A stretch of 64,000 nucleotides of DNA. It comes from Neoroseomonas marina. GTDB taxonomy: Bacteria; Pseudomonadota; Alphaproteobacteria; Acetobacterales; Acetobacteraceae. The notes under the pieces are model-generated. The model worked only from the letters and a program-made list of their open reading frames with translations, was not told the DNA's origin and did no database searches. The DNA is taken from the NCBI RefSeq assembly GCF_012927745.1, contig NZ_JABBKX010000001.1:62001-126000 (forward strand), written 5' to 3'. Every line of letters starts with the position of its first letter. The first letter of the stretch is position 1. The position numbers and the translations under genes were made by a program. Below, in pieces: positions 1 through 64,000 of this stretch.

Positions 1-164
1 ACAACGGCGACCTCGCTGCGGCGCGGAAGACGGGGCTCAAGACCGCCTTCGTCCTGCGCCCGACCGAGCACGGCCCCCACCAGGCGACCGACACCCGTGC
101 CGAGCAGGACTGGGAGGTCGTGGCGAACTCCTTCGAGGACCTCGCCGACCGCCTCGGCTGCTGA
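1..164 (+). CDS. haloacid dehalogenase type II, C-terminal end (partial)
   Basis: The window opens inside this gene; the reading frame starts at base 3 and gives 53 residues before a TGA. The visible stretch NGDLAAARKTGLKTAFV followed by RPTEHGP matches the last conserved block of type II haloacid dehalogenases, in which an Asn-Gly-Asp segment near the active site is followed by a hydrophobic strand. These HAD-fold hydrolases remove halogen from 2-haloacids, giving 2-hydroxyacids. The catalytic Asp and cap domain lie outside the window, so substrate cannot be judged. The gene converges with the Bug receptor gene across a 19-base gap. Confidence 0.7.
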   Translation, partial: NGDLAAARKTGLKTAFVLRPTEHGPHQATDTRAEQDWEVVANSFEDLADRLGC

Positions 165-183
165 CGCCTGTCCGCGCGGGGGG

Positions 184-1167
184 TCACTCCGCGCGGATGT
201 TGCCCTCGCGGATCACGGGTTCCCACTTCTCCGCCTCCGCCTTGATGAAGGCGGCGAAGTCGGCCGGCGTGCCGGCGACGATCTCCGCCGCCTGCACGCG
301 CTCCGTCTGCTCCTTGATGGCAGGCGTCGTGATGATGGCGCGCAGGGCCGCATTGGCCTGATTCACGAGTTCGGGCGCCATTCCCGCGGGGCCCACCACG
401 CCGTGCCAGGTCGCCGAGTTGAACCCCGCATAGGTCGCCGCGACCGGCGGCACGCCGGGCAGCAGCGGCACGGGGTTGGCGGTGCTGACGGCGATGGTCT
501 TCACCCGGTTCTCGCGGATGAAGGGCAGCGAGGTGGAGACCGAGGGGAAGGTCCAGTCCGTCTCGCCCGCGATCACGCTGCGCATCACGTCGGCGCCGGA
601 GCGGTAATGGACCGCCGTCCAGCGGATGCCCGCGCGCCGCGCCAGCAATTCGGCGCTGAGGTGGCTGGCATGGCCGACGCCCGGGGAGGCGTAGGTCATC
701 TCCCCGTTCCTGCGCTTCGCCAGATCGATCAGCTCCGGCAGGGTCGCGGCCTCGAGCCCCGGCCTTGTGACGATCACGAGCGGCAGGTTCACCAGGTGGA
801 TGATCGGCGTGAAGGCCGTCATCGGGTCGTAGCCGAGGCTCGGCTGCAGCATCTTGCCGATGGCGTTGGCGCCGAGGTCGGCCATCATCAGCGTGTAGCC
901 GTCGGGGCGGCTCTGCGCGACGACGGCGCCGGCGATGGTGCCCCCGGCACCCGAGCGGTTCTCGACCACCATGGGCTGGCCGTTGGCGTGCTGCGGGAAG
1001 GCGTTGGCCACGGTGCGCGACAGCGTGTCGACCGCCCCGCCCGCCCCGAAGGGCACGACGAGCCGCACCGGCCGGTCCGGCCAGGCGCCCTGGGCGCGGC
1101 CGATGCCCGGCAGGGCTGCGGCGAAGGCGGTGGCGCCGAGCGCGCGCCGGCGAAGGGTGATGGCCAT
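184..1167 (-). CDS. Bug (TctC-type) tripartite tricarboxylate receptor
   Basis: This 327-residue protein is a periplasmic solute receptor of the Bug/TctC family. It has an N-terminal signal with a basic RRR stretch and an Ala-rich core ending in GRAQG, followed by the family hallmark WPDRPVRLVVPFGAGGAVD and the VENRSGAGG segment. Bug proteins bind carboxylates or related small molecules and normally hand them to TctA/TctB membrane proteins; none are in this window, so it is an orphan receptor here. I chose the ATG at 1167 because a GGGAGGAT ribosome site precedes it and the signal peptide begins there. It is divergent from the DUF1028 gene. The ligand is unknown. Confidence 0.93.
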   Translation of the reverse strand: MAITLRRRALGATAFAAALPGIGRAQGAWPDRPVRLVVPFGAGGAVDTLSRTVANAFPQHANGQPMVVENRSGAGGTIAGAVVAQSRPDGYTLMMADLGANAIGKMLQPSLGYDPMTAFTPIIHLVNLPLVIVTRPGLEAATLPELIDLAKRRNGEMTYASPGVGHASHLSAELLARRAGIRWTAVHYRSGADVMRSVIAGETDWTFPSVSTSLPFIRENRVKTIAVSTANPVPLLPGVPPVAATYAGFNSATWHGVVGPAGMAPELVNQANAALRAIITTPAIKEQTERVQAAEIVAGTPADFAAFIKAEAEKWEPVIREGNIRAE

Positions 1168-1273
1168 CGGTTCGGATCCTCCCGTGCGTTTGCGCCCACA
1201 TCTGCGCGGGGGTGGCCGGCTGTCAACCATTCCCGTCCGGTGCAGGATGGACGCGTCGCCGAGGAGTCGCCGC

Positions 1274-1993
1274 ATGACCTGGTCCATCGTCGCCCATGAC
1301 GCCGCAGCCGGCGCGTTCGCCGTCGCGGTCACCACCTGCAACCTCGCGGTCGGCGCCGCCTGCCCCTTCCTGCTCTCGGGCGTGGGGGCGGTGTCCACCC
1401 AATCGATGAGCAACCGCTACCTCGGCCCGGTGGTGCTGGACGGGCTGGCACGGGGGCTGACGCCGCAACTGGCGCTGGACAGCGCGCTGGCCGGCGACGA
1501 GGGGCGCGGGCTGCGGCAGATCCATGTGGTCGACCGCTTCGGCCGCACCGCCGCGCATACCGGGGCGAATTGCGTCGACTGGTGCGGCAGCGTCGCCGGC
1601 GACGGCTTCAGCGTCGCGGGCAACATGCTGGCGGGCGAGGCCGTCATCGCCGCGACCGCCGAGGTCTTCGCGCGGCGTGGCGACCTGCCCCTGCCCGAAC
1701 GCCTGATGACCGCGCTGCACGCCGGCCAGGCGGAGGGCGGCGACCGCCGCGGCAAGCAGTCGGCCGCGCTGGTGGTCACCACGACCGAGGACTTCCCCGA
1801 TATCAACCTGCGCGTGGACGACCACGCCGAGCCCCTGACGGAACTCTCCCGCCTGCTGGCGCTTTGGCGCGTCCAGGCCGAACCCAGCCAGCACACCCGC
1901 CCGTCCAAGGCCAATCCGGCGGGGCTGACCGACATGGACGCGATCGAGGCCGGCTGGCGGGCCCGGGGGCTCGACATCCGCTTCCGCCGCTGA
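1274..1993 (+). CDS. DUF1028 family protein
   Basis: This 239-residue protein belongs to the DUF1028 (COG3342) family, regarded as related to Ntn hydrolases but without an established reaction. The opening MTWSIVAHD, the GVGAVSTQS block near residues 44-52 and the later DRRGKQSAALVV block are typical. The ATG at 1274 follows a GAGGAG ribosome site and fits the family's usual N-terminus; the open frame extends upstream only as a shadow of the Bug gene. It is the first gene of a same-strand group with a tartrate dehydrogenase-like enzyme and an amidohydrolase, so a role in catabolism of an amide or hydroxyacid is possible. No signal peptide is seen. Confidence 0.85.
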   Translation: MTWSIVAHDAAAGAFAVAVTTCNLAVGAACPFLLSGVGAVSTQSMSNRYLGPVVLDGLARGLTPQLALDSALAGDEGRGLRQIHVVDRFGRTAAHTGANCVDWCGSVAGDGFSVAGNMLAGEAVIAATAEVFARRGDLPLPERLMTALHAGQAEGGDRRGKQSAALVVTTTEDFPDINLRVDDHAEPLTELSRLLALWRVQAEPSQHTRPSKANPAGLTDMDAIEAGWRARGLDIRFRR

Positions 1994-2050
1994 GGGCTTG
2001 CGCCGGCGCCGCCGCGGCGGCAGTCAGGCGCGAGCACAGGAGGAACTGCC

Positions 2051-3127
2051 ATGCGCCAGCACAGGATCGCCGCCATCGGGGGCGACGGGATCGGGCCCGA
2101 GGTCATAGCCGCGGGCTGCCGCGTGCTGGAGGCCGTGGCCGAGGCGCAGGGCGGCTTCTCCTTCGCCTTCCAGACCTTCGACTGGGGCAGCGCGATGTAC
2201 CGCAGCACCGGCAAGATGATGCCGGATGATGGCCTGAAGCAGCTCGAGGGCTTCGACGCGATCTTCTTCGGCGCCGTCGGCGCGCCGGATATCCCCGACC
2301 ACATCACCCTGTGGGAACTGCGCCTGGCCATCTGCCAGGGCTTCGACCAGTACGCGAATGTCCGCCCGACCCGCCTTCTGCCCGGCGTGCGCGGGCCGCT
2401 GCGCGAGGATCTCGGCAAGCAGATCGACTGGGTGATCGTGCGCGAGAACTCGGAAGGCGAGTATGCCGGCGTCGGCGGCCGCGCCCATCGCGGCCTGCCG
2501 ATCGAGGTCGCGATGGACGTCGCCGTCTTCACCCGCGACGGCGTGGCGCGCATCTGCCGCCATGCCTGCGAGATCGCGATGTCGCGCCCACGCAAGCACC
2601 TCACGGTGGTGACCAAGTCCAACGCCCAGCGCCACGGCATGGTGATGTGGGACGAGGTCTGCGCCGAGGTCACCGCGCAATACCCGGCCCTGACGGTCGA
2701 GAAGATGCTGGTCGACGCCATGACCGCGCGCATGGTGATGAAGCCCGGCACGGTCGACACCATCGTCGCGACCAACCTGCATGCCGACATTCTGTCGGAC
2801 CTCGCCTCGGCGCTCGCGGGTTCGCTTGGCATCGGCGCGACCGGCAACATCGACCCGCAGCGTCGCCGGCCGTCGATGTTCGAGCCGATCCACGGCTCCG
2901 CCTTCGACATCACGGGCAAGGGCATCGCCAATCCGCTGGGGTCCTTCTGGACGGCGTCGATGATGCTCGAGCACCTCGGCGAAGCCCCCGCCGCCCAGCG
3001 CCTGATGCGCGCGGTGGAAGCCGTGACCGCGCGCGGCGACGTGCTGACGCCCGACCTTGGCGGCACGGCGACGACGGCCCAGGTGACGGATGCAGTGATC
3101 GCCGCGCTCAAGGGCGCGAACATCTGA
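2051..3127 (+). CDS. tartrate dehydrogenase/decarboxylase-like (isocitrate/isopropylmalate dehydrogenase family)
   Basis: This 358-residue cytoplasmic enzyme belongs to the beta-decarboxylating dehydrogenase family that includes isocitrate, isopropylmalate and tartrate dehydrogenases. Visible motifs are GGDGIGPEV at residues 10-18, RENSEGEYAG, the metal-site block VDAMTARMV, ATNLHADILSDL and FEPIHGSAFDITGKGIANP. The DWGS and MMPDDGL segments resemble tartrate dehydrogenases (TtuC type), which oxidise tartrate or D-malate with NAD and Mn2+. A strong AGGAGG site lies 7 bases before the ATG. An amidohydrolase follows 10 bases downstream, so the two are probably cotranscribed. Exact substrate within the family (tartrate, D-malate, isopropylmalate) cannot be fixed by eye. 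Confidence 0.88.
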   Translation: MRQHRIAAIGGDGIGPEVIAAGCRVLEAVAEAQGGFSFAFQTFDWGSAMYRSTGKMMPDDGLKQLEGFDAIFFGAVGAPDIPDHITLWELRLAICQGFDQYANVRPTRLLPGVRGPLREDLGKQIDWVIVRENSEGEYAGVGGRAHRGLPIEVAMDVAVFTRDGVARICRHACEIAMSRPRKHLTVVTKSNAQRHGMVMWDEVCAEVTAQYPALTVEKMLVDAMTARMVMKPGTVDTIVATNLHADILSDLASALAGSLGIGATGNIDPQRRRPSMFEPIHGSAFDITGKGIANPLGSFWTASMMLEHLGEAPAAQRLMRAVEAVTARGDVLTPDLGGTATTAQVTDAVIAALKGANI

Positions 3128-3137
3128 GGAGACCGGC

Positions 3138-4646
3138 ATGGCCGAGATCGAACCGGGCGTCACCCTGATCCGCGGCGGGCGCCTGGCCGATCCGGCCAAG
3201 CGCCGCGCCGAACCGACCGACATCCTCATCGAGGACGGCGCGATCCGCGCGGTCGGCGCCGGCCTCGCCGCGCCGGACGGCGCGCGCATCGTGGATGCCG
3301 AGGGCTTCCTGCTGCATCCCGGCCTGATCAACGCGCATACCCATGGCCATGGCGCGCTCGCGCGCGGGATGGGCGATCGCTGGACGCTGGAACTCCTGCT
3401 CGCCGCGGCGCCCTGGATCGGCGGCGGCCGGGCGCTGCAGGACAAGAAGCTCTCGGCGCAGATCAACGCCGCCGAGATGCTGATGAAGGGCTGCACTGCG
3501 GCCTACGATCTCCATGCCGAGGTGCCGCTGCCGACCGCCGAGGGCCTCGACGCGGTGGCCGAAGCCTATGCCGGCATCGGCATGCGCGCAGTCATCGCCC
3601 CGATGGTCGCCGACACAACGGTCTACGATGCCATCCCCGGCCTGCGTGACGCGCTGCCGGAAGACCTGCGTGCCACGGTCGACGGGATGCGGCTGCCGCA
3701 CTACCAGAAGACGCTCGATGCCATGCGTGGAGCGCTCGCCAACTGGCGCTGGGCGTCGAAGGACATCCGCGCCGCGGTGGCGCCGACCATCCCGCACCAT
3801 TGCTCGGACGCCTTCCTCTGCGGCTGCCGCGATCTCGCGCGCGACTTCGGCGTCGGGCTGCATTCCCATGTCGGCGAGAGCAAGGTGCAGGCGCTGACCG
3901 GCATCCGCCGCTACGGCAAGACGCTGCTCGCGCACATGTATGCGCTCGGCCTGGTGGGGGCGGACTTCACGGCAGCGCACGGGATCTGGCTGGACGACGA
4001 CGACCTCAAGCGCCTGCGCGATGCCGGCGGGGCGGTCGCGCACAATCCCGGCAGCAACATGAAGCTCGGCAACGGGATGTTCCCGCTGCGCCGGGCGCTC
4101 GACCTCGGCGTGACGGTCGGCATCGGGACGGATGGCGCGTCATCCTCCGACCACCAGAACATGTACGAGGCGATGCGCGCAGCCTCGGTCATGTCGAAGG
4201 TCCGCACGCCCGATCCGCGCGCCTGGGCCTCGGTCGAGGAGGTCTACGCCGCCGCGACCCAAGGATCCGCCAGGGCGCTCGGCTTCAAGGACATCGGCGC
4301 CATCGCGCCGGGGATGAAGGCCGACATCGTCTTCCTCGACCTCGGGTCCATCAACTGGATCCCGCACCATTGGTCGGTGAACCAGATGGTGCATGTCGAG
4401 GACGGCAGCAGCCTCCGCCACGTCATGATCGGCGGCCGCTTCGTGGTGAAGGACCGCCGGCTGCTGACCATCGACCTCGGCAAGTTGGCGCTGGAGGCCG
4501 AGGCGGCCGTCGAGCGGCTCGAGGCGCTGAACGCGGAGCGGAAGGGGCTCTTCGAGCGCCTCGCCCCCGTCGTCGCCTCCTTCTGCCCGGCCTTCGCCGC
4601 GCAGCGCTATCACGTCCGGCGCTATCCCTGCGACGCGCCGGACTGA
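3138..4646 (+). CDS. metal-dependent amidohydrolase (TRZ/ATZ, cytosine deaminase-like)
   Basis: This 502-residue enzyme is an amidohydrolase-superfamily hydrolase or deaminase of the SAH/5-methylthioadenosine deaminase and atrazine chlorohydrolase type. The metal ligands are recognisable: H67 and H69 in INAHTHGHG, H242/H244 in HSHVGES, H281 in AHGIWL and D332 in GTDGASSSD. A GAGGAG site lies 7 bases before the ATG, and only 10 bases separate it from the tartrate dehydrogenase-like gene, so they are probably in one operon. Substrates in this family are usually N-heterocycles or guanidine-like groups; the actual one is unknown. The C-terminal 60 residues form the closing small beta domain. It converges with a Bug receptor gene, 3 bases away. 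Confidence 0.88.
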   Translation: MAEIEPGVTLIRGGRLADPAKRRAEPTDILIEDGAIRAVGAGLAAPDGARIVDAEGFLLHPGLINAHTHGHGALARGMGDRWTLELLLAAAPWIGGGRALQDKKLSAQINAAEMLMKGCTAAYDLHAEVPLPTAEGLDAVAEAYAGIGMRAVIAPMVADTTVYDAIPGLRDALPEDLRATVDGMRLPHYQKTLDAMRGALANWRWASKDIRAAVAPTIPHHCSDAFLCGCRDLARDFGVGLHSHVGESKVQALTGIRRYGKTLLAHMYALGLVGADFTAAHGIWLDDDDLKRLRDAGGAVAHNPGSNMKLGNGMFPLRRALDLGVTVGIGTDGASSSDHQNMYEAMRAASVMSKVRTPDPRAWASVEEVYAAATQGSARALGFKDIGAIAPGMKADIVFLDLGSINWIPHHWSVNQMVHVEDGSSLRHVMIGGRFVVKDRRLLTIDLGKLALEAEAAVERLEALNAERKGLFERLAPVVASFCPAFAAQRYHVRRYPCDAPD

Positions 4647-4649
4647 CGG

Positions 4650-5621
4650 CTACTGCTGTTCCAGCCCCGCTTCGCGGGCGCGCTGGGTCAGCACGGCGAT
4701 CTGGTTGCGCAGGAAGTCCTGGAATTCCTGCGGGCTGCTGCCGCGCGGCGCGTAGCCGAGCCGCGCGAGGCGTTCCTTCAGCTCCGCATCGCCCAGCACC
4801 TTGTTCAGCGCCGCGTTGGCGCGCGCGATGATCGGCGCGGGCGTGGCCGCCGGCACCGAGATGCCGAACCAGACGTCGAAGGCGAAGTCCGGCAGCACGG
4901 ATGCGACGGTCGGGATCTCCGGCGCCAGCGAGAAGGGCTGCGGCAGCGTCACCGCCAGCGCGCGGATCTTGCCCTCGCGGATCTGCGGCATGCCCGCGGC
5001 GAAGTCGGTGAAGGTGCTGTCGATGCGCCCGGCGATGACGTCGGTCAGCGCCTCCGGCCCACCGCGATAGGGCACCGCGGTCATCTCGACGCCCGCGAGC
5101 CGCGCCAGCGTCGCCGAGGCGATCAGCGACGAGGAGTTGCCGTGGCTGAAGGTGAGCGGCGTGCGCGCGGCCTTGGCATGTTCGATGAAGCCGCGCAGGT
5201 CGCGCGCCGGGGAGGACGCCGGCACGACCAGGATATAGGCCGTCTCCGCCACGAAACCGATCGGCGCGAAGTCGCGGATCGGATCGTAGGACAGGCGCCG
5301 GATCGTGTAGGTGTTGAGCGCCCCGTTGGTCACCGACAGCACGCACCAGGTGTGCCCGTCGGGGGCGGAGCGCGCCGCGCTCTCGGTGCCGACGACCCCG
5401 CTGCCGCCGGGGCGGTTGTCGACGATGACCGGCTGGCCAAGCTCGCGCGACAGTGGCTCCGACAGGTGGCGCATCAGCGTGTCCGTCACGCTCCCGGCCG
5501 GGAAGGCAACGACGAGGCGGATCGGCCGGTCCGGCCAGTTGCCTTGGGCGAAGGCGGGCGCGGCGAGGAGCGCACCGCCCCAGGCGATCAGGGTGCGGCG
5601 ATGGATGATGCTCATCGGCAT
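4650..5621 (-). CDS. Bug (TctC-type) tripartite tricarboxylate receptor
   Basis: This 323-residue protein is a Bug-family periplasmic receptor: signal peptide (RRTLIAWGGALLAAPAFAQ), then NWPDRPIRLVVAFPAGS and VIVDNRPGGSG. Two ATGs lie close together (5621 and 5615); GAGGA fits slightly better with the second, and I report the longer form. The gene lies 4 bases downstream of a hydroxyacid dehydrogenase-like gene on the same strand, so the pair probably forms an operon in which the receptor may bind a substrate or precursor of that enzyme. No TctA/TctB partner is present in the window. Confidence 0.92.
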   Translation of the reverse strand: MPMSIIHRRTLIAWGGALLAAPAFAQGNWPDRPIRLVVAFPAGSVTDTLMRHLSEPLSRELGQPVIVDNRPGGSGVVGTESAARSAPDGHTWCVLSVTNGALNTYTIRRLSYDPIRDFAPIGFVAETAYILVVPASSPARDLRGFIEHAKAARTPLTFSHGNSSSLIASATLARLAGVEMTAVPYRGGPEALTDVIAGRIDSTFTDFAAGMPQIREGKIRALAVTLPQPFSLAPEIPTVASVLPDFAFDVWFGISVPAATPAPIIARANAALNKVLGDAELKERLARLGYAPRGSSPQEFQDFLRNQIAVLTQRAREAGLEQQ

Positions 5622-5625
5622 GTCC

Positions 5626-6528
5626 TCAGCGCGGCGCCCAGCGGTTCAGGAAAAGGTGGATCTGCGTGTTGTCGACATTGGGGCCAAGCATCCCGACCGC
5701 CTCCGCCCACAGCTGCCGGCACAGCTGCAGCGAGGGCGCGGCGACGCCCGTCGCCTCCGAGATGCTGCCCGCCGTATCGAGGTCCTTGCGCATCAGGCCG
5801 AGCATGAAGCCGCCGGCATAGCGGCCGGTGATGATCTCCTGCTTCGACTTGGTCTCGGTCGCGATGTTGCGGCCGGAGGAGGCGTTCATCACGTCGGTCA
5901 GGATGCCGAGGTCGAGGCCGAGCGCCTCGCCCATGCGCAGCGCTTCGGCGGTGGCAAGCAGGCCCGCGGCGTAGACGAAGTTGTTCAGCGCCTTCATCGC
6001 ATGGGCGGACCCGACGGCGCCGGTGCGGATGATCGCCTCGCCCATGCCCTTCAGCACCGGCTCGGCCTTGGCGAAGGCGGCATCGTCGCCGCCAACCATG
6101 ATGGCGAGCGTGCCGGTCTTCGCCTTGGCCACGCTGCCCGAGACCGGCGCATCGACCATCATCGCGCCGCGTTCGGCGACGAGGCCCGCGAGCCGCCGCG
6201 TCTCGCCGGGTTCGGAGGAGCTCATGTCGATCACCAGCATGCCCGGGCGCAACGCGGACAGCAGGCCGTTCGGGCCTTCCATCACCTGCGCGACGATGCG
6301 GCTGTTGGGCAGCATCAGCACCACGATGTCCGTCGCCGCGGCGACCGCGGCCGGATCCGGCGCGAAGGTCGCAGCACCCGCCGGCGCGCCCTCGGCCAGC
6401 GCGGCGCGCGCGGCCTCGGACGTATCGCAGCCGAGCACGCGGAAGCCGCGCGCGATCATGCTGCGGGCCATGGGCAGGCCCATCATGCCGAGGCCGATGA
6501 AGCCGACCTGCGTTCCACCCTGGGACAT
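5626..6528 (-). CDS. NAD(P)-dependent beta-hydroxyacid dehydrogenase (3-hydroxyisobutyrate dehydrogenase family)
   Basis: This 300-residue enzyme belongs to the family of 3-hydroxyisobutyrate dehydrogenase and tartronate semialdehyde reductase (GarR/GlxR). The Rossmann motif GLGMMG is at residues 12-17, the substrate loop is DAPVSGSVAKAKTGT around 127-140, and the catalytic lysine is K179 in HAMKALNN, with the usual NN after it. All signature residues are intact. It precedes a Bug receptor gene by 4 bases on the same strand. With the tartrate dehydrogenase-like enzyme nearby, a tartronate or glycerate branch is plausible, but the two genes are on opposite strands and the link is inference. 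Confidence 0.88.
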   Translation of the reverse strand: MSQGGTQVGFIGLGMMGLPMARSMIARGFRVLGCDTSEAARAALAEGAPAGAATFAPDPAAVAAATDIVVLMLPNSRIVAQVMEGPNGLLSALRPGMLVIDMSSSEPGETRRLAGLVAERGAMMVDAPVSGSVAKAKTGTLAIMVGGDDAAFAKAEPVLKGMGEAIIRTGAVGSAHAMKALNNFVYAAGLLATAEALRMGEALGLDLGILTDVMNASSGRNIATETKSKQEIITGRYAGGFMLGLMRKDLDTAGSISEATGVAAPSLQLCRQLWAEAVGMLGPNVDNTQIHLFLNRWAPR

Positions 6529-6650
6529 CGGGCGTTTCCCCCTTCAATGATGGCGCGATGCTCGGGCGCGGCGCGGGGGATGGCAAGACGCGCCGGATCG
6601 CATCTCCCATGCCGCCGGCGCCTGCGTCATGCTGGCGGACGGAGAGCCGC

Positions 6651-7865
6651 ATGCCGAAGCCCGCCACCGCCGCATCCTGGATCGCCGCGCTCGGCGCGAC
6701 GCTGCTGATGCAATCGGTCGCCTCCTTCCTGACCCAGACGCTGCCGGTCGTCGCGCCGCTGATCATGGCGAGCGCGGGCCTGGCGCCGGAGCGCATCGGG
6801 AACCTCTCCTCCCTGGTCGCCTTCGGGACGGTGCTGTTCTTGCTGCTCGGCGGGCCGTTCCTCGCGCGGCTCGGCCCGGTGCGGACGCTGCAGCTCGGCA
6901 CCGGGATCGCCGCGGCGGCGCTGCTGGTCGCGGCGATGGGCGCGCTGCCGGCGCTGATGCTGGCCTCGCTGATGCTGGGCATCGGCTACGGACCGACGCC
7001 GCCGGCAGGCAGCCGCATCCTCGCGGCGACCGCGCCGAAGGACCACCGGACGCTGATCTTCTCGGTCAAGCAGGCCGGTGCGCCGCTGGGCGGGGCGCTG
7101 GCAGGGCTGATCGCAGCACCCGTGGCGGCCTATGCAGGCTGGGGCGCCGCGCTGCTGGTCGCGGTCGCGACCGCGGTCGTCGCGGCCGCCGCCATCCAGC
7201 CGCTCCGCGAGTCCCTCGACGTCGAGCGCGATCCCGCGCGCCGCATCGGGCTGCGGGACGTGCTCTCCCCGCACACGATCGCCGCGCCGGTGGCGGCACT
7301 TCGGATCGATCCGCTGCTGCCGCGGCTGACCGCGCTGTCGGTCGCCTTCGCGGTCTGCCAGGGCTGCCTGTTCTCCTTCACCGTCACCTGGCTGGTCGAG
7401 ACGCGCGGCATGTCCCTGGTGGAAGCCGGCGGCACCTTCGCGGCCATGCAGGTCGCGGGCGTGGTGGCGCGCATCCTGCTCGGCTGGCTCGCCGACCGGA
7501 CGGGGCGGGCGACGCGCAACCTCGTGGTGCAGGCCTTCGTCGCGGCGGGGTCCGTCGTCGCGCTGGCGCTGCTGCCGGCGGGGGCGCCGGGCTGGGTGCT
7601 GGGCGCGCTCTGCGCGCTGGCGGGCTTCGTCGGCGCATCCTGGAACGGGATCTCGCTCGCCGAGGTGGCGCGCGTCGCGCCCCCCGACCGGGTCAGCGAC
7701 GTGACCTCGGGGACGACGCTCTTCGTCTTCCTCGGCTACGTCGCGGGACCCTCGGCCTTCTCGGCGCTGGTCACGCTCAGCGGATCCTGGTCGCTGCCGA
7801 TGGTGCTGGTCGCGCTGCTGCTGGCGGTCGTGGCCGCGCTGGTGGGCGTATCGCTGCGGCGCTGA
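6651..7865 (+). CDS. major facilitator superfamily transporter
   Basis: This 404-residue inner-membrane protein shows about twelve hydrophobic segments and the length of an MFS permease. The central loop (around residues 190-225) is hydrophilic, as expected between the two six-helix halves, and the loop LADRTGRATRN in the second half is an MFS motif-A-like sequence. I chose the ATG at 6651 because GGAGAGC precedes it; the open frame runs further upstream without a ribosome site. The gene diverges from the dehydrogenase/Bug operon and precedes a Gfo/Idh/MocA gene by 66 bases. Substrate cannot be inferred; an organic anion is a guess. Confidence 0.86.
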   Translation: MPKPATAASWIAALGATLLMQSVASFLTQTLPVVAPLIMASAGLAPERIGNLSSLVAFGTVLFLLLGGPFLARLGPVRTLQLGTGIAAAALLVAAMGALPALMLASLMLGIGYGPTPPAGSRILAATAPKDHRTLIFSVKQAGAPLGGALAGLIAAPVAAYAGWGAALLVAVATAVVAAAAIQPLRESLDVERDPARRIGLRDVLSPHTIAAPVAALRIDPLLPRLTALSVAFAVCQGCLFSFTVTWLVETRGMSLVEAGGTFAAMQVAGVVARILLGWLADRTGRATRNLVVQAFVAAGSVVALALLPAGAPGWVLGALCALAGFVGASWNGISLAEVARVAPPDRVSDVTSGTTLFVFLGYVAGPSAFSALVTLSGSWSLPMVLVALLLAVVAALVGVSLRR

Positions 7866-7931
7866 CGGAGGATGGACCGCGGCTGCGCGGGCGGCGATAC
7901 AGGCGCCGCGCAGCGCGGAAGGATCGGGAAG

Positions 7932-8909
7932 ATGGCGGAACGTATCGGCCTCGGCATCGTCGGCTTCGGCATCATGGGCGAGCGCCTCGCGCGCTTCGCC
8001 GCAGGGCATGACCAAGTCCGCATCGTCGGCGTGTGGGATCCGGCGCCGGAGGCCGCGGCGCGGCTCGCGGCAGCGGTGCCGGGCGTGCCGATGCTCGCCT
8101 CGGCCGAGGCGGTGATCGCGGCCTGCGACTGCCTCTACGTCGCCTCCCCGCCCGCCTTCCACCTGGCCCATGCCAAGGCGGCCTTCGCGGCCGGCAAGGC
8201 GGCCTTCCTGGAGAAGCCGCTTTCGGTCAGCACCGAGGAAGCGCGCGCCTTCGTCGCGGCCGCCGAGGCTTCCGGCGCGCGCGCCGCGGTGAACTTCCCG
8301 ATGGCCTCCTCCCCCGCCGTCGCGCAGCTGAACGCCTGGCGGGCCGACGGCGCGGTCGGCGCGCCGCGCGAACTGTCCATCACAACCGCCTTCGCCGCCT
8401 GGCCGCGGTCCTGGCAGCGCGATGCCCATACCTGGCTCGACAAGCCGCAGCAGGGCGGCTTCACGCGGGAGGTCGTCTCCCACTTCCTCTTCCTCACCCG
8501 CCGGCAGCTCGGCCCGATGGCACTGGAAGCGGCGCGCGCGACCTTTGCCGCGCCCGGCCGGTCCGAGACCGCCATCGCGGCCCGGCTGACCGCGGGCGGC
8601 GTGCCGGTCGCGCTCTCGGGCGGCGTCGGCACCACGCTGGCCGACGACCACAATGCCTGGGTGCTGGAAGGCCCGGCCGGCGCGATCCGCCTGCGCGACT
8701 GGTCCTTCGCCGAACGCCGCGGCGCCGACGGCGTCTGGTCCGCCGCCCCCGACGCCCTGCCCAATGAGCGCATGCGCCCGTTGGTGCTGAAGAAGCAGCT
8801 CGACGGCGTGGCCGCCATGACGCGCGGGGAGACGCACCACCTGGCCACGCTGCGCGAGGCGCTCGAGGTGCAGGAGGTCGTCGAGGCGATCCTCGCTCAG
8901 TCCGCGTAG
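7932..8909 (+). CDS. Gfo/Idh/MocA family oxidoreductase
   Basis: This 325-residue NAD(P)-dependent oxidoreductase has the N-terminal Rossmann fold with LGIVGFGIMGERLA at the start, a nucleotide-proximal ASPPAFH segment and the family motif EKPLSVS (around residues 95-101) carrying the conserved lysine. The C-terminal half is the substrate-binding alpha/beta domain. Members act on sugars, inositols or sugar acids. The ATG at 7932 is preceded by a purine-rich GGAAGGATCGGGAAG. It probably shares a transcript with the MFS gene upstream. Its last 13 bases overlap the end of the convergent 4-hydroxybenzoate hydroxylase gene. Confidence 0.87.
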   Translation: MAERIGLGIVGFGIMGERLARFAAGHDQVRIVGVWDPAPEAAARLAAAVPGVPMLASAEAVIAACDCLYVASPPAFHLAHAKAAFAAGKAAFLEKPLSVSTEEARAFVAAAEASGARAAVNFPMASSPAVAQLNAWRADGAVGAPRELSITTAFAAWPRSWQRDAHTWLDKPQQGGFTREVVSHFLFLTRRQLGPMALEAARATFAAPGRSETAIAARLTAGGVPVALSGGVGTTLADDHNAWVLEGPAGAIRLRDWSFAERRGADGVWSAAPDALPNERMRPLVLKKQLDGVAAMTRGETHHLATLREALEVQEVVEAILAQSA

Positions 8910-10072
8910 GGCAGCCCGACGTAGTTCTCGGCGAGAGTGGTCCGCGCGGCGACGGAACCGGCGAGGTAGTCGAGCTCCGCCATGCGGACGCGCTCCTCGA
9001 AGGCGTCCTCGCCGTTGTAGCGGTGCAGCAACTGCGTCATCCACCAGGAGAAGCGCTGCACCTTCCACACGCGGTCGAGGCAGGTGGCGGAGTAGGCATC
9101 CATCAGCGCCTCACCCCGCCCGGCGAAGAAGGCTTCCAGCGCCCGCACCAGCACGCGCACATCGGCAATCGCGAGGTTCATCCCCTTCGCCCCTGTCGGC
9201 GGGACGATGTGCGCGGCATCGCCGGCGAGGAACAGCCGCCCGTGGCGCATCGGCTCCGTGACGAAGGAGCGCATGGCGGTGACGCCCTTCTGCAGGATCG
9301 GCCCGACCTCGAGCTCCCCCTCCCGCGCGCCGAGCCGCGTGGCGAGTTCGACCCAGATGCGCTCGTCGGGCCATTGCGACAGGTCCTCCTCCGGCGCGCA
9401 TTGCAGGTACAGCCGGCTGACGGTCGCGCTGCGCATGGTCGCGAGTGCGAAACCCTGCGCGTGGCGCGCGTAGATCAGCTCCTCCGACATCGGCCGCGAC
9501 CGCGACAGGATGCCGAGCCAGGCGAAGGGGTAGATGCGGTCGTAGACCGTCAGGTCGGCCGGAGGGATGGCTGCGCGGCAGATGCCGTGGAAGCCGTCGC
9601 AGCCGGCGATCACGTCGCAGTCGAGCGCATGCTCCTGCCCGTCCTGCCGCCAGGTGATGCGCGGGCGGTGCGAGGCGATGTCGTGCACGGCGACGTCCGC
9701 GGCCTCGAAATGCAGCGGCAGGCCGTCGGCCAGGCGCCGCGCGATCATGTCCTTCACCGCTTCCTGCTGGCCGTAGATCGTCACCACCTTGCCGCCGGTC
9801 AGGCCCGCGAGGTCGATCCGCTCCTCACGCCCCCCGAAGCGCAGGGCGAGGCCCTGATGGACCAGGCCCTCGCGGTGCAGGCGATCGGCGACGCCGGCCT
9901 CGGTCAGCGTGTCGACCGCGCCCTGTTCGAGCAGCCCGGCCCGGATGCGGCCTTCCACATAGTCGCGGGACCGGGCCTCGAGGACGACGCTGTCGATGCC
10001 GCGCCGGTGCAGCATCTGCGCCAGCAGCAGCCCGGCCGGCCCGGCCCCGATGATGCCGACCTGTGTCCGCAT
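8897..10072 (-). CDS. pobA: 4-hydroxybenzoate 3-monooxygenase
   Basis: This 391-residue flavoprotein matches p-hydroxybenzoate hydroxylase, which uses NADPH and O2 to convert 4-hydroxybenzoate to protocatechuate. Motifs: GAGPAG at residues 9-14 (FAD ADP-binding), GCDGFHGICR (the DG motif) and FLAGDAAHIVPPTGAKGMN (the GD motif). The substrate-side blocks IYPFAWLG, SEELIYARH and QGFALATMRS align in order with Pseudomonas PobA, and length is almost identical to its 394 residues. The start at 10072 gives the conserved N-terminus directly before the FAD motif, with a GGGAGGG ribosome site. No pobR-like regulator or protocatechuate-cleavage gene is nearby. Confidence 0.93.
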   Translation of the reverse strand: MRTQVGIIGAGPAGLLLAQMLHRRGIDSVVLEARSRDYVEGRIRAGLLEQGAVDTLTEAGVADRLHREGLVHQGLALRFGGREERIDLAGLTGGKVVTIYGQQEAVKDMIARRLADGLPLHFEAADVAVHDIASHRPRITWRQDGQEHALDCDVIAGCDGFHGICRAAIPPADLTVYDRIYPFAWLGILSRSRPMSEELIYARHAQGFALATMRSATVSRLYLQCAPEEDLSQWPDERIWVELATRLGAREGELEVGPILQKGVTAMRSFVTEPMRHGRLFLAGDAAHIVPPTGAKGMNLAIADVRVLVRALEAFFAGRGEALMDAYSATCLDRVWKVQRFSWWMTQLLHRYNGEDAFEERVRMAELDYLAGSVAARTTLAENYVGLPYAD

Positions 10073-10135
10073 GGCCGTGCCCTCCCCCATCCGCCGATAT
10101 GCGGGCGAAGCCGCGCGGCGCGCAAGCACGCAGGC

Positions 10136-10165
10136 TTGCCGGCTGCCCCCGCCTGTCCCTAGGCT
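10136..10165 (+). promoter_or_regulatory. candidate sigma-70 type promoter of the peptide-receptor gene
   Basis: TTGCCG (10136-10141) and TAGGCT (10160-10165) are separated by 18 bases and lie about 30 bases before the ATG at 10194, with a GGGAGACAGG ribosome site between. The spacing and the TTG at the -35 position fit a housekeeping promoter in a high-GC alphaproteobacterium. It is a by-eye match with no measured start site. Confidence 0.4.
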
Positions 10166-10193
10166 CCCCTCCAACCAGCAGGGAGACAGGACA

Positions 10194-11741
10194 ATGACGA
10201 TCGGGCGTCGCCTTCTGGGTCAGGGCATTGCCGGCGCGGCCGGGGCCCTCGCCCTTCCCACCATCCTCATGCAGCCGGCCGCGGCGCAACGCAGCGCCAA
10301 CACGCTGCGGATCGCCTTCCGCGACGCGGTGCCGAACGTCGATCCGTATTTCAACAGCCAGCGCACCGGGCTGATCATCGCGCACCAGGCGATGGATGGC
10401 CTCGTCCATCGCGACCCGGAGACCTTCCGCATCGTCCCCGCACTCGCGACCGAATGGCGCTGGGTGGACACCAAGACGCTCGACTTCACGCTGCGTCAGG
10501 GCGTGAAGTTCCACGACGGCAGCGATTTCGGGCCGGACGACGTGGTCTACACCATCAACACCATCGCCGACCCGAACACGCGCGTCGCGACGCCGTCCAA
10601 CTACGCCTGGATCCAGGGCGCGGAGAAGACCGGCGACTGGACCGTGCGGCTGCACATGAAGCGGCCGACACCGGCGGCGCTGGAATACGCTGCGCTGGTC
10701 ATGCCGATCTGGCCCAAGGCGTATCGCGAGCGCGTCGGACCCGACGGCTTCTCCCGCGCGCCGATCGGCACCGGCCCCTATCGCTTCACCAAGGTGGACG
10801 TCGCGACCGGCGTCGAGTGGGAGCGCTTTGACGGCTACTACCAGGGCGGCCCCAAGGGTCGGCCGGCGATCCAGAAGCTGACGGCGCGCTACATCGGCGA
10901 TGCGGCGACGGAACTGACCGAACTGCTCGGCCAGCGCGTCGACTGGATCTGGAACATGAACCCGGACCAGGCCGCCAACGTCAACCGCATGCCGTACCTG
11001 CAGTCGACGCGGCAGGAATCGATGCGCGTCGGCTACCTCAACCTCGATGCATCGGGTCGCAGCGGGGCGGGCAACCCGATGACGAACCTCAGGGTGCGTC
11101 AGGCCGTCTGGCACGCCATCGACCGCAAATCGATTGCCGAGCGCCTGGTCGGCGGCGGGTCGCGCGTGCCGGACGCGCCCTGCTTCCCGTCCCAGTTCGG
11201 CTGCAACGCCGATGCCGCGGTGAAGTACGACTACGACCCGGCCAAGGCGCGCGCGCTGCTGGCCGAGGCCGGCTTCGCCAACGGCTTCGACATCGAGCTC
11301 ACCTCCTATGTCCAGCCGCGGCAATGGTCGGAGGCGGTGCAGAACTACCTCCGCGCCGTCGGCATCCGGGCCAACCTCAACCTCATGCAGGTGGCCGCCC
11401 AGATCCAGCGGTCGATGCGCGGCGAGCTCGCGATGGAGATGGGGTCCTGGGGCTCCTACTCGATCAACGACGTCTCGGCGATCATGCCCAACTACTTCTC
11501 GGGCGGGGCGCAGGACTATGCCCGCGATCCGGAGATGATCCGGCTTCTCGAGGAAGGCGGTTCGACGGCCGACGAGGCGGTGCGCAAGCGCGCCTATGAC
11601 GCGGCGATCCGCCGCGCGACGGAGCAGGCCTACTGGCTGCCGCTGCACACCTACGTCTCGGTCTTCGGCTTCCGGAAGGAACTCGAATTCCCCACCTTCC
11701 CGGACGAGTTGCCGCGCTTCTACCTCGCCAAGTGGAAGTGA
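10194..11741 (+). CDS. peptide-type ABC transporter substrate-binding protein (SBP_bac_5)
   Basis: This 515-residue periplasmic receptor belongs to the DppA/OppA/NikA family. The N-terminus has a twin-arginine-like GRRLLGQG with a hydrophobic core, ending near AAAQR. The body shows LRIAFRDAVPNVDP, then TLDFTLRQGVKFHDG and a DDVVYTI block, all typical. It faces, tail to tail, the permease/ATPase operon 11746-15447, which encodes matching subunits, so it is likely the receptor of that transporter even though it is separately transcribed. The ligand could be a dipeptide, glutathione or another peptide-like compound; a gamma-glutamyltransferase gene adjoins the operon. Confidence 0.92.
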   Translation: MTIGRRLLGQGIAGAAGALALPTILMQPAAAQRSANTLRIAFRDAVPNVDPYFNSQRTGLIIAHQAMDGLVHRDPETFRIVPALATEWRWVDTKTLDFTLRQGVKFHDGSDFGPDDVVYTINTIADPNTRVATPSNYAWIQGAEKTGDWTVRLHMKRPTPAALEYAALVMPIWPKAYRERVGPDGFSRAPIGTGPYRFTKVDVATGVEWERFDGYYQGGPKGRPAIQKLTARYIGDAATELTELLGQRVDWIWNMNPDQAANVNRMPYLQSTRQESMRVGYLNLDASGRSGAGNPMTNLRVRQAVWHAIDRKSIAERLVGGGSRVPDAPCFPSQFGCNADAAVKYDYDPAKARALLAEAGFANGFDIELTSYVQPRQWSEAVQNYLRAVGIRANLNLMQVAAQIQRSMRGELAMEMGSWGSYSINDVSAIMPNYFSGGAQDYARDPEMIRLLEEGGSTADEAVRKRAYDAAIRRATEQAYWLPLHTYVSVFGFRKELEFPTFPDELPRFYLAKWK

Positions 11742-11745
11742 TCCG

Positions 11746-12696
11746 TCAGGCGAGGTGACATTCCACGAGGCCCGCGGCATCCGCCGTGGGCCTCGGCGCT
11801 TCGGTCGAACACTTCGCGATCGCGACCGGGCACCGCGGATGGAAGCGGCAGCCCGGCGGGATGTTCGCCGGGTCCGGCATGGTATCCCCCAAACCGACAT
11901 CCGGAACGCCGAGCCCTGGTTCGGGCGTCAGCACCGAGGCCAGCAGCGCGCGGGTATAGGGATGCCGCGGCGCGGCGAACAACCGCTCGCTCTCCGACCG
12001 CTCCACGATGCGGCCGAGATACATCACCGCCACCTCGCTCGCGATGTGCTCGACCACCGCGAGGTTGTGACTGATGAACAGGTAGGTGAGCCCGAGGTCG
12101 CGCCGCAGTTCCGCCAGCAGGTTCAGGATCTGCGCCTGCACGGAGACGTCGAGCGCGCTGGTCGGTTCGTCGCAGACCACGATGCGCGGGCGCAGCACCA
12201 GCGCGCGCGCGATCGCGACCCGTTGCCGCTGCCCGCCCGACAACTGCGCCGGGAAGCGCGTCCCCTGCTCGCGTGACAGGCCGACGCGGTCGAGAGCCTC
12301 TCCCACCCGCCTGTCGATATCCGCGCGCGCGACATCGCCCTGGGCGATCAGCGGCATGGCGACGATGTCGCGGATGCGCCGCTTGGGGTTCAGCGAGGCG
12401 AAGGGATCCTGGAAGACCGGCTGGATCAGCCTGGCCCGCGCGCGGCGGTCCATCCCGCCCAGACGCTGCCCGTCCACCAGTACGTCGCCGGCGCTGGGTT
12501 CGAGCAGGCCGAGGATCAGCCGCGCCAGGGTGGACTTGCCGCAGCCGCTTTCCCCCACCACGCCGAGCACGCTGCCCGCGGGCACGGAAAACGAGACATC
12601 GTCCACCGCGACAACCTCGCGCGGTGAGGCGAACAGGCCCTGCCGCACGCGGAAGACGCGCCGCAGGCCGCGGACCTCGATCGCCGGCGCGCTCAT
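11746..12696 (-). CDS. dipeptide/oligopeptide ABC transporter ATP-binding protein (DppF/OppF type)
   Basis: This 316-residue ATPase has Walker A GESGCGKST, the Q-loop FQDPFASLNP, the signature LSGGQRQRV, Walker B IVVCDEPTSALD and the H-loop FISHNL, all intact. The C-terminal extension PPGCRFHPRCPVAIAKC is the Cys-containing oligopeptide-transporter domain, with Cys spaced as in iron-sulfur-bearing DppD-like proteins. It overlaps the upstream ATPase gene by four bases (ATGA) and is the last gene of a four-gene operon of two permeases and two ATPases. It works at the inner membrane and is probably energised as a heterodimer with its partner. Confidence 0.93.
   Translation of the reverse strand: MSAPAIEVRGLRRVFRVRQGLFASPREVVAVDDVSFSVPAGSVLGVVGESGCGKSTLARLILGLLEPSAGDVLVDGQRLGGMDRRARARLIQPVFQDPFASLNPKRRIRDIVAMPLIAQGDVARADIDRRVGEALDRVGLSREQGTRFPAQLSGGQRQRVAIARALVLRPRIVVCDEPTSALDVSVQAQILNLLAELRRDLGLTYLFISHNLAVVEHIASEVAVMYLGRIVERSESERLFAAPRHPYTRALLASVLTPEPGLGVPDVGLGDTMPDPANIPPGCRFHPRCPVAIAKCSTEAPRPTADAAGLVECHLA
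11766..11795. terminator. hairpin overlapping the convergent gene end
   Basis: A 13-base stem with one mismatch (CGAGGCCCGCGGC against GCCGTGGGCCTCG) and a 4-base loop begins 25 bases after the receptor stop codon and lies within the last codons of the convergent ATPase gene. No U-run follows, as is common at high GC. It could stop read-through from the receptor gene, but it could also be chance in coding DNA. Confidence 0.35.
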
Positions 12697-13670
12697 GCCG
12701 CGGCCGCCCCGCCCCAGCCCGGCGGCAGGGTGCAAAGCACCTCATGCCCCGCGGCGGCCTCCCGCCGTGGGATGGTCCCGGCGCATGCCGCGTTCGCCTG
12801 CGCGCAGCGGTCGCGGAAACCGCAGCCCGCGAAGCCCGGCTGGATGCGCGGCACGACGCCCGGAATGCTGCCCAGCGGCTCGTCGCGCTTCACCTTGCCG
12901 GGCACCGGGACGCAGGTCAGAAGCCCGCGCGTGTAGGGATGCTCGGGCGCGGCGAAGAGCGCGGCCGTCGGCGCGCTCTCGACCACCTCCCCTGCATACA
13001 TGACGGAGACGCGGTCCGCGACGCGCGCGACGACGCCGAGGTCATGGGTGATCAACAGGATGCCAAGGCCGAGGTCCTTCTGCAGCCCCGCGAGCAGCCG
13101 CAGGATCTGCGCCTGCACGGTCACGTCGAGCGCGGTGGTCGGTTCGTCCGCGATGAGCAGTTCCGGGTCGCACATCAGCGCCATCGCGATCATCACCCGC
13201 TGGCGCAGGCCGCCCGAGAGCTGGTGCGGATACTGCCCCAGCCGCAGCCCCGGCGCCGTGATACCGACGCGCGCGAGCAGTTCCGCCGCCCGGTCCACCG
13301 CCTGGGCGCGCGGCGTGCCGCGGTGCCGGCGCAGCACCTCGGTCATCTGGGACCCGACCGTATAGGCCGGGTTCAGGCTGGTCATCGGTTCCTGGAAGAT
13401 CATCGCCATGCGGTCGCCGCGCAGGCGTTCCATCTGGCGTTCGCCGTAGCGGCCGATCTCCTCGCCGGCGAAGCGCAGCGCCGTCGTCTCCCGCACCGCG
13501 CCACGCGGCAGCAGGCCCATCACCGACAGGGCGGTGATCGACTTGCCGCAGCCGCTCTCGCCCACCAGGCAATGCGTCTCGCCCTTGTTGACGGTCAGCG
13601 AGGCGCCGCGCACCGCGGCGGTGCTGCCGATCGTCACGCGCAGGTCCGCGACCTCGAGCAGCGCGCTCAT
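12693..13670 (-). CDS. dipeptide/oligopeptide ABC transporter ATP-binding protein (DppD/OppD type)
   Basis: This 325-residue ATPase carries Walker A GESGCGKSI, Q-loop FQEPMTSLNP, signature LSGGLRQRV, Walker B LLIADEPTTALD and H-loop LITHDL. The C-terminal FAGCGFRDRCAQANAAC block is the peptide-transporter extension. It starts at 13670, overlapping the DppC-like gene by ATGA, and itself overlaps the next ATPase gene by ATGA, so all four genes look translationally coupled. The ATPase C-terminus is rich in Gly/Ala and ends GWGGAAAA. Confidence 0.93.
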   Translation of the reverse strand: MSALLEVADLRVTIGSTAAVRGASLTVNKGETHCLVGESGCGKSITALSVMGLLPRGAVRETTALRFAGEEIGRYGERQMERLRGDRMAMIFQEPMTSLNPAYTVGSQMTEVLRRHRGTPRAQAVDRAAELLARVGITAPGLRLGQYPHQLSGGLRQRVMIAMALMCDPELLIADEPTTALDVTVQAQILRLLAGLQKDLGLGILLITHDLGVVARVADRVSVMYAGEVVESAPTAALFAAPEHPYTRGLLTCVPVPGKVKRDEPLGSIPGVVPRIQPGFAGCGFRDRCAQANAACAGTIPRREAAAGHEVLCTLPPGWGGAAAA

Positions 13671-14533
13671 CGCGACAGGTCCGTGCCCATCATGTCGCGC
13701 AGCGCATCGCCCAGCAGGTTCACGCCCATGACCAGGACGAACAGCGCCGCGCCGGGGATCATGATCACCCAGGGGCTGAAGAACATGTATTCCTTGGCCT
13801 CGCTGATCATCAGCCCCCAGGAGGGCAGCGGCGCCGGCACGCCCAGGCCGAGGAAGGACAACGCGGCCTCGAGCAGGATCGCCAGCGCCATCTCCAGCGT
13901 CGCGACGACGGCGAGGTGCGTCGCGATGTTCGGCAGCACCTCCCGCGTCAGCACCCACCAGCGCGACGCGCCGGCGCACCAGGCCGCCGAGACGTAGTCG
14001 AGGTTGCGGATCTGCATCGTGGTCGACCGCGCCACCACCGCGAAGCGGTCCCACAGCAGCAGCCCGAGCACCAGAACGACGAGAATGAAGGAACTGCCGC
14101 GCAGCGCCGCGACCGCGAGGGCTACCAGCACCGCCGGGATCGACAGGCGCGTGGTGATGGCGAAGACCACCGCGTCGTCGATCTTGCCGCCGTAGAAGCC
14201 GCCCAACACCCCCATCGTGATGCCGATCAGCCCCGAGGTGATCACCGTCAGCACCCCGATCACCATCGAGATGCGCGCGCCGTAGATCAGCCGCGAGAAA
14301 TAGTCCCGCCCCAGCTGGTCGGTGCCGAGGAAGTTCCGCGGATCGCCCCCTTCCATGAAGGAGGGCGGCACCAGCCGGCGATCGAGGTCGATGGCAAAGG
14401 GATCGTAGGGCACGATCCAGGGCGCGAGGATCGCGACGATGGCACAGAAGCCGACGATCGCGGCACCGACCACGAAGCCGGGGTTGCGCAGCAGCCGCGC
14501 GCCTCGACCGGCGGGTATGACGGCGGCGCTCAT
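13667..14533 (-). CDS. dipeptide-type ABC transporter permease (DppC type)
   Basis: This 288-residue inner-membrane protein has an N-terminal transmembrane segment (GFVVGAAIVGFCAIVAILAPW) preceding the periplasmic GTDQLGRDYFSRLIYGARISM motif, which is diagnostic of DppC/OppC subunits. About six membrane segments follow in total, and the EAA-like cytoplasmic loop is around YVSAAWCAGASRWWVLTREVLPN. It overlaps its neighbours by four bases on both sides. The permease pairs with the DppB-like protein to form the channel. Confidence 0.93.
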   Translation of the reverse strand: MSAAVIPAGRGARLLRNPGFVVGAAIVGFCAIVAILAPWIVPYDPFAIDLDRRLVPPSFMEGGDPRNFLGTDQLGRDYFSRLIYGARISMVIGVLTVITSGLIGITMGVLGGFYGGKIDDAVVFAITTRLSIPAVLVALAVAALRGSSFILVVLVLGLLLWDRFAVVARSTTMQIRNLDYVSAAWCAGASRWWVLTREVLPNIATHLAVVATLEMALAILLEAALSFLGLGVPAPLPSWGLMISEAKEYMFFSPWVIMIPGAALFVLVMGVNLLGDALRDMMGTDLSR

Positions 14534-15447
14534 GCCGTCCTCAGCCGCGGGTCGAGCACCGCGTTCAGCAGGTCAGCAAACAACGTCAACGCGATGTAGA
14601 TCAGCGCGAGGACCAGCACGACCGCCTGCACGACCGGGAAGTCGTTCTTGCTGATGCTCTCCCAGGCGAGGAAGCCGACGCCGTGCAGGGCGAAGACCGT
14701 CTCGATGACGATCGACCCGCCCAGCATGAAGCCGAGTTGCACCGCCGCGATGGACACGACCGGGATCGCCGCGTTGCGGAAGCCGTGCTTCACCAGGATG
14801 GACAGCCGCGTCAGCCCCTTCGCGCGCGCCGTGCGGATGTAGTCCGAGGCCAGCGCCTCGATCATCCCGGAGCGCGTCAGCCGCGTCAGCGACGGGATGG
14901 CCGAGAAGGCGAGCACGATCCCAGGCAGGATGTAGCCGTCCCAGGTCTCCACGCCCGAGATCGGCACCCAGCCGAGTTGCAGCCCGAAGACGATCATCAG
15001 CACCAGGCCGAGCCAGAAGGACGGCATGGCCTGCCCGATCATCGCCACCAGCCCGACCAGCCGGTCGATCCAGGTCCCTTCCCGCACCGCGGCGAGGATG
15101 CCGAGCGGCAGCGAGACCACCAGCGCGATGGCGAGCCCGACGAGCCCCAGCGTCACCGTCACCGGCATGCGCGCGGCGATCAGGTTCGCCACGCGATCGC
15201 GGAAGAAGTAGCTCTGCCCGAAATCGCCCTGCACCGCGCGGCCGAGCCAATCGAAATACTGCACGTAGAGCGGCCGGTTGAGGCCATAGGCCTCGCGGAT
15301 CGCTTCCACATCCGCCTGGGTCGCGTTCGGCCCGGCGATGGAAACGGCAAGGTCGCCCGAGACCCGCGTCAGCAGGAAGGCGAGCGTCAGCACCGTCAAC
15401 GCGACGAGCACCGCAACCGCGAAGCGGCGGAGAAAGAAGCGAAGCAT
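14530..15447 (-). CDS. dipeptide-type ABC transporter permease (DppB type)
   Basis: This 305-residue permease starts with a basic MLRFFLRRF and a long membrane segment, then the DppB-typical periplasmic region with LNRPLYVQYFDWLGRAVQGDFGQS. The membrane core includes the EAA-like segment YIRTARAKGL. It is the first gene of the permease/ATPase operon. The 47 bases upstream separate it from the gamma-glutamyltransferase gene on the same strand, so a shared transcript with that gene is possible; this would fit uptake and breakdown of gamma-glutamyl peptides, but that is inference. Confidence 0.93.
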   Translation of the reverse strand: MLRFFLRRFAVAVLVALTVLTLAFLLTRVSGDLAVSIAGPNATQADVEAIREAYGLNRPLYVQYFDWLGRAVQGDFGQSYFFRDRVANLIAARMPVTVTLGLVGLAIALVVSLPLGILAAVREGTWIDRLVGLVAMIGQAMPSFWLGLVLMIVFGLQLGWVPISGVETWDGYILPGIVLAFSAIPSLTRLTRSGMIEALASDYIRTARAKGLTRLSILVKHGFRNAAIPVVSIAAVQLGFMLGGSIVIETVFALHGVGFLAWESISKNDFPVVQAVVLVLALIYIALTLFADLLNAVLDPRLRTA

Positions 15448-15494
15448 CCCGCGGTCAGCCTAGGCAGGCCGTCGCTCGCCCCGCAAGCCCCGCA

Positions 15495-17102
15495 TCAATA
15501 CGCCGCTGCCCAGCCGTCCCGTCGCGGATCCGATCCGGCCATGCGTATGCCGTTGTCCAGCACGCGGATCGCCTCGACGCTGCAGGCGCCCTCGAGATCC
15601 GGAACGACCTTCACGTCATGGCCGCGTTCGCGCAGCCCGGCGACGGTGCCCTCGCCCACGCCGCGCTCAATGGTCAGCACCTCGCCGCCACCATGCGGGT
15701 AGTTGGACTCCTGGCCGGGCTGGGAGGAGGTCCAGCGCGGCGCCTCGAGCGCCTGCTGCGGGTCCATCCCGAAGACGGCCGCGGCGACCAGCACCTGGAA
15801 GTTCACCTGCACCTGGTTGTCCGCGCCCGGCGTGCCGAAGACCATCCAGGGCTTGCCGTCCTTCATCACCATCGGCGCGTTCATGGTATGGCGCACCCGA
15901 CGGCCGGGAGCGAGGCGGTTCGCGTGGCCTTCCTCGAGATGCCAGTAGGACATGCGGTTGTTGAGCAGGATGCCGGTGCGCGGCGCCGTCACGCCCGACC
16001 CGAAGGCCCCGTTGATCGACTGGATCGCCGAGACGGCATTCCCCTCGGCATCGACGGCGCAGAAATAGGTGGTGTCGGCCTCGGCCATGGCGCGGACCGG
16101 CAGGTGCGCGGCGCGGTCACCGATCGCCGCGGCATGCGCCTTGGCGCGGGCATCGGAGAGCAGCGCCGCGAAGTCCGGCTGGTCGCGCCCGGCCTCGGCC
16201 TCGCGGTCCAGGAAGGCGCGCTTCTTCGCTTCGACCATCAGATGCACCAGCGCGGCGCTGCCCCAGCCGAGCGCGGCGAGGTCGAAGCCCTCGACGATGC
16301 GCAGCATCTGCAGCATGGCGAAGCCCATGGAGGGCTGCGGCGTCTGCCGGACCTCGAAGCCGCGCCAGGCGATGCCGATGGGCGGGGCGATGCGCGCCTC
16401 GACGGCGGCGAGGTCCTCCCCGGCGACGATCGATCCGATATCGCTGAGATCGGCGGCGAGGTCGCGCGCGACGGCGCCGGCGAAGATCTCCTCAGGTCCT
16501 GCGGCGGCGAGGCGCCGCAGCGTCGCCGCCAGCGCCGGCTGCACCACCAGCTCCCCGACCGCGGGCGGCTGGCCGTCCGGCAGCCAGATGGCCCGGCTGG
16601 TGGGATCGGCGGCGAGGTGCGCGCGGTTCTCGCCCACGAAATGTCGCAGCGCATGGGTCGCGGCGAAGCCGTCGTCCGCGGCCTCGATGGCCGCACCGAA
16701 CAGGCTGCCCCAGGGGCGGCCGCCATGGGCCGCGTGCAGCGCGGCGAGCCCGGCGACCTTGCCCGGCGTCTGGACCGACAGCGGGCCGCGGTTCGGCACG
16801 CCCCCTTCGGCCCGGTAGCGATCGACCGTCGCGGCGCGCGGCGCCTGGCCGGTGCCGGCATAGGTCTCGGCCCGCCCGGTCGATGCCGACCAGTGGTGAT
16901 AGAAGCCATCCCCGCCGAGGCCGCTCATATGCGGCTCCACCACGCCCAGCGCGAGCGAGACCGCAACCGCGGCATCGGCCGCCGTCCCGCCGGCCCTCAG
17001 CACGTCGAGGCCCGCGGCCGTCGCCACCGGATGGTTCGTCGCGACCGCGCCGCGGCGGCCCATGATCAGCGGGCGATGGGCCCGGATGCCGTCATATGCC
17101 AA
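15495..17102 (-). CDS. gamma-glutamyltransferase family protein
   Basis: This 535-residue protein is a gamma-glutamyltransferase-like Ntn hydrolase, normally self-cleaved before a Thr that becomes the nucleophile. The expected site is T344 in ADTTYFCAVDAEGNAVS, and the N-terminal block GGTAADAAVAVSLALGVVEPHMSG and the GSDPRRDG end are typical. Family enzymes transfer or hydrolyse gamma-glutamyl groups of glutathione and analogues; the usual TTH is TTY here. I see no signal peptide, so it may be cytoplasmic. I place the start at a TTG (17102), preceded by GGAAGGAAG, because it adds the conserved AYDGIRAHRP; an internal ATG at 17063 is the alternative. Confidence 0.88.
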   Translation of the reverse strand: MAYDGIRAHRPLIMGRRGAVATNHPVATAAGLDVLRAGGTAADAAVAVSLALGVVEPHMSGLGGDGFYHHWSASTGRAETYAGTGQAPRAATVDRYRAEGGVPNRGPLSVQTPGKVAGLAALHAAHGGRPWGSLFGAAIEAADDGFAATHALRHFVGENRAHLAADPTSRAIWLPDGQPPAVGELVVQPALAATLRRLAAAGPEEIFAGAVARDLAADLSDIGSIVAGEDLAAVEARIAPPIGIAWRGFEVRQTPQPSMGFAMLQMLRIVEGFDLAALGWGSAALVHLMVEAKKRAFLDREAEAGRDQPDFAALLSDARAKAHAAAIGDRAAHLPVRAMAEADTTYFCAVDAEGNAVSAIQSINGAFGSGVTAPRTGILLNNRMSYWHLEEGHANRLAPGRRVRHTMNAPMVMKDGKPWMVFGTPGADNQVQVNFQVLVAAAVFGMDPQQALEAPRWTSSQPGQESNYPHGGGEVLTIERGVGEGTVAGLRERGHDVKVVPDLEGACSVEAIRVLDNGIRMAGSDPRRDGWAAAY

Positions 17103-17210
17103 GGGTCGCTTCCTTCCATCGTGCGGGAACTGCTGGACCGCGGACCGCGCAGCCCCCATGTAGAGGCATAATGCCGTGCGTACCGCCGGCGCCAACCCTG
17201 GTCGATTCGC

Positions 17211-18053
17211 ATGACCCGCCGGCAGATTGCCCTGGACCGCGCCCGATCCTTCACCGACCTGCTCGCGGCACGCTTGATGCGCCTGCCGACAGGCCCCTTC
17301 CAGCCGGCGGAACCGCCACCCGGCGCGCTGCGCATTGCAACCTACAACGTTCACAAGTGCGTCGGCGCCGATGGTCGTTTCGATCCGGGACGAATTGCCG
17401 CGGTCATCCGCGAACTGGATGCGGACGTCCTGGCGCTCCAGGAGGCCGACCGCCGGTTCGGCCGCCGGGAAGGCCTGCTCGACCTGATCGCGCTGGAACG
17501 CGACACGGGGCTTCAGCTGGTACCGCTGGGCATGGCGGCCGGCGGCCATGGCTGGCATGGCAACGCCCTGCTCGTCCGCAATGGCCGCCTGGTCGAGGCG
17601 CACCGGCTGCGCCTGCCCGGTGGAGAACCTCGGGGCGCCGCGATGGTTGACCTCCAGCTGCCGGCGGGTCGGCTGCGCGTGGTCAACGCGCATCTCGGTC
17701 TGCTCCGGCGGCATCGGGCGCAGCAGGTCGCGGCCCTGCTGGAACGGCTGGCCCAGGCGGAGGAGGTGCCGACACTGCTGCTCGGCGATCTGAATGAATG
17801 GCGACCCGGACCACGGTCCTCGCTGCGCGCCCTGGACCGGGATTTCGGGCCGGTGGACGTCACGCCCGCGACCTTTCCGGCGCGCCTGCCCATCCTCAGC
17901 CTCGATCGCATCCTGTGCCGCCCGCATGGCCTGCTGACCGGGCTCGCGGCCCATGCGTCGCCGCTCGCCCGCATCGCGTCCGACCACCTGCCGCTGACCG
18001 CGCGGCTGGACCTGTCCGCCGCTCCGTCCTCGGCCATGGCCGCGGCAGCCTGA
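17211..18053 (+). CDS. endonuclease/exonuclease/phosphatase (EEP) family protein
   Basis: This 280-residue protein has the Mg2+-dependent EEP fold. Catalytic blocks in order: RIATYNVHKC (N), LALQEAD (Glu metal ligand), GNALLVR, VVNAHLGLL, LLLGDLNEW (Asp/Asn) and IASDHLPLTARL (C-terminal Asp-His). Members cleave phosphodiester bonds in nucleic acids, lipids or phosphoinositides. It is followed eight bases later by a phospholipase D-like gene; the same gene pair is often seen in bacteria and suggests a role in membrane lipid or phosphodiester metabolism. There is no clear ribosome site before the ATG. Confidence 0.88.
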   Translation: MTRRQIALDRARSFTDLLAARLMRLPTGPFQPAEPPPGALRIATYNVHKCVGADGRFDPGRIAAVIRELDADVLALQEADRRFGRREGLLDLIALERDTGLQLVPLGMAAGGHGWHGNALLVRNGRLVEAHRLRLPGGEPRGAAMVDLQLPAGRLRVVNAHLGLLRRHRAQQVAALLERLAQAEEVPTLLLGDLNEWRPGPRSSLRALDRDFGPVDVTPATFPARLPILSLDRILCRPHGLLTGLAAHASPLARIASDHLPLTARLDLSAAPSSAMAAAA

Positions 18054-18061
18054 GCCGTGCC

Positions 18062-19471
18062 GTGTCGGATTCGTCGCAGGCCGGTGTCGCACTCGTCGCC
18101 GATGGGCTGACCGCTTTCGCCGCCCGCGTCGCGACGCTGCGATCCGCGACGCGCACCGCCGACCTGCAATACTACGTCTGGCACGGGGACCTGACCGGCA
18201 CGCTGCTGGCGCGCGAGGTCATCCAGGCCGCCGACCGGGGGGTCGCCGTCCGGCTGCTGCTGGACGACATGTACGCCATGGGCGCCGAGCGCGTGCTCGC
18301 CGCCATGGACTCCCACCCCCGGATCCAAGTCCGGCTGTTCAACGCGGTGTCCTGGCGGCGCCTCGGCCCTCCGGGGCTGCTGCTCGAGATGCTGTTCGGC
18401 GGCTGGCACCTGGATCGCCGGATGCACAACAAGGCGTGGATCGTGGACGGCGACTGCGCCATCGCCGGCGGGCGGAACATCGGCGATCCGTATTTCGACG
18501 CCTCGGGCCACTTCAACTTCCGCGACCTGGACCTCGCGCTGCGCGGCCCGCCGGTGGAAGCCATGCAACGGATGTTCGAATCCTACTGGTCGCACCAGCT
18601 GTCGCGGCCGCTGCGACGGATCAGCCGGGCCGCCTACCGGCGCCGCGCACTGCGCAAGCTGTCACGGCGGCTCGAACGCGCCTGGATATCGCCGGAGGCG
18701 CGGCCCTATTTCGATCGCCTCGCCGGCGCGCCGCTGGTCACCCGCCTGCTCGCCGGGTCCGAACACGCCAGCTTCCTGGCGCTGCCGCCGGATGCCGTGC
18801 GCGTGGCGGCCGATCCGCCCGGCAAGGCGGTCGGCACCGCGCAGCCCCGGGACTGCCTGGCCGGCGCGGTCCATGGGGCGCTGCTCGGTGCGGAGCGCGA
18901 GGCGCTCATCATCTCGCCCTACTTCGTCCCGGGCCCGGAAGGTGCTGCGCAGATCGAGGCGATGGCCCGCCGCGGCGTGCGCGTCTCGATCGTCACCAAT
19001 TCCCTCGCCGCGACGGATGTCGCCGCCGTTCACGGCGGGTATGCGCGCTACCGCGAACGCCTGCTCGCGGCGGGCGTGGAACTGCACGAGCTCAAGCCCG
19101 GCGGCGAGGAGGAAGGCATCAGCGTCTTCGGTTCCCGCGGGGCCAGCCTGCACACCAAGGCCTTCGTCGTCGATGGCAGGCTGTCCTTCGTCGGGTCCTT
19201 CAACCTCGACCAGCGATCGATTGCCCTGAATACCGAGATGGGCACCTTCATCGAGGATGCGCGCGTTGCCGAACGCATCCGGGCCGAGCACGCCCGTCTG
19301 GTGAGCCCGTCCTGCAGCTGGCGCGTCGGCCTGGCGGCGGACGGGGCCCTGGAATGGCAGGGCGAGGCGGGCGGGGACACCGTGACGCTGCGGCGGGAGC
19401 CCCTGGCTCCCGCGTCCCTGCGCGCCCTGGCGTGGGTGCTGCGCTGGCTGCCGATCGAATCGAAGCTGTGA
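18062..19471 (+). CDS. phospholipase D/cardiolipin synthase-like protein
   Basis: This 469-residue protein contains two HKD motifs, HNKAWIVDGDCAIAGGRN at residue 122 and HTKAFVVDGRLSFVGSFN at residue 364, the signature of phospholipase D enzymes and ClsA/B/C cardiolipin synthases. The absence of N-terminal membrane helices and the LQYYVWHGDLTG opening look most like the ClsC (YmdC) type, which joins phosphatidyl groups to make cardiolipin. The best start is the GTG at 18062, eight bases after the EEP gene stop; no clear ribosome site is seen, which suggests translational coupling. It converges with minE. Confidence 0.87.
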   Translation: MSDSSQAGVALVADGLTAFAARVATLRSATRTADLQYYVWHGDLTGTLLAREVIQAADRGVAVRLLLDDMYAMGAERVLAAMDSHPRIQVRLFNAVSWRRLGPPGLLLEMLFGGWHLDRRMHNKAWIVDGDCAIAGGRNIGDPYFDASGHFNFRDLDLALRGPPVEAMQRMFESYWSHQLSRPLRRISRAAYRRRALRKLSRRLERAWISPEARPYFDRLAGAPLVTRLLAGSEHASFLALPPDAVRVAADPPGKAVGTAQPRDCLAGAVHGALLGAEREALIISPYFVPGPEGAAQIEAMARRGVRVSIVTNSLAATDVAAVHGGYARYRERLLAAGVELHELKPGGEEEGISVFGSRGASLHTKAFVVDGRLSFVGSFNLDQRSIALNTEMGTFIEDARVAERIRAEHARLVSPSCSWRVGLAADGALEWQGEAGGDTVTLRREPLAPASLRALAWVLRWLPIESKL

Positions 19472-19490
19472 CCGGCAGCAGCCTGGGGGA

Positions 19491-19781
19491 TCAGCGCGCG
19501 CCGGCCGCCATGCGCATCGCCGCCGGCGCGGGCAGTTCGATCTCGATCGCAAGGGTGGACATGTCCCCGCCGCGGTCGAGGTTCACGTTCACCTTGCCCG
19601 GGTCGATCGCGACATAGCGCGCGACCACGGCGACGAGCTCCTGCTGGAGCTTCGGAAGGAAGTCCTCCCGCGTGCGGCCGATGCGCTCATGCGCCAGGAC
19701 GATCTGCAGGCGTTCCTTGGCGGCGGAGGCACTGCTCTCCTCCTTGCGCTTGCCTCGGAAGAAGTCGATCCAGGACATCAT
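19491..19781 (-). CDS. minE: cell division topological specificity factor MinE
   Basis: This 96-residue protein matches MinE. The N-terminal SWIDFFRGKRKEES segment is the amphipathic membrane-targeting region; residues around ASAAKERLQIVLAHER form the MinD-stimulating anti-MinCD region, and the C-terminal YVAIDPGKVNVNLDR is part of the topological specificity domain. MinE stimulates MinD ATPase and drives pole-to-pole oscillation. The first of two adjacent ATGs overlaps the minD stop (ATGA), indicating coupled translation. Confidence 0.96.
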   Translation of the reverse strand: MMSWIDFFRGKRKEESSASAAKERLQIVLAHERIGRTREDFLPKLQQELVAVVARYVAIDPGKVNVNLDRGGDMSTLAIEIELPAPAAMRMAAGAR

Positions 19782-20596
19782 GCGGCCCTCCCGCCGAACA
19801 GCCGCTTGAACAGGCCCTTCTTCTCGGCCTCGATGAAGCGGTGGGGCTTCTCCTCGCCCAGGAAGCGCGCCACGGCGTCGGCATAGGCCTGGCCGGCCTG
19901 GCTCTCGGCATCCATGATGACCGGCGTGCCGGTGTTGGACGCCTTGAGCACGCTCTCGCTCTCCGGGATCACGCCGAGCAGCGGGATCGAGAGGATCTCC
20001 TGGATGTCCTCGAGCTTCAGCATCTCGCCACGCTCGACGCGGACGGGGTCGAAGCGGGTGACGAGCAGATGCTCCTTCACCGGGTCCTTCTTCTCCTCCG
20101 CGCGCTTCGAGCGTGACTGCAGCACGCCGAGGATGCGGTCGGAGTCACGGACCGAGGACACCTCCGGGTTCGTCACAACGACCGCCTGGTCGGCGAAGTA
20201 CAGCGCGAGCAGCGCGCCCTTCTCGATGCCGGCGGGGCTGTCGCAGAGGATGTAGTCGAAGTCCTTCGCCAGTTCCTCGATGATCCTCGCGACGCCTTCC
20301 TTGGTCAGCGCGTCCTTGTCCCGCGTCTGGCTGGCCGGAAGGATCGACAGGGTGTCCACGCGCTTGTCGCGGATCAGCGCCTGGTTGAGCCGCGCCTCCC
20401 CGCTGATGACGTTGACGATGTCGAACACGACGCGCCGCTCGACGCCCATGATGAGGTCGAGGTTGCGCAGACCGACGTCGAAGTCGATGACGACGGTCTT
20501 CTTGCCCCGCTGCGCGAGGCCCGTGGCGAAGGCGGCGGACGACGTGGTCTTGCCCACGCCCCCCTTGCCCGAAGTGACGACGACGACCTGTGCCAT
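19778..20596 (-). CDS. minD: septum site-determining ATPase MinD
   Basis: This 272-residue P-loop ATPase carries the deviant Walker A SGKGGVGKTT (residues 9-18, with signature Lys11 and catalytic Lys16), the switch DFDVGLRNLD and ILCDSPAGIEKG. The C-terminus KKGLFKRLFGG is the amphipathic membrane-targeting helix. MinD recruits MinC to the membrane and oscillates with MinE. The ATG follows a GGAGG site. It sits between minC (36-base gap) and minE (4-base overlap). Confidence 0.97.
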   Translation of the reverse strand: MAQVVVVTSGKGGVGKTTSSAAFATGLAQRGKKTVVIDFDVGLRNLDLIMGVERRVVFDIVNVISGEARLNQALIRDKRVDTLSILPASQTRDKDALTKEGVARIIEELAKDFDYILCDSPAGIEKGALLALYFADQAVVVTNPEVSSVRDSDRILGVLQSRSKRAEEKKDPVKEHLLVTRFDPVRVERGEMLKLEDIQEILSIPLLGVIPESESVLKASNTGTPVIMDAESQAGQAYADAVARFLGEEKPHRFIEAEKKGLFKRLFGGRAA

Positions 20597-20632
20597 GTCC
20601 CCTGCCTCCTCGTAATCCCCTGCGCGATGCGC

Positions 20633-21406
20633 TCAGCCGATCGGGTCGAAGCGCATGCGCTCGCCCGTCAGCCGCACCTGCACCGCCTTGCCGATCGGCG
20701 CCCCCGTGAGCCCCTCGCGCACCGCGTAGTAGCCCGCGATGGAGATGAGCTCGGGGTCAAAGTTCTGTGCGAAGACCCGCGCCTCGGTGTTGTTGCCGCC
20801 GCCGGCGATCGCGCGGCCGCGCAGCGCGCCATAGACGTGGATGTTGCCGTCCGCGATCACCTCGGCGCCCGCATTCACGGTCGAGGTCACGATCAGGTCG
20901 CCGCCCTGCGCCCAGATGCGCTGCCCGGCGCGGACCGGCTGCTCGACGATCATCGTCGGGCGCTGCATGCCCGGGGGCGGCGGCGGAGGGGCGGCGGGTT
21001 CGGCCGGCGTTACGGCGGCCGGCGCCGGCGCGGCCTCGGGCAGCGGCTCGTCGGTCTCCCGCCCGCCCGCGCCGCGGATCGGCGGCAGGCCGAAGGCCAT
21101 GGCGGCATTGCGCAGTTCCGGCGTCCCGCCGGTCGTGCCGATCGGCACGATCGTCAGCTCGCGCAGCCCCCTCACCAGCCCTTCGAAATCAACCGTGTTG
21201 GCCGGCACGTCCAGGTCGCTGAGGCCGAGCACGACCGGGGCGAAGCGCAGGAAGCCGGGGGCGCGGCGGAACTGGTCGCCGATCGCGGGGACCACCACCT
21301 CGGGCCGCGGGTCGAGCAGCCGCAGGACGAGCAGGTTGAAGTTCGCGCCGCGCAGGCGGAACGGCTCCAGACGGGGAGAGGATTCGGGCCGAGGCGCGGC
21401 GGACAT
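20633..21406 (-). CDS. minC: septum formation inhibitor MinC
   Basis: This 257-residue protein is MinC, which inhibits FtsZ polymerisation away from mid-cell. The N-terminal FtsZ-interacting domain (RLRGANFNLLVLRLLDP) is joined by a Pro/Ala-rich linker (around residues 125-150) to the C-terminal MinD-binding beta-helix, seen as the repetitive GQRIWAQGGDLIVTSTVNAGAEV and HVYGALRGRAIAGG. I place the start at 21406, after a GGGAGC site; the open frame extends to 21445. It is the first gene of the min operon. Confidence 0.95.
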   Translation of the reverse strand: MSAAPRPESSPRLEPFRLRGANFNLLVLRLLDPRPEVVVPAIGDQFRRAPGFLRFAPVVLGLSDLDVPANTVDFEGLVRGLRELTIVPIGTTGGTPELRNAAMAFGLPPIRGAGGRETDEPLPEAAPAPAAVTPAEPAAPPPPPPGMQRPTMIVEQPVRAGQRIWAQGGDLIVTSTVNAGAEVIADGNIHVYGALRGRAIAGGGNNTEARVFAQNFDPELISIAGYYAVREGLTGAPIGKAVQVRLTGERMRFDPIG

Positions 21407-21641
21407 GGGGCTCCCGAAGGGTCGATCTGAAGGGGCCGGAACCATAGGGATTGTGGCCCAAGGTGCCGACGCACACCAGATATAGCGTTATGCCGAGTCC
21501 CAGCGAAGGCCGCCGAAGCGGGGTCCTTTCCGGGCAGGGGGTTATGCCGCGAAGTTCGCAGACGACGCCAGCGGCGAATCGGCGGGGCTGGTGCGCCCGC
21601 CATGCGTTGCGCAGGATGCCGCGCCTGACGGGGGGACCTTC

Positions 21642-22547
21642 GTGCAGCCCATCATCCTCAACGAGCCGTTCCGCGCGGTCTTCTACGCGCCCTTCTATGT
21701 GGCCGAGGCCCGCGGCCTGTTTGCCGCCCAGGGCGTCGAGGTGCGCCGCATGACGGCCGGCGACCCCACCAAGGCGGCGGAGAACCTCATCGCCGGCCGC
21801 GCCGACATCGCCTGGTCCGGGCCGATGCGGCCGATGCTGCTGCGGGACCGGGACCCGTCCTGCCCGCTGCGGTCCTTCTGCGCGGTGGTGATGAAGGACC
21901 CCTTCCTGCTGGTGGGCCGCCGCCCGAACCCCGGCTTCCGCCTGGCCGACCTGCCGCGGCTGCGGTTCGGAACGGTCAGCGAGGTGCCGACGCCCTGGTG
22001 GTGCCTGCAGGACGACCTGCGGCGGGAGGGGATCGATCCCGCGACGCTGAAGCGCGTCACCGACCGGTCGATGGCGGAGAACGCCGCCGCGGTCCTGGCG
22101 GGCGACCTCGACGTCGCGCAGGTCTTCGAACCGCATGCCGCGCTGGCCGAGGCGCAGGGCGCGGCCGTCTGGCACCGCGCCGCCGATCGCGGCCCGTCCG
22201 CCTACACCGCCTTCTACGCGACGGAGCAGCGCATCGAGGAACGTTCCGCCGAGTTCGAGGCGATGATCCGCGCCATGGCCGCGGCGCTCGCCTGGATCGC
22301 CGAGGCCCCGCTGGAGGACATCGCGGCGACCGTCGCACCGCTCTTCCCCGATGTGCCGCGCGCGGCGCTGACCACCGCCCTCGCCCGCTACCAGGGCCTC
22401 GCGCTGTGGTCCCCGACGCCGCATTTCCCGCGCGCGGCCTTCGAACAGCTGCGCGGCGCGATGCAGACCGCCGGCATCCTGCAAGGATCGCCCGCATTCG
22501 ACGTCTGCGTGGACGAAGCCATCGTCGCCCGCGCCCTCGGAGCCTGA
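21642..22547 (+). CDS. NMT1/THI5-like ABC-type substrate-binding protein
   Basis: This 301-residue protein looks like an NMT1/THI5-family binding protein, a group that binds pyrimidine, nitrate, sulfonate or taurine-like ligands: EPFRAVFYAPFYVAEARGLFAAQGVEV is the usual opening and MTAGDPTKAAENLIAGRADIAWSG the ligand-loop block. I chose a GTG start at 21642 because a GGGGGAC site precedes it; an ATG at 21591 is possible but lacks one. No N-terminal signal peptide is evident with either start, so periplasmic export is doubtful. No ABC permease or ATPase is adjacent; a thioesterase gene follows after two bases. Confidence 0.8.
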   Translation: MQPIILNEPFRAVFYAPFYVAEARGLFAAQGVEVRRMTAGDPTKAAENLIAGRADIAWSGPMRPMLLRDRDPSCPLRSFCAVVMKDPFLLVGRRPNPGFRLADLPRLRFGTVSEVPTPWWCLQDDLRREGIDPATLKRVTDRSMAENAAAVLAGDLDVAQVFEPHAALAEAQGAAVWHRAADRGPSAYTAFYATEQRIEERSAEFEAMIRAMAAALAWIAEAPLEDIAATVAPLFPDVPRAALTTALARYQGLALWSPTPHFPRAAFEQLRGAMQTAGILQGSPAFDVCVDEAIVARALGA

Positions 22548-22549
22548 GC

Positions 22550-22996
22550 ATGTCCAAGACCCGCGGCACGCGTGCCGACTACCGCTTCTTCCTGCCCATC
22601 CCGACGCGCTGGATGGACAACGACGTCTACGGGCACGTGAACAACGTCACCTACTATTCGTGGTTCGACACGGTGGTGGCGCGCTTCCTCATCGACAGCG
22701 GCTTCCTGCACATCCCGACCGCGCCGGTGATCGGCCTGGTGGTCGAGACCCAGTGCCGCTACTTCGCCCCCATCGCCTTCCCCGACGAGATCACCACCGC
22801 GCTGCGCTGCGGCCGCGCCGGCAACACCTCGGTCCGCTACGAGATCGCAATCTTCCGCAATGACGAGGACGTCGCCGCCGCGGAAGGCCACTTCGTCCAT
22901 GTCTATGTCGACCGCGCGACGCAGAAGCAGCCGACGCCGCTGCCGCCGGTGCTGCGGGAGGCGCTGGCCGGCATCACCCTGCCGGCCGCCGGCTGA
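22550..22996 (+). CDS. hotdog-fold acyl-CoA thioesterase (4HBT family)
   Basis: This 148-residue protein matches the 4-hydroxybenzoyl-CoA thioesterase/YbgC family. The block TRWMDNDVYGHVNNVTYYSWFDT (residues 17-39) contains the conserved Asp-x-Asp, Gly-His-Val-Asn-Asn, Tyr and Phe-Asp signature. These enzymes hydrolyse acyl-CoA thioesters to the acid. It starts two bases after the binding-protein stop and is probably translated from the same message. Downstream lie a hydroxyacid dehydrogenase, hydrolase and MOSC gene. Confidence 0.9.
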   Translation: MSKTRGTRADYRFFLPIPTRWMDNDVYGHVNNVTYYSWFDTVVARFLIDSGFLHIPTAPVIGLVVETQCRYFAPIAFPDEITTALRCGRAGNTSVRYEIAIFRNDEDVAAAEGHFVHVYVDRATQKQPTPLPPVLREALAGITLPAAG

Positions 22997-23061
22997 GCCC
23001 GGCTTGCGGAACCCCCGGCCCGGCGCGATCTAGCCGCCAGGACGATTCAGGAGACCACCCC

Positions 23062-24033
23062 ATGAGCCAGGCCACCGCGCCGCTGAAGCGCCTCGCCATC
23101 CTCGACGACTACCAGGGCGTCGCGCTGTCGCTCGGGCCCTGGGACCGGCTGAAGGGCGTCGAGGTCACCGTCTTCCGCGACACCATCACCGACCGCGAGG
23201 CGCTGGTGCAGCGCCTGGCCCCCTTCGACGCGATCCTTGCGATGCGCGAGCGCACCCCCTTCCCGCGCGCCCTGATCGAGCGCCTGCCGAACCTGCGCCT
23301 GCTCATCACCACCGCGGCGCGCAACCGTTCCATCGACGCGGCCGCCTGCGCCGAGAAGGGCATCGTCTTCTGCGGCACGCCCTCCTTCGGCGATCCGACG
23401 GTCGACATCACCTGGGGCCTGATCACCGGGTTGATGCGCGACCTGCCGCGCCAGCAGGAAGCGCTGCGCGCGGGCCGGTGGCAGACCTCGGTGGGCTGGG
23501 GGCTCGAGGGGCGGACGCTCGGCGTGGTCGGCCTCGGCAAGCTCGGCGCGCGGGTGGCCAGGGTCGGCCAGGCCTTCGGCATGAAGGTCGTGGCCTGGAG
23601 CCAGAACCTGACCGAGGAACGCGCCACCGAGATCGGCGCGACGCGCGTGGACAAGGCGACGCTGTTTGCCGAGGCCGATGTCGTCACGCTGCACCTGATC
23701 CTGTCGGACCGCTCGCGCGGCATCGTGGGTGCGGAGGATCTCGGCCGGATGAAGCGCACGGCCTACATCGTGAACACCTCGCGCGGGCCGCTGATCGACC
23801 AGGACGCGCTGATCGCCGCGCTGAAGGAGGGGCGCATCGCCGGCGCCGGCCTCGACGTCTACGACACCGAGCCGCTGCCGCCGGACCACCCGATCCTCGC
23901 CGCGCCCAACACCTTCCTCACACCGCATCTCGGCTACGTCACGCAGCAGAACTACCGCGCCTACTACCAGGGCGCCGTGGAGGCGATCGAGGCTTTCAAC
24001 GCCGGCGCGCCGGTGCGGGTCATCGCGCCATGA
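23062..24033 (+). CDS. D-isomer-specific 2-hydroxyacid dehydrogenase
   Basis: This 323-residue NAD-dependent dehydrogenase shows the Rossmann motif VGLGKLGARVA in the second domain, and the catalytic triad in order: Arg in NTSRGPLID, Glu in YDTEPLPPDHP and His in TPHLGYVT. It interconverts 2-oxoacids and D-2-hydroxyacids. A CAGGAGA site precedes the ATG by about eight bases. It is the first of three genes joined by ATGA overlaps and lies 65 bases after the thioesterase gene, so the five genes may share a transcript. Confidence 0.92.
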   Translation: MSQATAPLKRLAILDDYQGVALSLGPWDRLKGVEVTVFRDTITDREALVQRLAPFDAILAMRERTPFPRALIERLPNLRLLITTAARNRSIDAAACAEKGIVFCGTPSFGDPTVDITWGLITGLMRDLPRQQEALRAGRWQTSVGWGLEGRTLGVVGLGKLGARVARVGQAFGMKVVAWSQNLTEERATEIGATRVDKATLFAEADVVTLHLILSDRSRGIVGAEDLGRMKRTAYIVNTSRGPLIDQDALIAALKEGRIAGAGLDVYDTEPLPPDHPILAAPNTFLTPHLGYVTQQNYRAYYQGAVEAIEAFNAGAPVRVIAP

Positions 24034-24869
24034 GCACGCCCTACGCCTTCGCCGAGGGCTGGCGCTACTGGGCCCAGAAGGAACGCGACGACGCCTACAA
24101 CAACACCGGCATGGTGCCCGACAGCGCGCAGCAGATCGCCGCGCGCAACGCGCTCTCGGCGGAATTCCGCGCTGCCCGTGCCGGGCATCTCGACCTGCCC
24201 TATGGCGAGGCGGAGCGGGAGAAGTGGGACCTCTATCCCGGCGCCGATCCCGCCGCGCCCTGCCTGGTCTTCATCCATGGCGGCTACTGGCAGCGCAACC
24301 GGCGGGAGGATTTCGCGATCCTCGCCCAAGGGGCGCTCGCGATGGGCTGGTCGGCGGCGCTGCCGGGCTACACCCTCGCCCCCGACGCCTCGCTGACGGC
24401 CATCACCTGGCAGGTCAGCCGCGCGCTCGACTGGCTGGCCGCGAACGGGCCGGCGCACGGCATCGCGGGGCCGATCGTCGTCTCGGGCTGGTCGGCCGGC
24501 GGGCACCTCGCGGCGCTCGCCGCCGAGCATCCGGCGGTGACGGCCGCCGTCGCCATGTCGGGCATCTACGAACTCGCCCCGATCCGCGACACCTATCTCG
24601 ACGAGAAGCTGCGGCTGACGGAGCAGGAGGTCGCCGACCTCTCGCCCATCCGCCGCCCGGTGGTGCAGAAGCCCATCGCGATCGTCTATGGCGGGGCGGA
24701 ACTGCCGGAGCTCCGCCGCCAGTCGCGCGTCTTCCACCGCATCCGCGCGGAGGCGCAGGCGCCGGGACCACTCATCCCGATCCCCGGCGCGGACCATTTC
24801 CGCGTGCTGGAATCCCTCTGGAACATCGACGGCGCGCTGACCCGCGCCGCGGCGGAGCTGCTGCGATGA
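24030..24869 (+). CDS. alpha/beta hydrolase, kynurenine formamidase-like
   Basis: This 279-residue hydrolase has HGGYW at residues 83-87, the oxyanion-hole motif of HSL-like esterases and arylformamidases, the nucleophile elbow GWSAGG with Ser155, and a C-terminal GADHF with the probable catalytic His. It resembles yeast-type BNA7/kynurenine formamidases, but a general esterase is also possible. Its ATG overlaps the dehydrogenase stop (ATGA), and it overlaps the MOSC gene in the same way. Confidence 0.85.
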   Translation: MSTPYAFAEGWRYWAQKERDDAYNNTGMVPDSAQQIAARNALSAEFRAARAGHLDLPYGEAEREKWDLYPGADPAAPCLVFIHGGYWQRNRREDFAILAQGALAMGWSAALPGYTLAPDASLTAITWQVSRALDWLAANGPAHGIAGPIVVSGWSAGGHLAALAAEHPAVTAAVAMSGIYELAPIRDTYLDEKLRLTEQEVADLSPIRRPVVQKPIAIVYGGAELPELRRQSRVFHRIRAEAQAPGPLIPIPGADHFRVLESLWNIDGALTRAAAELLR

Positions 24870-25339
24870 GCCACGACTTCACCGGCGTCCTGCTCGCCAT
24901 CCACATCGCGCCGGAGGCCTCCGCGCCGATGGTGGAACTGGATGCCGCGCGCCTTGTCGAGAGTGTCGGCATCGAGGGCGACCGCTACGCCACGGCCAAA
25001 GGCACCTACAGCCACAAGCCCGCCGCCGACCGCCAGGTGACGCTGATCGAGATGGAGACGCTCGACGCGCTGGCCCGGGACCACGGCATCGATCTTCCGC
25101 CGCACGAGACGCGCCGCAACCTGACGACCGCCGGCGTGCCGCTGAACCACCTGGTCGGGCGCGAGTTCCAGGTCGGCGAGGTCGTGCTCTACGGCGGGCG
25201 GCTCAACGTGCCCTGCCAGTACCTCGAGGATCTGCTCGGCAAGAAGGTGTTCAAGCCGCTGATCAACCGCAGCGGCCTGAACTGCATCATCCGCAGGGGC
25301 GGGACGATCCGGCCGGGAGATACCATTCGGCCGGTGTGA
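24866..25339 (+). CDS. MOSC domain protein
   Basis: This 157-residue protein is a stand-alone MOSC (molybdenum cofactor sulfurase C-terminal) domain. The blocks VESVGIEGDRYATAKGTYS, QVTLIEMETLDAL, HETRRNLTTAGVPLNHLVG and EFQVGEVVLY follow the family order; a conserved Cys is present in NVPCQYLE. MOSC proteins carry sulfur or substrates in molybdenum-cofactor-dependent chemistry. It ends the operon and converges with the large regulator gene across two bases. Confidence 0.9.
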   Translation: MSHDFTGVLLAIHIAPEASAPMVELDAARLVESVGIEGDRYATAKGTYSHKPAADRQVTLIEMETLDALARDHGIDLPPHETRRNLTTAGVPLNHLVGREFQVGEVVLYGGRLNVPCQYLEDLLGKKVFKPLINRSGLNCIIRRGGTIRPGDTIRPV

Positions 25340-25341
25340 CC

Positions 25342-27360
25342 TCAGGTCAGGCCGGCCTTCCGCAGCCCGGCGAGGTAGTGCTCGATATCGGCGGGCCGGC
25401 CGTCACGTGGGACCGTGTTGAAGGGTGCGCGTTCGCGCGCCTTCGCGAGGGTGAAGTCGGCCTCCATCGCCAGCAGCTTCGCGCGGACCTTCGCCGCCTC
25501 GTTCAGCCGCCCCAAATGGCCCAGCGCAGAGAGCCACACCTTGTAGGGGAAGGTGAAGCCGGTGTGCAGCGCGGTCACCTGGCGCGCCGCGGAATCGACA
25601 TCCTCGTGCCGGCCGAGCAGCAGCAGCGGCACCAGCCGCGTCGCGTCGAAGAAGAACGCGTGCGGGTGGAACGGCGCGAGGCGCTTGTATCGTTCCCAGC
25701 GGTGCAGCGCCTCCTCGTGCTCGCCGCGGTAGGACAGGGCGAGTGCGGAGAAGACCCAGGCGAGCGGCAGGTTGGGGTTGAGCGCCAGCGCCCGTTCGTA
25801 CAGCGACACCGCCTCGGGGATCTGGTGATGCAGGAAGGCCCGCACATGCCCCAGGATCGCGAGCGCATGGGCATCGGAGGGATCCAGTGACACCGCCCGG
25901 GCAGCCAGTTCCTCGCTCTTCGCCAGCACATCCTCATCCGCGCGTGCCCAGCCCTGTCCGACGAGGAACAGGTACCAGTACGCGTGCCAGGCGAAGGCGG
26001 GCGCGTAGTCGGGATCCAGGCGCGTCGCTTCCTCGAGCATCGCGCCCGCGGCTTCGTAGGCCTGGCGGTCGAGCCGGTAGATGGCGGGGATGGCGCGCAG
26101 CAGCAGGTCGTAGGCGGTGATGTCGACCTGGGGACGGGCCGCGGCGCGGTTCGCCTCGATCAACAGGATCTCGGGGTCGACCCGCGCGACGACTTCGGCC
26201 GCGATCTCATCCTGCAGCTTCAGGATGTCCGCCGCCTCCCGGTCGAAGCGTTCGGTCCACACAACGGCCTCGGGCGGTCGGTGGTCCGTCAGTTGCAGCG
26301 TGACGCGAACGCGATCGCCACCGCGCTGGATGCTGCCGGACAAGCTGAAATCGAGATCGAGCTGTTCCGTCTGCCCTTCCGAACGCCGCGCCGCCGCGAC
26401 GGATGCGCTGTCCACGAGCACGAGCCAGCGAAACCGGGCGAGCGAGGCCGTGATTTCGCCGGCCAGACCGAGCGAGACCTCCTCATCCGACTCGTTGCCG
26501 AGCACCCGAAAGGGCATGACACCCAGGCGCGCGCCCCGCCCTGCACTGCGCCGATGCGGCATCAGGACGGGGGGCGGGACTTCGCCACGGAGGGATTCGG
26601 CCAGCGCGGCGGTCTCAGGCGATGGCGCGCTGCGGAACCGCTCGGCGAAGATGCGGCGGCAATCCTCCCACGCGGCGAATGCCGCGCCGCGATCGCCGGC
26701 CTCGGCCTCGGATCGGATCAGGATGCGCCAGACCGGCTCCTGCGCGGCGTCGATCGTGAGGACGCGGCGGGCCTCCTGGGCACGGGCCAGGGGCGTCGTC
26801 GCCGCCGCCAGGCGGGCGCTCGCCACATCGAGGGCCAATTCCCGCAGCCGGCGGCGCTGCTGCTGCAGCCAGGCATCGAAGGCGGCATCGAGGCCGTCGA
26901 GATCCGAAAGGAACTCGGACAGCAGCAGGTTGAGAGCCTCGACGCGATCCCGCGCCATCCCCGGGACCTCCCGCGCGTCGACCCAGATGGCTCGGGTATC
27001 GAGCGAGACGGTTTCCCGGGTGGCGGTGAGGAGGCCCTTGCCCCAGTCGCCGAGGCACTCCTGCAGTTCATGAAGGGCCTGGCGCAGCGATCCGCGGGAC
27101 TGTTCCTCGCCGCGGCGGCTCCACAGCAGATCGGCCAGGCGCTGGCGGGATATCGCTGCCGGCGCCTCCAGCGCCAGCACGGCGAGGACCGCCCGGGTCT
27201 TGCGGGACCGGGGCAGGAGAGGTTCACCTGTGATCGCGCGCACATCCATGCGGCCGAGCATGGCGATACGAAGCCGGGCGGGACCACGCCCTGCGGCGTC
27301 GGCTAAACCTTCGAAGGAAGGTCTTTGGTCCTGTTCTGAGGCGGATGAGAGTTCAGACAT
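25342..27360 (-). CDS. BTAD/SARP-type winged-helix regulator with TolB-like and TPR domains
   Basis: This 672-residue protein looks like a large one-component regulator. Residues about 30-110 form an OmpR-like winged helix (ISRQRLADLLWSRRGEEQSRGSLRQALHEL), followed by a bacterial transcriptional activation domain to about 265. A TolB/FlgO-like domain (GVMPFRVLGNESDEE) then covers about 280-400, and the C-terminal part is TPR-like, with repeated A-W, P and L helix pairs. No phosphoacceptor domain or membrane helix is visible. The ATG at 27360 is preferred; a GTG lies two codons before it. It is divergent from the repeat-protein gene, with phased TAGGAA motifs between them, so it may regulate that gene. 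Confidence 0.82.
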   Translation of the reverse strand: MSELSSASEQDQRPSFEGLADAAGRGPARLRIAMLGRMDVRAITGEPLLPRSRKTRAVLAVLALEAPAAISRQRLADLLWSRRGEEQSRGSLRQALHELQECLGDWGKGLLTATRETVSLDTRAIWVDAREVPGMARDRVEALNLLLSEFLSDLDGLDAAFDAWLQQQRRRLRELALDVASARLAAATTPLARAQEARRVLTIDAAQEPVWRILIRSEAEAGDRGAAFAAWEDCRRIFAERFRSAPSPETAALAESLRGEVPPPVLMPHRRSAGRGARLGVMPFRVLGNESDEEVSLGLAGEITASLARFRWLVLVDSASVAAARRSEGQTEQLDLDFSLSGSIQRGGDRVRVTLQLTDHRPPEAVVWTERFDREAADILKLQDEIAAEVVARVDPEILLIEANRAAARPQVDITAYDLLLRAIPAIYRLDRQAYEAAGAMLEEATRLDPDYAPAFAWHAYWYLFLVGQGWARADEDVLAKSEELAARAVSLDPSDAHALAILGHVRAFLHHQIPEAVSLYERALALNPNLPLAWVFSALALSYRGEHEEALHRWERYKRLAPFHPHAFFFDATRLVPLLLLGRHEDVDSAARQVTALHTGFTFPYKVWLSALGHLGRLNEAAKVRAKLLAMEADFTLAKARERAPFNTVPRDGRPADIEHYLAGLRKAGLT

Positions 27361-27642
27361 TCTCACGGGATGCTAACGGGAATGGCGATTGCGACCAAAT
27401 CCGTGCCGCCGCGCCGCCGCGGTTATCGTTTCGGGCCGCGAAGGGTAGCGCCTCTTCGCTGCGCAGCGCGGGGGATCCGTCCCGGATGTGCCTCACCGGT
27501 TATGTTCTCCCCACGAATTAATCCTGTGGTTGTGTCCGACTCCGTTAATTTCGCGTTATAGACGTTATTGCCGCATGAAACCAGCGTTCGTCTAGGTCAT
27601 GTTGCTGGTCTTTAACTACGTCGCTGGAAAGAACTCTGACCG

Positions 27643-27700
27643 TTTTCCTATATCAATATCTTACTAGGAAAAAAAAATACATCAAGTAGGAATGTTTCCT
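27643..27700. promoter_or_regulatory. phased TAGGAA motif cluster, candidate operator
   Basis: Four copies of a TAGGAA-like motif lie in 58 bases: TTTTCCTA at 27643-27650 (inverted), TAGGAAAA at 27665-27672, TAGGAA at 27687-27692 and TTTCCT at 27695-27700 (inverted). The first two are an 8-base inverted repeat with centres 22 bases apart; the second and third direct copies start 22 bases apart. Twenty-two bases is two helical turns, the phasing expected for a dimeric regulator. SARP-type proteins bind directly repeated short motifs with whole-turn spacing, so the divergent BTAD regulator is the natural candidate. Binding has not been shown. Confidence 0.45.
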
Positions 27701-27725
27701 TGTCATCCGCAATCTCCTGGTTCAC

Positions 27726-27760
27726 GGTTGGGCCACTGAGTTCAACCCTGAGACCTAACC
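27726..27760 (+). promoter_or_regulatory. leader with alternative hairpins before the repeat-protein gene
   Basis: The leader just upstream of the repeat gene can pair in two exclusive ways. GGTTG (27726-27730) complements CAACC (27743-27747), and the longer GGTTGGG (27726-27732) complements CCTAACC (27754-27760) with one G-U pair. The second pairing ends one base before the AGGAG ribosome site (27762-27766). Such alternation could control translation, but short stems arise by chance and no energy calculation was made. Confidence 0.25.
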
Positions 27761-27775
27761 CAGGAGCCGGATTAC

Positions 27776-28810
27776 ATGCCCAAGACCCTCGCCTCCGTCG
27801 CCGACAAGGGTATCGTGCGCCTGGGTGCCGGCTGCCGCACCCCCAAGGCCTCTGTCGCCGATAGCGGCGTGGTGCGCGTCGGCGCCGGCTGCCGCACCCC
27901 CAAGGCCTCCGTCGCGGACAGCCGCGCAGTGCGCGTCGGCGCTGGCTGCCGCACCCCCAAGGCCTCTGTCGCCGACAGCGGCGCGGTGCGCGTCGGCGCC
28001 GGTTGCCGCTCCCCGAAGGCTTCTGTCGCCGACAGCGGCGCGGTGCGCGTCGGCGCTGGCTGCCGCACCCCGAAGGCCTCTGTCGCCGACAGCGGCGCGG
28101 TGCGCGTCGGCGCCGGCTGCCGCACCCCGAAGGCCTCTGTCGCCGATAGTGGTGCGGTGCGCGTCGGCGCTGGCTGCCGTACCCCGAAGGCCTCCGTCGC
28201 CGACAGCGGCGCGGTCCGCGTCGGCGCTGGTTGCCGCACCCCGAAGGCGTCTGTCGCCGATAGCGGTGCGGTGCGCGTCGGCGCTGGCTGCCGTACCCCG
28301 AAGGCCTCGGTCGCGGATAGCGGCGCGGTGCGTGTCGGCGCTGGCTGCCGCACGCCGAAGGCCTCCGTCGCCGACAGCGGCGCGGTGCGCATCGGCGCTG
28401 GCTGCCGCACCCCCAAGGCCTCTGTCGCCGATAGCGGCGTGGTGCGCGTCGGCGCCGGCTGCCGCACGCCGAAGGCCTCCGTCGCGGACAGCGGCGCGGT
28501 CCGCGTCGGCGCCGGCTGCCGCAGCCCCAAGGCGTCCGTCGCGGACAGCGGCGCGGTCCGCGTCGGCGCCGGCTGCCGCACCCCGAAGGCCTCCGTCGCG
28601 GACAGCGGCGCGGTGCGCGTCGGTGCCGGCTGCCGCACGCCGAAGGCCTCCGTCGCGGACAGCGGCGCGGTGCGCGTCGGCGCTGGTTGCCGCACCCCGA
28701 AGGCTTCTGTCGCCGACAAGGGCACCGTCCGTCTCGGTGCAGGCTGCCGTACGCCGAAGGCCTTCATCATCGACAAGGGCGTCGTCCGGATGGGCGCCGG
28801 CTGCCGCTGA
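27776..28810 (+). CDS. tandem-repeat protein with 18 Cys-containing 19-residue repeats, function unknown
   Basis: I do not recognise this 344-residue protein. It consists of 18 repeats of consensus TPKASVADSGAVRVGAGCR, 19 residues each; the first is two residues longer and starts MPKTLASVADKGIVRLG, and the last two units diverge (KGTVRLG, then AFIIDKGVVRMG). Every unit has one Cys in GAGCR, so Cys recur every 19 residues, and each is strongly basic. No signal peptide or membrane segment is seen. AGGAG lies 9 bases before the ATG. It follows an AT-rich region with phased motifs, and precedes a DUF6065-like gene. It could be a multi-core peptide precursor or a repeat-solenoid protein; neither is shown. 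Confidence 0.8.
   Translation: MPKTLASVADKGIVRLGAGCRTPKASVADSGVVRVGAGCRTPKASVADSRAVRVGAGCRTPKASVADSGAVRVGAGCRSPKASVADSGAVRVGAGCRTPKASVADSGAVRVGAGCRTPKASVADSGAVRVGAGCRTPKASVADSGAVRVGAGCRTPKASVADSGAVRVGAGCRTPKASVADSGAVRVGAGCRTPKASVADSGAVRIGAGCRTPKASVADSGVVRVGAGCRTPKASVADSGAVRVGAGCRSPKASVADSGAVRVGAGCRTPKASVADSGAVRVGAGCRTPKASVADSGAVRVGAGCRTPKASVADKGTVRLGAGCRTPKAFIIDKGVVRMGAGCR
27839..28807 (+). repeat. 17 tandem 57-bp coding repeats
   Basis: From 27839 to 28807 there are 17 head-to-tail units of exactly 57 bases, each encoding 19 residues, with an 18th, 63-base unit at 27776-27838. Units differ mainly at third codon positions (GCC/GCG, GAC/GAT, GGC/GGT), so protein sequence is conserved more than DNA. 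Units 2 (27839-27895) and 12 (28409-28465) are identical, which suggests duplication or gene conversion. There are no unique spacers, so this is not a CRISPR array. Confidence 0.95.
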
Positions 28811-28824
28811 TCCACGGCGCAGGA

Positions 28825-28841
28825 GGCTCCCCCGCGGAGCC
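28825..28841 (+). terminator. weak hairpin between the repeat gene and the DUF6065-like gene
   Basis: GGCTCC (28825-28830) and GGAGCC (28836-28841) form a 6-base stem with a 5-base loop, 14 bases after the repeat-protein stop. It has no U-run. A partial terminator here would let the repeat protein be made in excess over the downstream protein; equally it may be chance in GC-rich DNA. Confidence 0.25.
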
Positions 28842-28881
28842 CCTGCCCCTGTAGGATCCGCGCCGCCTTCAGGACCCGAGA

Positions 28882-29694
28882 ATGACCCAGGACCGTACCC
28901 CCGTCGTTGCCTTCCACCGCCTGATCCCCGGGATCCCGGCGCCGACGCGGGCAGACAGGTCAGGGCTCGGCGGGCTTCCCACCCGCGCCTATCGCTTCTG
29001 CGACGCGGTCACGACGGCCACCGGGTACGGGTGGCACATCACCTCCCCGCTCAATTTCATGCTGATGTGGGACGGGCACGAAGTGCTCTGGACCTGCGAC
29101 GAGCTCGAGAACGAGTGGATGCCCCTCGGCCTCGGCGCGGTGCAGTACCCCCATTTCCGCGCTCGCTTCGACGAGGAAGTGCCCGAGGACATTCGCGGCT
29201 ACTCGCCGCCCTTCCTCACCGGCCTGCCCGAGGCCGGCGTGGTGCAGATGTGGACCGGCCTGTTCGTCCGGACCGCGCCAGGCTGGTCGGTGCTGACACG
29301 GTCGCCGGTGAACCTGCCGCGCCCCGCCGCCTATGAGCAGTTCGAAGGCATCGTCGAATTCGACAAGTGGTTCGGGCCGCTCTTCACCAACATCCGCATC
29401 ACCCGCACCGACACGCCGATCGAGATCAATCAGCTGCGGCCGATCCTGCAGGTGATCCCGATTCCGCAATTCGCCTATGCGGATCCGATCCTGAATTCCG
29501 CCACCGTCTCCGACGCCTTCACGCAGTGGGGCGATGCGGAATGGGACGCCTATCGCGAAAGCGTGGTGATCCCGGCGAGCGCCGAGGAACACCAGGCCGG
29601 CCGCTACGCCGCCGATGTGCGTCGCGCCCGGCGCAATGCCGGCTGTCCCTTCGCCGCCATGGCAGCGGCCCGCGAGGCGAACGAGACGGGCTGA
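28882..29694 (+). CDS. DUF6065-like protein
   Basis: This 270-residue protein appears to match the DUF6065 family, whose reaction is unknown to me. The order of blocks fits: an N-terminal region with GWHITSPLNFMLMWDG, then WTGLFVRTAPGWSVLTRSPVNLP, EGIVEFDKWFGPLFTNIRITR and EINQLRPILQVIPIPQ. It is rich in aromatic residues and has no signal peptide or membrane helix. It lies 71 bases after the repeat-protein gene and on the same strand, separated by a weak hairpin, so co-expression is plausible. The ribosome site is poor (AGGACCCGAG). Family assignment is from pattern memory, hence moderate confidence. Confidence 0.6.
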   Translation: MTQDRTPVVAFHRLIPGIPAPTRADRSGLGGLPTRAYRFCDAVTTATGYGWHITSPLNFMLMWDGHEVLWTCDELENEWMPLGLGAVQYPHFRARFDEEVPEDIRGYSPPFLTGLPEAGVVQMWTGLFVRTAPGWSVLTRSPVNLPRPAAYEQFEGIVEFDKWFGPLFTNIRITRTDTPIEINQLRPILQVIPIPQFAYADPILNSATVSDAFTQWGDAEWDAYRESVVIPASAEEHQAGRYAADVRRARRNAGCPFAAMAAAREANETG

Positions 29695-29761
29695 GGTCCC
29701 CTTCCTGGACTTCGCCGCGCAAGGGCGCATCATCCCGGCCGACACCGAGGAGGATCGCCCC

Positions 29762-30574
29762 ATGAATGATGCACCACCCATCGCGGAATCACGCCCGCTC
29801 GACGGCAAGGCCGTCGCCGATCTCGGGCGCCAGCTGACCGAGCTGCTGCGCCTGCGCACCCTGCCGATCGGCATGAAGCTGTTCGAAAGCGATGAGGAGA
29901 TGGCGAAGGTCCCGGGCCTTCGCCGCCCGGCCGCGGGCCGGAAGTTCTCGACCTGCCAGCTCGTCACCCAGGCGCGCATCGCCGGATTCACGCTCGGCAT
30001 CACGCATGACAACGTGCCGGGCTTCTCGAACTGCGGCGGCGTCATCGGGCTGAACGAGCCCTCGGAACTCTACCTCTCGGGCCGCAAGTTCGAAGGCGTG
30101 TGGTTCGAGAATCGCGAGGCGGCGAAGAAACACCAGGCCGAGATGCCGCGCGTCCCGCCGCGCTATGCCGGCGTGGTCGTGTCCCCGCTGCGCAGCGCGC
30201 GGCTCGATCCGCCCGACATCTGCCTGTTCTATGCGAACCCGGCGCAGATGATCCTCTTCGTCAACGGGCTGCAGTGGAAGAACTACAAGCGCTTCGAATT
30301 CTCCATCACCGGGGAGAGCGCCTGCGCCGATTCCTGGGGCCGCGCGCTGCGCGACCGCGCGCCGTCGCTCTCGATCCCCTGCTACGCCGAACGCCGCTAC
30401 GGCGGCGTCGCGGATGACGAGATGCTCATGGCGCTGCCGCCGGGCGACCTCGCCATCGCTGTCGAGGGGCTGCTCGGCCTGTCGAAGGCCGGGCTGCGCT
30501 ATCCGATCATGCCCTATGGCCCGCAGGCGGATCCGGCGGAAGGGATGGCGAAGTCCTACGCGGACAAGTCCTGA
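29762..30574 (+). CDS. DUF169 domain protein
   Basis: This 270-residue protein belongs to the DUF169 family of uncharacterised cytoplasmic proteins. It shows the family's Cys-bearing KFSTCQLVTQAR block, the later SNCGGVIGL motif, and CLFYANPAQMILFVNGLQW, with further conserved ITGESACADSWG and SIPCYAERRYGG. The repeated conserved Cys suggest a metal or cofactor site. GAGGAGGAT precedes the ATG at 29762. It is 67 bases downstream of the DUF6065-like gene and could be in the same transcript. A strong hairpin follows the stop. Confidence 0.85.
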   Translation: MNDAPPIAESRPLDGKAVADLGRQLTELLRLRTLPIGMKLFESDEEMAKVPGLRRPAAGRKFSTCQLVTQARIAGFTLGITHDNVPGFSNCGGVIGLNEPSELYLSGRKFEGVWFENREAAKKHQAEMPRVPPRYAGVVVSPLRSARLDPPDICLFYANPAQMILFVNGLQWKNYKRFEFSITGESACADSWGRALRDRAPSLSIPCYAERRYGGVADDEMLMALPPGDLAIAVEGLLGLSKAGLRYPIMPYGPQADPAEGMAKSYADKS

Positions 30575-30581
30575 CGGAATC

Positions 30582-30604
30582 CTGGAGGGGCGTCGCCCCT
30601 CCAG
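30582..30604. terminator. bidirectional terminator-like hairpin
   Basis: CTGGAGGGGC (30582-30591) and GCCCCTCCAG (30595-30604) make a perfect 10-base stem with a 3-base loop between two convergent genes (DUF169 and the SDR). It resembles the hairpin at 57711-57731. Position and symmetry fit a bidirectional terminator; there is no U-run. Confidence 0.55.
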
Positions 30605-30631
30605 ACCGCTCCTCGCGCGAGGATCGATTCG

Positions 30632-31336
30632 TCAGACCGAACGGGTGATGCCGCCGTCGACGCGGATGTTCTGGCCCGTGATGTAGCCGCCGCCCGGCGA
30701 GGACAGGAAGGCCACCGTCGCGGCAACCTCCTCGACATGGCCGTACCGGCCCATCGGAATCGCCGGCAGGCGTTCCTGCCGCACCGGCAGGCTGTCGATG
30801 AAGCCGGGCAACACGTTGTTCATCCGGACGTTGTCCGCGGCGTACTTGTCCGCGAACAGCTTCGCATAGGCCGCGAGCCCTGCCCGGAACACGCCCGAGG
30901 TCGGGAAGGCCGGATCCGGCTCGAAAGCCGCGAAGGTCGAGATGTTGATGATGGCGCCTCCCTTCTGCGCCACCATCACCGGCGCGACGAGCCGCGTCGG
31001 CCGGATCACGTTCATCAGGTACACGTCGAGGCCGCGGTGCCAATCCTCGTCCGTCAGGTCGAGTACCGGACCGCGCGGCCCGTGCCCCGCGCTGTTCACC
31101 AGCACGTCGATCCGGCCCCAGCGGGCCGTCGCCGCATCGACCAGTCGCTGCAGGTCGTCGTTGGACTGGTTCGATCCCGTCACGCCGAGTCCGCCCAGCT
31201 CGGCCGCCAACGCCTCCCCCTTCCCGGAGGAGGAGAGGATGCCGACCGCGAATCCATCCGCCGCGAGCCGCCGCGCGGCGGCAGCGCCCATGCCGCTGCC
31301 GCCGGCCGTGACGAGTGCGACCTTCACCTCCGCCAC
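30632..31336 (-). CDS. short-chain dehydrogenase/reductase family protein with atypical active site
   Basis: This 234-residue protein has the SDR cofactor motif TAGGSGMG (residues 10-17), the NSAG block (81-84) and the C-terminal PGFI and GGGYITGQNIRVDGG. The classical YxxxK motif is absent: the aligned stretch TSGVFRAGL has Ser147 and Arg151 in place of the Tyr and Lys. It may therefore use a variant mechanism, or bind rather than reduce. The start is a GTG at 31336 with a GGGGGAT site, four bases after the M20 amidohydrolase stop, so the two are likely cotranscribed. Confidence 0.83.
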   Translation of the reverse strand: MAEVKVALVTAGGSGMGAAAARRLAADGFAVGILSSSGKGEALAAELGGLGVTGSNQSNDDLQRLVDAATARWGRIDVLVNSAGHGPRGPVLDLTDEDWHRGLDVYLMNVIRPTRLVAPVMVAQKGGAIINISTFAAFEPDPAFPTSGVFRAGLAAYAKLFADKYAADNVRMNNVLPGFIDSLPVRQERLPAIPMGRYGHVEEVAATVAFLSSPGGGYITGQNIRVDGGITRSV

Positions 31337-31340
31337 CGGA

Positions 31341-32762
31341 TCAATCCCCCGACATCTTGATCGGCGGATTCACGTCGGGCGGCAGCGGGCAGACATAGGG
31401 GTGCGCATCCGTGCGCGCCTTGTGGTCGGCCTTGGCCGCTTCCAGCAGCTCGGGCTTCACGATGGCGTCGACCGCGGTCCCGGCCATGATCTTCGCGACA
31501 TGCACCAGGCCCTTGTGGGCGATGCCGGACTTGCCCTGCGCCGTCAGCTGCCAGGAATGGCCCGGCGTGCCGATGGCATAGGTCGCCCCGCGCGCCTGGA
31601 CCGTCGGCACCGCCCAGGACACGTCGCCGACATCGGTCGAACCGACCCCGCCGCTGCCATGCGCATCCAGCGGGACGATGATGTCGCACAGCGCCTTGTC
31701 GCGCTCGACCTTCAGGCCGTGGCGGCGGAAGGCGGCCGCGATGTCCTCGTCCGACAGCGTCTTCTGGATCTCGCGCGCGAAGGCGCGGTCATCCTCGTCG
31801 AACTGCGGCGGACCGAGGCGCTGCATGTTCTCGTGCATCGCCTGCTCGAGCGGCGTGTTGGCAAGCAGGTTCGACACCGCGCTGACCACCTTGGTGCTGA
31901 CCGTCGTCTCGGTCATCAGCGCCGCGCCGTCGGCGATCTTGCGCACGCGCGCGACGAGCTGGTTCAGCCCCACCAGGTCCTTGGCACGGATCAGGTAGCG
32001 CACCTTCGCGGTGCCCTGCACCACGTTCGGCGCGATGCCGCCGGCGTCGAGATAGGCATAGTGGATGCGCGCGTCCGAGGGCATGTGCTCGCGCATGTAG
32101 TTCACGCCGACATTCATCAGCTCGACCGCGTCGAGCGCCGAGCGCCCGAGCTCCGGCGCCGCCGCGGCGTGCGAGGCACGGCCGGTGAAGGAGAAGTCGA
32201 TGCGCGTATTCGCGAGCGAGACCGCCTCGTTCACCCCGGTGAAGGCGGCCGGGTGCCAGCAGATCGCCATATCCACGTCGTCGAAGGCGCCCGAACGCAC
32301 CATGAAGCCCTTGGCGGCGCCGCCTTCCTCGGCCGGGCAGCCGTAGTAGCGCACGCGCGCCTTGATGCCGTTCTTCTCGATCCAGTCCTTCACGGCCGAG
32401 GCTGCGAGCAGCGAGGCCGCGCCGAGCAGGTTGTGCCCGCAGCCATGGCCCGACCCGTCGCCCGGCAGGGGCTTGTGCTCGGCGACGCCCGCTTCCTGCG
32501 ACAGGCCCGGCAGCGCATCGTATTCGCCGAGGATGGCGATCACCGGGCCGCCCTCCCCCGCCTCGCCCATCACGGCGGTCGGGATGCCGGCGACGTCCTT
32601 GGTCACGCGGAATCCATGCTGCTCGAGCATCGCGGTGTGCTCGGCGCAGGACCGGACCTCGGCATAGCAGAGCTCGGGCATGCCCCAGACTCGATCGGCG
32701 AGCCCGATCGCATCCTCGGCCTTGGCGTCGACGTAGCGCCAGATCTCTTCGGTGTTCTGCAT
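31341..32762 (-). CDS. M20 amidohydrolase, AbgB-like
   Basis: This 473-residue metallohydrolase resembles the aminobenzoyl-glutamate utilisation protein AbgB of peptidase family M20. Metal and catalytic blocks are visible: GEYDALPGLSQEAG, GSGHGCGHNLLG, GCPAEEGGAAKGFM and the later GSTDVGDVSW. AbgB-type enzymes hydrolyse p-aminobenzoyl-glutamate or similar amides and are cytoplasmic. The start at 32762 gives MQNTEEIWRYVDAK, the usual N-terminus. It precedes the SDR gene by four bases. Confidence 0.87.
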   Translation of the reverse strand: MQNTEEIWRYVDAKAEDAIGLADRVWGMPELCYAEVRSCAEHTAMLEQHGFRVTKDVAGIPTAVMGEAGEGGPVIAILGEYDALPGLSQEAGVAEHKPLPGDGSGHGCGHNLLGAASLLAASAVKDWIEKNGIKARVRYYGCPAEEGGAAKGFMVRSGAFDDVDMAICWHPAAFTGVNEAVSLANTRIDFSFTGRASHAAAAPELGRSALDAVELMNVGVNYMREHMPSDARIHYAYLDAGGIAPNVVQGTAKVRYLIRAKDLVGLNQLVARVRKIADGAALMTETTVSTKVVSAVSNLLANTPLEQAMHENMQRLGPPQFDEDDRAFAREIQKTLSDEDIAAAFRRHGLKVERDKALCDIIVPLDAHGSGGVGSTDVGDVSWAVPTVQARGATYAIGTPGHSWQLTAQGKSGIAHKGLVHVAKIMAGTAVDAIVKPELLEAAKADHKARTDAHPYVCPLPPDVNPPIKMSGD

Positions 32763-32887
32763 GACGGGGTCCTTCGCGGGCGAATGAAGGCGCGCACTCT
32801 CGCGCCGCGCGGCGCACGCGTCCAGCACCCGCCCCTGGACGCCGCCCGCGCCGCGCCGCAGCATCACCGGCCCAGGAGGAGTCCGCC

Positions 32888-33427
32888 ATGCCCCGCGTGA
32901 CGCCCGTCCGCCCCGACGACCTCCCGGCCGAGCTCGGTGCCGTCTGGCAGCGCTACGTGACCACCTACGGCCCCTTCGAGGGGCAGCTGGAGGTCTTCGC
33001 CCATGTGCCGGCGGCGCTGCGCCACCTGATGCCGATGCTGATGGAACTGCGCGCCGCCGGAACGCTCCCGCGCCGCTGCCTGGAACTGGCGATCGTCGTG
33101 GTGTCGAAGCTGAACGCCTGCGACTATTGCATCGGCCATCACCAGCCCTTCCTGGCGGTGGAGGGCATCCCGCCCGCGGTCGTGGAAGGCCTGCCGGAAG
33201 GCCGCGACCACCCGTCGCTGACCGATCGCGACCGCGCGGTGATCGCCTATTCCGTCGCGGCCTGGGACAACAGCCACCGCGTGCCCGAACGCCTGTTCCA
33301 GGCGCTCCGCGAGCATTTCACCGAAGCGCAGATCGTCGAACTGACGCTGCGCATCACGCTGACCGGCTTCTTCAACCGCTTCTCCTCGGCCCTCGGCATC
33401 GAGGAGGAAGCCAGGACGGAGGCCTGA
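32888..33427 (+). CDS. carboxymuconolactone decarboxylase (CMD/AhpD) family protein
   Basis: This 179-residue protein belongs to the CMD/AhpD family. It contains the redox CxxC as CDYCIGHH with Cys78, Cys81 and a following His pair, the AhpD-like active site. Many such proteins are peroxidase-related or of unknown function rather than true decarboxylases. AGGAGG lies just before the ATG, and it diverges from the M20/SDR operon. Its stop codon abuts the stop of a convergent small membrane protein. Confidence 0.9.
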   Translation: MPRVTPVRPDDLPAELGAVWQRYVTTYGPFEGQLEVFAHVPAALRHLMPMLMELRAAGTLPRRCLELAIVVVSKLNACDYCIGHHQPFLAVEGIPPAVVEGLPEGRDHPSLTDRDRAVIAYSVAAWDNSHRVPERLFQALREHFTEAQIVELTLRITLTGFFNRFSSALGIEEEARTEA

Positions 33428-33748
33428 TCAGCCGCGGCGACGGGCAGGAACGGCGACCGGGACCGGGCGCAGCGCCGGCGGCAGGCGCATCCGACGGCCA
33501 CCACTGCCCTGGTCCTGACCGTCCTGCAGCATGATCGCCGTGCCGATCTGCACCGAGCCGAAGGTCAGGCCGCTGAAGAACCACAGCATGGCGATCACCG
33601 GCAGGCCGCCATGCTTCAGGATCAGGCCGCCCACCCCGCCCGGGTCGGCCCAGAGCACAGCCACCACGAAGATCGCGGATAGGCCGAAGCCCACCAGCCC
33701 ATGCAAAACCATGAAGCGGACGGCGGGCGGAATACGGCGCAGGCTCAT
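33428..33748 (-). CDS. small two-helix membrane protein, unknown function
   Basis: This 106-residue protein is unfamiliar. It has a short basic N-terminus (MSLRRIPPAVRF), two strongly hydrophobic segments (about residues 12-32 and 46-67), and a Gly/Arg/Pro-rich C-terminus rich in positive charge. Strong AAGGAGG lies 7 bases before the ATG at 33748. It sits 59 bases downstream of the sugar-type permease gene on the same strand and could be part of that operon as an accessory membrane protein. Its coding status rests on the ribosome site and the membrane pattern. Confidence 0.65.
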   Translation of the reverse strand: MSLRRIPPAVRFMVLHGLVGFGLSAIFVVAVLWADPGGVGGLILKHGGLPVIAMLWFFSGLTFGSVQIGTAIMLQDGQDQGSGGRRMRLPPALRPVPVAVPARRRG

Positions 33749-33807
33749 GGGGGCCTCCTTGTCCATTAGACAATAGGCAGATTGAGCCCGCGGGAAAAGG
33801 CCGGCGC

Positions 33808-34635
33808 TCAGGCTCCCTTCACGCCCCCCGCGGTCAATCCGGCGACGATCTGCTTCTGGGCGAGCAGCGTCAGGATCAGCACCGGCGCCGTCACCAGCAG
33901 CGCCGCGGCGGACAGCGGTCCCCAGGAGATCTGCTCGAAGGTCAGCATGTTGTTGACCGCGACCGGCAAGGTGCGCGTCTCCCGCCCCGCCAGCACCATC
34001 GCGAAGACGAAATTGTTCCACGAGAAGATGAAGGCAAGGATGGTCGCGACCGTGATGCCCGGCCGCGCCAGCGGCATCGCCACGTAGCGGAAGGCCTGCC
34101 AGATCGTCGCGCCGTCGACCAGCGCCGCCTCCTCGAGCTCCGCCGGCAATCCCTCGAAGAAGGAGATCATCACCCACACCACGATCGGCACGGTGATGAC
34201 GAGGTGGGTGATGACGATCGGCACCAGCGTCCCGGTCAGCTCGAGCCACTGGAACAGCAGGAACAGCGGGATCAGGTAGGACAGGCCCGGCGTGATGCGC
34301 GCGATCAGGATCAGCGCCGCCGCCCGCATCGCCTTCATCTTCGCGATGCCGTAGCCGGCCGGCACCCCGATCGCGAGTGCGAGGCCCGTCGCCGAGAAGG
34401 ACACCACCACGCTGTTCCAGGCGAACAGCAGGAAGTCGTTGCGCGCGAAGACCTCCCGGTAGTTGTCGAGGGTCGGCGGGTCCGGGACGAAGATCGGCGG
34501 GAAGGCGGTGTTGTCGAGCTCGTTCTTCAGCGACAGCGACAGCATCCACAGGAACACCAGCGCCGCCGGCGAGACCAGCAGCAGCACCGACACGCCGAAG
34601 GCGGCGTTCGACAGGTAACGCTTCAGCTTCCTCAT
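33808..34635 (-). CDS. carbohydrate-type ABC transporter permease (MalG/UgpE type)
   Basis: This 275-residue inner-membrane protein has about six membrane helices and the EAA loop ELEEAALVDGATIWQAFRYVAMPL, characteristic of the MalG/UgpE family. It overlaps the partner permease by four bases (ATGA). Together with the partner and the receptor at 35617-36954 it forms a sugar or polyol-type importer; an ATPase gene is not in the cluster. Confidence 0.93.
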   Translation of the reverse strand: MRKLKRYLSNAAFGVSVLLLVSPAALVFLWMLSLSLKNELDNTAFPPIFVPDPPTLDNYREVFARNDFLLFAWNSVVVSFSATGLALAIGVPAGYGIAKMKAMRAAALILIARITPGLSYLIPLFLLFQWLELTGTLVPIVITHLVITVPIVVWVMISFFEGLPAELEEAALVDGATIWQAFRYVAMPLARPGITVATILAFIFSWNNFVFAMVLAGRETRTLPVAVNNMLTFEQISWGPLSAAALLVTAPVLILTLLAQKQIVAGLTAGGVKGA

Positions 34636-35546
34636 GTCGCCTTCACCCGCTGGCGGGTCCAGAGCAGCAGCGCGGCGAGGAGCATGATGATCGCGAAGAA
34701 CACCACCACCACGGCGCTGGCGTAGCCGACGTTGTAGAAGGCGAAGGCCTGCAGGTAGAGGAAGATGTTGATCGTCTCGCTCGCCTGGCCGGGACCGCCC
34801 TGGGTGATGACGTAGATGGTGTCGAACGCCTTCAGCGCGTCGATCGTGCGGATGATCAGCGCCACCACGACGAAGGGCGCGAGCAGCGGCATCGTGATGT
34901 GCCGGAAGGCCTGCCAGGCATTGGCCCCGTCGATCTTCGCCGCCTCATAGGGATCGGTCGGCAGGGAGGCGAGGCCGCCCAGGATCAGCAGCATCACCAG
35001 CGGCGTCCAGTGCCAGACCTCGACCAGCACGAGCGTCGGGATCACCGTCTCCGCGCTGTAGACCCAGAGGCTCGGCGGCAGGCCGACCTGGCTCAGCAGC
35101 CAGTTCAGCACGCCGAGCTGCGGGTGGAACATCATGGTCCAGACCAGCGCGACGGCGACGGGCGTGGCCATCATCGGCAGGATGAACACCGTGCGCGCCA
35201 GCCCCCGCAGCGGGAACTTGCGATGGAAGGCGAGTGCCGCGGCCAGACCGAAGATCATCGGCAGCACGACCGCGAGCCCCGTGTAGAACAGCGTGCGCGC
35301 CACCGCCCAGCCGAAGCGGCTGTCGGTGAACAGCTGCACGTAGTTGCCGAAGCCGACCCATTCGCGTTCCCCGCCCAGGTGCCAGTTGAAGGCGGAGACA
35401 TAGAGGGTGAACACCCAGGGAAAGATGATCACGGCCATCACGACGACGGCCGCGGGCACCACGAACCAGGCATAGTGGCGCGCATAATTGCGACGGCGCT
35501 TCGTTTCCGCCGCCGCTGCCTGCGATAGGGCGATGTCGCTCGCCAA
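34632..35546 (-). CDS. carbohydrate-type ABC transporter permease (MalF/UgpA type)
   Basis: This 304-residue permease shows an N-terminal cytoplasmic segment (ETKRRRNYARHY), six or so membrane helices and the EAA loop YEAAKIDGANAWQAFRHITMPLL of the MalF/UgpA family. The start is a TTG at 35546 preceded by GGAGGA; no ATG lies near enough. It overlaps the next permease gene and lies 70 bases after the receptor gene. Confidence 0.92.
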   Translation of the reverse strand: MASDIALSQAAAAETKRRRNYARHYAWFVVPAAVVVMAVIIFPWVFTLYVSAFNWHLGGEREWVGFGNYVQLFTDSRFGWAVARTLFYTGLAVVLPMIFGLAAALAFHRKFPLRGLARTVFILPMMATPVAVALVWTMMFHPQLGVLNWLLSQVGLPPSLWVYSAETVIPTLVLVEVWHWTPLVMLLILGGLASLPTDPYEAAKIDGANAWQAFRHITMPLLAPFVVVALIIRTIDALKAFDTIYVITQGGPGQASETINIFLYLQAFAFYNVGYASAVVVVFFAIIMLLAALLLWTRQRVKAT

Positions 35547-35616
35547 GGGTCAGTCCTCCGCCGCGTTCAACATGCAGGGCGCGGGGCCGCGACGGCGGCC
35601 TCCGTCCCGGCGGGTT

Positions 35617-36954
35617 TCAGCTCTCGCGCTCGCTCTGCTCGAGCACGGGGCGGAACTCGGCGGTCGCGCGGCGCAGCTCGGTCGCGACGTCGGCGCCGCT
35701 GATCGTGTTGGTCAGCGCGGTGCCGAGCACGTCGCGGAACTGCGTCACCGGCACGATCTCCGGCAGGCCCGCGCGGGCGATCCGGGCGCTCGCGGACAGC
35801 GTCTGGAAGAATTCACGCGGGAAGGTGCTTGAGGCGATCGCTTCCTCGTTGCTGAAGGGCGAGGAGCGGGCCGGCACGCCGGCGCCGGTGGTCAGGAAGC
35901 GCAGCTGGTTCTGCTTGTTGAGCGCCCACTGGATCCAGTACCAGGCCGGCCCCTTCTTGCGCGACGCTTCCGGAATGCCATAGCCCGCGCCGAACAGCGC
36001 GCAATGGTGGTTGGCGCCCGGTCCCTTCGGCACCAGCGCGTAGCCGACCTTGCCCGCGACGCGCGACCGCGCGCGATCCTCGAGCGGCGCGGCGAAGCCG
36101 ATGCCGTCCACCCACATCGCCGCGCGACCCTGCATGAAGGTCGTCTGGCACTCGTTCCAGTTGAAGCCAATCGAACCTGGCGGCGAGACGTCGCGAAGGA
36201 ACTTCTTGTACATCTCGCCGGCCCAGATCGCGTCCGGCGTGTCGGTGATGAGCTGCCGGTTGCCGTCGATCATGTCCCGCTGGTTGGTGCCGAGCAGGTA
36301 GGACGACCACAGCACCATGTTCGCGTTCTTGAGGCCGCGGCCGACATGCCCGGTGATCTGGCGACCAGGATCGGCCAGGCGCTTCGCCGCCTCGTACATC
36401 TCGTCCCAGGTCGTGGGGACCGGCACGTTCCGCGCCGCCAGCAGGTCCTTGTTGTAGTACAGCACGAAGTAGTCGGCGAAGGCCGGAAGGCTGTCCATCC
36501 GCCCGTCCGACTGCGTCGCGTACTGCACCATGCCCGCGCCGAAATCGGCGAAGTCGAAATCGGGCGAGGTGAGATTCGCATCCTGGATCAGCGGCCGGAT
36601 ATCGGTGTTCCAGCGTGCCTTGCCGACCTGCCGCTTGTTCACGTGCAGGCTGAGTTCCGCGACATCGAAGGACGGCCGGCCGGAGGCGTATTCGACGATG
36701 ATCTTCTGGCGGTGCTGCTGTTCGGGAACGACCTCGATGCCGCAGCGGATGCCGGTCAGCTCCTCGAATTCCTGGTTGCCGCGCTGCAGCAGCTGCCCGC
36801 GGGGCGAAAGCTGGACCGTGACCTCGATCCGCTCGCCGCGGAATCGCTTCCAGTCGAAGGCGCTCTGCGCATTGGCCTGTTCGACGATCGCCGGCGCCGC
36901 GAGCAGGGCGGAGCCGGCTGCGAGCGCCTGGCGGCGGCTGATGCCACGGGTCAT
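35617..36954 (-). CDS. carbohydrate-type ABC transporter substrate-binding protein (SBP_bac_1)
   Basis: This 445-residue periplasmic receptor has a twin-arginine signal (SRRQALAAGSALLAAPAIVEQ, likely Tat) and family-1 solute-binding features: the LTGIRCGIEVVPEQQHRQKI domain, PAFADYFVLYYNKDLLAARNVPVP and the later FMQGRAAMWVDGIGF. It is the first gene of an operon with two permeases and a small membrane protein. A carbohydrate, polyol or glycerol-phosphate-like ligand is likely by family. The ATG at 36954 places the signal directly at the N-terminus. Confidence 0.92.
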   Translation of the reverse strand: MTRGISRRQALAAGSALLAAPAIVEQANAQSAFDWKRFRGERIEVTVQLSPRGQLLQRGNQEFEELTGIRCGIEVVPEQQHRQKIIVEYASGRPSFDVAELSLHVNKRQVGKARWNTDIRPLIQDANLTSPDFDFADFGAGMVQYATQSDGRMDSLPAFADYFVLYYNKDLLAARNVPVPTTWDEMYEAAKRLADPGRQITGHVGRGLKNANMVLWSSYLLGTNQRDMIDGNRQLITDTPDAIWAGEMYKKFLRDVSPPGSIGFNWNECQTTFMQGRAAMWVDGIGFAAPLEDRARSRVAGKVGYALVPKGPGANHHCALFGAGYGIPEASRKKGPAWYWIQWALNKQNQLRFLTTGAGVPARSSPFSNEEAIASSTFPREFFQTLSASARIARAGLPEIVPVTQFRDVLGTALTNTISGADVATELRRATAEFRPVLEQSERES

Positions 36955-37048
36955 GTCGTTTCCTCCGGATCGGGGCGGCATTGCGCGGCCACCCCTTTGG
37001 TCCCGGGCGCGATCCTCGACGGAAGCGTCGCGCGCCGCAAGCCGGAGT

Positions 37049-37603
37049 TCAGGTGGCGATGCGGCGCAGCGGCTCGAGCACGGACGGATCGGTGATCGGC
37101 GCGGTGTCCCAGGGCGCCTCGGGCGGCGGATCCAGCGTCTCGAACACCGTGGCGAGTTCGATCGACCCCGTTTCCGTCGGCCGCGGATAGGGGGTCGGGT
37201 CGGGCAGGCCGGGGCCCTTCGGACGACCGATGGCGATGAAGAAATCCTCGAGCCCGGCCGGGATCAGCATCCACAGCATCCGGTAGGGCACGTCGCCGTC
37301 ATTGATGAAGCCGTGCCGTGCGTGCGGCGGGGCAACCATGAAGGTGCCGGCGGTGATGCGCCGCACGGTCCCGTCCAGCCGCGCCAGGGCCTGACCCTGC
37401 ACAATCCAGAAGATCTCGGTCTGCGCGGGGTGCGCATGCTCCCGGATCTTGCCGAGCGGCGGCAGTTCCTGGAGCCCGGCCGAGAAACCGGCGGGCGCGC
37501 CGGGAAGGCGCGGCGCCGTCAGCACCTCGATCCAACCGTTGGCCGGCTGGGGCTGCCAGTGCTGCTCGCCCTGCCCGGGCGGCACGACGAGGACGCGGCT
37601 CAT
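37049..37603 (-). CDS. cupin-domain protein
   Basis: This 184-residue protein has a single cupin barrel. The HAHPAQTEIFWIVQG block at about residues 56-70 carries the motif-1 histidines and a Glu, and HARHGFIND supplies motif-2 His. These suggest a metal ion and a role in oxidation, isomerisation or ligand sensing. Its ATG overlaps the stop of the upstream trypsin-fold gene by one base (TGATG), so translation is coupled. Confidence 0.85.
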   Translation of the reverse strand: MSRVLVVPPGQGEQHWQPQPANGWIEVLTAPRLPGAPAGFSAGLQELPPLGKIREHAHPAQTEIFWIVQGQALARLDGTVRRITAGTFMVAPPHARHGFINDGDVPYRMLWMLIPAGLEDFFIAIGRPKGPGLPDPTPYPRPTETGSIELATVFETLDPPPEAPWDTAPITDPSVLEPLRRIAT

Positions 37604-38571
37604 CAGTGCATCCTGGGATGCTTGAGGAAACTCGTGCGGTCGCTGGATATCACGGCCACGTCGCGCGTCCCGCGGGACCGGCCGAGCTTCATCTTCACCG
37701 TCGCGCCGGCCTCGCCGCAGGCCCAGACGGCCCGCCAGAGCTCGGCGAGGTCGGTCACCGCGGCGCCGTCCACGGACAGGACACGATCCCCGGTGCGGAC
37801 CCCCGAGTTCTCGGCCGGCCCTCCGGGCGCGAGCGAAGCGATCGCCACCCCCTCGTCATCCTCGGTGGCATAGAGCCCGAGCCAGGGCCGGGCGGGGCGG
37901 TTGACCCGGCCATAGGCAAGCAGGTCATCGAGGATCGGCGACAGCCGGTGCACCGGCACCACCATGTTGAGGTCGAGCCGCCGGCCCTCCTCCCCCTGTT
38001 GCAGGATCAGCGACCCGATGCCGAGCAGCTTGCCATCCGGTCCGATCAGCCCCGCCCCACCCCAGGACGGGTGCGCCGGCGCGGTGAACAGGGCGTCCTC
38101 GAGCAGATATTCCCAGTAGCCCGCGAAGGGCTGGCGCGCGACGAGCTTGCAGCCGACGGCGTTGCCGCGGCCACCCGCGGCCGCCAGCACCATCGGCGCC
38201 CCGATCCGTGCCGTCTCGCTGTCCCCGAACTCGAGGGGTGCGACGCCCAGCCGGCCCAGCGCCTGCACCAGGCCGAAGCCCGTCTCCTGGTCCACGGCGA
38301 GCGTATGACCCGGCACGGCGCGGCCATCGGCGGCGGTGATCCAGATCGTCTCGGCCTCGGTGACCAGGTAGCCGATCGTCAGGACGAGGCCGTCGCGGAT
38401 GACCACGCCGCTGCCCTCGCGCTCGGTCCCCAGGACCCGGGCCGTGAAGGCATCCGCCGGCACCGTCGTGCGCAGCCCGACGATGGCGCCCAGGGCGGCG
38501 CCGAGGTCGAAGTCGTAATCGGTCGGGTCGGGCTGCAGATGCTCCGGGATGTCCCACTCGTCCTTGGCCAT
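37603..38571 (-). CDS. trypsin-fold (S1C/HtrA-like) PDZ protein with degenerate catalytic triad
   Basis: This 322-residue protein has a chymotrypsin-like domain and a C-terminal PDZ (VAIASLAPGGPAENSGVRTGDRVLSVDG, around residues 226-253). Against HtrA, the His position is Tyr (TIGYLV), the Asp position is Gly (DQETGFGLV) and the nucleophile Ser position is Gly (SWGGAGLIG), so it should lack protease activity. There is no signal peptide or membrane segment, and the N-terminus MAKDEWDIPEHLQPDP is acidic. It is coupled to a cupin gene. It could act as a peptide-binding scaffold. Confidence 0.82.
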   Translation of the reverse strand: MAKDEWDIPEHLQPDPTDYDFDLGAALGAIVGLRTTVPADAFTARVLGTEREGSGVVIRDGLVLTIGYLVTEAETIWITAADGRAVPGHTLAVDQETGFGLVQALGRLGVAPLEFGDSETARIGAPMVLAAAGGRGNAVGCKLVARQPFAGYWEYLLEDALFTAPAHPSWGGAGLIGPDGKLLGIGSLILQQGEEGRRLDLNMVVPVHRLSPILDDLLAYGRVNRPARPWLGLYATEDDEGVAIASLAPGGPAENSGVRTGDRVLSVDGAAVTDLAELWRAVWACGEAGATVKMKLGRSRGTRDVAVISSDRTSFLKHPRMH

Positions 38572-38677
38572 GCTGGTCCGTAGGCGCTCCGCGATAGAGG
38601 TCGGCTGCCCGCTTCTAGCACGGTCCGCCGGGGCGCGCATGGCGGGCCGGCCCCGGCGCGGCTGAACTCCCCGTCCC

Positions 38678-40267
38678 TCAGCCCTTCCGGACGTTCCAGA
38701 AAGTGGGAAACCCCTTCTGAACCCCAGTGACATTCCCGCGATAGGCAATGGGCTGCAGATACTGGCCCAGCGGGATCGAGGGCACGTCGACCATGCACTG
38801 GACCTGGATCTGGCGGCAGATCTCCTGCTGGGCGGCGAGGGTCGGCGCCTCGAACCAGGCCTCTCGCAGTTCCTCGAGCTTCGGGCTGACGCACCAGCCC
38901 GGCCAGCCCGCGCGGTCGTTGCCGTTCCCCCGGATGGCGTAGTGGTTGGACGGGTCCATGTGGTCCACGCCTTCCCAGCCGGTGTTGAAGCAGGACCAGC
39001 CGCCCTGGTCGACCGGGCCGCGATTGTTGCGCCGGGACAGCATGGTCCCCCAGTCGGTCGCGACATAGTCCACGTTCATCCCGATCCGGGTCATGACATC
39101 GGCCATGACTTCCCCGATCGCCTTGAACTGCGCGTAGTCGACGGCGGCGAGCAGCGCGACCTTCTCGTTCGCGTAGCCGGCCTGCTTCAGCATCTCCTTG
39201 ACCTTGTTGAGGTCCCGGGCGCCCGTCAGGGGCTCGAGTCCGGCCTCGCTCGCCATCGGCGTGCCGGGACAGAAGACGCCATGCGGGACGTGGTACATCG
39301 CGGCGTCGTTGCCGACGATCGCCTGCATGAAGTCCGCCTGGCTGAAGGCATGCAGCATGGCGCGGCGGATCGCCGGATTGTTGAACGGCGGCTGCAGGTG
39401 ATTCGGCCGCATCATGTCGACCGAACCGGTATGGTTGGTGACCTCGATCTTCACCTGGCGGTTGCGCCGCAGCAGGGGCAGCAGGTCGTGGGTGGGATTC
39501 TCCCACCAATCCTGCTCGCCCTGCGCGAGGGCGGCGACCTTCGTCGCGGCGTCGGGAATGGTGGTCCACTCGACCCGCTCGATGAAGACACGCTTGGGCC
39601 CGGCATTCCATTCCATCGGCCCGTCCTCGCGCGGGACGTAGCGGTCGAACTTCACGTAGACATTGCGCGACCCGGCCACGCGCTCGCCGGCGACGAAGCG
39701 GAAGGGGCCGCTGCCGACCATCTCGGTGACCTGCGTGAAGGGATCGGTGTTGGCCAGGCGCTCGGGCATCATCGCCGGCATCGGCGAGGTGACCTTCCCG
39801 AGCGCCGCAGGCAGCAGCGGGAACGGCCGCTTCAGCACGAAACGAATGGTGCGGTCGTCGGGCGCGCTGAGCTCGTCGGTGCGCTCCATCAGCGCGCCAC
39901 CCAGGGCATCGCGCTTCGCCCAGCGCCGGATGGACGCGACGCAGTCGCGCGCCGTGACCCTCTCGCCGTCATGCCAATACAGGTTCGGCCGCAACGTCAG
40001 GTTCCACAGCTTGCCGTCATTCTCGACGGTGTGGCCCTGCACCATCTGCGGGTGCGGATTGAACGACGCGTCCGACCCGTAGAGCATGTCGAAGACCATG
40101 TGCCCATGGCCGCGCGTGACATAGGCGGTGGTGAAGTGCGGATCGAGGAAGGCGAGGTCGATCTGCGGAATGAACCGCAGGACATTCGCCCCCTGCGCGC
40201 CGGCGAGGCGCGGCGCGGCGATGCCCGCGGCAGTGAGGGCGAGGACGGAACGACGACTGACGGACAT
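38678..40267 (-). CDS. peptide-type ABC transporter substrate-binding protein (SBP_bac_5)
   Basis: This 529-residue receptor has a twin-arginine-containing signal (SVSRRSVLALTAAGIAAP) and the family-5 body: VLRFIPQIDLAFLDPHFTT, NLTLRPNLYWHDGERVTARD and TVMLSRRNN-like domain-II regions. Family members bind peptides, nickel chelates or other large ligands. No permease gene is next to it. It diverges from the kinase/enolase-like operon (129-base gap), which could mean its ligand feeds that pathway, but nothing in the sequence proves that. Confidence 0.9.
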   Translation of the reverse strand: MSVSRRSVLALTAAGIAAPRLAGAQGANVLRFIPQIDLAFLDPHFTTAYVTRGHGHMVFDMLYGSDASFNPHPQMVQGHTVENDGKLWNLTLRPNLYWHDGERVTARDCVASIRRWAKRDALGGALMERTDELSAPDDRTIRFVLKRPFPLLPAALGKVTSPMPAMMPERLANTDPFTQVTEMVGSGPFRFVAGERVAGSRNVYVKFDRYVPREDGPMEWNAGPKRVFIERVEWTTIPDAATKVAALAQGEQDWWENPTHDLLPLLRRNRQVKIEVTNHTGSVDMMRPNHLQPPFNNPAIRRAMLHAFSQADFMQAIVGNDAAMYHVPHGVFCPGTPMASEAGLEPLTGARDLNKVKEMLKQAGYANEKVALLAAVDYAQFKAIGEVMADVMTRIGMNVDYVATDWGTMLSRRNNRGPVDQGGWSCFNTGWEGVDHMDPSNHYAIRGNGNDRAGWPGWCVSPKLEELREAWFEAPTLAAQQEICRQIQVQCMVDVPSIPLGQYLQPIAYRGNVTGVQKGFPTFWNVRKG

Positions 40268-40396
40268 GCTGCCTCCGGTGTTCTTGTGGCCGGCTATTCT
40301 CCCAGTCCCGAGACGCTAGCAGCCGCGTCCGACCTGCACAGCCCGGAAATTGCCCTCTCTGGTCATGTCGCCGGACTGCGCTAGGCTCGCATCAAG

Positions 40397-41404
40397 ATGA
40401 AAGACATCCCGGGAGAAATGCAGGAGGGCCTGCGCGCCATGGGGCTGCTTGCCTCAGGGGCGGCGGCGCATGGCGTGCCGTTGTCCGGCGGCGTGTCCTC
40501 GGACATCTGGCACGTCGTGTTGCCCGATGGCCGCGATGTCTGCGTCAAGCGCGCGCTCGCGAAGCTGAAGGTGGCCGCGGATTGGCGCGCGCCGGTCGTG
40601 CGCAACCGCTACGAGGCCCGGTGGCTCTCGCGGGCGCGGGAAGCCGCACCCACCGCCGTGCCGGAACTGCTCGGCCAGAACGAGGCCACCGGCACGCTCG
40701 CCATGCAATGGCTGCCGCCGGAGGATTATCCGGTCTGGAAGACGCGCCTGCGCGACGGGGACACCGATGCAGGCTTCGCCGCGGAGGTCGGGCGGCGCCT
40801 GGCGCGCATCCAGTCGCGCATGGCCGAACGCCCCGAACTCGCCGCCGATTTCCCCACCGACAGCCTGTTCTACGCCATCCGGCTCGAGCCCTACCTCGTC
40901 GCCACGGCGGCGGCGCATCCGGACCTCGCGTTCCAGCTGAAGGCGCTCGCTGCGCGGACGGCAGCGACCAAGCGCACGCTGGTCCATGGCGATGTCAGTC
41001 CGAAGAACATTCTCGTCGGACCCGAAGGACCGGTCTTCCTGGATGCGGAATGCGCGTGGTGGGGCGACCCGGCCTTCGACCTCGCCTTCTGCCTCAACCA
41101 CCTGCTGCTGAAATGCTTGTGGAACCCAGGCGCTGCCCAGGGCTTCCTTGCCTGCTTCGACGCGCTTGCGACGGCGTATCTGGTGGGGGTCGGCTGGGAA
41201 GCGCCGGCCGTGGTGGAATCGCGCGCCGCGAGCCTGCTGCCCGGCCTGTTCCTCGCGCGCGTGGACGGCAAGAGCCCGGTGGAGTACCTGACCGAGGAGA
41301 AGGACAAGGACCGCGTGCGCCGCGTGGCGCGCGCGCTGCTGCTGGCGCCGCCGGACCGGCTGAGGACGGTGCGCCAGGCCTGGGAGGACGAGATCGCTTC
41401 ATGA
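40397..41404 (+). CDS. APH/choline kinase-family small-molecule phosphotransferase
   Basis: This 335-residue protein is a protein-kinase-fold phosphotransferase of the aminoglycoside phosphotransferase family. Key residues: Lys51 in DVCVKRAL, catalytic Asp199 with Asn204 in HGDVSPKNILV, and metal-binding Asp216 in FLDAECAWWGDP. The family phosphorylates sugars, choline, ethanolamine, homoserine and similar alcohols. The sequence just upstream lacks a ribosome site; a TAGGCT at 40382-40387 suggests an almost leaderless message. It overlaps the enolase-like gene by ATGA, so the two act together. Confidence 0.87.
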   Translation: MKDIPGEMQEGLRAMGLLASGAAAHGVPLSGGVSSDIWHVVLPDGRDVCVKRALAKLKVAADWRAPVVRNRYEARWLSRAREAAPTAVPELLGQNEATGTLAMQWLPPEDYPVWKTRLRDGDTDAGFAAEVGRRLARIQSRMAERPELAADFPTDSLFYAIRLEPYLVATAAAHPDLAFQLKALAARTAATKRTLVHGDVSPKNILVGPEGPVFLDAECAWWGDPAFDLAFCLNHLLLKCLWNPGAAQGFLACFDALATAYLVGVGWEAPAVVESRAASLLPGLFLARVDGKSPVEYLTEEKDKDRVRRVARALLLAPPDRLRTVRQAWEDEIAS

Positions 41405-42690
41405 GTTCGACGATCATCGCGGGCGTGCGCGGCCGCCGCGTCTGGGACAGCCGCGGCCGACCGACGGTCGAGGCCGAGTTGCGTCTGGCCGGCGGCGCGC
41501 GCGGCCTCGCCATCGCGCCCGCGGGCGCCAGCACCGGCAGCGGCGAGGCGCTCGACCGCCGCGACGGCGGCACCGCCTTCGGCGGCTATGACGTGAAGGG
41601 CGCGGTCGCCGCGGTGAACGAGGTGATCGCGCCCGCGATCCTCGGCATGGATGCGGCCGACCAGGCGGGGCTGGACGCGAAGCTCATCGCGCTCGACGGC
41701 ACGCCGAACAAGTCGCGGCTCGGGGCCAACGCGACGCTGTCGGTTTCCATGGCCGCAGCACACGCCGCGGCGCATGCGAACGGGATGCTGCTGTGGAAGC
41801 ATCTCGGCGGCGACCAGGCGACGCTGCTGCCGCTGCCGCAGATCCAGATCCTCGGCGGCGGCGCCCATGCCGGGCGGCGCGTCGACATCCAGGACTTCCT
41901 GGTGATCTGCCCCGCGGCGACGAATTTCGCCGAGGCGCTGGACTGGACGGCCGAGGTCTACCGCGCCGCCGGCGCCATCATGAAGGACCGCGGCAAGCTG
42001 CAGGGCGTCGCCGACGAAGGCGGCTGGTGGCCGGCCTTCGACGCCAACGAACAGGCGCTCGAAACCCTCGTGGCGGCGATCGAGCGCGCCGGCTTCAAGC
42101 CGGGCGAACAGGTCGCGATCGCACTCGACATTGCCTCGACTGATTTCGGCAAGGGCGGGAAGTACCGCCTCGGGCTCGAAGGCCGCGAGCTCGACACCGA
42201 CGGCATGATCCGGATGCTGCTCGACTGGCTCAAGGCCTATCCGATCGCCTCCATCGAGGATCCGCTGGCCGAAGACGACTGGGATGGCTTCGCCGCCTTC
42301 ACCAAGGAAGTCGGCGACCGCGTGCAGGTGGTGGGCGACGACTTCCTCGTCACCGACGCCGCGCGCGTGCGGGCAGCGGCGAAGGTCGGCGCGGCCAACA
42401 CCGTGCTGATCAAGCCCAACCAGCGCGGCACGCTGACCGAGACCAAGGCGGCCTGGGAAGCGGCGAAGGAGGTCGGCTATGCCGGCATCGTCTCCGCCCG
42501 GTCCGGCGAAACGGAGGACGTCACCATCGTCCACCTCGCCCTCGGCTGGGGCGTCGGGCAGTTGAAGGTCGGGTCCTTCGCGCGCTCCGAACGCATGGCG
42601 AAGTGGAACGAGGCGCTGCGCATCGAGGAAGGCCTCGGCGCGCGGGCGCGCTTCGCCGGCGGGTCGGTGCTCGGCCGTTCGCGGCGATGA
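41401..42690 (+). CDS. enolase-like protein with altered active site
   Basis: This 429-residue protein is homologous along its length to enolase (2-phosphoglycerate dehydratase). Conserved equivalents: GAST loop at 42-45, H156, E206 (DEGGWWP), the Mg ligands D243, E286 and D313, the base K338 (LIKPNQ), R367-S368 and K389. Changes: the residue matching yeast Glu168 is Asp165, and the invariant His of SHRSGE (yeast His373) is Ala366. These changes imply a different phosphorylated substrate or loss of activity. Clustering with a kinase makes a dedicated phospho-hydroxyacid dehydratase plausible. It is probably not the housekeeping enolase. Confidence 0.87.
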   Translation: MSSTIIAGVRGRRVWDSRGRPTVEAELRLAGGARGLAIAPAGASTGSGEALDRRDGGTAFGGYDVKGAVAAVNEVIAPAILGMDAADQAGLDAKLIALDGTPNKSRLGANATLSVSMAAAHAAAHANGMLLWKHLGGDQATLLPLPQIQILGGGAHAGRRVDIQDFLVICPAATNFAEALDWTAEVYRAAGAIMKDRGKLQGVADEGGWWPAFDANEQALETLVAAIERAGFKPGEQVAIALDIASTDFGKGGKYRLGLEGRELDTDGMIRMLLDWLKAYPIASIEDPLAEDDWDGFAAFTKEVGDRVQVVGDDFLVTDAARVRAAAKVGAANTVLIKPNQRGTLTETKAAWEAAKEVGYAGIVSARSGETEDVTIVHLALGWGVGQLKVGSFARSERMAKWNEALRIEEGLGARARFAGGSVLGRSRR

Positions 42691-43625
42691 AGGTCCTGCT
42701 GCATTACCGTGCCGGGCCCGGGCTCGCGGAGCGGCTGTCGCACCTGCCCGGCCTCGATCTCACGGTGGTGTCGGACACCGACGACGCCGCCTTCGCCCGC
42801 GCCCTGCCCGAGGCCGAGGCGATCTGGCACGTGCTGCGCCCGCTCTCGGCCGCCGACATCGCCGCAGCGCCCCGGCTGCGCCTGATCCAGAAGATCGGCG
42901 TCGGCGTGAACACCATCGACGTCGAGGCGGCGAAGGCACGCGGCATCGCGGTGTGCAACCTGCCCGGCACCAATTCCCGGGCGGTGGCGGAACTGACGCT
43001 GCTGCTGATGCTTGCCGCGCTGCGACGCGTCGCGCATTTCGATGCCGCGACGCGCGCCGGCCAGGGCTGGTCGCAGCCGCCGGAACTGCAGGACAGCCTG
43101 TTCGAACTGGGCGGGCGGACCGTGGGCCTCGTCGGCTATGGCGCCATCCCTGCCCTGCTCGCCCCGGTGCTCGCGGCGTTGGGCTGCCGGCTGCTCTACA
43201 CCGCGCGCACGCCGAAGGAGGATGCAGAGGGCTCCTACCGCACCCTCGCCGGCCTGCTGTCGGAAGCCGACATTGTCTCCCTGCACATCCCCGAGACACC
43301 GGAAACCCGCGGCCTGATCGACGCCGGCGCGATCGCGCGGATGAAGAAGGGCGCGGTGCTGGTGAACACAGCGCGCGGCGGCCTGGTCGACCAGGTGGCG
43401 CTGACCGAGGCGCTGCGATCGGGCCACCTCGCCGCCGCCGGTCTCGACGTCTTCGCCCAGGAACCGGCCGATCCGCGCGATCCGCTGTTCAGCCTGCCCA
43501 ACGTCGTCGTCACCCCGCACATCGCCTGGCTGACCACGGGCACCTTCGACCGGTCCTTCGCCATCGCGGCGGAGAATGTCCGGCGCCTCGCGGCCAGAGA
43601 GCCGCTGCTGCACCGGGTCGCCTGA
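42687..43625 (+). CDS. D-2-hydroxyacid dehydrogenase family protein
   Basis: This 312-residue protein belongs to the D-isomer-specific 2-hydroxyacid dehydrogenases. The catalytic residues are intact: Arg in NTARGGLVD, Glu in FAQEPADPRD and His in TPHIAW. The nucleotide-binding motif is unusual: the third Gly of GxGxxG is Pro (VGYGAIPALLA), which may alter cofactor affinity. The gene overlaps the enolase-like gene (ATGA) and is third in the kinase/enolase/dehydrogenase/hydratase operon. Confidence 0.9.
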   Translation: MKVLLHYRAGPGLAERLSHLPGLDLTVVSDTDDAAFARALPEAEAIWHVLRPLSAADIAAAPRLRLIQKIGVGVNTIDVEAAKARGIAVCNLPGTNSRAVAELTLLLMLAALRRVAHFDAATRAGQGWSQPPELQDSLFELGGRTVGLVGYGAIPALLAPVLAALGCRLLYTARTPKEDAEGSYRTLAGLLSEADIVSLHIPETPETRGLIDAGAIARMKKGAVLVNTARGGLVDQVALTEALRSGHLAAAGLDVFAQEPADPRDPLFSLPNVVVTPHIAWLTTGTFDRSFAIAAENVRRLAAREPLLHRVA

Positions 43626-43655
43626 GCGACCCAAACCTTTCCAAAGGGGCGCGCC

Positions 43656-44438
43656 ATGCCGCACGACTTGATCAAGACGTCCCGCGAGGGCGTCGTCGCC
43701 ACCGTCCTCATCGACCGCGCGGACAAGCGCAACTGCCTCGACCTGCCGATGTGGATCGCGCTGGGGGAGGCGTTCGACGCGCTCTCGGCCGACGAATCGC
43801 TGCGTGCGGTGATCGTGCGCGGCGCCGGCACCGAAGCCTTCTGCGCCGGGGCCGACATCTCGGCCTTCTCGCGGGAACGCGGCACGCCGGAACGCGAGGC
43901 GGTTTACGGCAGCGAGTTGCACAACGCCTTCCACGCCATCCGCACCTGCATCCACCCCACCATCGCCGCCTGTTCCGGCTGGACCATGGGCGGCGGCTGC
44001 GGCATCGCGACCATGTGCGACTTCCGCATCGGGTCGGAGGCCACGCGGATCGGCATCCCCGCGCGCAACCTCGGCATCTACTACGCCTTCGAGGAGATCG
44101 ACCCGATCCTGCAGATCTGCGGCTATGCCGTGACCGCCGAGATCCTGATCGAGGGCCGCGTCTTCAAGGGCGAGGAAGCCTTCGGGAAGGGCCTGCTGTC
44201 GCGCCTGGTGCCCGACGGCACGGTGCATGCGGAAGCGACCGCCCTGGCCGAGCGCATCGCGCAGGGCTCGCCGCTCTCGGCGCGCTTCCACAAATACGCA
44301 ATGCAGAAGCTGCGCGGCGCACAGCCGATCAGCGCGGCCGACCGAGAGCGCGAGGGCTCCTTCGCCTATACCGAGGACTTCCGCAACGCGGCCGAGGCCT
44401 TCCTCGCCAAGCGCAAGCCGGTGTTCCAGGGGCGGTAG
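43656..44438 (+). CDS. enoyl-CoA hydratase/isomerase family protein
   Basis: This 260-residue protein is a crotonase-fold enzyme. The oxyanion-hole blocks FCAGADISAFS and SGWTMGGGCGIATMCDFRIG match. The usual catalytic Glu positions are not obvious in ARNLGIYYAFEE, where Glu residues lie at the end of the segment, so it may be a hydratase, isomerase or hydrolase. It is 30 bases after the dehydrogenase gene, and probably part of the same operon, which would connect the phosphate/hydroxyacid chemistry to CoA esters. Confidence 0.9.
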   Translation: MPHDLIKTSREGVVATVLIDRADKRNCLDLPMWIALGEAFDALSADESLRAVIVRGAGTEAFCAGADISAFSRERGTPEREAVYGSELHNAFHAIRTCIHPTIAACSGWTMGGGCGIATMCDFRIGSEATRIGIPARNLGIYYAFEEIDPILQICGYAVTAEILIEGRVFKGEEAFGKGLLSRLVPDGTVHAEATALAERIAQGSPLSARFHKYAMQKLRGAQPISAADREREGSFAYTEDFRNAAEAFLAKRKPVFQGR

Positions 44439-44514
44439 CGACGACGGCCCACCAGGGCCGAGGCCGCGAAGCCCAGGCCGGCGAATGCCGGCCGCCACTC
44501 ACCGCTCCTTTACC

Positions 44515-44540
44515 TCCGGCGCGCCAGGATGCGCGCCGGA
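44515..44540 (+). promoter_or_regulatory. start-codon hairpin with ribosome site in the loop
   Basis: TCCGGCGCGC (44515-44524) and GCGCGCCGGA (44531-44540) form a perfect 10-base stem with loop CAGGAT. The loop displays AGGA (44526-44529), and the 3' arm ends on the A of the ATG at 44540. In the folded message the ribosome site would be exposed but the start held at the base of a stem. This is a candidate translation control element, not tested. Confidence 0.45.
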
Positions 44541-45670
44541 TGACCGCGATCCGCCACGACCTGCTCGAGCGCTTCGGCACGGCGGCCTACCAGCCGGCGA
44601 CCTTCCTCGACCGCGGCGTGACGGTGCCCTTCACCACGCCCTTCCTGCTCGGCGCGCGCATCCGCCCGACCGAGACGCGATCGGGGCTCGAACTCGTCAT
44701 CTCGAACCCCGCCGGTGGGCGCGGCTTCTACATCGTCCCCTGGGCCGCGATGCCCGAGGTCTGCTCGCCCACGCTGCATGACCGGCGCCTGTGGCAGCGG
44801 CTGTCGGACCAGACGGCGGTGACACCCTCCCTGGTGCGGGAGACGGCGCGCGCCGTCGCGGCCGAGGGCTTGGCCGGCCGTGCCGCCGCAGCCGCCGTCG
44901 CCGAGGCGCGCGGCGCCGAATCCGCCGCCCGGATGCGCGCGAACTTCCTGCTGCTGCTCGACCTGATCCGCCGCACCGAGACGCGGGAGGAAGCCGCCAT
45001 TCCCCCGCAATCCGACACGCCCCAGAACATCGAGACACGCGCCCGCCGCGCCGTGGCGCGCTTCGCCCCGCGCATCGGCGTCAGCGCCGAAATCGTCGCC
45101 GCCTGGCTCGAGGCGCTGGCCGCCGCCTTCTGCGGCGTCGGCGTGCCGGGCGACCGCACCGTCTCGCGCACCCGCGCCCTGGTCGCCGGCCTGCGCCGCA
45201 TGGTCGAGGAGATCGAGCTCTGGATCGCCCAGAGCCCCGATCCGGGCGAACAGCACGCGGCCGTGCTCGTCACCGACGCGGCGAAGCTGACGCTGCATTG
45301 CGCGGACGCCGCCTTCCGCGACCTCGACGGGCTGCTGTCGGACACCCCGACGCTGCTGCGCGCCTGGCGGGAGGACGCCGCACCGCTCGGCCGGCGCGCC
45401 ACGCGGCCGGATTGGCTGCTCGATGGCTGGCAGGTGATCTGCGAGTTGTGGCGCGACGCCGAGCCCGACAGCCGTGCCGGCGCGCTGTGGGAAATGGCCC
45501 TCCTCGCCCCCGTCATGCCGCGGGAGGTCGAGGACTGGCTCGGCGTCACCGAGGATTGGGATCGCCCGACCCGATTGCGCCGCCTGGTCCGCGCCAATGA
45601 GGACTGGCGAAGCGGCCGCATGATCGAGATCGTCGCGCGCAACGAGCGCCTGAGGGCGCGCGCCGAATGA
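44540..45670 (+). CDS. uncharacterised protein, first of an overlapping pair
   Basis: I do not recognise this 376-residue protein. It begins MTAIRHDLLERFGTAAYQP and is rich in Ala, Arg and Glu, with long stretches that look alpha-helical (around 90-180) and a Trp-rich C-terminus (LLDGWQVICELWRDAEP, GVTEDWDRP). No signal peptide, membrane segment or nucleotide motif is seen. It overlaps the next gene by ATGA, and both are similar in size and composition, so they probably form a complex. A hairpin covers its start codon. Confidence 0.78.
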   Translation: MTAIRHDLLERFGTAAYQPATFLDRGVTVPFTTPFLLGARIRPTETRSGLELVISNPAGGRGFYIVPWAAMPEVCSPTLHDRRLWQRLSDQTAVTPSLVRETARAVAAEGLAGRAAAAAVAEARGAESAARMRANFLLLLDLIRRTETREEAAIPPQSDTPQNIETRARRAVARFAPRIGVSAEIVAAWLEALAAAFCGVGVPGDRTVSRTRALVAGLRRMVEEIELWIAQSPDPGEQHAAVLVTDAAKLTLHCADAAFRDLDGLLSDTPTLLRAWREDAAPLGRRATRPDWLLDGWQVICELWRDAEPDSRAGALWEMALLAPVMPREVEDWLGVTEDWDRPTRLRRLVRANEDWRSGRMIEIVARNERLRARAE

Positions 45671-46863
45671 CCGCGGCGAACGCCGCCGAGCAGCGTCGGC
45701 TGACGCACGCCGTCGCCGCGGCCTCGGACGAGGCGCTGGCCCGTGTCGTCGCGGTCTTCGACCGCATGACGGACCGGCGGGAGGCCGACCGGCTGCTCGA
45801 CGCCGCGCGGCCGCGCCTGCGCCGGCTGCGGCCGCCACGGCCGATCTCCTTCGCGCGGCTGCTCTTCCTGCCGCTCGACGGCGCCATCGTCGATCCGCGC
45901 GCCTGGAACCGGAAGGAGGGCACGCTGCCGCGCAGCGCCCTGCTGCCGATCGGGACCGCGGTGCAGGCGGCGCTGGGCGCCGAGGCCGCCGCCATCGAGG
46001 AAGCCTTCGCCGGCGCGACCTTCGCCGATGCCGCCGCCATCGAGCGCGCCGGACGGCGGCTGTGGCGCACCGCCGCGGCGGCGACCGTGGCGATGCCGCC
46101 GCAATGGGAGGCGAGCGGCCTCGGCCCGGCCGATTTCCGCCATTGCGCCGCGCTGGCGGCCGGCGTCTGGCGCCATGCCGATGCGCTCTGGGCCGCGCTC
46201 GCCCTCGCCGCCGAGGGCCCGCCCGAGCCGATGGTCCGCGACGCCATCGCCGCCGCCGCCGGTGAGGAACCGATGGTCATCGAAGCGATGATCGCCACCA
46301 TCCTGCTCAAGGCCGCGCGGCCCGGCACCGTCGCGGCCGCCGCCGCGGCCTCTCCTGCCGCGCCGCCGGGCAGCGCGGAACGCGTGCTCGACCGCTGGCT
46401 CGAGGGCTGCACGCCCGACCTGCCGGCGGGCGATGCCGCCGGCGCCGCCCGCCTCGCGGAAGCCTTCGCCGAGGCCATCGAGGACCTCGATGCCTCCCCG
46501 ATGGTGCGTCGCCCCGAACGCCGCCAGCGCGTCGCCGCGCTGCGCCGCCAGGTGGACGAGGCCTGCCGCGCCGCCTTCGTCGACGCGACGACGCAGGGCC
46601 TGATCGAGCCCATGGCCCGCAACGCCGGGCGCATCGACGACGGCGCGATGATGCAGATCGAGCGCACGGCGCGATCGATCCGCCGGCTGGAACAGGCCGG
46701 GCGCGCCCTGGGCGGCGCGACCGCCTACGACGCCGCGCTGCGCCGCGTGACCGATGCCTTCGGCGCGCTGCGCGCCGCGCCGGGCGCGAACCCGGCGGAC
46801 CTCGCCAGGCTCACCGAGATCCTGGCAGGTCCCGAGGCGGCGCTGCGCCTGCTCGACGGCTGA
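45667..46863 (+). CDS. uncharacterised Ala/Arg-rich protein, second of the pair
   Basis: This 398-residue protein is also unassigned. It is strongly alpha-helical in appearance, with charged/Ala patterns such as RRLTHAVAAASDEALARVVAVFDRM and long helices at 240-330, but has no membrane helix, signal or known motif. The ATG overlaps the previous gene's stop by four bases. Its stop abuts that of the convergent ribonucleotide reductase gene. The strong coding pattern and coupling support a real gene, but function is unknown. Confidence 0.78.
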   Translation: MTAANAAEQRRLTHAVAAASDEALARVVAVFDRMTDRREADRLLDAARPRLRRLRPPRPISFARLLFLPLDGAIVDPRAWNRKEGTLPRSALLPIGTAVQAALGAEAAAIEEAFAGATFADAAAIERAGRRLWRTAAAATVAMPPQWEASGLGPADFRHCAALAAGVWRHADALWAALALAAEGPPEPMVRDAIAAAAGEEPMVIEAMIATILLKAARPGTVAAAAAASPAAPPGSAERVLDRWLEGCTPDLPAGDAAGAARLAEAFAEAIEDLDASPMVRRPERRQRVAALRRQVDEACRAAFVDATTQGLIEPMARNAGRIDDGAMMQIERTARSIRRLEQAGRALGGATAYDAALRRVTDAFGALRAAPGANPADLARLTEILAGPEAALRLLDG

Positions 46864-49284
46864 TCAGATCGGGCAGACGCCGCCGGCGCAGGCCAGATGC
46901 GCCATGTCCAGCGCCTCATGCAGCGCGGGGTCGCGGATGGCGGCGACGATGGCCTGGAACTCGGCTTCATCGACCTCCTCCTCGGGCAGGTATTCGTACC
47001 CGAGCGCTGCATCGGGCGCGGAGGGCAGCACGGCGCAGCAGCGCACCTGCGGCTGGTGCGTCAGCAGGATGTCGCGGAAGGCCTCGAGGTCGTGCCGGTC
47101 GGTATAGACCTTGAGCGTGTAGGAGATCTGGTTGCCCCGCTCGGCGCCGATCCAGTGGCGCTCCATCAGGGACAGCCAGCGATACTGCTCCTCCGGGCTC
47201 GCCTCCGGCGCGGTCTTGAGCCGGTCGCCGAGGCCGAGCCGCTGGATCAGCGGCAGCGTCGGGAAGCCGACGATGCTCATGCCGGGGAAGGATCGCAGCG
47301 TGCGCACCGGATAGCCGCGCGCCTCGTAGTCCGCGAGCAGCGGATCGGAATCCGGCAGCCAGTTCCCGGACTCGCCCTTGGTGCCCTTGAACTGCACCCA
47401 GCGCAGGTATTGGCGGCGGGCCGGCAGATGCGCGCCCTCGGTCAGGCCGAAAAGTTTGGACGTCGTGCCCGCGGGCTTCACCGTCGTGACGGTGAAGGGC
47501 CGCACGCGGCCGAGTTCCTCGGCATAGGCGTCGGCTTCCTCCTTCGCGGCCTCCGAGAAGCGCGCCAGGGCTTCCCAGAACGGCGCGGACTTCGCCTCGT
47601 CGAGCAGGTCGTCGAAGCCGAGGCCGAAGCGGGCCCAGGCCCATTCGTGCAGCCCGGTCGGCCCGATGCCCATGCGGTTGGTCCGCCGCACTTCCTCGGC
47701 ATAGAGCGCGTCCATGGAATTCGCCCGCATCAGGAAGCGCACGCCGAGGCGCACGGCGTCCTCCACGCGGTCGTCCCAGTCCGCGGCCATGGCGTCGGGC
47801 ATCACACCGGGCAGCACTGTCGCCGGATCGACCGGGCAAGCCAGCAACGGCGCGAAATCGGCGATGACGCAATAGCCGCCCGTGACGTGCAGGACGATCT
47901 CGCCGCAGGGGTTGGTGGTGCAGGGGAAATGCGCCTCGGCCGCGCGCGCCGCGAGATCCGCCAGCAGCGCCGAGGCATGGTCCACCTGGTAGCGCGCCGA
48001 GCGCACGTCGCGGCCGTCATGGTGCACGGGCTTCTCCCGCGCGCGGCCGGTGCGGTGGTCCTCCAGCATGTCGCCGTTGATGAAGCCGGGCTCGCCGTTG
48101 ACGAAGGCGCAGCGGGTGACGTCCTCGAAGACCTCCAGCGCGCGCTTGTCCTCGGCGCGCGCGGACCCGGCGCGGGCCGCCTGCACGCCGCGCCAGAAGG
48201 CGGCATCGACCATGACGGAATTGTTCGCCGTCCAGAGCCCGCCTTCCGACTTGGCACGGATGAAGCGGATGATGCCCGGGTCGCGCCAGTTCTTGGTCGC
48301 CATGCGCGCGGCGCGGCGGGCGCCTCCGACCTGCACCTCGACCGAGAGATGGTGGTCCACCAGCATCGCCTGTTCCCAGGGTTCGGCGAGGCGCCCGTCG
48401 CGCGCCGGGGCGATGACATCCCGGCGGATCGCCATGAAGGCGCGCATCAGCGACAGAGGCCCTGAGGCCGGCCGCCCCTGCATGCCGCCGATCGGCGCGC
48501 CGCGCGGGCGGATGGCGGAGAAGTCCAGCACCAGCGTGCGGCCGCGCGCGCCTTCGAAGGCGAGGCTTTCCAGCCGCTCGATCGCCTTGGCCCAGCCTTC
48601 GCGGCTGTCCTCGATGGCGTGCACGATCGCGCCGGCCGGCGCATCGGCAGTCGAAGCGAGCCATTCCTCCGCGATGAAGCGGCGTACGGCGGCCTCGTGG
48701 AACGCCGCTTCGCCGGTGCCCCAGGGCAGCAGGCCGAACTCCGTGCCGAAGCGGTGCAGCGACGCACGGTCATGGGGGAAGTCGGCATGGTCGGGCGAGA
48801 GGTGCAGCAGCACGTCCGGCGCCTGCGCCCAGTCGACCGCCACCAGCGCGTCGTCATAGGCGCGCCCGACGCCCGATCCGTTCAGCAGCAGGTAGAACTT
48901 GGCGAAGGAGGCGATCGCCGTCGCGCAATTGGTGAAGACCTCCATGTTGCGGCTGGCCTGCTGCGCGTCGCCATGCTGCAGGTGGCGACCGGAGGTGATC
49001 AGCGCGCCGGTCGCGATGGCGTTGCGCAGGCGGGCGCGTTCCGCGACCTCCCGCGCGCCCAGCGGACGGCCGAGCAACGACATGTTCCCTTCCGCGACAC
49101 GGTCGGCGACGCGGCCGAAGCATTCGGCATCGTAAGGGCGGAAGACGGTGCGGCGTGCGACGGCCAGGCCCATGCCGGCATCGAGCGGGCGCGGCGTCAG
49201 CGGTGCTTCCCCGAAGGCGCCCCCGGGCAGCGGCCGCACGATCCCGTTCGGTGCCAGACGGGCACCGGCCTGCATTCCATCCAT
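46864..49284 (-). CDS. adenosylcobalamin-dependent (class II) ribonucleotide reductase
   Basis: This 806-residue enzyme reduces ribonucleotides using adenosylcobalamin. Three sets of cysteines match the monomeric RTPR-type class II enzymes: Cys120 in FTNCATAI (the Cys119 equivalent), the thiyl-radical Cys460 in NPCGEIVLHV with Cys472 nearby, and the C-terminal redox pair in ACAGGVCPI. The GSGVG and NSVMVD blocks are also typical. It is longer than the 739-residue Lactobacillus enzyme. I place the start at 49284, with AAGGGGA upstream; the frame extends to 49338. A candidate NrdR box lies about 80 bases upstream. No cobalamin riboswitch is seen. Confidence 0.9.
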   Translation of the reverse strand: MDGMQAGARLAPNGIVRPLPGGAFGEAPLTPRPLDAGMGLAVARRTVFRPYDAECFGRVADRVAEGNMSLLGRPLGAREVAERARLRNAIATGALITSGRHLQHGDAQQASRNMEVFTNCATAIASFAKFYLLLNGSGVGRAYDDALVAVDWAQAPDVLLHLSPDHADFPHDRASLHRFGTEFGLLPWGTGEAAFHEAAVRRFIAEEWLASTADAPAGAIVHAIEDSREGWAKAIERLESLAFEGARGRTLVLDFSAIRPRGAPIGGMQGRPASGPLSLMRAFMAIRRDVIAPARDGRLAEPWEQAMLVDHHLSVEVQVGGARRAARMATKNWRDPGIIRFIRAKSEGGLWTANNSVMVDAAFWRGVQAARAGSARAEDKRALEVFEDVTRCAFVNGEPGFINGDMLEDHRTGRAREKPVHHDGRDVRSARYQVDHASALLADLAARAAEAHFPCTTNPCGEIVLHVTGGYCVIADFAPLLACPVDPATVLPGVMPDAMAADWDDRVEDAVRLGVRFLMRANSMDALYAEEVRRTNRMGIGPTGLHEWAWARFGLGFDDLLDEAKSAPFWEALARFSEAAKEEADAYAEELGRVRPFTVTTVKPAGTTSKLFGLTEGAHLPARRQYLRWVQFKGTKGESGNWLPDSDPLLADYEARGYPVRTLRSFPGMSIVGFPTLPLIQRLGLGDRLKTAPEASPEEQYRWLSLMERHWIGAERGNQISYTLKVYTDRHDLEAFRDILLTHQPQVRCCAVLPSAPDAALGYEYLPEEEVDEAEFQAIVAAIRDPALHEALDMAHLACAGGVCPI

Positions 49285-49364
49285 CGCGACATTCCCCTTC
49301 CGACCGCGCCGCCCCTCCGCGTCGCGCCGACAAGGCATCTGGTATCAGGAATGCCACTTCGCCG

Positions 49365-49380
49365 CCACTAGATGTTGTGT
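49365..49380 (-). promoter_or_regulatory. candidate NrdR box
   Basis: On the minus strand the sequence reads ACACAACATCTAGTGG, matching 13 of 16 positions of the NrdR consensus, including C(4), A(6), A(8), T(9), T(11) and G(13). It lies 81-96 bases before the reductase start. NrdR represses nrd genes in response to nucleotide levels. NrdR sites usually come in pairs about 30 bases apart centre to centre; only a degenerate second site (a GACAAC half and a CTAGCG half, separated by three extra bases) is visible near 49395-49415. Confidence 0.6.
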
Positions 49381-49464
49381 ATCCCAGGCCCAGCAACCGC
49401 TAGGGGTGGTTGTCGTGCGGGAATCGCGGGGGTAGGCCGGGTTCGCGCCTGCCCCGCGTGGAAC

Positions 49465-50712
49465 TCAGCCTCGGACCAGGGGGCAGCCGCCTTCGGAGAG
49501 CGGACGGAAGGCCTCCTCGGCCGGCACGGTGGCGCGGAGCTTGTAGAAGTCCCACAGGCCGCGGCTCTCCTCGGGCTTCTTCACCTCGAAGAGGTAGGCG
49601 GGGTGGATCTTGCGCCCGTCCTCGCGCACGCGGCCCGGGCCGAAGGCGTCGTCGTCGGTCGGCATGCGCTTCATGACGTTGACGACGTCGATGCCGCTCG
49701 CCTTGGCCCGCGCGGCGCCGACCTCCATCACCGCCTTCAGGTAGTGGACGCAGCAGGAATAGGTCCCCGCGTGCTCCTGGCTCGGCATGTTGTCGGGCGT
49801 GCGGCGCTGGATGCGCTGCGCGAGGCCGCGCGTGCGATCGTTGAGGTCGTGGTAGTAGACCTCGCTGAGCAGCATGCCCTGCGCGGCCTCGAGCCCGATG
49901 CCGCGGATGTCCTGCACGAACATGATCATGCCGGCGAGCTGCTGGCCGCGCCGCGTCAGCCCGAATTCGTGCGCCTGCTTGACGCAGTTCACCATGTCGG
50001 CCGCCGCCATGCCGAGGCCCACGACCTTCGCCCGGCTCGCCTGCGCCTGCAGCAGGAAGGAGGAGAAGTCCGACGTCCCGGGGAAGGGATAGCGGGCGCT
50101 GCCCAGCACCCGCCCGCCGGCCTTCTGGACGAACTGCCCGGTGTCGCGTTCCAGCTGGTGGCCGAAGGCGTAGTCGGCGGTGATGAAGTACCAGGAATCG
50201 CCGCCCGCCCGGACCGAGGCGCCGCCGACCACGTTGGCGAACATCCAGGTGTCGTAGGTCCACTGGATGGTGTGCGTGCTGCACTGCGCGCCGGTCAGCG
50301 CGGAGCTCGCCGCGCCGGAGGTGAGCTGGATCTTGTCCTTCTCCTTCACCAGGTTCGCGACGGCGAGCGCGACGGCGGAATTGTTCGTCTCGCAGATCAT
50401 GTCCACGCCGTCCTGGTCGACCCAGCGGCGGGCGAGCGCGAGCGCGACATCGGGACGGTTCTGGTGATCGCCCTGGATCACCTCCACGCGCACGCCGCGC
50501 TGCGCGACGCCGAGGTCCTCGACCGCCTGCTGCGCCGCCGCAAGGCTGGTCGGCCCGGAGGTCGACCGGTAGGGCCCCGAGAAGTCGGCCAGCACGCCGA
50601 TGCGGATCACCTGGTCCCGCGCCTGAGCCCAGACACGGCCGGTCGGCGCGATCGCGGCTGCACCGGCAGCGGCGCCCCCTGCCAGGATCTGGCGGCGGTT
50701 GAATGCGGTCAT
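49465..50712 (-). CDS. branched-chain amino acid/urea-type ABC substrate-binding protein (LivK family)
   Basis: This 415-residue receptor has a twin-arginine-like signal (NRRQILAGGAAAGAAAIAP) and a type-I periplasmic binding fold: IRIGVLADFSGPYRSTSG, VEVIQGDHQNRPDVALALARRW and the later YFITADYAFGHQLE. The family binds amino acids, urea, amides or aromatic acids. There are no neighbouring LivHMGF-type permease or ATPase genes. It diverges from the D-aminoacylase gene over 159 bases, which may mean the ligand is an N-acyl amino acid. Confidence 0.92.
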   Translation of the reverse strand: MTAFNRRQILAGGAAAGAAAIAPTGRVWAQARDQVIRIGVLADFSGPYRSTSGPTSLAAAQQAVEDLGVAQRGVRVEVIQGDHQNRPDVALALARRWVDQDGVDMICETNNSAVALAVANLVKEKDKIQLTSGAASSALTGAQCSTHTIQWTYDTWMFANVVGGASVRAGGDSWYFITADYAFGHQLERDTGQFVQKAGGRVLGSARYPFPGTSDFSSFLLQAQASRAKVVGLGMAAADMVNCVKQAHEFGLTRRGQQLAGMIMFVQDIRGIGLEAAQGMLLSEVYYHDLNDRTRGLAQRIQRRTPDNMPSQEHAGTYSCCVHYLKAVMEVGAARAKASGIDVVNVMKRMPTDDDAFGPGRVREDGRKIHPAYLFEVKKPEESRGLWDFYKLRATVPAEEAFRPLSEGGCPLVRG

Positions 50713-50871
50713 GAACGTTCCTCTGCTCGCGCCGGGGCTTGCTGCCCCTTGCTTCTGCGGGCCGCATGCTGGCCGGGCGCGGGGCGCCGATGCAAGGGGG
50801 CGGGGTTCCGCCGCGCGCCCGCCCGGTCCATGATCGGCGGATCCACTCTTCCTGTTCGGGACCGAGCGACC

Positions 50872-52326
50872 ATGGCGCTGCGCTGCGACCTCATCATCCG
50901 CGATGCGACGATCTTCGACGGCACGGGGGCGCCGCGGCAGCGCGGCGACGTCGGTGTCACCGGCGACCGCATCGTCGCGGTCGGCGACCTCGGCGGCTAC
51001 AGCGCCGACCGCGAGGTGATCGCGAAGGGCAAGGCGCTGGCCCCCGGTTTCATCGACGCCCACACGCATGACGACCGCGCGGTGATGTGCGGCGCCGAAT
51101 GCATGACCTGCAAGATCAGCCAGGGCGTCACGACCGTCGTCGTCGGCAACTGCGGCGTCTCGCTCGCCCCGGCCCGCTTCGCCTCCCGCCCGCCGGCGCC
51201 GCTCGACCTGATCGGGGAGGATGGCTGGTGGCGCTTCGACAGCTTCGGCGACTACGCCCATGAACTGAAGAAGCGCGGGTCGGAGGTGAACACCTACGCC
51301 CTGGTCGGCCACCAGACGATGCGCGTCGACGTGATGAACGGCGACGTCATGCGCCCGGCCAAGGATTCCGAGATCGAGACCATGCGCCTCAAGGTGCGCA
51401 ACTCGCTCGCCGAAGGCGCCTCGGGCTTCTCCACCGGCCTCTACTACCCGCTGAACATGCATGCGCCGACCGAGGAGGTGATCGCGGTCGCCGAGCCGCT
51501 GCGCGCCTATGGCGGCATCTACGTCACCCACATGCGCGACGAGGCCGACCGCGTCTGCGCCTCGATCGAGGAGACGGCGAAGATCGGCAAGCGGGTCGGC
51601 GTGCCGGTCTGGATCAGCCATCACAAATGCTCGATGCCCGAGAATTACGGCCGCTCGACGCAGACGCTGGCGCTGATCGACGCCTTCGCCGAGACCCAGG
51701 ACGTCTTCTTCGACATGTATCCCTACCCGGCGGGGTCCACCGTGCTGATGCCGGACCGGCTGCGCGACGATGTGAAGGTGATGATCACCTGGTCGGTCCC
51801 GCACCCCGAGATGGCGGGCAAGTACCTCTCGGACATCGCGCGCGGCTGGAACACCGACATCCGGATGGCGGCCCAGCGCCTGCTCCCGGCCGGCCAGGTG
51901 ACCTGGCAGATGGACGAGGAGGACGTGCGGCGGATCATGGCGCATCCGTCCTCGGTCATCGGCTCGGACGGCATCCCGCACGATGCGCATCCGCATCCGC
52001 GCCTGTGGGGCACCTTCCCGCGCGTCCTCGGGCTGTATGCACGGGAGCTCCGGCTGTTCAGCCTTGAGACCGCCATCCACAAGATGACGGGTCGCACCGC
52101 TTCCCTGTTCGGCATGATCGACCGCGGCGTGATCCGCGAAGGCGCCTATGCGGACCTGGTCCTGTTCGACGCCGATACCGTGATCGACAAGGCGACCTTC
52201 GAGGTGCCGAAGCAGGAGAGCGCGGGCATCGAGGAAGTCTGGGCGAATGGCGTGCCCACCTTCGTCGCGGGCAAGGGCGCGACCGGCGAAAAGCCTGGCC
52301 GGCTCGTCACGCGCAACCGGGTCTGA
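50872..52326 (+). CDS. N-acyl-D-amino acid deacylase (D-aminoacylase) family amidohydrolase
   Basis: This 484-residue enzyme is a Zn-dependent amidohydrolase of the D-aminoacylase type. Metal and catalytic residues: His64 and His66 in IDAHTHDD, the bridging Cys94 in VGNCGVS, His in WISHHKCS, and Asp in IGSDGIPHDAH. The Cys that bridges metals separates D-aminoacylases from ordinary dihydroorotase-like enzymes. It removes acyl groups from N-acyl-D-amino acids. It diverges from a Leu/Ile/Val-type receptor and converges with an AsmA-like gene. Confidence 0.92.
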   Translation: MALRCDLIIRDATIFDGTGAPRQRGDVGVTGDRIVAVGDLGGYSADREVIAKGKALAPGFIDAHTHDDRAVMCGAECMTCKISQGVTTVVVGNCGVSLAPARFASRPPAPLDLIGEDGWWRFDSFGDYAHELKKRGSEVNTYALVGHQTMRVDVMNGDVMRPAKDSEIETMRLKVRNSLAEGASGFSTGLYYPLNMHAPTEEVIAVAEPLRAYGGIYVTHMRDEADRVCASIEETAKIGKRVGVPVWISHHKCSMPENYGRSTQTLALIDAFAETQDVFFDMYPYPAGSTVLMPDRLRDDVKVMITWSVPHPEMAGKYLSDIARGWNTDIRMAAQRLLPAGQVTWQMDEEDVRRIMAHPSSVIGSDGIPHDAHPHPRLWGTFPRVLGLYARELRLFSLETAIHKMTGRTASLFGMIDRGVIREGAYADLVLFDADTVIDKATFEVPKQESAGIEEVWANGVPTFVAGKGATGEKPGRLVTRNRV

Positions 52327-52346
52327 GCGGCCTCCGCCGGGCCCCG

Positions 52347-54287
52347 CTACCGGGACCCGGCGCCGCGCCGCCCGCCCTGGGCCCGGCGCAGCGTGTCGTT
52401 GCAACGCGTATCGTCGCCGATCCCGAGTTCGATCGTCGGCAGGATCGCGAGCGGGACCGAGGCGAAGCCCAGCGCCGCCGCGATCCCGCCCCGGATGCCG
52501 AGTTCCACGATCTCGGGCGTGATCACCGGATCCTTCAAGGTGCCCGTCACCAGGAGGTCCGTCGGCAGCGCCGCGATCGTCAGGCGCTTCGGCTGGCTGC
52601 GGACCCGCATGTCCAGCCGTTCCTGATCGAGCCGGATCGAACCCTCGCCGCTCAGCAACGCATCGGCTGTCTCGAGCAGCAGCACGCGTGAGCGCAGGAC
52701 GCCGCGCTCCAGCCGGAAGTCGCTGACGAAGCACTCGATGCGCGTGCGCGACGGGAGGCCGAAGGCCGAGAAGATCGCGTTGCCGAGCCGCAGCCCGGAC
52801 AGATCCACGAGGACCGCCGAGAGGCTGCCGCCGGAGGTCACGAGCAGCAGCGACCCGTCGCCCCGGGCCAGCAGTTCGGCGGTCGACCGGCCCGTCGCAT
52901 TGATCTGCGCGCGGCCCGTCAGGCTGCCTCCGCCCTCGGACCCGATGAACTGCATGATCCGCGAGATGTCGACGCGGCGGAAATCCACCTGCCCTTCCAG
53001 GTGCAGCGCCGCCCCGTCCCGCGGGGTCAGCACGATGTTGCCCACCACCTCGCCGCGGCCGACGCCGAAGGCGACCGGACGCAGCGTGATCGTCCCGTCG
53101 ATGAGCTCGAGTTCCGCCCGGAGATTGTCCACCGGCGCGGAGCCCCCGATGACCTGCTGGGCGCGATAGGTGAGATGGACATTCGCCATCTCCAGCTTCG
53201 GGATGTTGACCGGTGCATCCGGCAACACGCGGGAGGCCTGCTGCGTCTGCCGCGTCGGCGTACCGCGCCCCGGCCGCCCACCAATGAAGCCGGTCAGGTC
53301 CGCAAGATCGACACGGCGTGACCGCAGTTCGGCCGTCACATCCGGCCGCTGGCCGCGCGGGTCGATGGTGATCGTGCCGCCGAGGTCGCTGTTCCCGACC
53401 CGGCCCGCGATATCGGTGAACCGCACGCGCGCCTCGGCGTAGCTCAGCTTGCCGCGCACCTGGTATCGCGGGGTGCGGGGGATCGGCACGCCTGTCAGCG
53501 GCGTGAGCAAGGCCATGTCCGGCCCGGCCAGTTCCAAGGTCAGGTCCGCGCCGGCCAGCGCCAGCGCATCCCGCAGCGTTCCGGTCAGGCGGGCACGGGT
53601 CGGCCCGTTCGTCAGGGAGAGGTCGACCGGCCAAGGCACGGTCGCTTCGCCCAAGGCCAGAAGGGCGCCACCCGTCAACGACGCCGTCAGGGGCTGCGCC
53701 GCATAGGTGCCGCGCGCCTCCGCGACGATGGTCGGCACGCCGGACTCGTCGTCGCGCGTCTCGAAGCCGATGTCGAAGGCGGCGCGCAGATGTTCGATCG
53801 CGACACGCGCCCGGCCGCCCTGCACCCGCAACGCCCCGATGCGCAGCCGCGAGGGCGGCGCCGGTTCCACCGCCGCGGCCTCCCCGGGCGGCGTCGGCAG
53901 GGCGAAGGTGTAGTTGTTGTCGCCTTCGCCCCGCGACAGCGCCGTGACGGCCGGGGCTTCCACCGTGACCGACGGCAGGATCAGGGCGCCGGTCCGCCAC
54001 GTCTCGGCAACGTCCACCTCGACGATCGCGCGCGCCGCCTGCGCGAAGGGCGGATCGGCGGGCCATCCTTCGGGGTTGGCGATCCGGACCTCCGTGAAGG
54101 TGATGCGCGTCCGGCCGAAGGACGGCTCGATCGACATGCCGCCCAGCGTGACGGTTCGCCCGACGGCCGCGGACAGGCGCGCCTCGGCCATCGGGCGGGC
54201 GGTCATCCACAGCACGCCGGCAGCGCCCGCGGTCAGCAGGACCACGGCCGCGACCATGCCGATCGTCCATCGGGCAAAGCTGCGCAA
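52347..54287 (-). CDS. AsmA-like envelope protein
   Basis: This 646-residue protein has one N-terminal membrane helix (ARWTIGMVAAVVLLTAGAAG) and a long beta-rich periplasmic part, which matches AsmA/YhdP-type bridge-like lipid-transfer proteins; for example, RMTFTEVRIANPEGWP-like and EGSIRLDQERLDMRVRSQPK segments. The AsmA C-terminal domain lies at about residues 490-600. Members move phospholipid to the outer membrane or regulate it. The best start is a TTG at 54287 with GAGG upstream, because it provides the residues before the membrane helix. Confidence 0.83.
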   Translation of the reverse strand: MRSFARWTIGMVAAVVLLTAGAAGVLWMTARPMAEARLSAAVGRTVTLGGMSIEPSFGRTRITFTEVRIANPEGWPADPPFAQAARAIVEVDVAETWRTGALILPSVTVEAPAVTALSRGEGDNNYTFALPTPPGEAAAVEPAPPSRLRIGALRVQGGRARVAIEHLRAAFDIGFETRDDESGVPTIVAEARGTYAAQPLTASLTGGALLALGEATVPWPVDLSLTNGPTRARLTGTLRDALALAGADLTLELAGPDMALLTPLTGVPIPRTPRYQVRGKLSYAEARVRFTDIAGRVGNSDLGGTITIDPRGQRPDVTAELRSRRVDLADLTGFIGGRPGRGTPTRQTQQASRVLPDAPVNIPKLEMANVHLTYRAQQVIGGSAPVDNLRAELELIDGTITLRPVAFGVGRGEVVGNIVLTPRDGAALHLEGQVDFRRVDISRIMQFIGSEGGGSLTGRAQINATGRSTAELLARGDGSLLLVTSGGSLSAVLVDLSGLRLGNAIFSAFGLPSRTRIECFVSDFRLERGVLRSRVLLLETADALLSGEGSIRLDQERLDMRVRSQPKRLTIAALPTDLLVTGTLKDPVITPEIVELGIRGGIAAALGFASVPLAILPTIELGIGDDTRCNDTLRRAQGGRRGAGSR

Positions 54288-54424
54288 CGTCCGAACCTCA
54301 CCGGCGCCCTGCCGAATCAGGGGTCGCCGACCTGTTAACGTTCAGGCACGGACGATCGGCGCAGACACGAAGCCGTGACCGGCGCCACCCAGGCGACGCC
54401 GGCGCGGCCCCGTTCCATGCGCGG

Positions 54425-54892
54425 CTAGTCGATGATGCGGAAGATCGCCTCGATCTCCACCGGAATGCGGCCGGGCAGCGACATCATGCCCACCGCCGAA
54501 CGGGCATGCCGGCCATGCTCGCCCAGCACCGCGACGAACAGGTCGGAACAGCCGTTGATCACCTTCGGATGATCCTCGAAGTCGATGTCGCTGTTCACCA
54601 TGCCGAGCACCTTCACCGCCTTCAGCCGCGCAAGGCCCCCCGCCCCCGCAGCCGCGGTCGCCAGCAGGCCCAGCCCGATCATGCGCGCGTAGCCATAGGC
54701 CTCCTCGACGCTCATCTCGGAGGGCACCTTGCCGCGCACCTTCACGCCGTCGGGCCGCCGCGGCCCCTGGCCCGAGGTGTAGACGAAGCCGCCTTCCACC
54801 CGGTACGGCACGTAGGTCCCGATCGGCTGCGGCACCGGCGGCAGGGTCAGTCCCAGCGCGGCCAGCCGCTGCTCGGGCGTTTCAGTCGACAT
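54425..54892 (-). CDS. RidA (YjgF/YER057c/UK114) family protein
   Basis: This 155-residue protein is of the RidA family, which hydrolyses reactive enamine/imine intermediates, releasing ammonia. The sequence IGTYVPYRVEGGFVYTSGQGPRRPDG and the end SLPGRIPVEIEAIFRI fit; the Arg of ...LPGRIPVEIE is the conserved active-site position. It is longer than the 128-residue RidA archetype and resembles the YjgH-like group. The ATG at 54892 is preceded by AGGAGG. It is divergent from a LysE exporter gene, with a short palindrome between them. Confidence 0.87.
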   Translation of the reverse strand: MSTETPEQRLAALGLTLPPVPQPIGTYVPYRVEGGFVYTSGQGPRRPDGVKVRGKVPSEMSVEEAYGYARMIGLGLLATAAAGAGGLARLKAVKVLGMVNSDIDFEDHPKVINGCSDLFVAVLGEHGRHARSAVGMMSLPGRIPVEIEAIFRIID

Positions 54893-54960
54893 CGCATCCT
54901 CCTCATTCGACCATCCCATGCGACACGCGCATGGGCGGTCCGGCAAGGCCGCATATTAAG

Positions 54961-54975
54961 GTCAGCATTACTGAC
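54961..54975. promoter_or_regulatory. palindrome between ridA-like and lysE-like genes
   Basis: GTCAG (54961-54965) and CTGAC (54971-54975), separated by CATTA, make a small palindrome inside the 96-base divergent region. It lies 14 bases before the LysE ATG at 54989. A dimeric regulator such as an Lrp/AsnC or LysR-type protein could bind here, but five-base palindromes also occur by chance. Confidence 0.3.
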
Positions 54976-54988
54976 ATAGCATCGGCGG

Positions 54989-55576
54989 ATGGAAACGCTC
55001 CTGCCACTGTTCGCCTTCGCCGTCGCGACCTCCGTCACGCCGGGGCCGAACGTGTTGATGGTCGCGGCGTCGGCGGCGAACAACGGCGTGCGGGCCACGC
55101 TGCCGCACATGCTCGGCATCACCTTCGGCTTCGCGGCCATGCTGGTCATCGTGGGCCTCGGCCTGGCCGCGCCCTTCACCGCCTGGCCGGCCCTCCATGC
55201 GCTGCTGAAATGGGGCGGCGGAGCGTGGCTCCTGGTCCTCGCCTGGAAGATCGCCCGCGCCGGCGCGCCCGGCGAGGGTCCGTCCCGGCCACCCCTCGGC
55301 TTCACGGGCGCGGCCCTGTTCCAATGGGTGAACCCCAAGGCCTGGATGATCGCGCTCGCCGCCATCCCCGCCTTCACCACCCCGGCCGGCGACACCTTCG
55401 CCGAAACGTTGCGGATCGCGGCCGCCTTCGCGCTGGTCTGCCTGCCCTGCACGCTGGTCTGGGCCTGGCTCGGCGCCGGGGCGGCGCGCCTGCTGCGCAC
55501 GCCCGGGACGCTCCGGACTTTCAACATCGTGATGGCGGCCCTGATGGTCGCCTCGATCGTTCCGACCTTCCTCTAG
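54989..55576 (+). CDS. LysE/RhtB-family amino-acid exporter
   Basis: This 195-residue inner-membrane protein has about six hydrophobic segments and the family motif TPGPNVLMVAASAANNG near residues 17-33. LysE/RhtB members export basic amino acids, homoserine or threonine. Length and topology are normal for the family. It is divergent from the RidA gene; adjacent genes for an exporter and an enamine-detoxifying protein make sense in amino-acid overflow, but this is inference. Confidence 0.93.
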   Translation: METLLPLFAFAVATSVTPGPNVLMVAASAANNGVRATLPHMLGITFGFAAMLVIVGLGLAAPFTAWPALHALLKWGGGAWLLVLAWKIARAGAPGEGPSRPPLGFTGAALFQWVNPKAWMIALAAIPAFTTPAGDTFAETLRIAAAFALVCLPCTLVWAWLGAGAARLLRTPGTLRTFNIVMAALMVASIVPTFL

Positions 55577-55623
55577 GCGGCGTGCCCCCCTACCCTCCGT
55601 CCCCCTGCGGAGAGGAGATGCCC

Positions 55624-57666
55624 ATGCGCCGCCTGACCCTGGCCTTCGTCCTGATGGCCTCCACCGCCCTTGGGAACGAATTGCCGGTGCGCAGCGTGAC
55701 GCTCTCCTCCGCCGGGCTTGCGCAGATCGAGCGCGCCGGCGAGGTCGGGCCGCAGGACAGCGTCACCTTCCGTGCGCCGACCGAGGACGTGGACGACCTG
55801 CTGCGCAGCCTGATCGTGGTCGACACCGCCGGCACGGTGGAGGGCCTCCGCCTGCCCGCGCGCGACCTCGCCGGCGAGGCCTTCCGGGGCCTGCCGCTGC
55901 GCCCCGAGGATTTCGAATCGCGCGCGCGCCTGTTCGCCGGCCTGCGCGGACAGGAAGCCGAGGCCGGCGGCGCCCGCGGCCGCATCGCCGATGCGAGCGA
56001 GGTGACGGCCGGCCTGCGCCTGTCCCTCATCACGGAGCGCGGCCTCGTCACCGTGCTGCTGCGCGAAGGCGATGAGGTGAAGCTGACCGACACCGGCCTC
56101 GCGGCCCGCGTCGCCCGCGCGGCCGAGGCGCTGGCCGCGGCCCGCGCGGAGGATGAGCGGGCCATCGAGATTCGCCTGCGCGCAGACCGGGCGCGCCAGG
56201 TGGCGGTGCTCTATGTCGCCGGCGCGCCGCTGTGGAAGCCGTCCTACCGGCTGCTGGTGCCGCCGATGGGCGCCGCCGCCGGCACCGCCCCGGCGCGGCT
56301 GCAGGGCTGGGCGGTCGTCGAGAATGCCTCCGGCAGCGACTGGGACCGCATCCGCCTTGCCCTCGTCTCGGGTGACGCCGCGGCCTTCCGCCAGCCGATC
56401 TACGAACCGATCACCGTGCCGCGGCCGGAACTGCCGGTACGCGTCGCCGGCGCGGTGCAGGTGCGGCCCGACACCGGGGCCCGCCCGCCGCCGCCGCCGC
56501 CGCCGGTCATGGCCGCGCCCGCGCCACGCGCCGCCGCGGAATTCGGCGCCGCCGCGCCGCAGGCCGCCCGTCTCGCCGAGCCTGCCGACGCGCGCAGCCG
56601 CGTCGCCGGCGGCGCGCCCGCCCAGCCTGCCACCACCGCGACGGCCGAGGCGTCGGCCGGACGCGTCGCCTTCGTGCTCGCCGAACCCGTCACCATCCGC
56701 AGCGGCGAGACCGCGAACGTTCCCTTCATCGACGTTCGCCTGCCGGCCGAGCGCATCTGGTGGATCCAGGATCTCTCGGCTCGGAACCCGCTGAACGCCG
56801 TGCGCATCCGCAACGCGACGCAGAGCACGCTGCCCGATGGTTTGGCGACGGTCTACGGGCTCGAAGGCCCCGAGGCCGGCGTCTTCCTGGGCGACGCGGA
56901 AGTCCGCGCCATGCCGGCCGGCGACGGGCGCATCCTCGCCTTCGCGCGCGATCGCGACGTGCAATACAGCCAGTCCTCCTCGACCACCGAGCGGGTGACG
57001 CGCATCCAGCTGCGCCGTGGCTTCGTCACGATCGACCTTGCCCGGACCGAGGAGACGGCGATCGCCGTCGACCCACGCGGGGCGCGGGGCACGCTCGTCA
57101 TCGACGTGCCGCGGCGCCCCGGGGCGACGCCGCGCTTCACGACCGTTTCCGAAGGCGATTACGGCCTGCGCTTCGAAGCGGCGCTGGACGGCACGACCCA
57201 GACCCTCCGCCTGCCCTTCGAACGCGCGGTCCGCCAGGACGTGCCGCTGTGGGACACCGGCCTCGGCGAACCCGTGCTGCTGCGCTGGCAGCAATTCGAC
57301 ATCGAGCAGAACCTCCGCCGCCTGCCCGGCGGTCCCGGAACGCTCGAGCGGCTGCAGGAGATCCTGGGGCGCGTTGCGGACGGCACGCCGGGCAAGGAGG
57401 ACCTCGCGGGCGTCGTCACCGCGATGCAGGAACTGCGCGGGCTGCTCGACGATGCGCGGATGAAGGCCCGCGCCTACCGCACGGCCGACCAGGCGCTGGA
57501 CCGCGCGCGCAAGGCCGCCGAGGACCGCACCGGCGGCGAGCTGCAGGAAGCCCGCCGGCGCCTGAACGCCGCGAGCCGCGAGGCCGAACAGGCCGGCGCG
57601 GCGATGGACCAGGCCTGGGAGACCTGGCAGCGCGCCGTCATCGCCCTGCTCCAGCGCGGCGCCTGA
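55624..57666 (+). CDS. DUF4139 domain protein with coiled-coil and Pro-rich linker
   Basis: This 680-residue protein has a short signal-like N-terminus (RRLTLAFVLMASTALGNE), an N-terminal region starting LPVRSVTLSSAGLAQIERAG, then the DUF4139 region (ILRAFARDRDV-like ILAFARDRDVQYSQSS and VTRIQLRRGFVTID blocks), and C-terminal coiled-coil-like helices (around 600-670). A Pro-rich linker with PPPPPPP lies around residue 290. The start is at 55624, because AGAGGAG gives the better spacing; the other ATG is at 55618. Function is unknown; family members are often secreted or surface-associated. Confidence 0.83.
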   Translation: MRRLTLAFVLMASTALGNELPVRSVTLSSAGLAQIERAGEVGPQDSVTFRAPTEDVDDLLRSLIVVDTAGTVEGLRLPARDLAGEAFRGLPLRPEDFESRARLFAGLRGQEAEAGGARGRIADASEVTAGLRLSLITERGLVTVLLREGDEVKLTDTGLAARVARAAEALAAARAEDERAIEIRLRADRARQVAVLYVAGAPLWKPSYRLLVPPMGAAAGTAPARLQGWAVVENASGSDWDRIRLALVSGDAAAFRQPIYEPITVPRPELPVRVAGAVQVRPDTGARPPPPPPPVMAAPAPRAAAEFGAAAPQAARLAEPADARSRVAGGAPAQPATTATAEASAGRVAFVLAEPVTIRSGETANVPFIDVRLPAERIWWIQDLSARNPLNAVRIRNATQSTLPDGLATVYGLEGPEAGVFLGDAEVRAMPAGDGRILAFARDRDVQYSQSSSTTERVTRIQLRRGFVTIDLARTEETAIAVDPRGARGTLVIDVPRRPGATPRFTTVSEGDYGLRFEAALDGTTQTLRLPFERAVRQDVPLWDTGLGEPVLLRWQQFDIEQNLRRLPGGPGTLERLQEILGRVADGTPGKEDLAGVVTAMQELRGLLDDARMKARAYRTADQALDRARKAAEDRTGGELQEARRRLNAASREAEQAGAAMDQAWETWQRAVIALLQRGA

Positions 57667-57677
57667 AGGTCACGGTT

Positions 57678-57701
57678 GCCAAAGGCCCTTCGGCCTTTGG
57701 C
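57678..57701 (+). terminator. terminator-like hairpin after the DUF4139 gene
   Basis: GCCAAAGGCC (57678-57687) and GGCCTTTGGC (57692-57701) form a perfect 10-base stem with loop CTTC, 12 bases after the DUF4139 stop. The tetraloop CTTC closing with C-G is stable in RNA. A second hairpin follows at 57711. Confidence 0.6.
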
Positions 57702-57710
57702 GGGGAGGTC

Positions 57711-57731
57711 CGGAGGGGCGGCGCCCCTCCG
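57711..57731. terminator. GC palindrome, bidirectional terminator-like
   Basis: CGGAGGGGCG (57711-57720) and CGCCCCTCCG (57722-57731) are complementary arms around a single base (a smaller loop on folding). It lies just before the end of the convergent Bug receptor gene. The core GGAGGGGC...GCCCCTCC is shared with the element at 30582-30604, so it may be a recurrent intergenic element. Confidence 0.5.
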
Positions 57732-57736
57732 CGTCC

Positions 57737-58711
57737 CTACTCTGGCTGCGCCCCGGAGATCCGCACCATCTCCGCCCAGATCGGGCGTTCCCGCTCGAGC
57801 CGTTCCGCGAGTTGCTCCGGCGTCGTCCCGAGCAGGCGCGCCCCCATCCCGATCGCGCGCTGCTGCAGCGCCTGGTCGGCGAAGGCGGTGCGGATTTCCT
57901 GCGACAGCCGGTCGATCATCGCCCGCGGCGTGCCCGCCGGCGCCGCCCAGAGATGCCACGGCCCGTAGGACAGGCCCGCGAAGCCGGCCTCGGCCATGGT
58001 CGGCACCTCCGGCAGGCCCGGCCAGCGTTCCCGCGTCGTGACCGCCAGTGGCCGCATCCGCCCTTCCTGGATCACCGGCACGTAGGAGGCGAGGTTGTCG
58101 ACGGCGATCTGGATGTCGCCGGACAGCATCGCCGGGATGGTCTGCGCCGCGCCGCGGAAGGTCACGTGCTCTGCCCGGATGCCGGCCTGCGCCATGAGGT
58201 AGGCACCCGACAGATGGATCGTGGTGCCGACGCCCGAGGACCCGTAGCTGACCCCGTTCAGCCGGGCCTTCGCCCAGGTGACGAATTCCGCAACGGTGCG
58301 CGCGGGCACGTGCTGGGCCGGCACCACCGCGACATTGGGCAGGTCCCACATCGCGCTGATCCAGGCGAAGTCCTTGCGTGCGTCATAGGGGAGCCGCGTG
58401 AACAGCAGCGGGTTGATCAGCAGGTTGTGCATGCTGATGGTGCCGATGGTGTAGCCGTCCGGCGTCGCGCGCGCGATCGCCTCCGCCCCGATGTTGCCCG
58501 AGGCGCCGGAGCGGGTCTCGACCACGAAGGCCTGGCCGAAGCGGGACTGCATCTGCTCGCAGGCGAGCCGCGTCATGACGTCGAGCGACCCGCCCGGCGG
58601 GAAGCCCACGATCACGCGCACCGGCTTGTTCGGCCAGGGCGACTGCCCCAGCGCCGGCGCCGCGAGCGGGAGGCTGCCCGCGGCGGCGAGCAGGGTGCGA
58701 CGGTTCATCAT
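57737..58711 (-). CDS. Bug (TctC-type) tripartite tricarboxylate receptor
   Basis: This 324-residue receptor has a signal peptide (RRTLLAAAGSLPLAAPALG), then PWPNKPVRVIVGFPPGGSLD and VVETRSGASGN in place of the commoner VENRPGA, and ends in EMVRISGAQPE. It is the last of three Bug genes in tandem on the same strand. The gap to the next Bug gene is 70 bases, each with its own ribosome site. No TctA/TctB gene is adjacent. Confidence 0.92.
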   Translation of the reverse strand: MMNRRTLLAAAGSLPLAAPALGQSPWPNKPVRVIVGFPPGGSLDVMTRLACEQMQSRFGQAFVVETRSGASGNIGAEAIARATPDGYTIGTISMHNLLINPLLFTRLPYDARKDFAWISAMWDLPNVAVVPAQHVPARTVAEFVTWAKARLNGVSYGSSGVGTTIHLSGAYLMAQAGIRAEHVTFRGAAQTIPAMLSGDIQIAVDNLASYVPVIQEGRMRPLAVTTRERWPGLPEVPTMAEAGFAGLSYGPWHLWAAPAGTPRAMIDRLSQEIRTAFADQALQQRAIGMGARLLGTTPEQLAERLERERPIWAEMVRISGAQPE

Positions 58712-58781
58712 GGACGCGGCATCTCCTCGACTGGCCGTGGCGGCTCGTGCGGCGACCGCTCCTCGGGGTGGGACGGCCGCA

Positions 58782-59756
58782 TCATTCGGGCTGCACGCCG
58801 GCGGCGCGCAGGATGGCGGCGCTGCGGACCATGTCCTCCCGCACGAAGGCCATGACCGAGTCCGGCGTGGCGTATTGCGGCTGCGGCTCGACGCCGAGTT
58901 CGCCGAGCCGCGCGGCCAGTCGCTCCGACGTCGCGTTGAAGGCCGCGTTCAGCGTCGCGATGGCCGCGGGCGGCGTGCGCGCGGGGGCGAAGGTCGCGAA
59001 CCAGGCGGCGATGGACCAGGCCGGCAGTCCGGCCTCGGTGGCCGAGGGTGTGTCCGGCAGGATCGCCGCGCGCGTCGGTCCGGCGACCGCGATCGCGCGC
59101 ACCGTGCCGGCGCGAATGTGGCTGACGGCCGATGCGATGGGATCGATCGCCATGTGCGCGTCGCCCGAGATCACCGCCGCCATGGCCGGCCCACCGCCGC
59201 GATACTGCACCATCTGCATCTCGATGCCCGGCAGCGCGGCGCGGAACACCTCAGACGCCAGATGGTTGCCGCTGCCGATGCCGGCCGAGGCGAAGTTGAT
59301 CCTGCCCGAATTGGCCCGCAGCCAAGTGATCAGGCCGGCCATGTCGCTCGCCGGCAGCCGGTTGTTCACCACCAGCACCTGCGGCACGCGGCCGTTGTGC
59401 GCGACCGCGGCGAAATCCGCGATCGGGTCGTAGGGCATGCGCGCCACGAGGCTCGGCGCGACCACATGCGCGTTCGAATGCAGCAGCAGCGTATGCCCGT
59501 CCGGCGCGGCCTTCGCCACGGACTCGGTACCGATCAGCCCCGCGGCGCCGCCCGCGCGGTTCTCGATCACGACCGGCTGGCCGAGCTGGCCGGCCAGCGT
59601 CTCGGACAGCACGCGCGCGACGACGTCGGTCGCCCCGCCCGGCGCGAAGGGCACGACGATGCGGACCGGCCGGTCCGGCCGCCAGGCCGCCTGGGCTCGG
59701 GCGATGGCAGGCGCGAACAGGCCCGCCAGCAACAGCGGGCGGCGCGTGATGTTCAT
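58782..59756 (-). CDS. Bug (TctC-type) tripartite tricarboxylate receptor
   Basis: This 324-residue receptor has a signal peptide (ITRRPLLLAGLFAPAIARAQ), then WRPDRPVRIVVPFAPGGATD and VIENRAGGAAGLIG. GGGAGGAAAC precedes its ATG. Its C-terminus AAILRAAGVQPE is nearly the same as that of the next Bug protein, showing that the two are duplicated. Ligand is unknown. Confidence 0.93.
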   Translation of the reverse strand: MNITRRPLLLAGLFAPAIARAQAAWRPDRPVRIVVPFAPGGATDVVARVLSETLAGQLGQPVVIENRAGGAAGLIGTESVAKAAPDGHTLLLHSNAHVVAPSLVARMPYDPIADFAAVAHNGRVPQVLVVNNRLPASDMAGLITWLRANSGRINFASAGIGSGNHLASEVFRAALPGIEMQMVQYRGGGPAMAAVISGDAHMAIDPIASAVSHIRAGTVRAIAVAGPTRAAILPDTPSATEAGLPAWSIAAWFATFAPARTPPAAIATLNAAFNATSERLAARLGELGVEPQPQYATPDSVMAFVREDMVRSAAILRAAGVQPE

Positions 59757-59787
59757 TGTTGTTTCCTCCCTGTCGAACGATCCGCGC

Positions 59788-60771
59788 CTATTCTGGCTGG
59801 ACGCCGGCGGCGCGCAGGATGGCCGTGTACTGGTCGACGCCCTCGCGCACGAGCGTCATCACCTGCTCCGGCGTCTCGTAGCCGGGGCGCGGCGCGACGC
59901 CCGCCATCTCGCTGAGCTTCCCGGCGTTCTGCTGGATCGCGGTGCGGAAGGCGGCGCCGAGCGCGCTCAGGACATTCGGCGGCGTGCCGGCGGGGGCGAG
60001 GATGGGGAAGAACTCCTCGAAGATGAAGCGCGGGATGCCGGCCTCGACCGCGCTCGGCACGTCGGGCAGTGCCGGGCTGCGCTGCGCGGCCGCGACGGCG
60101 AGCGCCCGCACGCCCCCCTGCCGGATCTGCCCGATCGAGGAGGCCATGGTCGGCGTGCCGAACTGGGCCTCGCCCGACATCAGCGCCGCCACGGCGGGCC
60201 CGCCGCCCCGGTAGTGGACCATTTCCACCTGCACGTCGGAGGTGCTGCGAAACAGCTCCCCGGCGAGGTGCACGCCGCTGCCGATTCCGGCCGAGGCGAA
60301 GTTGTAGCGGCCCGGATTGGCCTTCAGCAGCGCCACGAGTTCCTGCGCGTTCCGCACCGGCAGGTTCGGGTTCACCACGAGCACGTGCGGCGAGAATCCC
60401 GCCACCGCGACGCCCGCGAAGTCGTTGACGGCGTGGTAGGGCACCCGCGCGACGATGGCGGGCACGGTCGCGTGCGCGCTGTTGATGAGCACCGTATAGC
60501 CATCCGGCGCGGCGCGGGCGACGGCCTCCGTGCCGATCACGCTGCCGGCGCCGGCGCGGTTCTCCACCACGAACGCCTGGCCGAGGATCTGGCCGACCGG
60601 TTCCGCCAGGATGCGCCCGACGATGTCGTTGGACCCGCTGGGGGCGAAGGGGACCACCAGCCGGATCGGCCGGGTCGGGCGCCATTCGCCCGCCGACTGC
60701 GCCCGCAGGACGGAGGGCGCGGCGGCGGCAGCCACGGCGAGGGCAAGGGTCGAGCGGCGTGTGGGCTTCAA
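59788..60771 (-). CDS. Bug (TctC-type) tripartite tricarboxylate receptor
   Basis: This 327-residue receptor has a signal peptide after a basic KPTRRSTLALAVAAAAAPSV, then WRPTRPIRLVVPFAPSGSND and VVENRAGAGSVIG. I place its start at a TTG (60771) preceded by GGGAG, which gives the normal length of 327; the open frame extends upstream to 60963 with an unusual Arg-rich stretch. The TTG choice is inferred. It is the first of three tandem Bug genes and diverges from a ThDP enzyme gene. Confidence 0.9.
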   Translation of the reverse strand: MKPTRRSTLALAVAAAAAPSVLRAQSAGEWRPTRPIRLVVPFAPSGSNDIVGRILAEPVGQILGQAFVVENRAGAGSVIGTEAVARAAPDGYTVLINSAHATVPAIVARVPYHAVNDFAGVAVAGFSPHVLVVNPNLPVRNAQELVALLKANPGRYNFASAGIGSGVHLAGELFRSTSDVQVEMVHYRGGGPAVAALMSGEAQFGTPTMASSIGQIRQGGVRALAVAAAQRSPALPDVPSAVEAGIPRFIFEEFFPILAPAGTPPNVLSALGAAFRTAIQQNAGKLSEMAGVAPRPGYETPEQVMTLVREGVDQYTAILRAAGVQPE

Positions 60772-60932
60772 AGGACACTCCCTGGGGCTGGCTGCTCGTC
60801 GCCCCCGGCGGGCGATCGGCGCCATGCTTCGCCACGAGACATAACGCGATACGCACGAATTGGCACGCCTGCCATGGATCACCGACCGGTCCCGCGCTAT
60901 CGGAGAGGCAAGCCACAAGGAAACGTTGCCCG

Positions 60933-62567
60933 ATGCCCACTGCCGCCGAGCGCCTGATCGCATTCCTCGCAGACCAGGGGATCGACCGCGCCTTCTGCGT
61001 TCCGGGTGAGTCCTACATCGCGCTGCTCGATGCGCTGCACGCTCATCCCAGGATTGACCTCGTCACCTGCCGCTCCGAAGGCGGGGCAGGCTTCATGGCG
61101 GTGGCCGATGCGAAGATGACCGGGCGGCCGGGCGTGGTGCTGGTCTCCCGCGGGCCCGGCGCCTGCAACGCCTCGATCGCCGTGCACACGGCCGAGCAGG
61201 ACGCCGTGCCGCTGATCCTGCTGGTCGGCCAGGTGGAGAAGCGCGACCTGCGCCGCAACGCCTTCCAGGAGATCGACTACGCGCGGATGTTCGGCGGCAT
61301 CGCGAAATGGGTCGGCGAGGCGACCGAGCCGAACCAGGTCCCCGAACTGATCGCGCGCGGCTACGCCATGGCGATGCAGGGCGTGCCAGGCCCTGTCGTG
61401 ATCTCCCTGCCCGAGGACGTGCTGGCCGAGCCCTGCGCGGCGCCGGTGATGCCGGCGACCATCCCCGTCCCCGCTATCCCGGCGCCGGCGGAGGTCGCGC
61501 GCCTCGCGGCGATGCTGCGCACGGCGGAACGGCCGATCCTGCTGGCCGGCCACGCCTTCGACCGGCCGGGCGGGCGGGAAGCGCTGCAAGCCTTCGCCGA
61601 GGCGTGGAACCTGCCCGTCGCGGTCTCCTTCCGCCGGCAGGACCTCTTCCCGAACAATCATCCGCTCTATGCCGGCGACCTGGGCCTGCGGAATCCCGAC
61701 GCGCAGCGCGCGGCCTTCGCGGAAAGCGACCTCGTTCTCGCGCTCGGGACGCGGCTGACCGACATCACGACCCAGGGGTGGACCTGGCCCGCGCCGGGGC
61801 AGCGTCTGGTGCATGTCTGCGCCGAGCCGCGCTTCCTCGGCTGGCTCTTCCCGGCCGAGATGGCGCTCGCCGCCGATGCGCAGGCGCTGATCGCCGCCCT
61901 CGGCGCGGAACAGCCCGCGGCCCCGGCGGCGCGCGAGGCCTGGAACGCCCGCCTGCGCGCCATCCATGTCGCCGACACCGGCGTGCGTCCGGCCAACCAC
62001 AATGACGGCGTCGCCTTCGCCGAGGTGGCGCGCCGCATCGGCGAGATCGCCGCGCCGGACGCGATCGTGACCCTCGATGCCGGCACCTTCGGCGCGCCGT
62101 TCTACCGCAAGGTGGCCTGGACGCCGCCGCAGCGGCTGGTGGCGCCGCTCTCGGGCGCGATGGGGTTCGGCGTGCCGGCGGGCGTGGCGGCCGCGCTGCG
62201 CTACCCGAACCGGCAGGTGATCGCCGCCGTGGGCGACGGCGGCGCGCTGATGACGGCGGCCGAATTCGCGGTCGCCGTGGCCCGGCGCGCGCCGCTCAAG
62301 CTGCTGCTGTCGGACAACGGCACCTATGCCTCGATCCGCATCCACCAGGAAATGGCGCATCCCGGCCGCGTCTCCGGCACCACGCTGGAGAACCCGGATT
62401 TCGTCACCTGGTGCTCGTCCTTCCGCGTGCCGGTCACGCGGGTGGACAGCAATGCGGACCTGCCGGCGCTGGAAGCCGCGCTCGCCGCGCCGGGTCCGGT
62501 GGCGATCGTCGTGCGCACCTCGCTCGCCGCGGTACTGCCCGCCCCGACCATGCGCGCGGCGGAGTAG
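60933..62567 (+). CDS. ThDP-dependent enzyme, acetolactate synthase-like
   Basis: This 544-residue enzyme has the pyrimidine-binding domain with FCVPGESYIALLDAL and the catalytic Glu49 in CRSEGGAGFMA, a central TPP-family domain, and the pyrophosphate-binding GDGGALMTAAE with Asp435 followed by SDNGTYASI. Order and length match acetolactate synthase and related 2-oxoacid lyases or decarboxylases. No small regulatory subunit gene is adjacent. Divergence from three Bug receptors suggests the enzyme acts on imported carboxylates. Exact substrate is unknown; benzoylformate decarboxylase-like or oxalyl-CoA-like enzymes are alternatives. Confidence 0.9.
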   Translation: MPTAAERLIAFLADQGIDRAFCVPGESYIALLDALHAHPRIDLVTCRSEGGAGFMAVADAKMTGRPGVVLVSRGPGACNASIAVHTAEQDAVPLILLVGQVEKRDLRRNAFQEIDYARMFGGIAKWVGEATEPNQVPELIARGYAMAMQGVPGPVVISLPEDVLAEPCAAPVMPATIPVPAIPAPAEVARLAAMLRTAERPILLAGHAFDRPGGREALQAFAEAWNLPVAVSFRRQDLFPNNHPLYAGDLGLRNPDAQRAAFAESDLVLALGTRLTDITTQGWTWPAPGQRLVHVCAEPRFLGWLFPAEMALAADAQALIAALGAEQPAAPAAREAWNARLRAIHVADTGVRPANHNDGVAFAEVARRIGEIAAPDAIVTLDAGTFGAPFYRKVAWTPPQRLVAPLSGAMGFGVPAGVAAALRYPNRQVIAAVGDGGALMTAAEFAVAVARRAPLKLLLSDNGTYASIRIHQEMAHPGRVSGTTLENPDFVTWCSSFRVPVTRVDSNADLPALEAALAAPGPVAIVVRTSLAAVLPAPTMRAAE

Positions 62568-64000
62568 ATGGCGCCACTGCCGCCGCACCTGTCGGGACGA
62601 CTGCCCGAGGGCGCGCGGCGGCTGCTCGTCGCCCGGCTCGGCCCGCCCTGGCCGGAGGCGTTGCTCACCGCCGCCCGCGCCGCCGCCGATGCCGGGCAGG
62701 AGGCCGAGGCCGTCGCACTGGCCGAGGCCGCGCTCGACGAGGCGCCGGGCGACACGGCGCACCGGCTGAAGATCGCGCTGCTGCATGCGCGGCTCGCGCG
62801 CCCGGCGGCGGCGCGCGCGGTCGCCGCCCCGGCCTATGGCGCCGCGGCGACCGACCCCGTGCTGACCGACCTGCTCGGCATGACCGGCGACACGCTGCGC
62901 CGCATCGGTGCTGTGGAGGCCGCCGTCGACGTGCTGCGCCACGCCTGGCGCGCCAGCCCCCGACCGCTGATGCGGCGCAGCTTCCTCGACGCCGCCCTGC
63001 CTGCCTATCGCCGCAGCCTGAACGAGGGCGCGGACACGGCTCTGCTCGCCGAGATGGCCGAGGCCGCCGCCGGCGCCATCGCGGCGATGCCGGAGGAGGC
63101 GCTGGCCGAACTCGCACGCCTCGTGGAGGAAGCGGGGCGGGGCGACCTGCTGCGAACCCTCGGCGCCGCGGCGATCGCGGCCGGAGACAACCAGCGCGCC
63201 CGGCTGCTCGCCGCCATCGGGGAGGCTGCGCCGAACGAGGGCGGGCTGCTGCACCTCGCGACCCATCGCCCGGCGCGCGCGGGCATCGCCTTCGCGCTCG
63301 CGCACCACCTAGCGCCCGCCGATCCCGCCGCGCGGTTCAATGCCGGCTACGCGGCGCTGGCAGCGGGCGATCCGGACGCCGCCGCCGCCATCCTCGCCCC
63401 CCTGCCCGCGGCGGATGAGGCCGCGATGGCCGGCGCTGCCTGGCCAAGCTTCGGCGAACTGCCCTGGCCCTTCGCCCGCCCGCCCGCCGGCTTCGAGGCG
63501 CTGCTGCCCGCGGGCGCGTCATGGCCGCGCATCCGCCTCGTGACGCCCTGCTTCAATCCCGGCCCCTGGCTCGAGGAGACGATCCTCTCCGTCGCCGCCC
63601 AGGGCTATCCGGCGGTGGAGCACGTCATCGTCGACGCAGGATCGACCGACGGTACGGCGGCGCTGATCGCCCGCCACAGCCACCACCTGCACCACGTCAT
63701 CAGCGAGCCCGACAACGGCCCCGCCGAGGCGATCTGCAAGGGCTTCGCCGGCAGCGACGCCGACCTGCTCGGCTGGATCAACGCCGACGACCTGCTCGCG
63801 CCCGGCGCGCTGCATCGCCTCGGCGCCGCCTTCGCGCGGGCACCGGAGGTGGACATCGTCCACGGCTCCTCCCTGCCCCATCGCGGGCGGCGCATCCTCG
63901 GCCACCAGACGCCGCTCGCGGACGGGCCGGACGGCTTCACGACCGAGGCGCTCGGCGACGTGTTCGGCCGCTGGGCGGAAGGCCGCTTCTTCCTCCAGCC
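62568..64000 (+). CDS. family-2 glycosyltransferase with N-terminal repeat region (partial)
   Basis: The ATG follows directly after the ThDP gene stop, and the frame stays open for at least 477 codons to the window end, so the C-terminus is missing. Residues 1-310 are Ala-rich and look like TPR-type helical repeats. From about residue 322 a GT-A fold begins (IRLVTPCFNPGPWLEETI and DAGSTDGTAAL), with the nucleotide-sugar/metal motif NADD at 405-408 (WINADDLLAPGAL). It probably transfers a sugar to a surface glycan. The TPR-GT2 combination suggests the start of a polysaccharide or protein-glycosylation locus. Confidence 0.85.
   Translation, partial: MAPLPPHLSGRLPEGARRLLVARLGPPWPEALLTAARAAADAGQEAEAVALAEAALDEAPGDTAHRLKIALLHARLARPAAARAVAAPAYGAAATDPVLTDLLGMTGDTLRRIGAVEAAVDVLRHAWRASPRPLMRRSFLDAALPAYRRSLNEGADTALLAEMAEAAAGAIAAMPEEALAELARLVEEAGRGDLLRTLGAAAIAAGDNQRARLLAAIGEAAPNEGGLLHLATHRPARAGIAFALAHHLAPADPAARFNAGYAALAAGDPDAAAAILAPLPAADEAAMAGAAWPSFGELPWPFARPPAGFEALLPAGASWPRIRLVTPCFNPGPWLEETILSVAAQGYPAVEHVIVDAGSTDGTAALIARHSHHLHHVISEPDNGPAEAICKGFAGSDADLLGWINADDLLAPGALHRLGAAFARAPEVDIVHGSSLPHRGRRILGHQTPLADGPDGFTTEALGDVFGRWAEGRFFLQ

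Follow-up and report, generated by a model that had tools for sequence, protein, structure and literature searches.

We consider it likely that a tandem-repeat gene of Neoroseomonas marina encodes a multi-copy peptide ligand whose receptor would be a cytoplasmic SARP-TPR regulator that acts at its own promoter, with the neighboring DUF6065 protein as output or processing partner. The evidence computed directly is the array itself, the three-gene module to which it belongs, the pattern of variation within and between species, the co-variation of regulator and peptide, and the fold predictions. The whole stretch of 64,000 nucleotides analyzed is referred to as “the window,” and the features discussed are collected in Table 1. 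Broadly, the array gene would give rise to numerous copies of a single short peptide ligand, in which a constant frame (D-x-G-x-V-R-x-G) precedes a 3-4-residue core, uniform per array and species-specific. The C-terminal TPR domain of the regulator would read this ligand in the cytoplasm, with residues 610 and 649 possibly lining part of a pocket that accommodates the variable core residue (Cys in the window). By binding direct repeats in the shared intergenic region, the regulator would set the expression of array and DUF6065, and probably its own, and DUF6065 would be either the output of this loop or a protein that processes or presents the peptide. In this scheme we infer direct binding, the use of the operator, feedback and the role of DUF6065. 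A previous sequence-only reading covered the array alone; the divergent regulator and DUF6065 were outside its view.

Table 1. Features of the module in the window (positions counted from its first letter).
Feature	Position	Strand	Basis
SARP-type regulator (BTAD, C-terminal TPR), 674 aa, proposed receptor, divergent from array	25342..27366	-	Pfam, model, co-variation
Codon of regulator residue 649 (Phe here), second tracking column	25420..25422	-	Counted from the 674-aa frame start 27366
Codon of regulator residue 610 (Val here), tracks core residue	25537..25539	-	Counted from the 674-aa frame start 27366
Two 11-bp direct repeats CGTTAATTTCG-CGTTATAGACG, proposed operator	27543..27564	+	Conservation; AfsR-site analogy
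Imperfect inverted repeat CAAGTAGGAATGTTTCCTTG, conserved, upstream of array	27683..27702	+	Conservation
AGGAG, likely ribosome-binding site of array	27762..27766	+	Upstream of ATG
Peptide array, 344 aa, 18 units, core residue +6 = Cys in all	27776..28810	+	Sequence, TRF, within/between-array comparison
Conserved hairpin, located between array stop codon and DUF6065	28815..28851	+	Conservation
DUF6065 protein, predicted dUTPase-like fold	28882..29694	+	Pfam, predicted model

The units of the array protein all end in GAGCR, and its 18 Cys residues are distributed one per unit, as the sequence-only reading had stated. Its description as 18 near-identical 19-residue Cys repeats holds for the number of units and has to be amended in two points: unit 1 (MPKTLASVADKGIVRLGAGCR) contains 21 residues, two more than each of units 2-18, and “near-identical” is too strong for the last two units (KGTVRL; FIIDKGVVRM). 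TRF reports 17.8 copies with a period of 57 nt. The unit comparison bears out the identity in DNA of units 2 and 12, and units 2-18 present 83 differences from the 57-nt consensus, distributed as 8/8/67 over codon positions 1/2/3 (pS 0.347, pN 0.052, pN/pS 0.149); with 67 of 83 differences at third positions and a pN/pS of 0.15, purifying selection acts on the array protein, as had been proposed. This is the single array gene found in the genome (5.15 Mb, 43 contigs), the two further matches corresponding to the antisense strand at the same place; likewise, a long antisense ORF (27772-28917) and the minus-strand matches in genome searches were rejected as mirror images of the real frame. The claim that the repeat belongs to no described family agrees with the scans of Pfam and NCBIfam, where neither the array protein nor its relatives matched any family above the curated cut-offs, and with PDB sequences, among which the array protein had no match. 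Several weak matches were taken as repeat or composition artefacts, i.e., autotransporter AIDA-I (NCBIfam, 4e-15, 54 bits against a cut-off of 1200), Pfam PPP1R21_C (below cut-off), phrog_2853 (2.5e-10, with no single stretch passing alone) and the sub-cut-off Pfam matches of the array relatives. In the portions of the literature accessible to the search, six repeat strings returned a single occurrence of one string, judged unrelated, and no title or abstract describing a module of array, regulator and DUF6065 was retrieved.

Matches were found in 19 of 200 genomes of Acetobacteraceae searched, several minus-strand ones being the antisense of real genes. The true relatives are peptides of 1 to 15 units with the pattern [VI]AD-x-G-x-[VI]-R-x-G-[AG]-x-x-[RP], and the unit number across arrays, window included, goes from 1 to 18; the smallest precursors (L157, L164, L165; start codons chosen by script) have around 30 aa and one unit, without leader. 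Disruption of the frame in every close relative had been named as evidence that would speak against the sequence-only reading, and the opposite is seen: relatives of the same clade, carrying 3 to 15 units, have an intact frame. The closest named genome found is that of Neoroseomonas oryzicola (Acetobacteraceae), whose adjoining DUF6065 is 99% identical. Cys occupies the core site in the window, in N. oryzicola and in a few others, and V, M, L, I, F, Y, W or A are found elsewhere.

For each unit position, the difference inside arrays was compared with that between arrays, leaving out arrays of less than two units together with L150, L156 and L176 (N runs or wrong frame). For the 15 arrays and 120 units of the Neoroseomonas clade, the difference at site +6 is 0.01 inside arrays and 0.84 between them (ratio 0.01). 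Sites -3, -1, +2 and +8 also vary between species, with ratios of 0.53-0.63, and the clade shows no variation at D(-4), R(+1), G(+3), A(+4), G(+5) and R(+7); the ratios of sites +10 and +11 are also low (0.24 and 0.12), in part because unit lengths of 17 or 19 residues shift both sites. Over all 58 arrays (276 units), the ratios at +4/+5/+6 are 0.04/0.07/0.09, the remaining measurable positions ranging from 0.25 to 0.90. The core must therefore match among the copies of one array while species diverge, and recent duplication alone is insufficient to account for this uniformity, because many silent differences separate the window units. Turnover of the inner units has proceeded separately in the window and in N. 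oryzicola (KG to SG, KG to TG), their best matches retaining 5-8 differences in 57, and the last two units correspond one to one, with 2-3 differences. On the DUF6065 tree (23 rows), the +6 residue requires 10 changes, against a shuffled mean of 11.3 (as low in 27 of 200 shuffles). Two paralogous modules occur in Neoroseomonas alba (L116 and L169), with cores GAGIR and GGLSP and distinct regulators (I610 and A610).

The co-variation between ligand and proposed receptor is the strongest result of the analysis. The aligned regulators of 12 Neoroseomonas-clade genomes provided 225 variable columns, each scored by AMI against the +6 residue (L112 was left out of the co-variation tests as a near-duplicate of the window). 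Column 610 ranks first (AMI 0.88) and column 649 second (0.76), followed by a third at 0.49; under label permutation the best value was reached in 2 of 20,000 runs and the second-best in 0 of 20,000, with 0 of 300 in a separate run. Cores C/V/M/L/I are accompanied by V/I/L/A/I at 610 and F/F/L/M/L at 649; thus, the I and V genomes share I610 and differ only at 649. Residue 610 is shared by 12/12 same-core pairs (mean regulator identity 0.817) and by 3/54 different-core pairs (identity 0.809), and shared descent is a poor explanation, because same-core regulator pairs are barely closer than different-core pairs and the genomes are about equidistant. A further Met-core locus, L243, retrieved after the pattern had been seen, carries L610/L649 as do the other Met genomes of the clade, being a weak independent test at 92% identity to L119. 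For nine further peptide positions, the values stay at or below 0.10 against column 610 and 0.05 against column 649. As a control, the best of 78 DUF6065 columns reaches 0.30 against the core, corresponding only to lineage columns and not to tracking.

In the wider set of 67 distinct regulators, residue 610 is present in 64 (all except L156, L184 and L252). The aromatic residues F, Y or W at +6 go with Gly610 in 12/12 cases, and Gly610 occurs with no other core; these 12 regulators include three close relatives, and L069 among them was read by eye, its listed commonest core being spurious. V is found with Ile610 in 4/5, M with Leu610 (4) or Thr610 (9), and L with Ala610 in 4/7. For the 42 cores ending in R or K, the side-chain volumes at +6 and 610 show a Spearman correlation of -0.68, uncorrected for kinship, the most negative of 412 columns; the bulkier the +6 residue, the smaller residue 610 tends to be. 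Exceptions to this size rule are L with P (L107), L with F (L142), C with P (L139), C with A (L159) and V with L (L088). The 16 cores of xxP type, all with A or S at +6, are accompanied by P610 in 11, H610 in three and A610 in two; six loci (L069, L088, L133, L139, L148 and L059) fall outside these 42 + 16 rows, as their commonest listed core ends neither in R/K nor in P. Position +5 may pair with 649 in the xxP cores, as in L109 (core GGGAP with Trp649). The regulator thus changes in step with the peptide across species, which suggests that it recognizes the peptide, and we read the co-variation as a probable direct contact of the peptide core with the C-terminal domain of the regulator.

This regulator contains a BTAD domain (E 7.9e-07, 30 bits against a Pfam cut-off of 22.1), also found in 3/4 relatives scanned, and a TPR_11 match above the Pfam cut-off, and its predicted model includes a helical repeat; its gene adjoins the peptide gene. 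A putative OmpR-type winged helix ahead of BTAD is indicated by a Trans_reg_C match below the Pfam cut-off (E 0.0048) and supported by the fold match to AfsR (8hvr_I), which spans 264 columns; the Pfam scan gave no NB-ARC match. In the model (pLDDT 88.2, pTM 0.60), residue 610 is placed within helix 606-618, and 649 directly after helix 640-646. Foldseek relates the N-terminal part of the model to DNA-bound AfsR (8hvr_I; 23% identity, TM-score 0.63 on target, rmsd 5.5), and the rest to TPR proteins, EmbR and, loosely, the periplasmic domain of CadC (3ly8, TM-score 0.44 on target, rmsd 16).

SARP-TPR regulator, peptide array and DUF6065 form a module present in Acetobacteraceae and in some other Alphaproteobacteria. 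Alignment of DUF6065 against genome contigs confirmed 246 relatives, and the upstream sequence of 80 of them was searched for the peptide. By motif, the peptide lies upstream of DUF6065 in 68 of these 80 loci (L156 among them was counted on a wrong frame, the real variant sitting in another one). The 12 motif-negative loci comprise two with less than 160 nt upstream (L190, L191), six with a variant repeat recognized by eye (L144, L145, L155, L174, L184, L188) and four in which neither motif nor eye revealed a recognizable peptide upstream (L149, L152, L158, L175 (Elioraea)). Motif and the six variants together place a peptide upstream of 74 of the 78 testable window-type DUF6065 genes, and a looser script returned 71 of 80 loci. 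The strict motif detected it in 60/76 window-type loci and in 33/46 of a second, overlapping locus set, with 0/76 downstream, 0/76 on the reverse strand and 0/380 in resampled sequence (first-order Markov, not exact dinucleotide shuffles). Canonical DUF6065 genes (L092-L102) have neither peptide upstream (0/11) nor regulator (0/11). Strongly deviating repeats (TPVKVEVGNGAIAPKVALHRTK; KSKVKLGMMAPAFG), devoid of the unit Asp, precede DUF6065 in L144, L145 and L196.

The BTAD-TPR regulator accompanies 30 of 48 window-type loci (window included), being divergent upstream in 24, convergent downstream in five and further downstream in one. Overall, it is present in 108/171 loci, and in 55/80 of the set from the DUF6065 search; its absence from some loci is partly due to the ends of contigs or retrieved stretches. 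Locus figures such as 153/171 do not count independent genomes, as the two locus sets overlap. Two further alphaproteobacterial families possess both peptide and DUF6065, the cores being GNMSPAF and GMMAPAF; the regulator was seen there in 1/4 short loci. An anti-phage defense system was considered and rejected, as PADLOC-DB 2.0.0 gave 0 families at E <= 0.1 for the three module proteins.

The intergenic region between regulator and array has 409 bp and 53% G+C (start codon included), against 71% G+C in the window, and several of its blocks, including the direct repeats and the inverted repeat, are conserved across 12 genomes. The direct-repeat pattern, the candidate operator, has no second genomic site at up to 3 mismatches (control 0), and the inverted-repeat pattern occurs at one genomic place, a control finding as many. 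A sigma-70 promoter scan found none. The hairpin behind the array is also kept in 12 genomes, with 12 consensus pairs, three of them with changes on both sides; as it has no T-run, its role may lie in protecting the mRNA of the array or in reducing the expression of DUF6065. If the loop is limited to its own promoter, DUF6065 would be its main output.

The assignment of the DUF6065 protein to PF19541 is clear (47.8 bits against a Pfam cut-off of 26.6), and its model (pLDDT 88.7) retrieved dUTPases in all of the best 50 matches listed in both structure searches (VIA Z 10.0-10.7; 2okb_A at 2.3 Å over 112 residues). We regard DUF6065 as a predicted fold relative of dUTPase; by eye, EGIVETDRWFGP appears to correspond to motif III of dUTPase, the Asp of which would be matched by the invariant Glu159. 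Comparison with dUTPase profiles by hhalign gave a probability of 0.1%, not above that of unrelated controls, no GFGSTG-like C-terminal motif is seen in the 81-sequence consensus, and the genome encodes a separate dUTPase. One weak phage-family match was obtained, to the uncharacterized family phrog_7084 (3.1e-05), and the literature accessible to the search contained nothing on DUF6065.

Different uses of such an array can be envisaged. The sequence-only reading had listed a multi-copy peptide precursor with putative cleavage, an option that our results favor in a broad sense, next to a Cys ladder, metal binding or cross-linking, which they do not: the Cys site varies among relatives, whereas D, R and G of the unit hardly change. 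One Cys every 19 residues in the array protein would suit a repeat protein of structural or metal-binding role whose Cys residues form a ladder, but this reading is contradicted by close relatives with V, M, L or I in all copies and by single-unit relatives, and we hold it to be extremely improbable, although the Cys species may have a function of their own. It is unlikely, too, that the array is the multi-core precursor of a RiPP, with DUF6065 as modifying enzyme and the SARP as pathway regulator sensing the product, as described for NosP. The clustering of array, DUF6065 and SARP gene and the diversified core agree with it, and NosP is described as responding to metabolites or intermediates, peptidyl ligands being named in a reference title (PMC10972967, from the excerpt available). 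However, the predicted fold of DUF6065 is dUTPase-like, no known RiPP enzyme was detected by profile (Pfam and NCBIfam) in ten nearby window ORFs, no DUF6065 column tracks the core, neither an immunity nor a transport gene was recognized among the 25 largest neighbor clusters, and the sole partner linked throughout is DUF6065.

Within the preferred reading of a peptide ligand and its SARP-TPR receptor, the peptide could act between or inside cells. As an intercellular pheromone, the units would be cut out, leave the cell, re-enter and be sensed by the regulator as kin density, a possibility that we consider less likely than not. It would fit a species-specific core, uniform within the array, with a co-varying receptor, the two paralogous modules with other cores in N. 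alba, and the multi-copy propeptides, up to six copies, of RRNPPA systems (PMC9765709, in the part of the article accessible). A TldD-type metallopeptidase gene precedes the module in eight loci (L058, L062, L063, L075, L078, L082, L087, L089; confirmed by Pfam in two), but most of the 48 loci have no TldD neighbor; cytochrome-oxidase assembly genes lie before or after the TldD gene in some loci (COX15-CtaA before it in L082), so that its place may be a shared insertion site and not a functional link. Against a pheromone, none of 55 precursors has a 15-aa stretch of mean hydropathy >= 1.6 in its first 30 aa, no exporter was recognized among the 25 largest neighbor clusters, and one-unit precursors of about 30 aa would need no cutting; with neither signal-peptide-like segment nor recognized exporter, a secreted signal would thus have no visible route. 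Alternatively, the uncut array may bind several regulator molecules inside the cell and titrate or lock them, the unit number acting as dose. The absence of an evident signal peptide, a SARP regulator of cytoplasmic type in which no membrane segment was noticed, the range of 1 to 18 units and a putative operator without second genomic site (<= 3 mismatches) are consistent with this; by itself, however, it leaves the strong between-species difference of the core unexplained, and we consider it rather unlikely.

The arrangement recalls the RRNPPA systems of Firmicutes (Rap, Rgg, ComR, NprR, PlcR, PrgX, AimR), where a small peptide gene adjoins that of a cytoplasmic TPR receptor; according to the accessible text, some propeptides are multi-copy, with up to six mature-peptide copies, and a single variable position has been suggested to give specificity (PMC9765709). 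On the other hand, the receptor is here a 674-aa SARP/BTAD protein, beyond the 250-500 aa that RRNPP_detector admits for HTH-TPR or TPR-only receptors in the sections seen (PMC10075063), and the module differs in its 18 copies, the lack of a visible export signal, which in RRNPPA propeptides is of Sec type (or SHP type), the third gene DUF6065 and the alphaproteobacterial host; signals in Proteobacteria are typically small molecules, as the same excerpt states (PMC10075063). NosP, from the nosiheptide pathway of Streptomyces actuosus, is likewise a SARP, said in the passages available to respond to precursor-peptide-derived ligands (PMC10972967); nosiheptide comes from a biosynthetic cluster, whereas such enzymes were not recognized here. 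Besides the N-terminal match of the regulator model, the 11-bp direct repeats resemble the site of AfsR, a global SARP regulator, given as CGTT(T/C)ATCGNN direct repeats in the portion consulted (PMC10972967), but there is no NB-ARC match and the rest of the model resembles TPR proteins. DUF6065 shares its predicted fold with dUTPases and differs from them in the lack of a significant profile match and of the C-terminal Gly-rich motif, next to the dUTPase that the genome already possesses. The yeast alpha-factor precursor, too, strings together nearly identical copies of a pheromone specific to the species; it differs in being secreted through a signal peptide and processing sites and sensed by a membrane receptor.

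Taken together, this may represent an undescribed peptide self-recognition system of Alphaproteobacteria, combining leaderless arrays of up to 18 copies, a bump-and-hole pocket in a SARP-TPR protein, DUF6065 with its dUTPase fold as output or maturase, and a core code with repeated diversification, both among species and among paralogous loci in a single genome; we advance this wider reading tentatively, with the balance slightly against it. If true, a peptide-ligand/cytoplasmic-receptor system would be added to Gram-negative bacteria, with two receptor residues and one ligand residue named as a swappable code. DUF6065 gains genetic partners and a predicted fold, and the reading accounts for an 18-fold repeat otherwise mistaken for a structural protein.

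Neighbor clustering revealed no downstream neighbor recurring in many module loci. In the window, a DUF169 gene (29615-30574) follows DUF6065. A small minus-strand gene lies 0.7-1.2 kb past the DUF6065 start in eight loci (L057, L069, L077, L083, L084, L088, L104, L105), and one of the two scanned encodes a response-regulator receiver domain.
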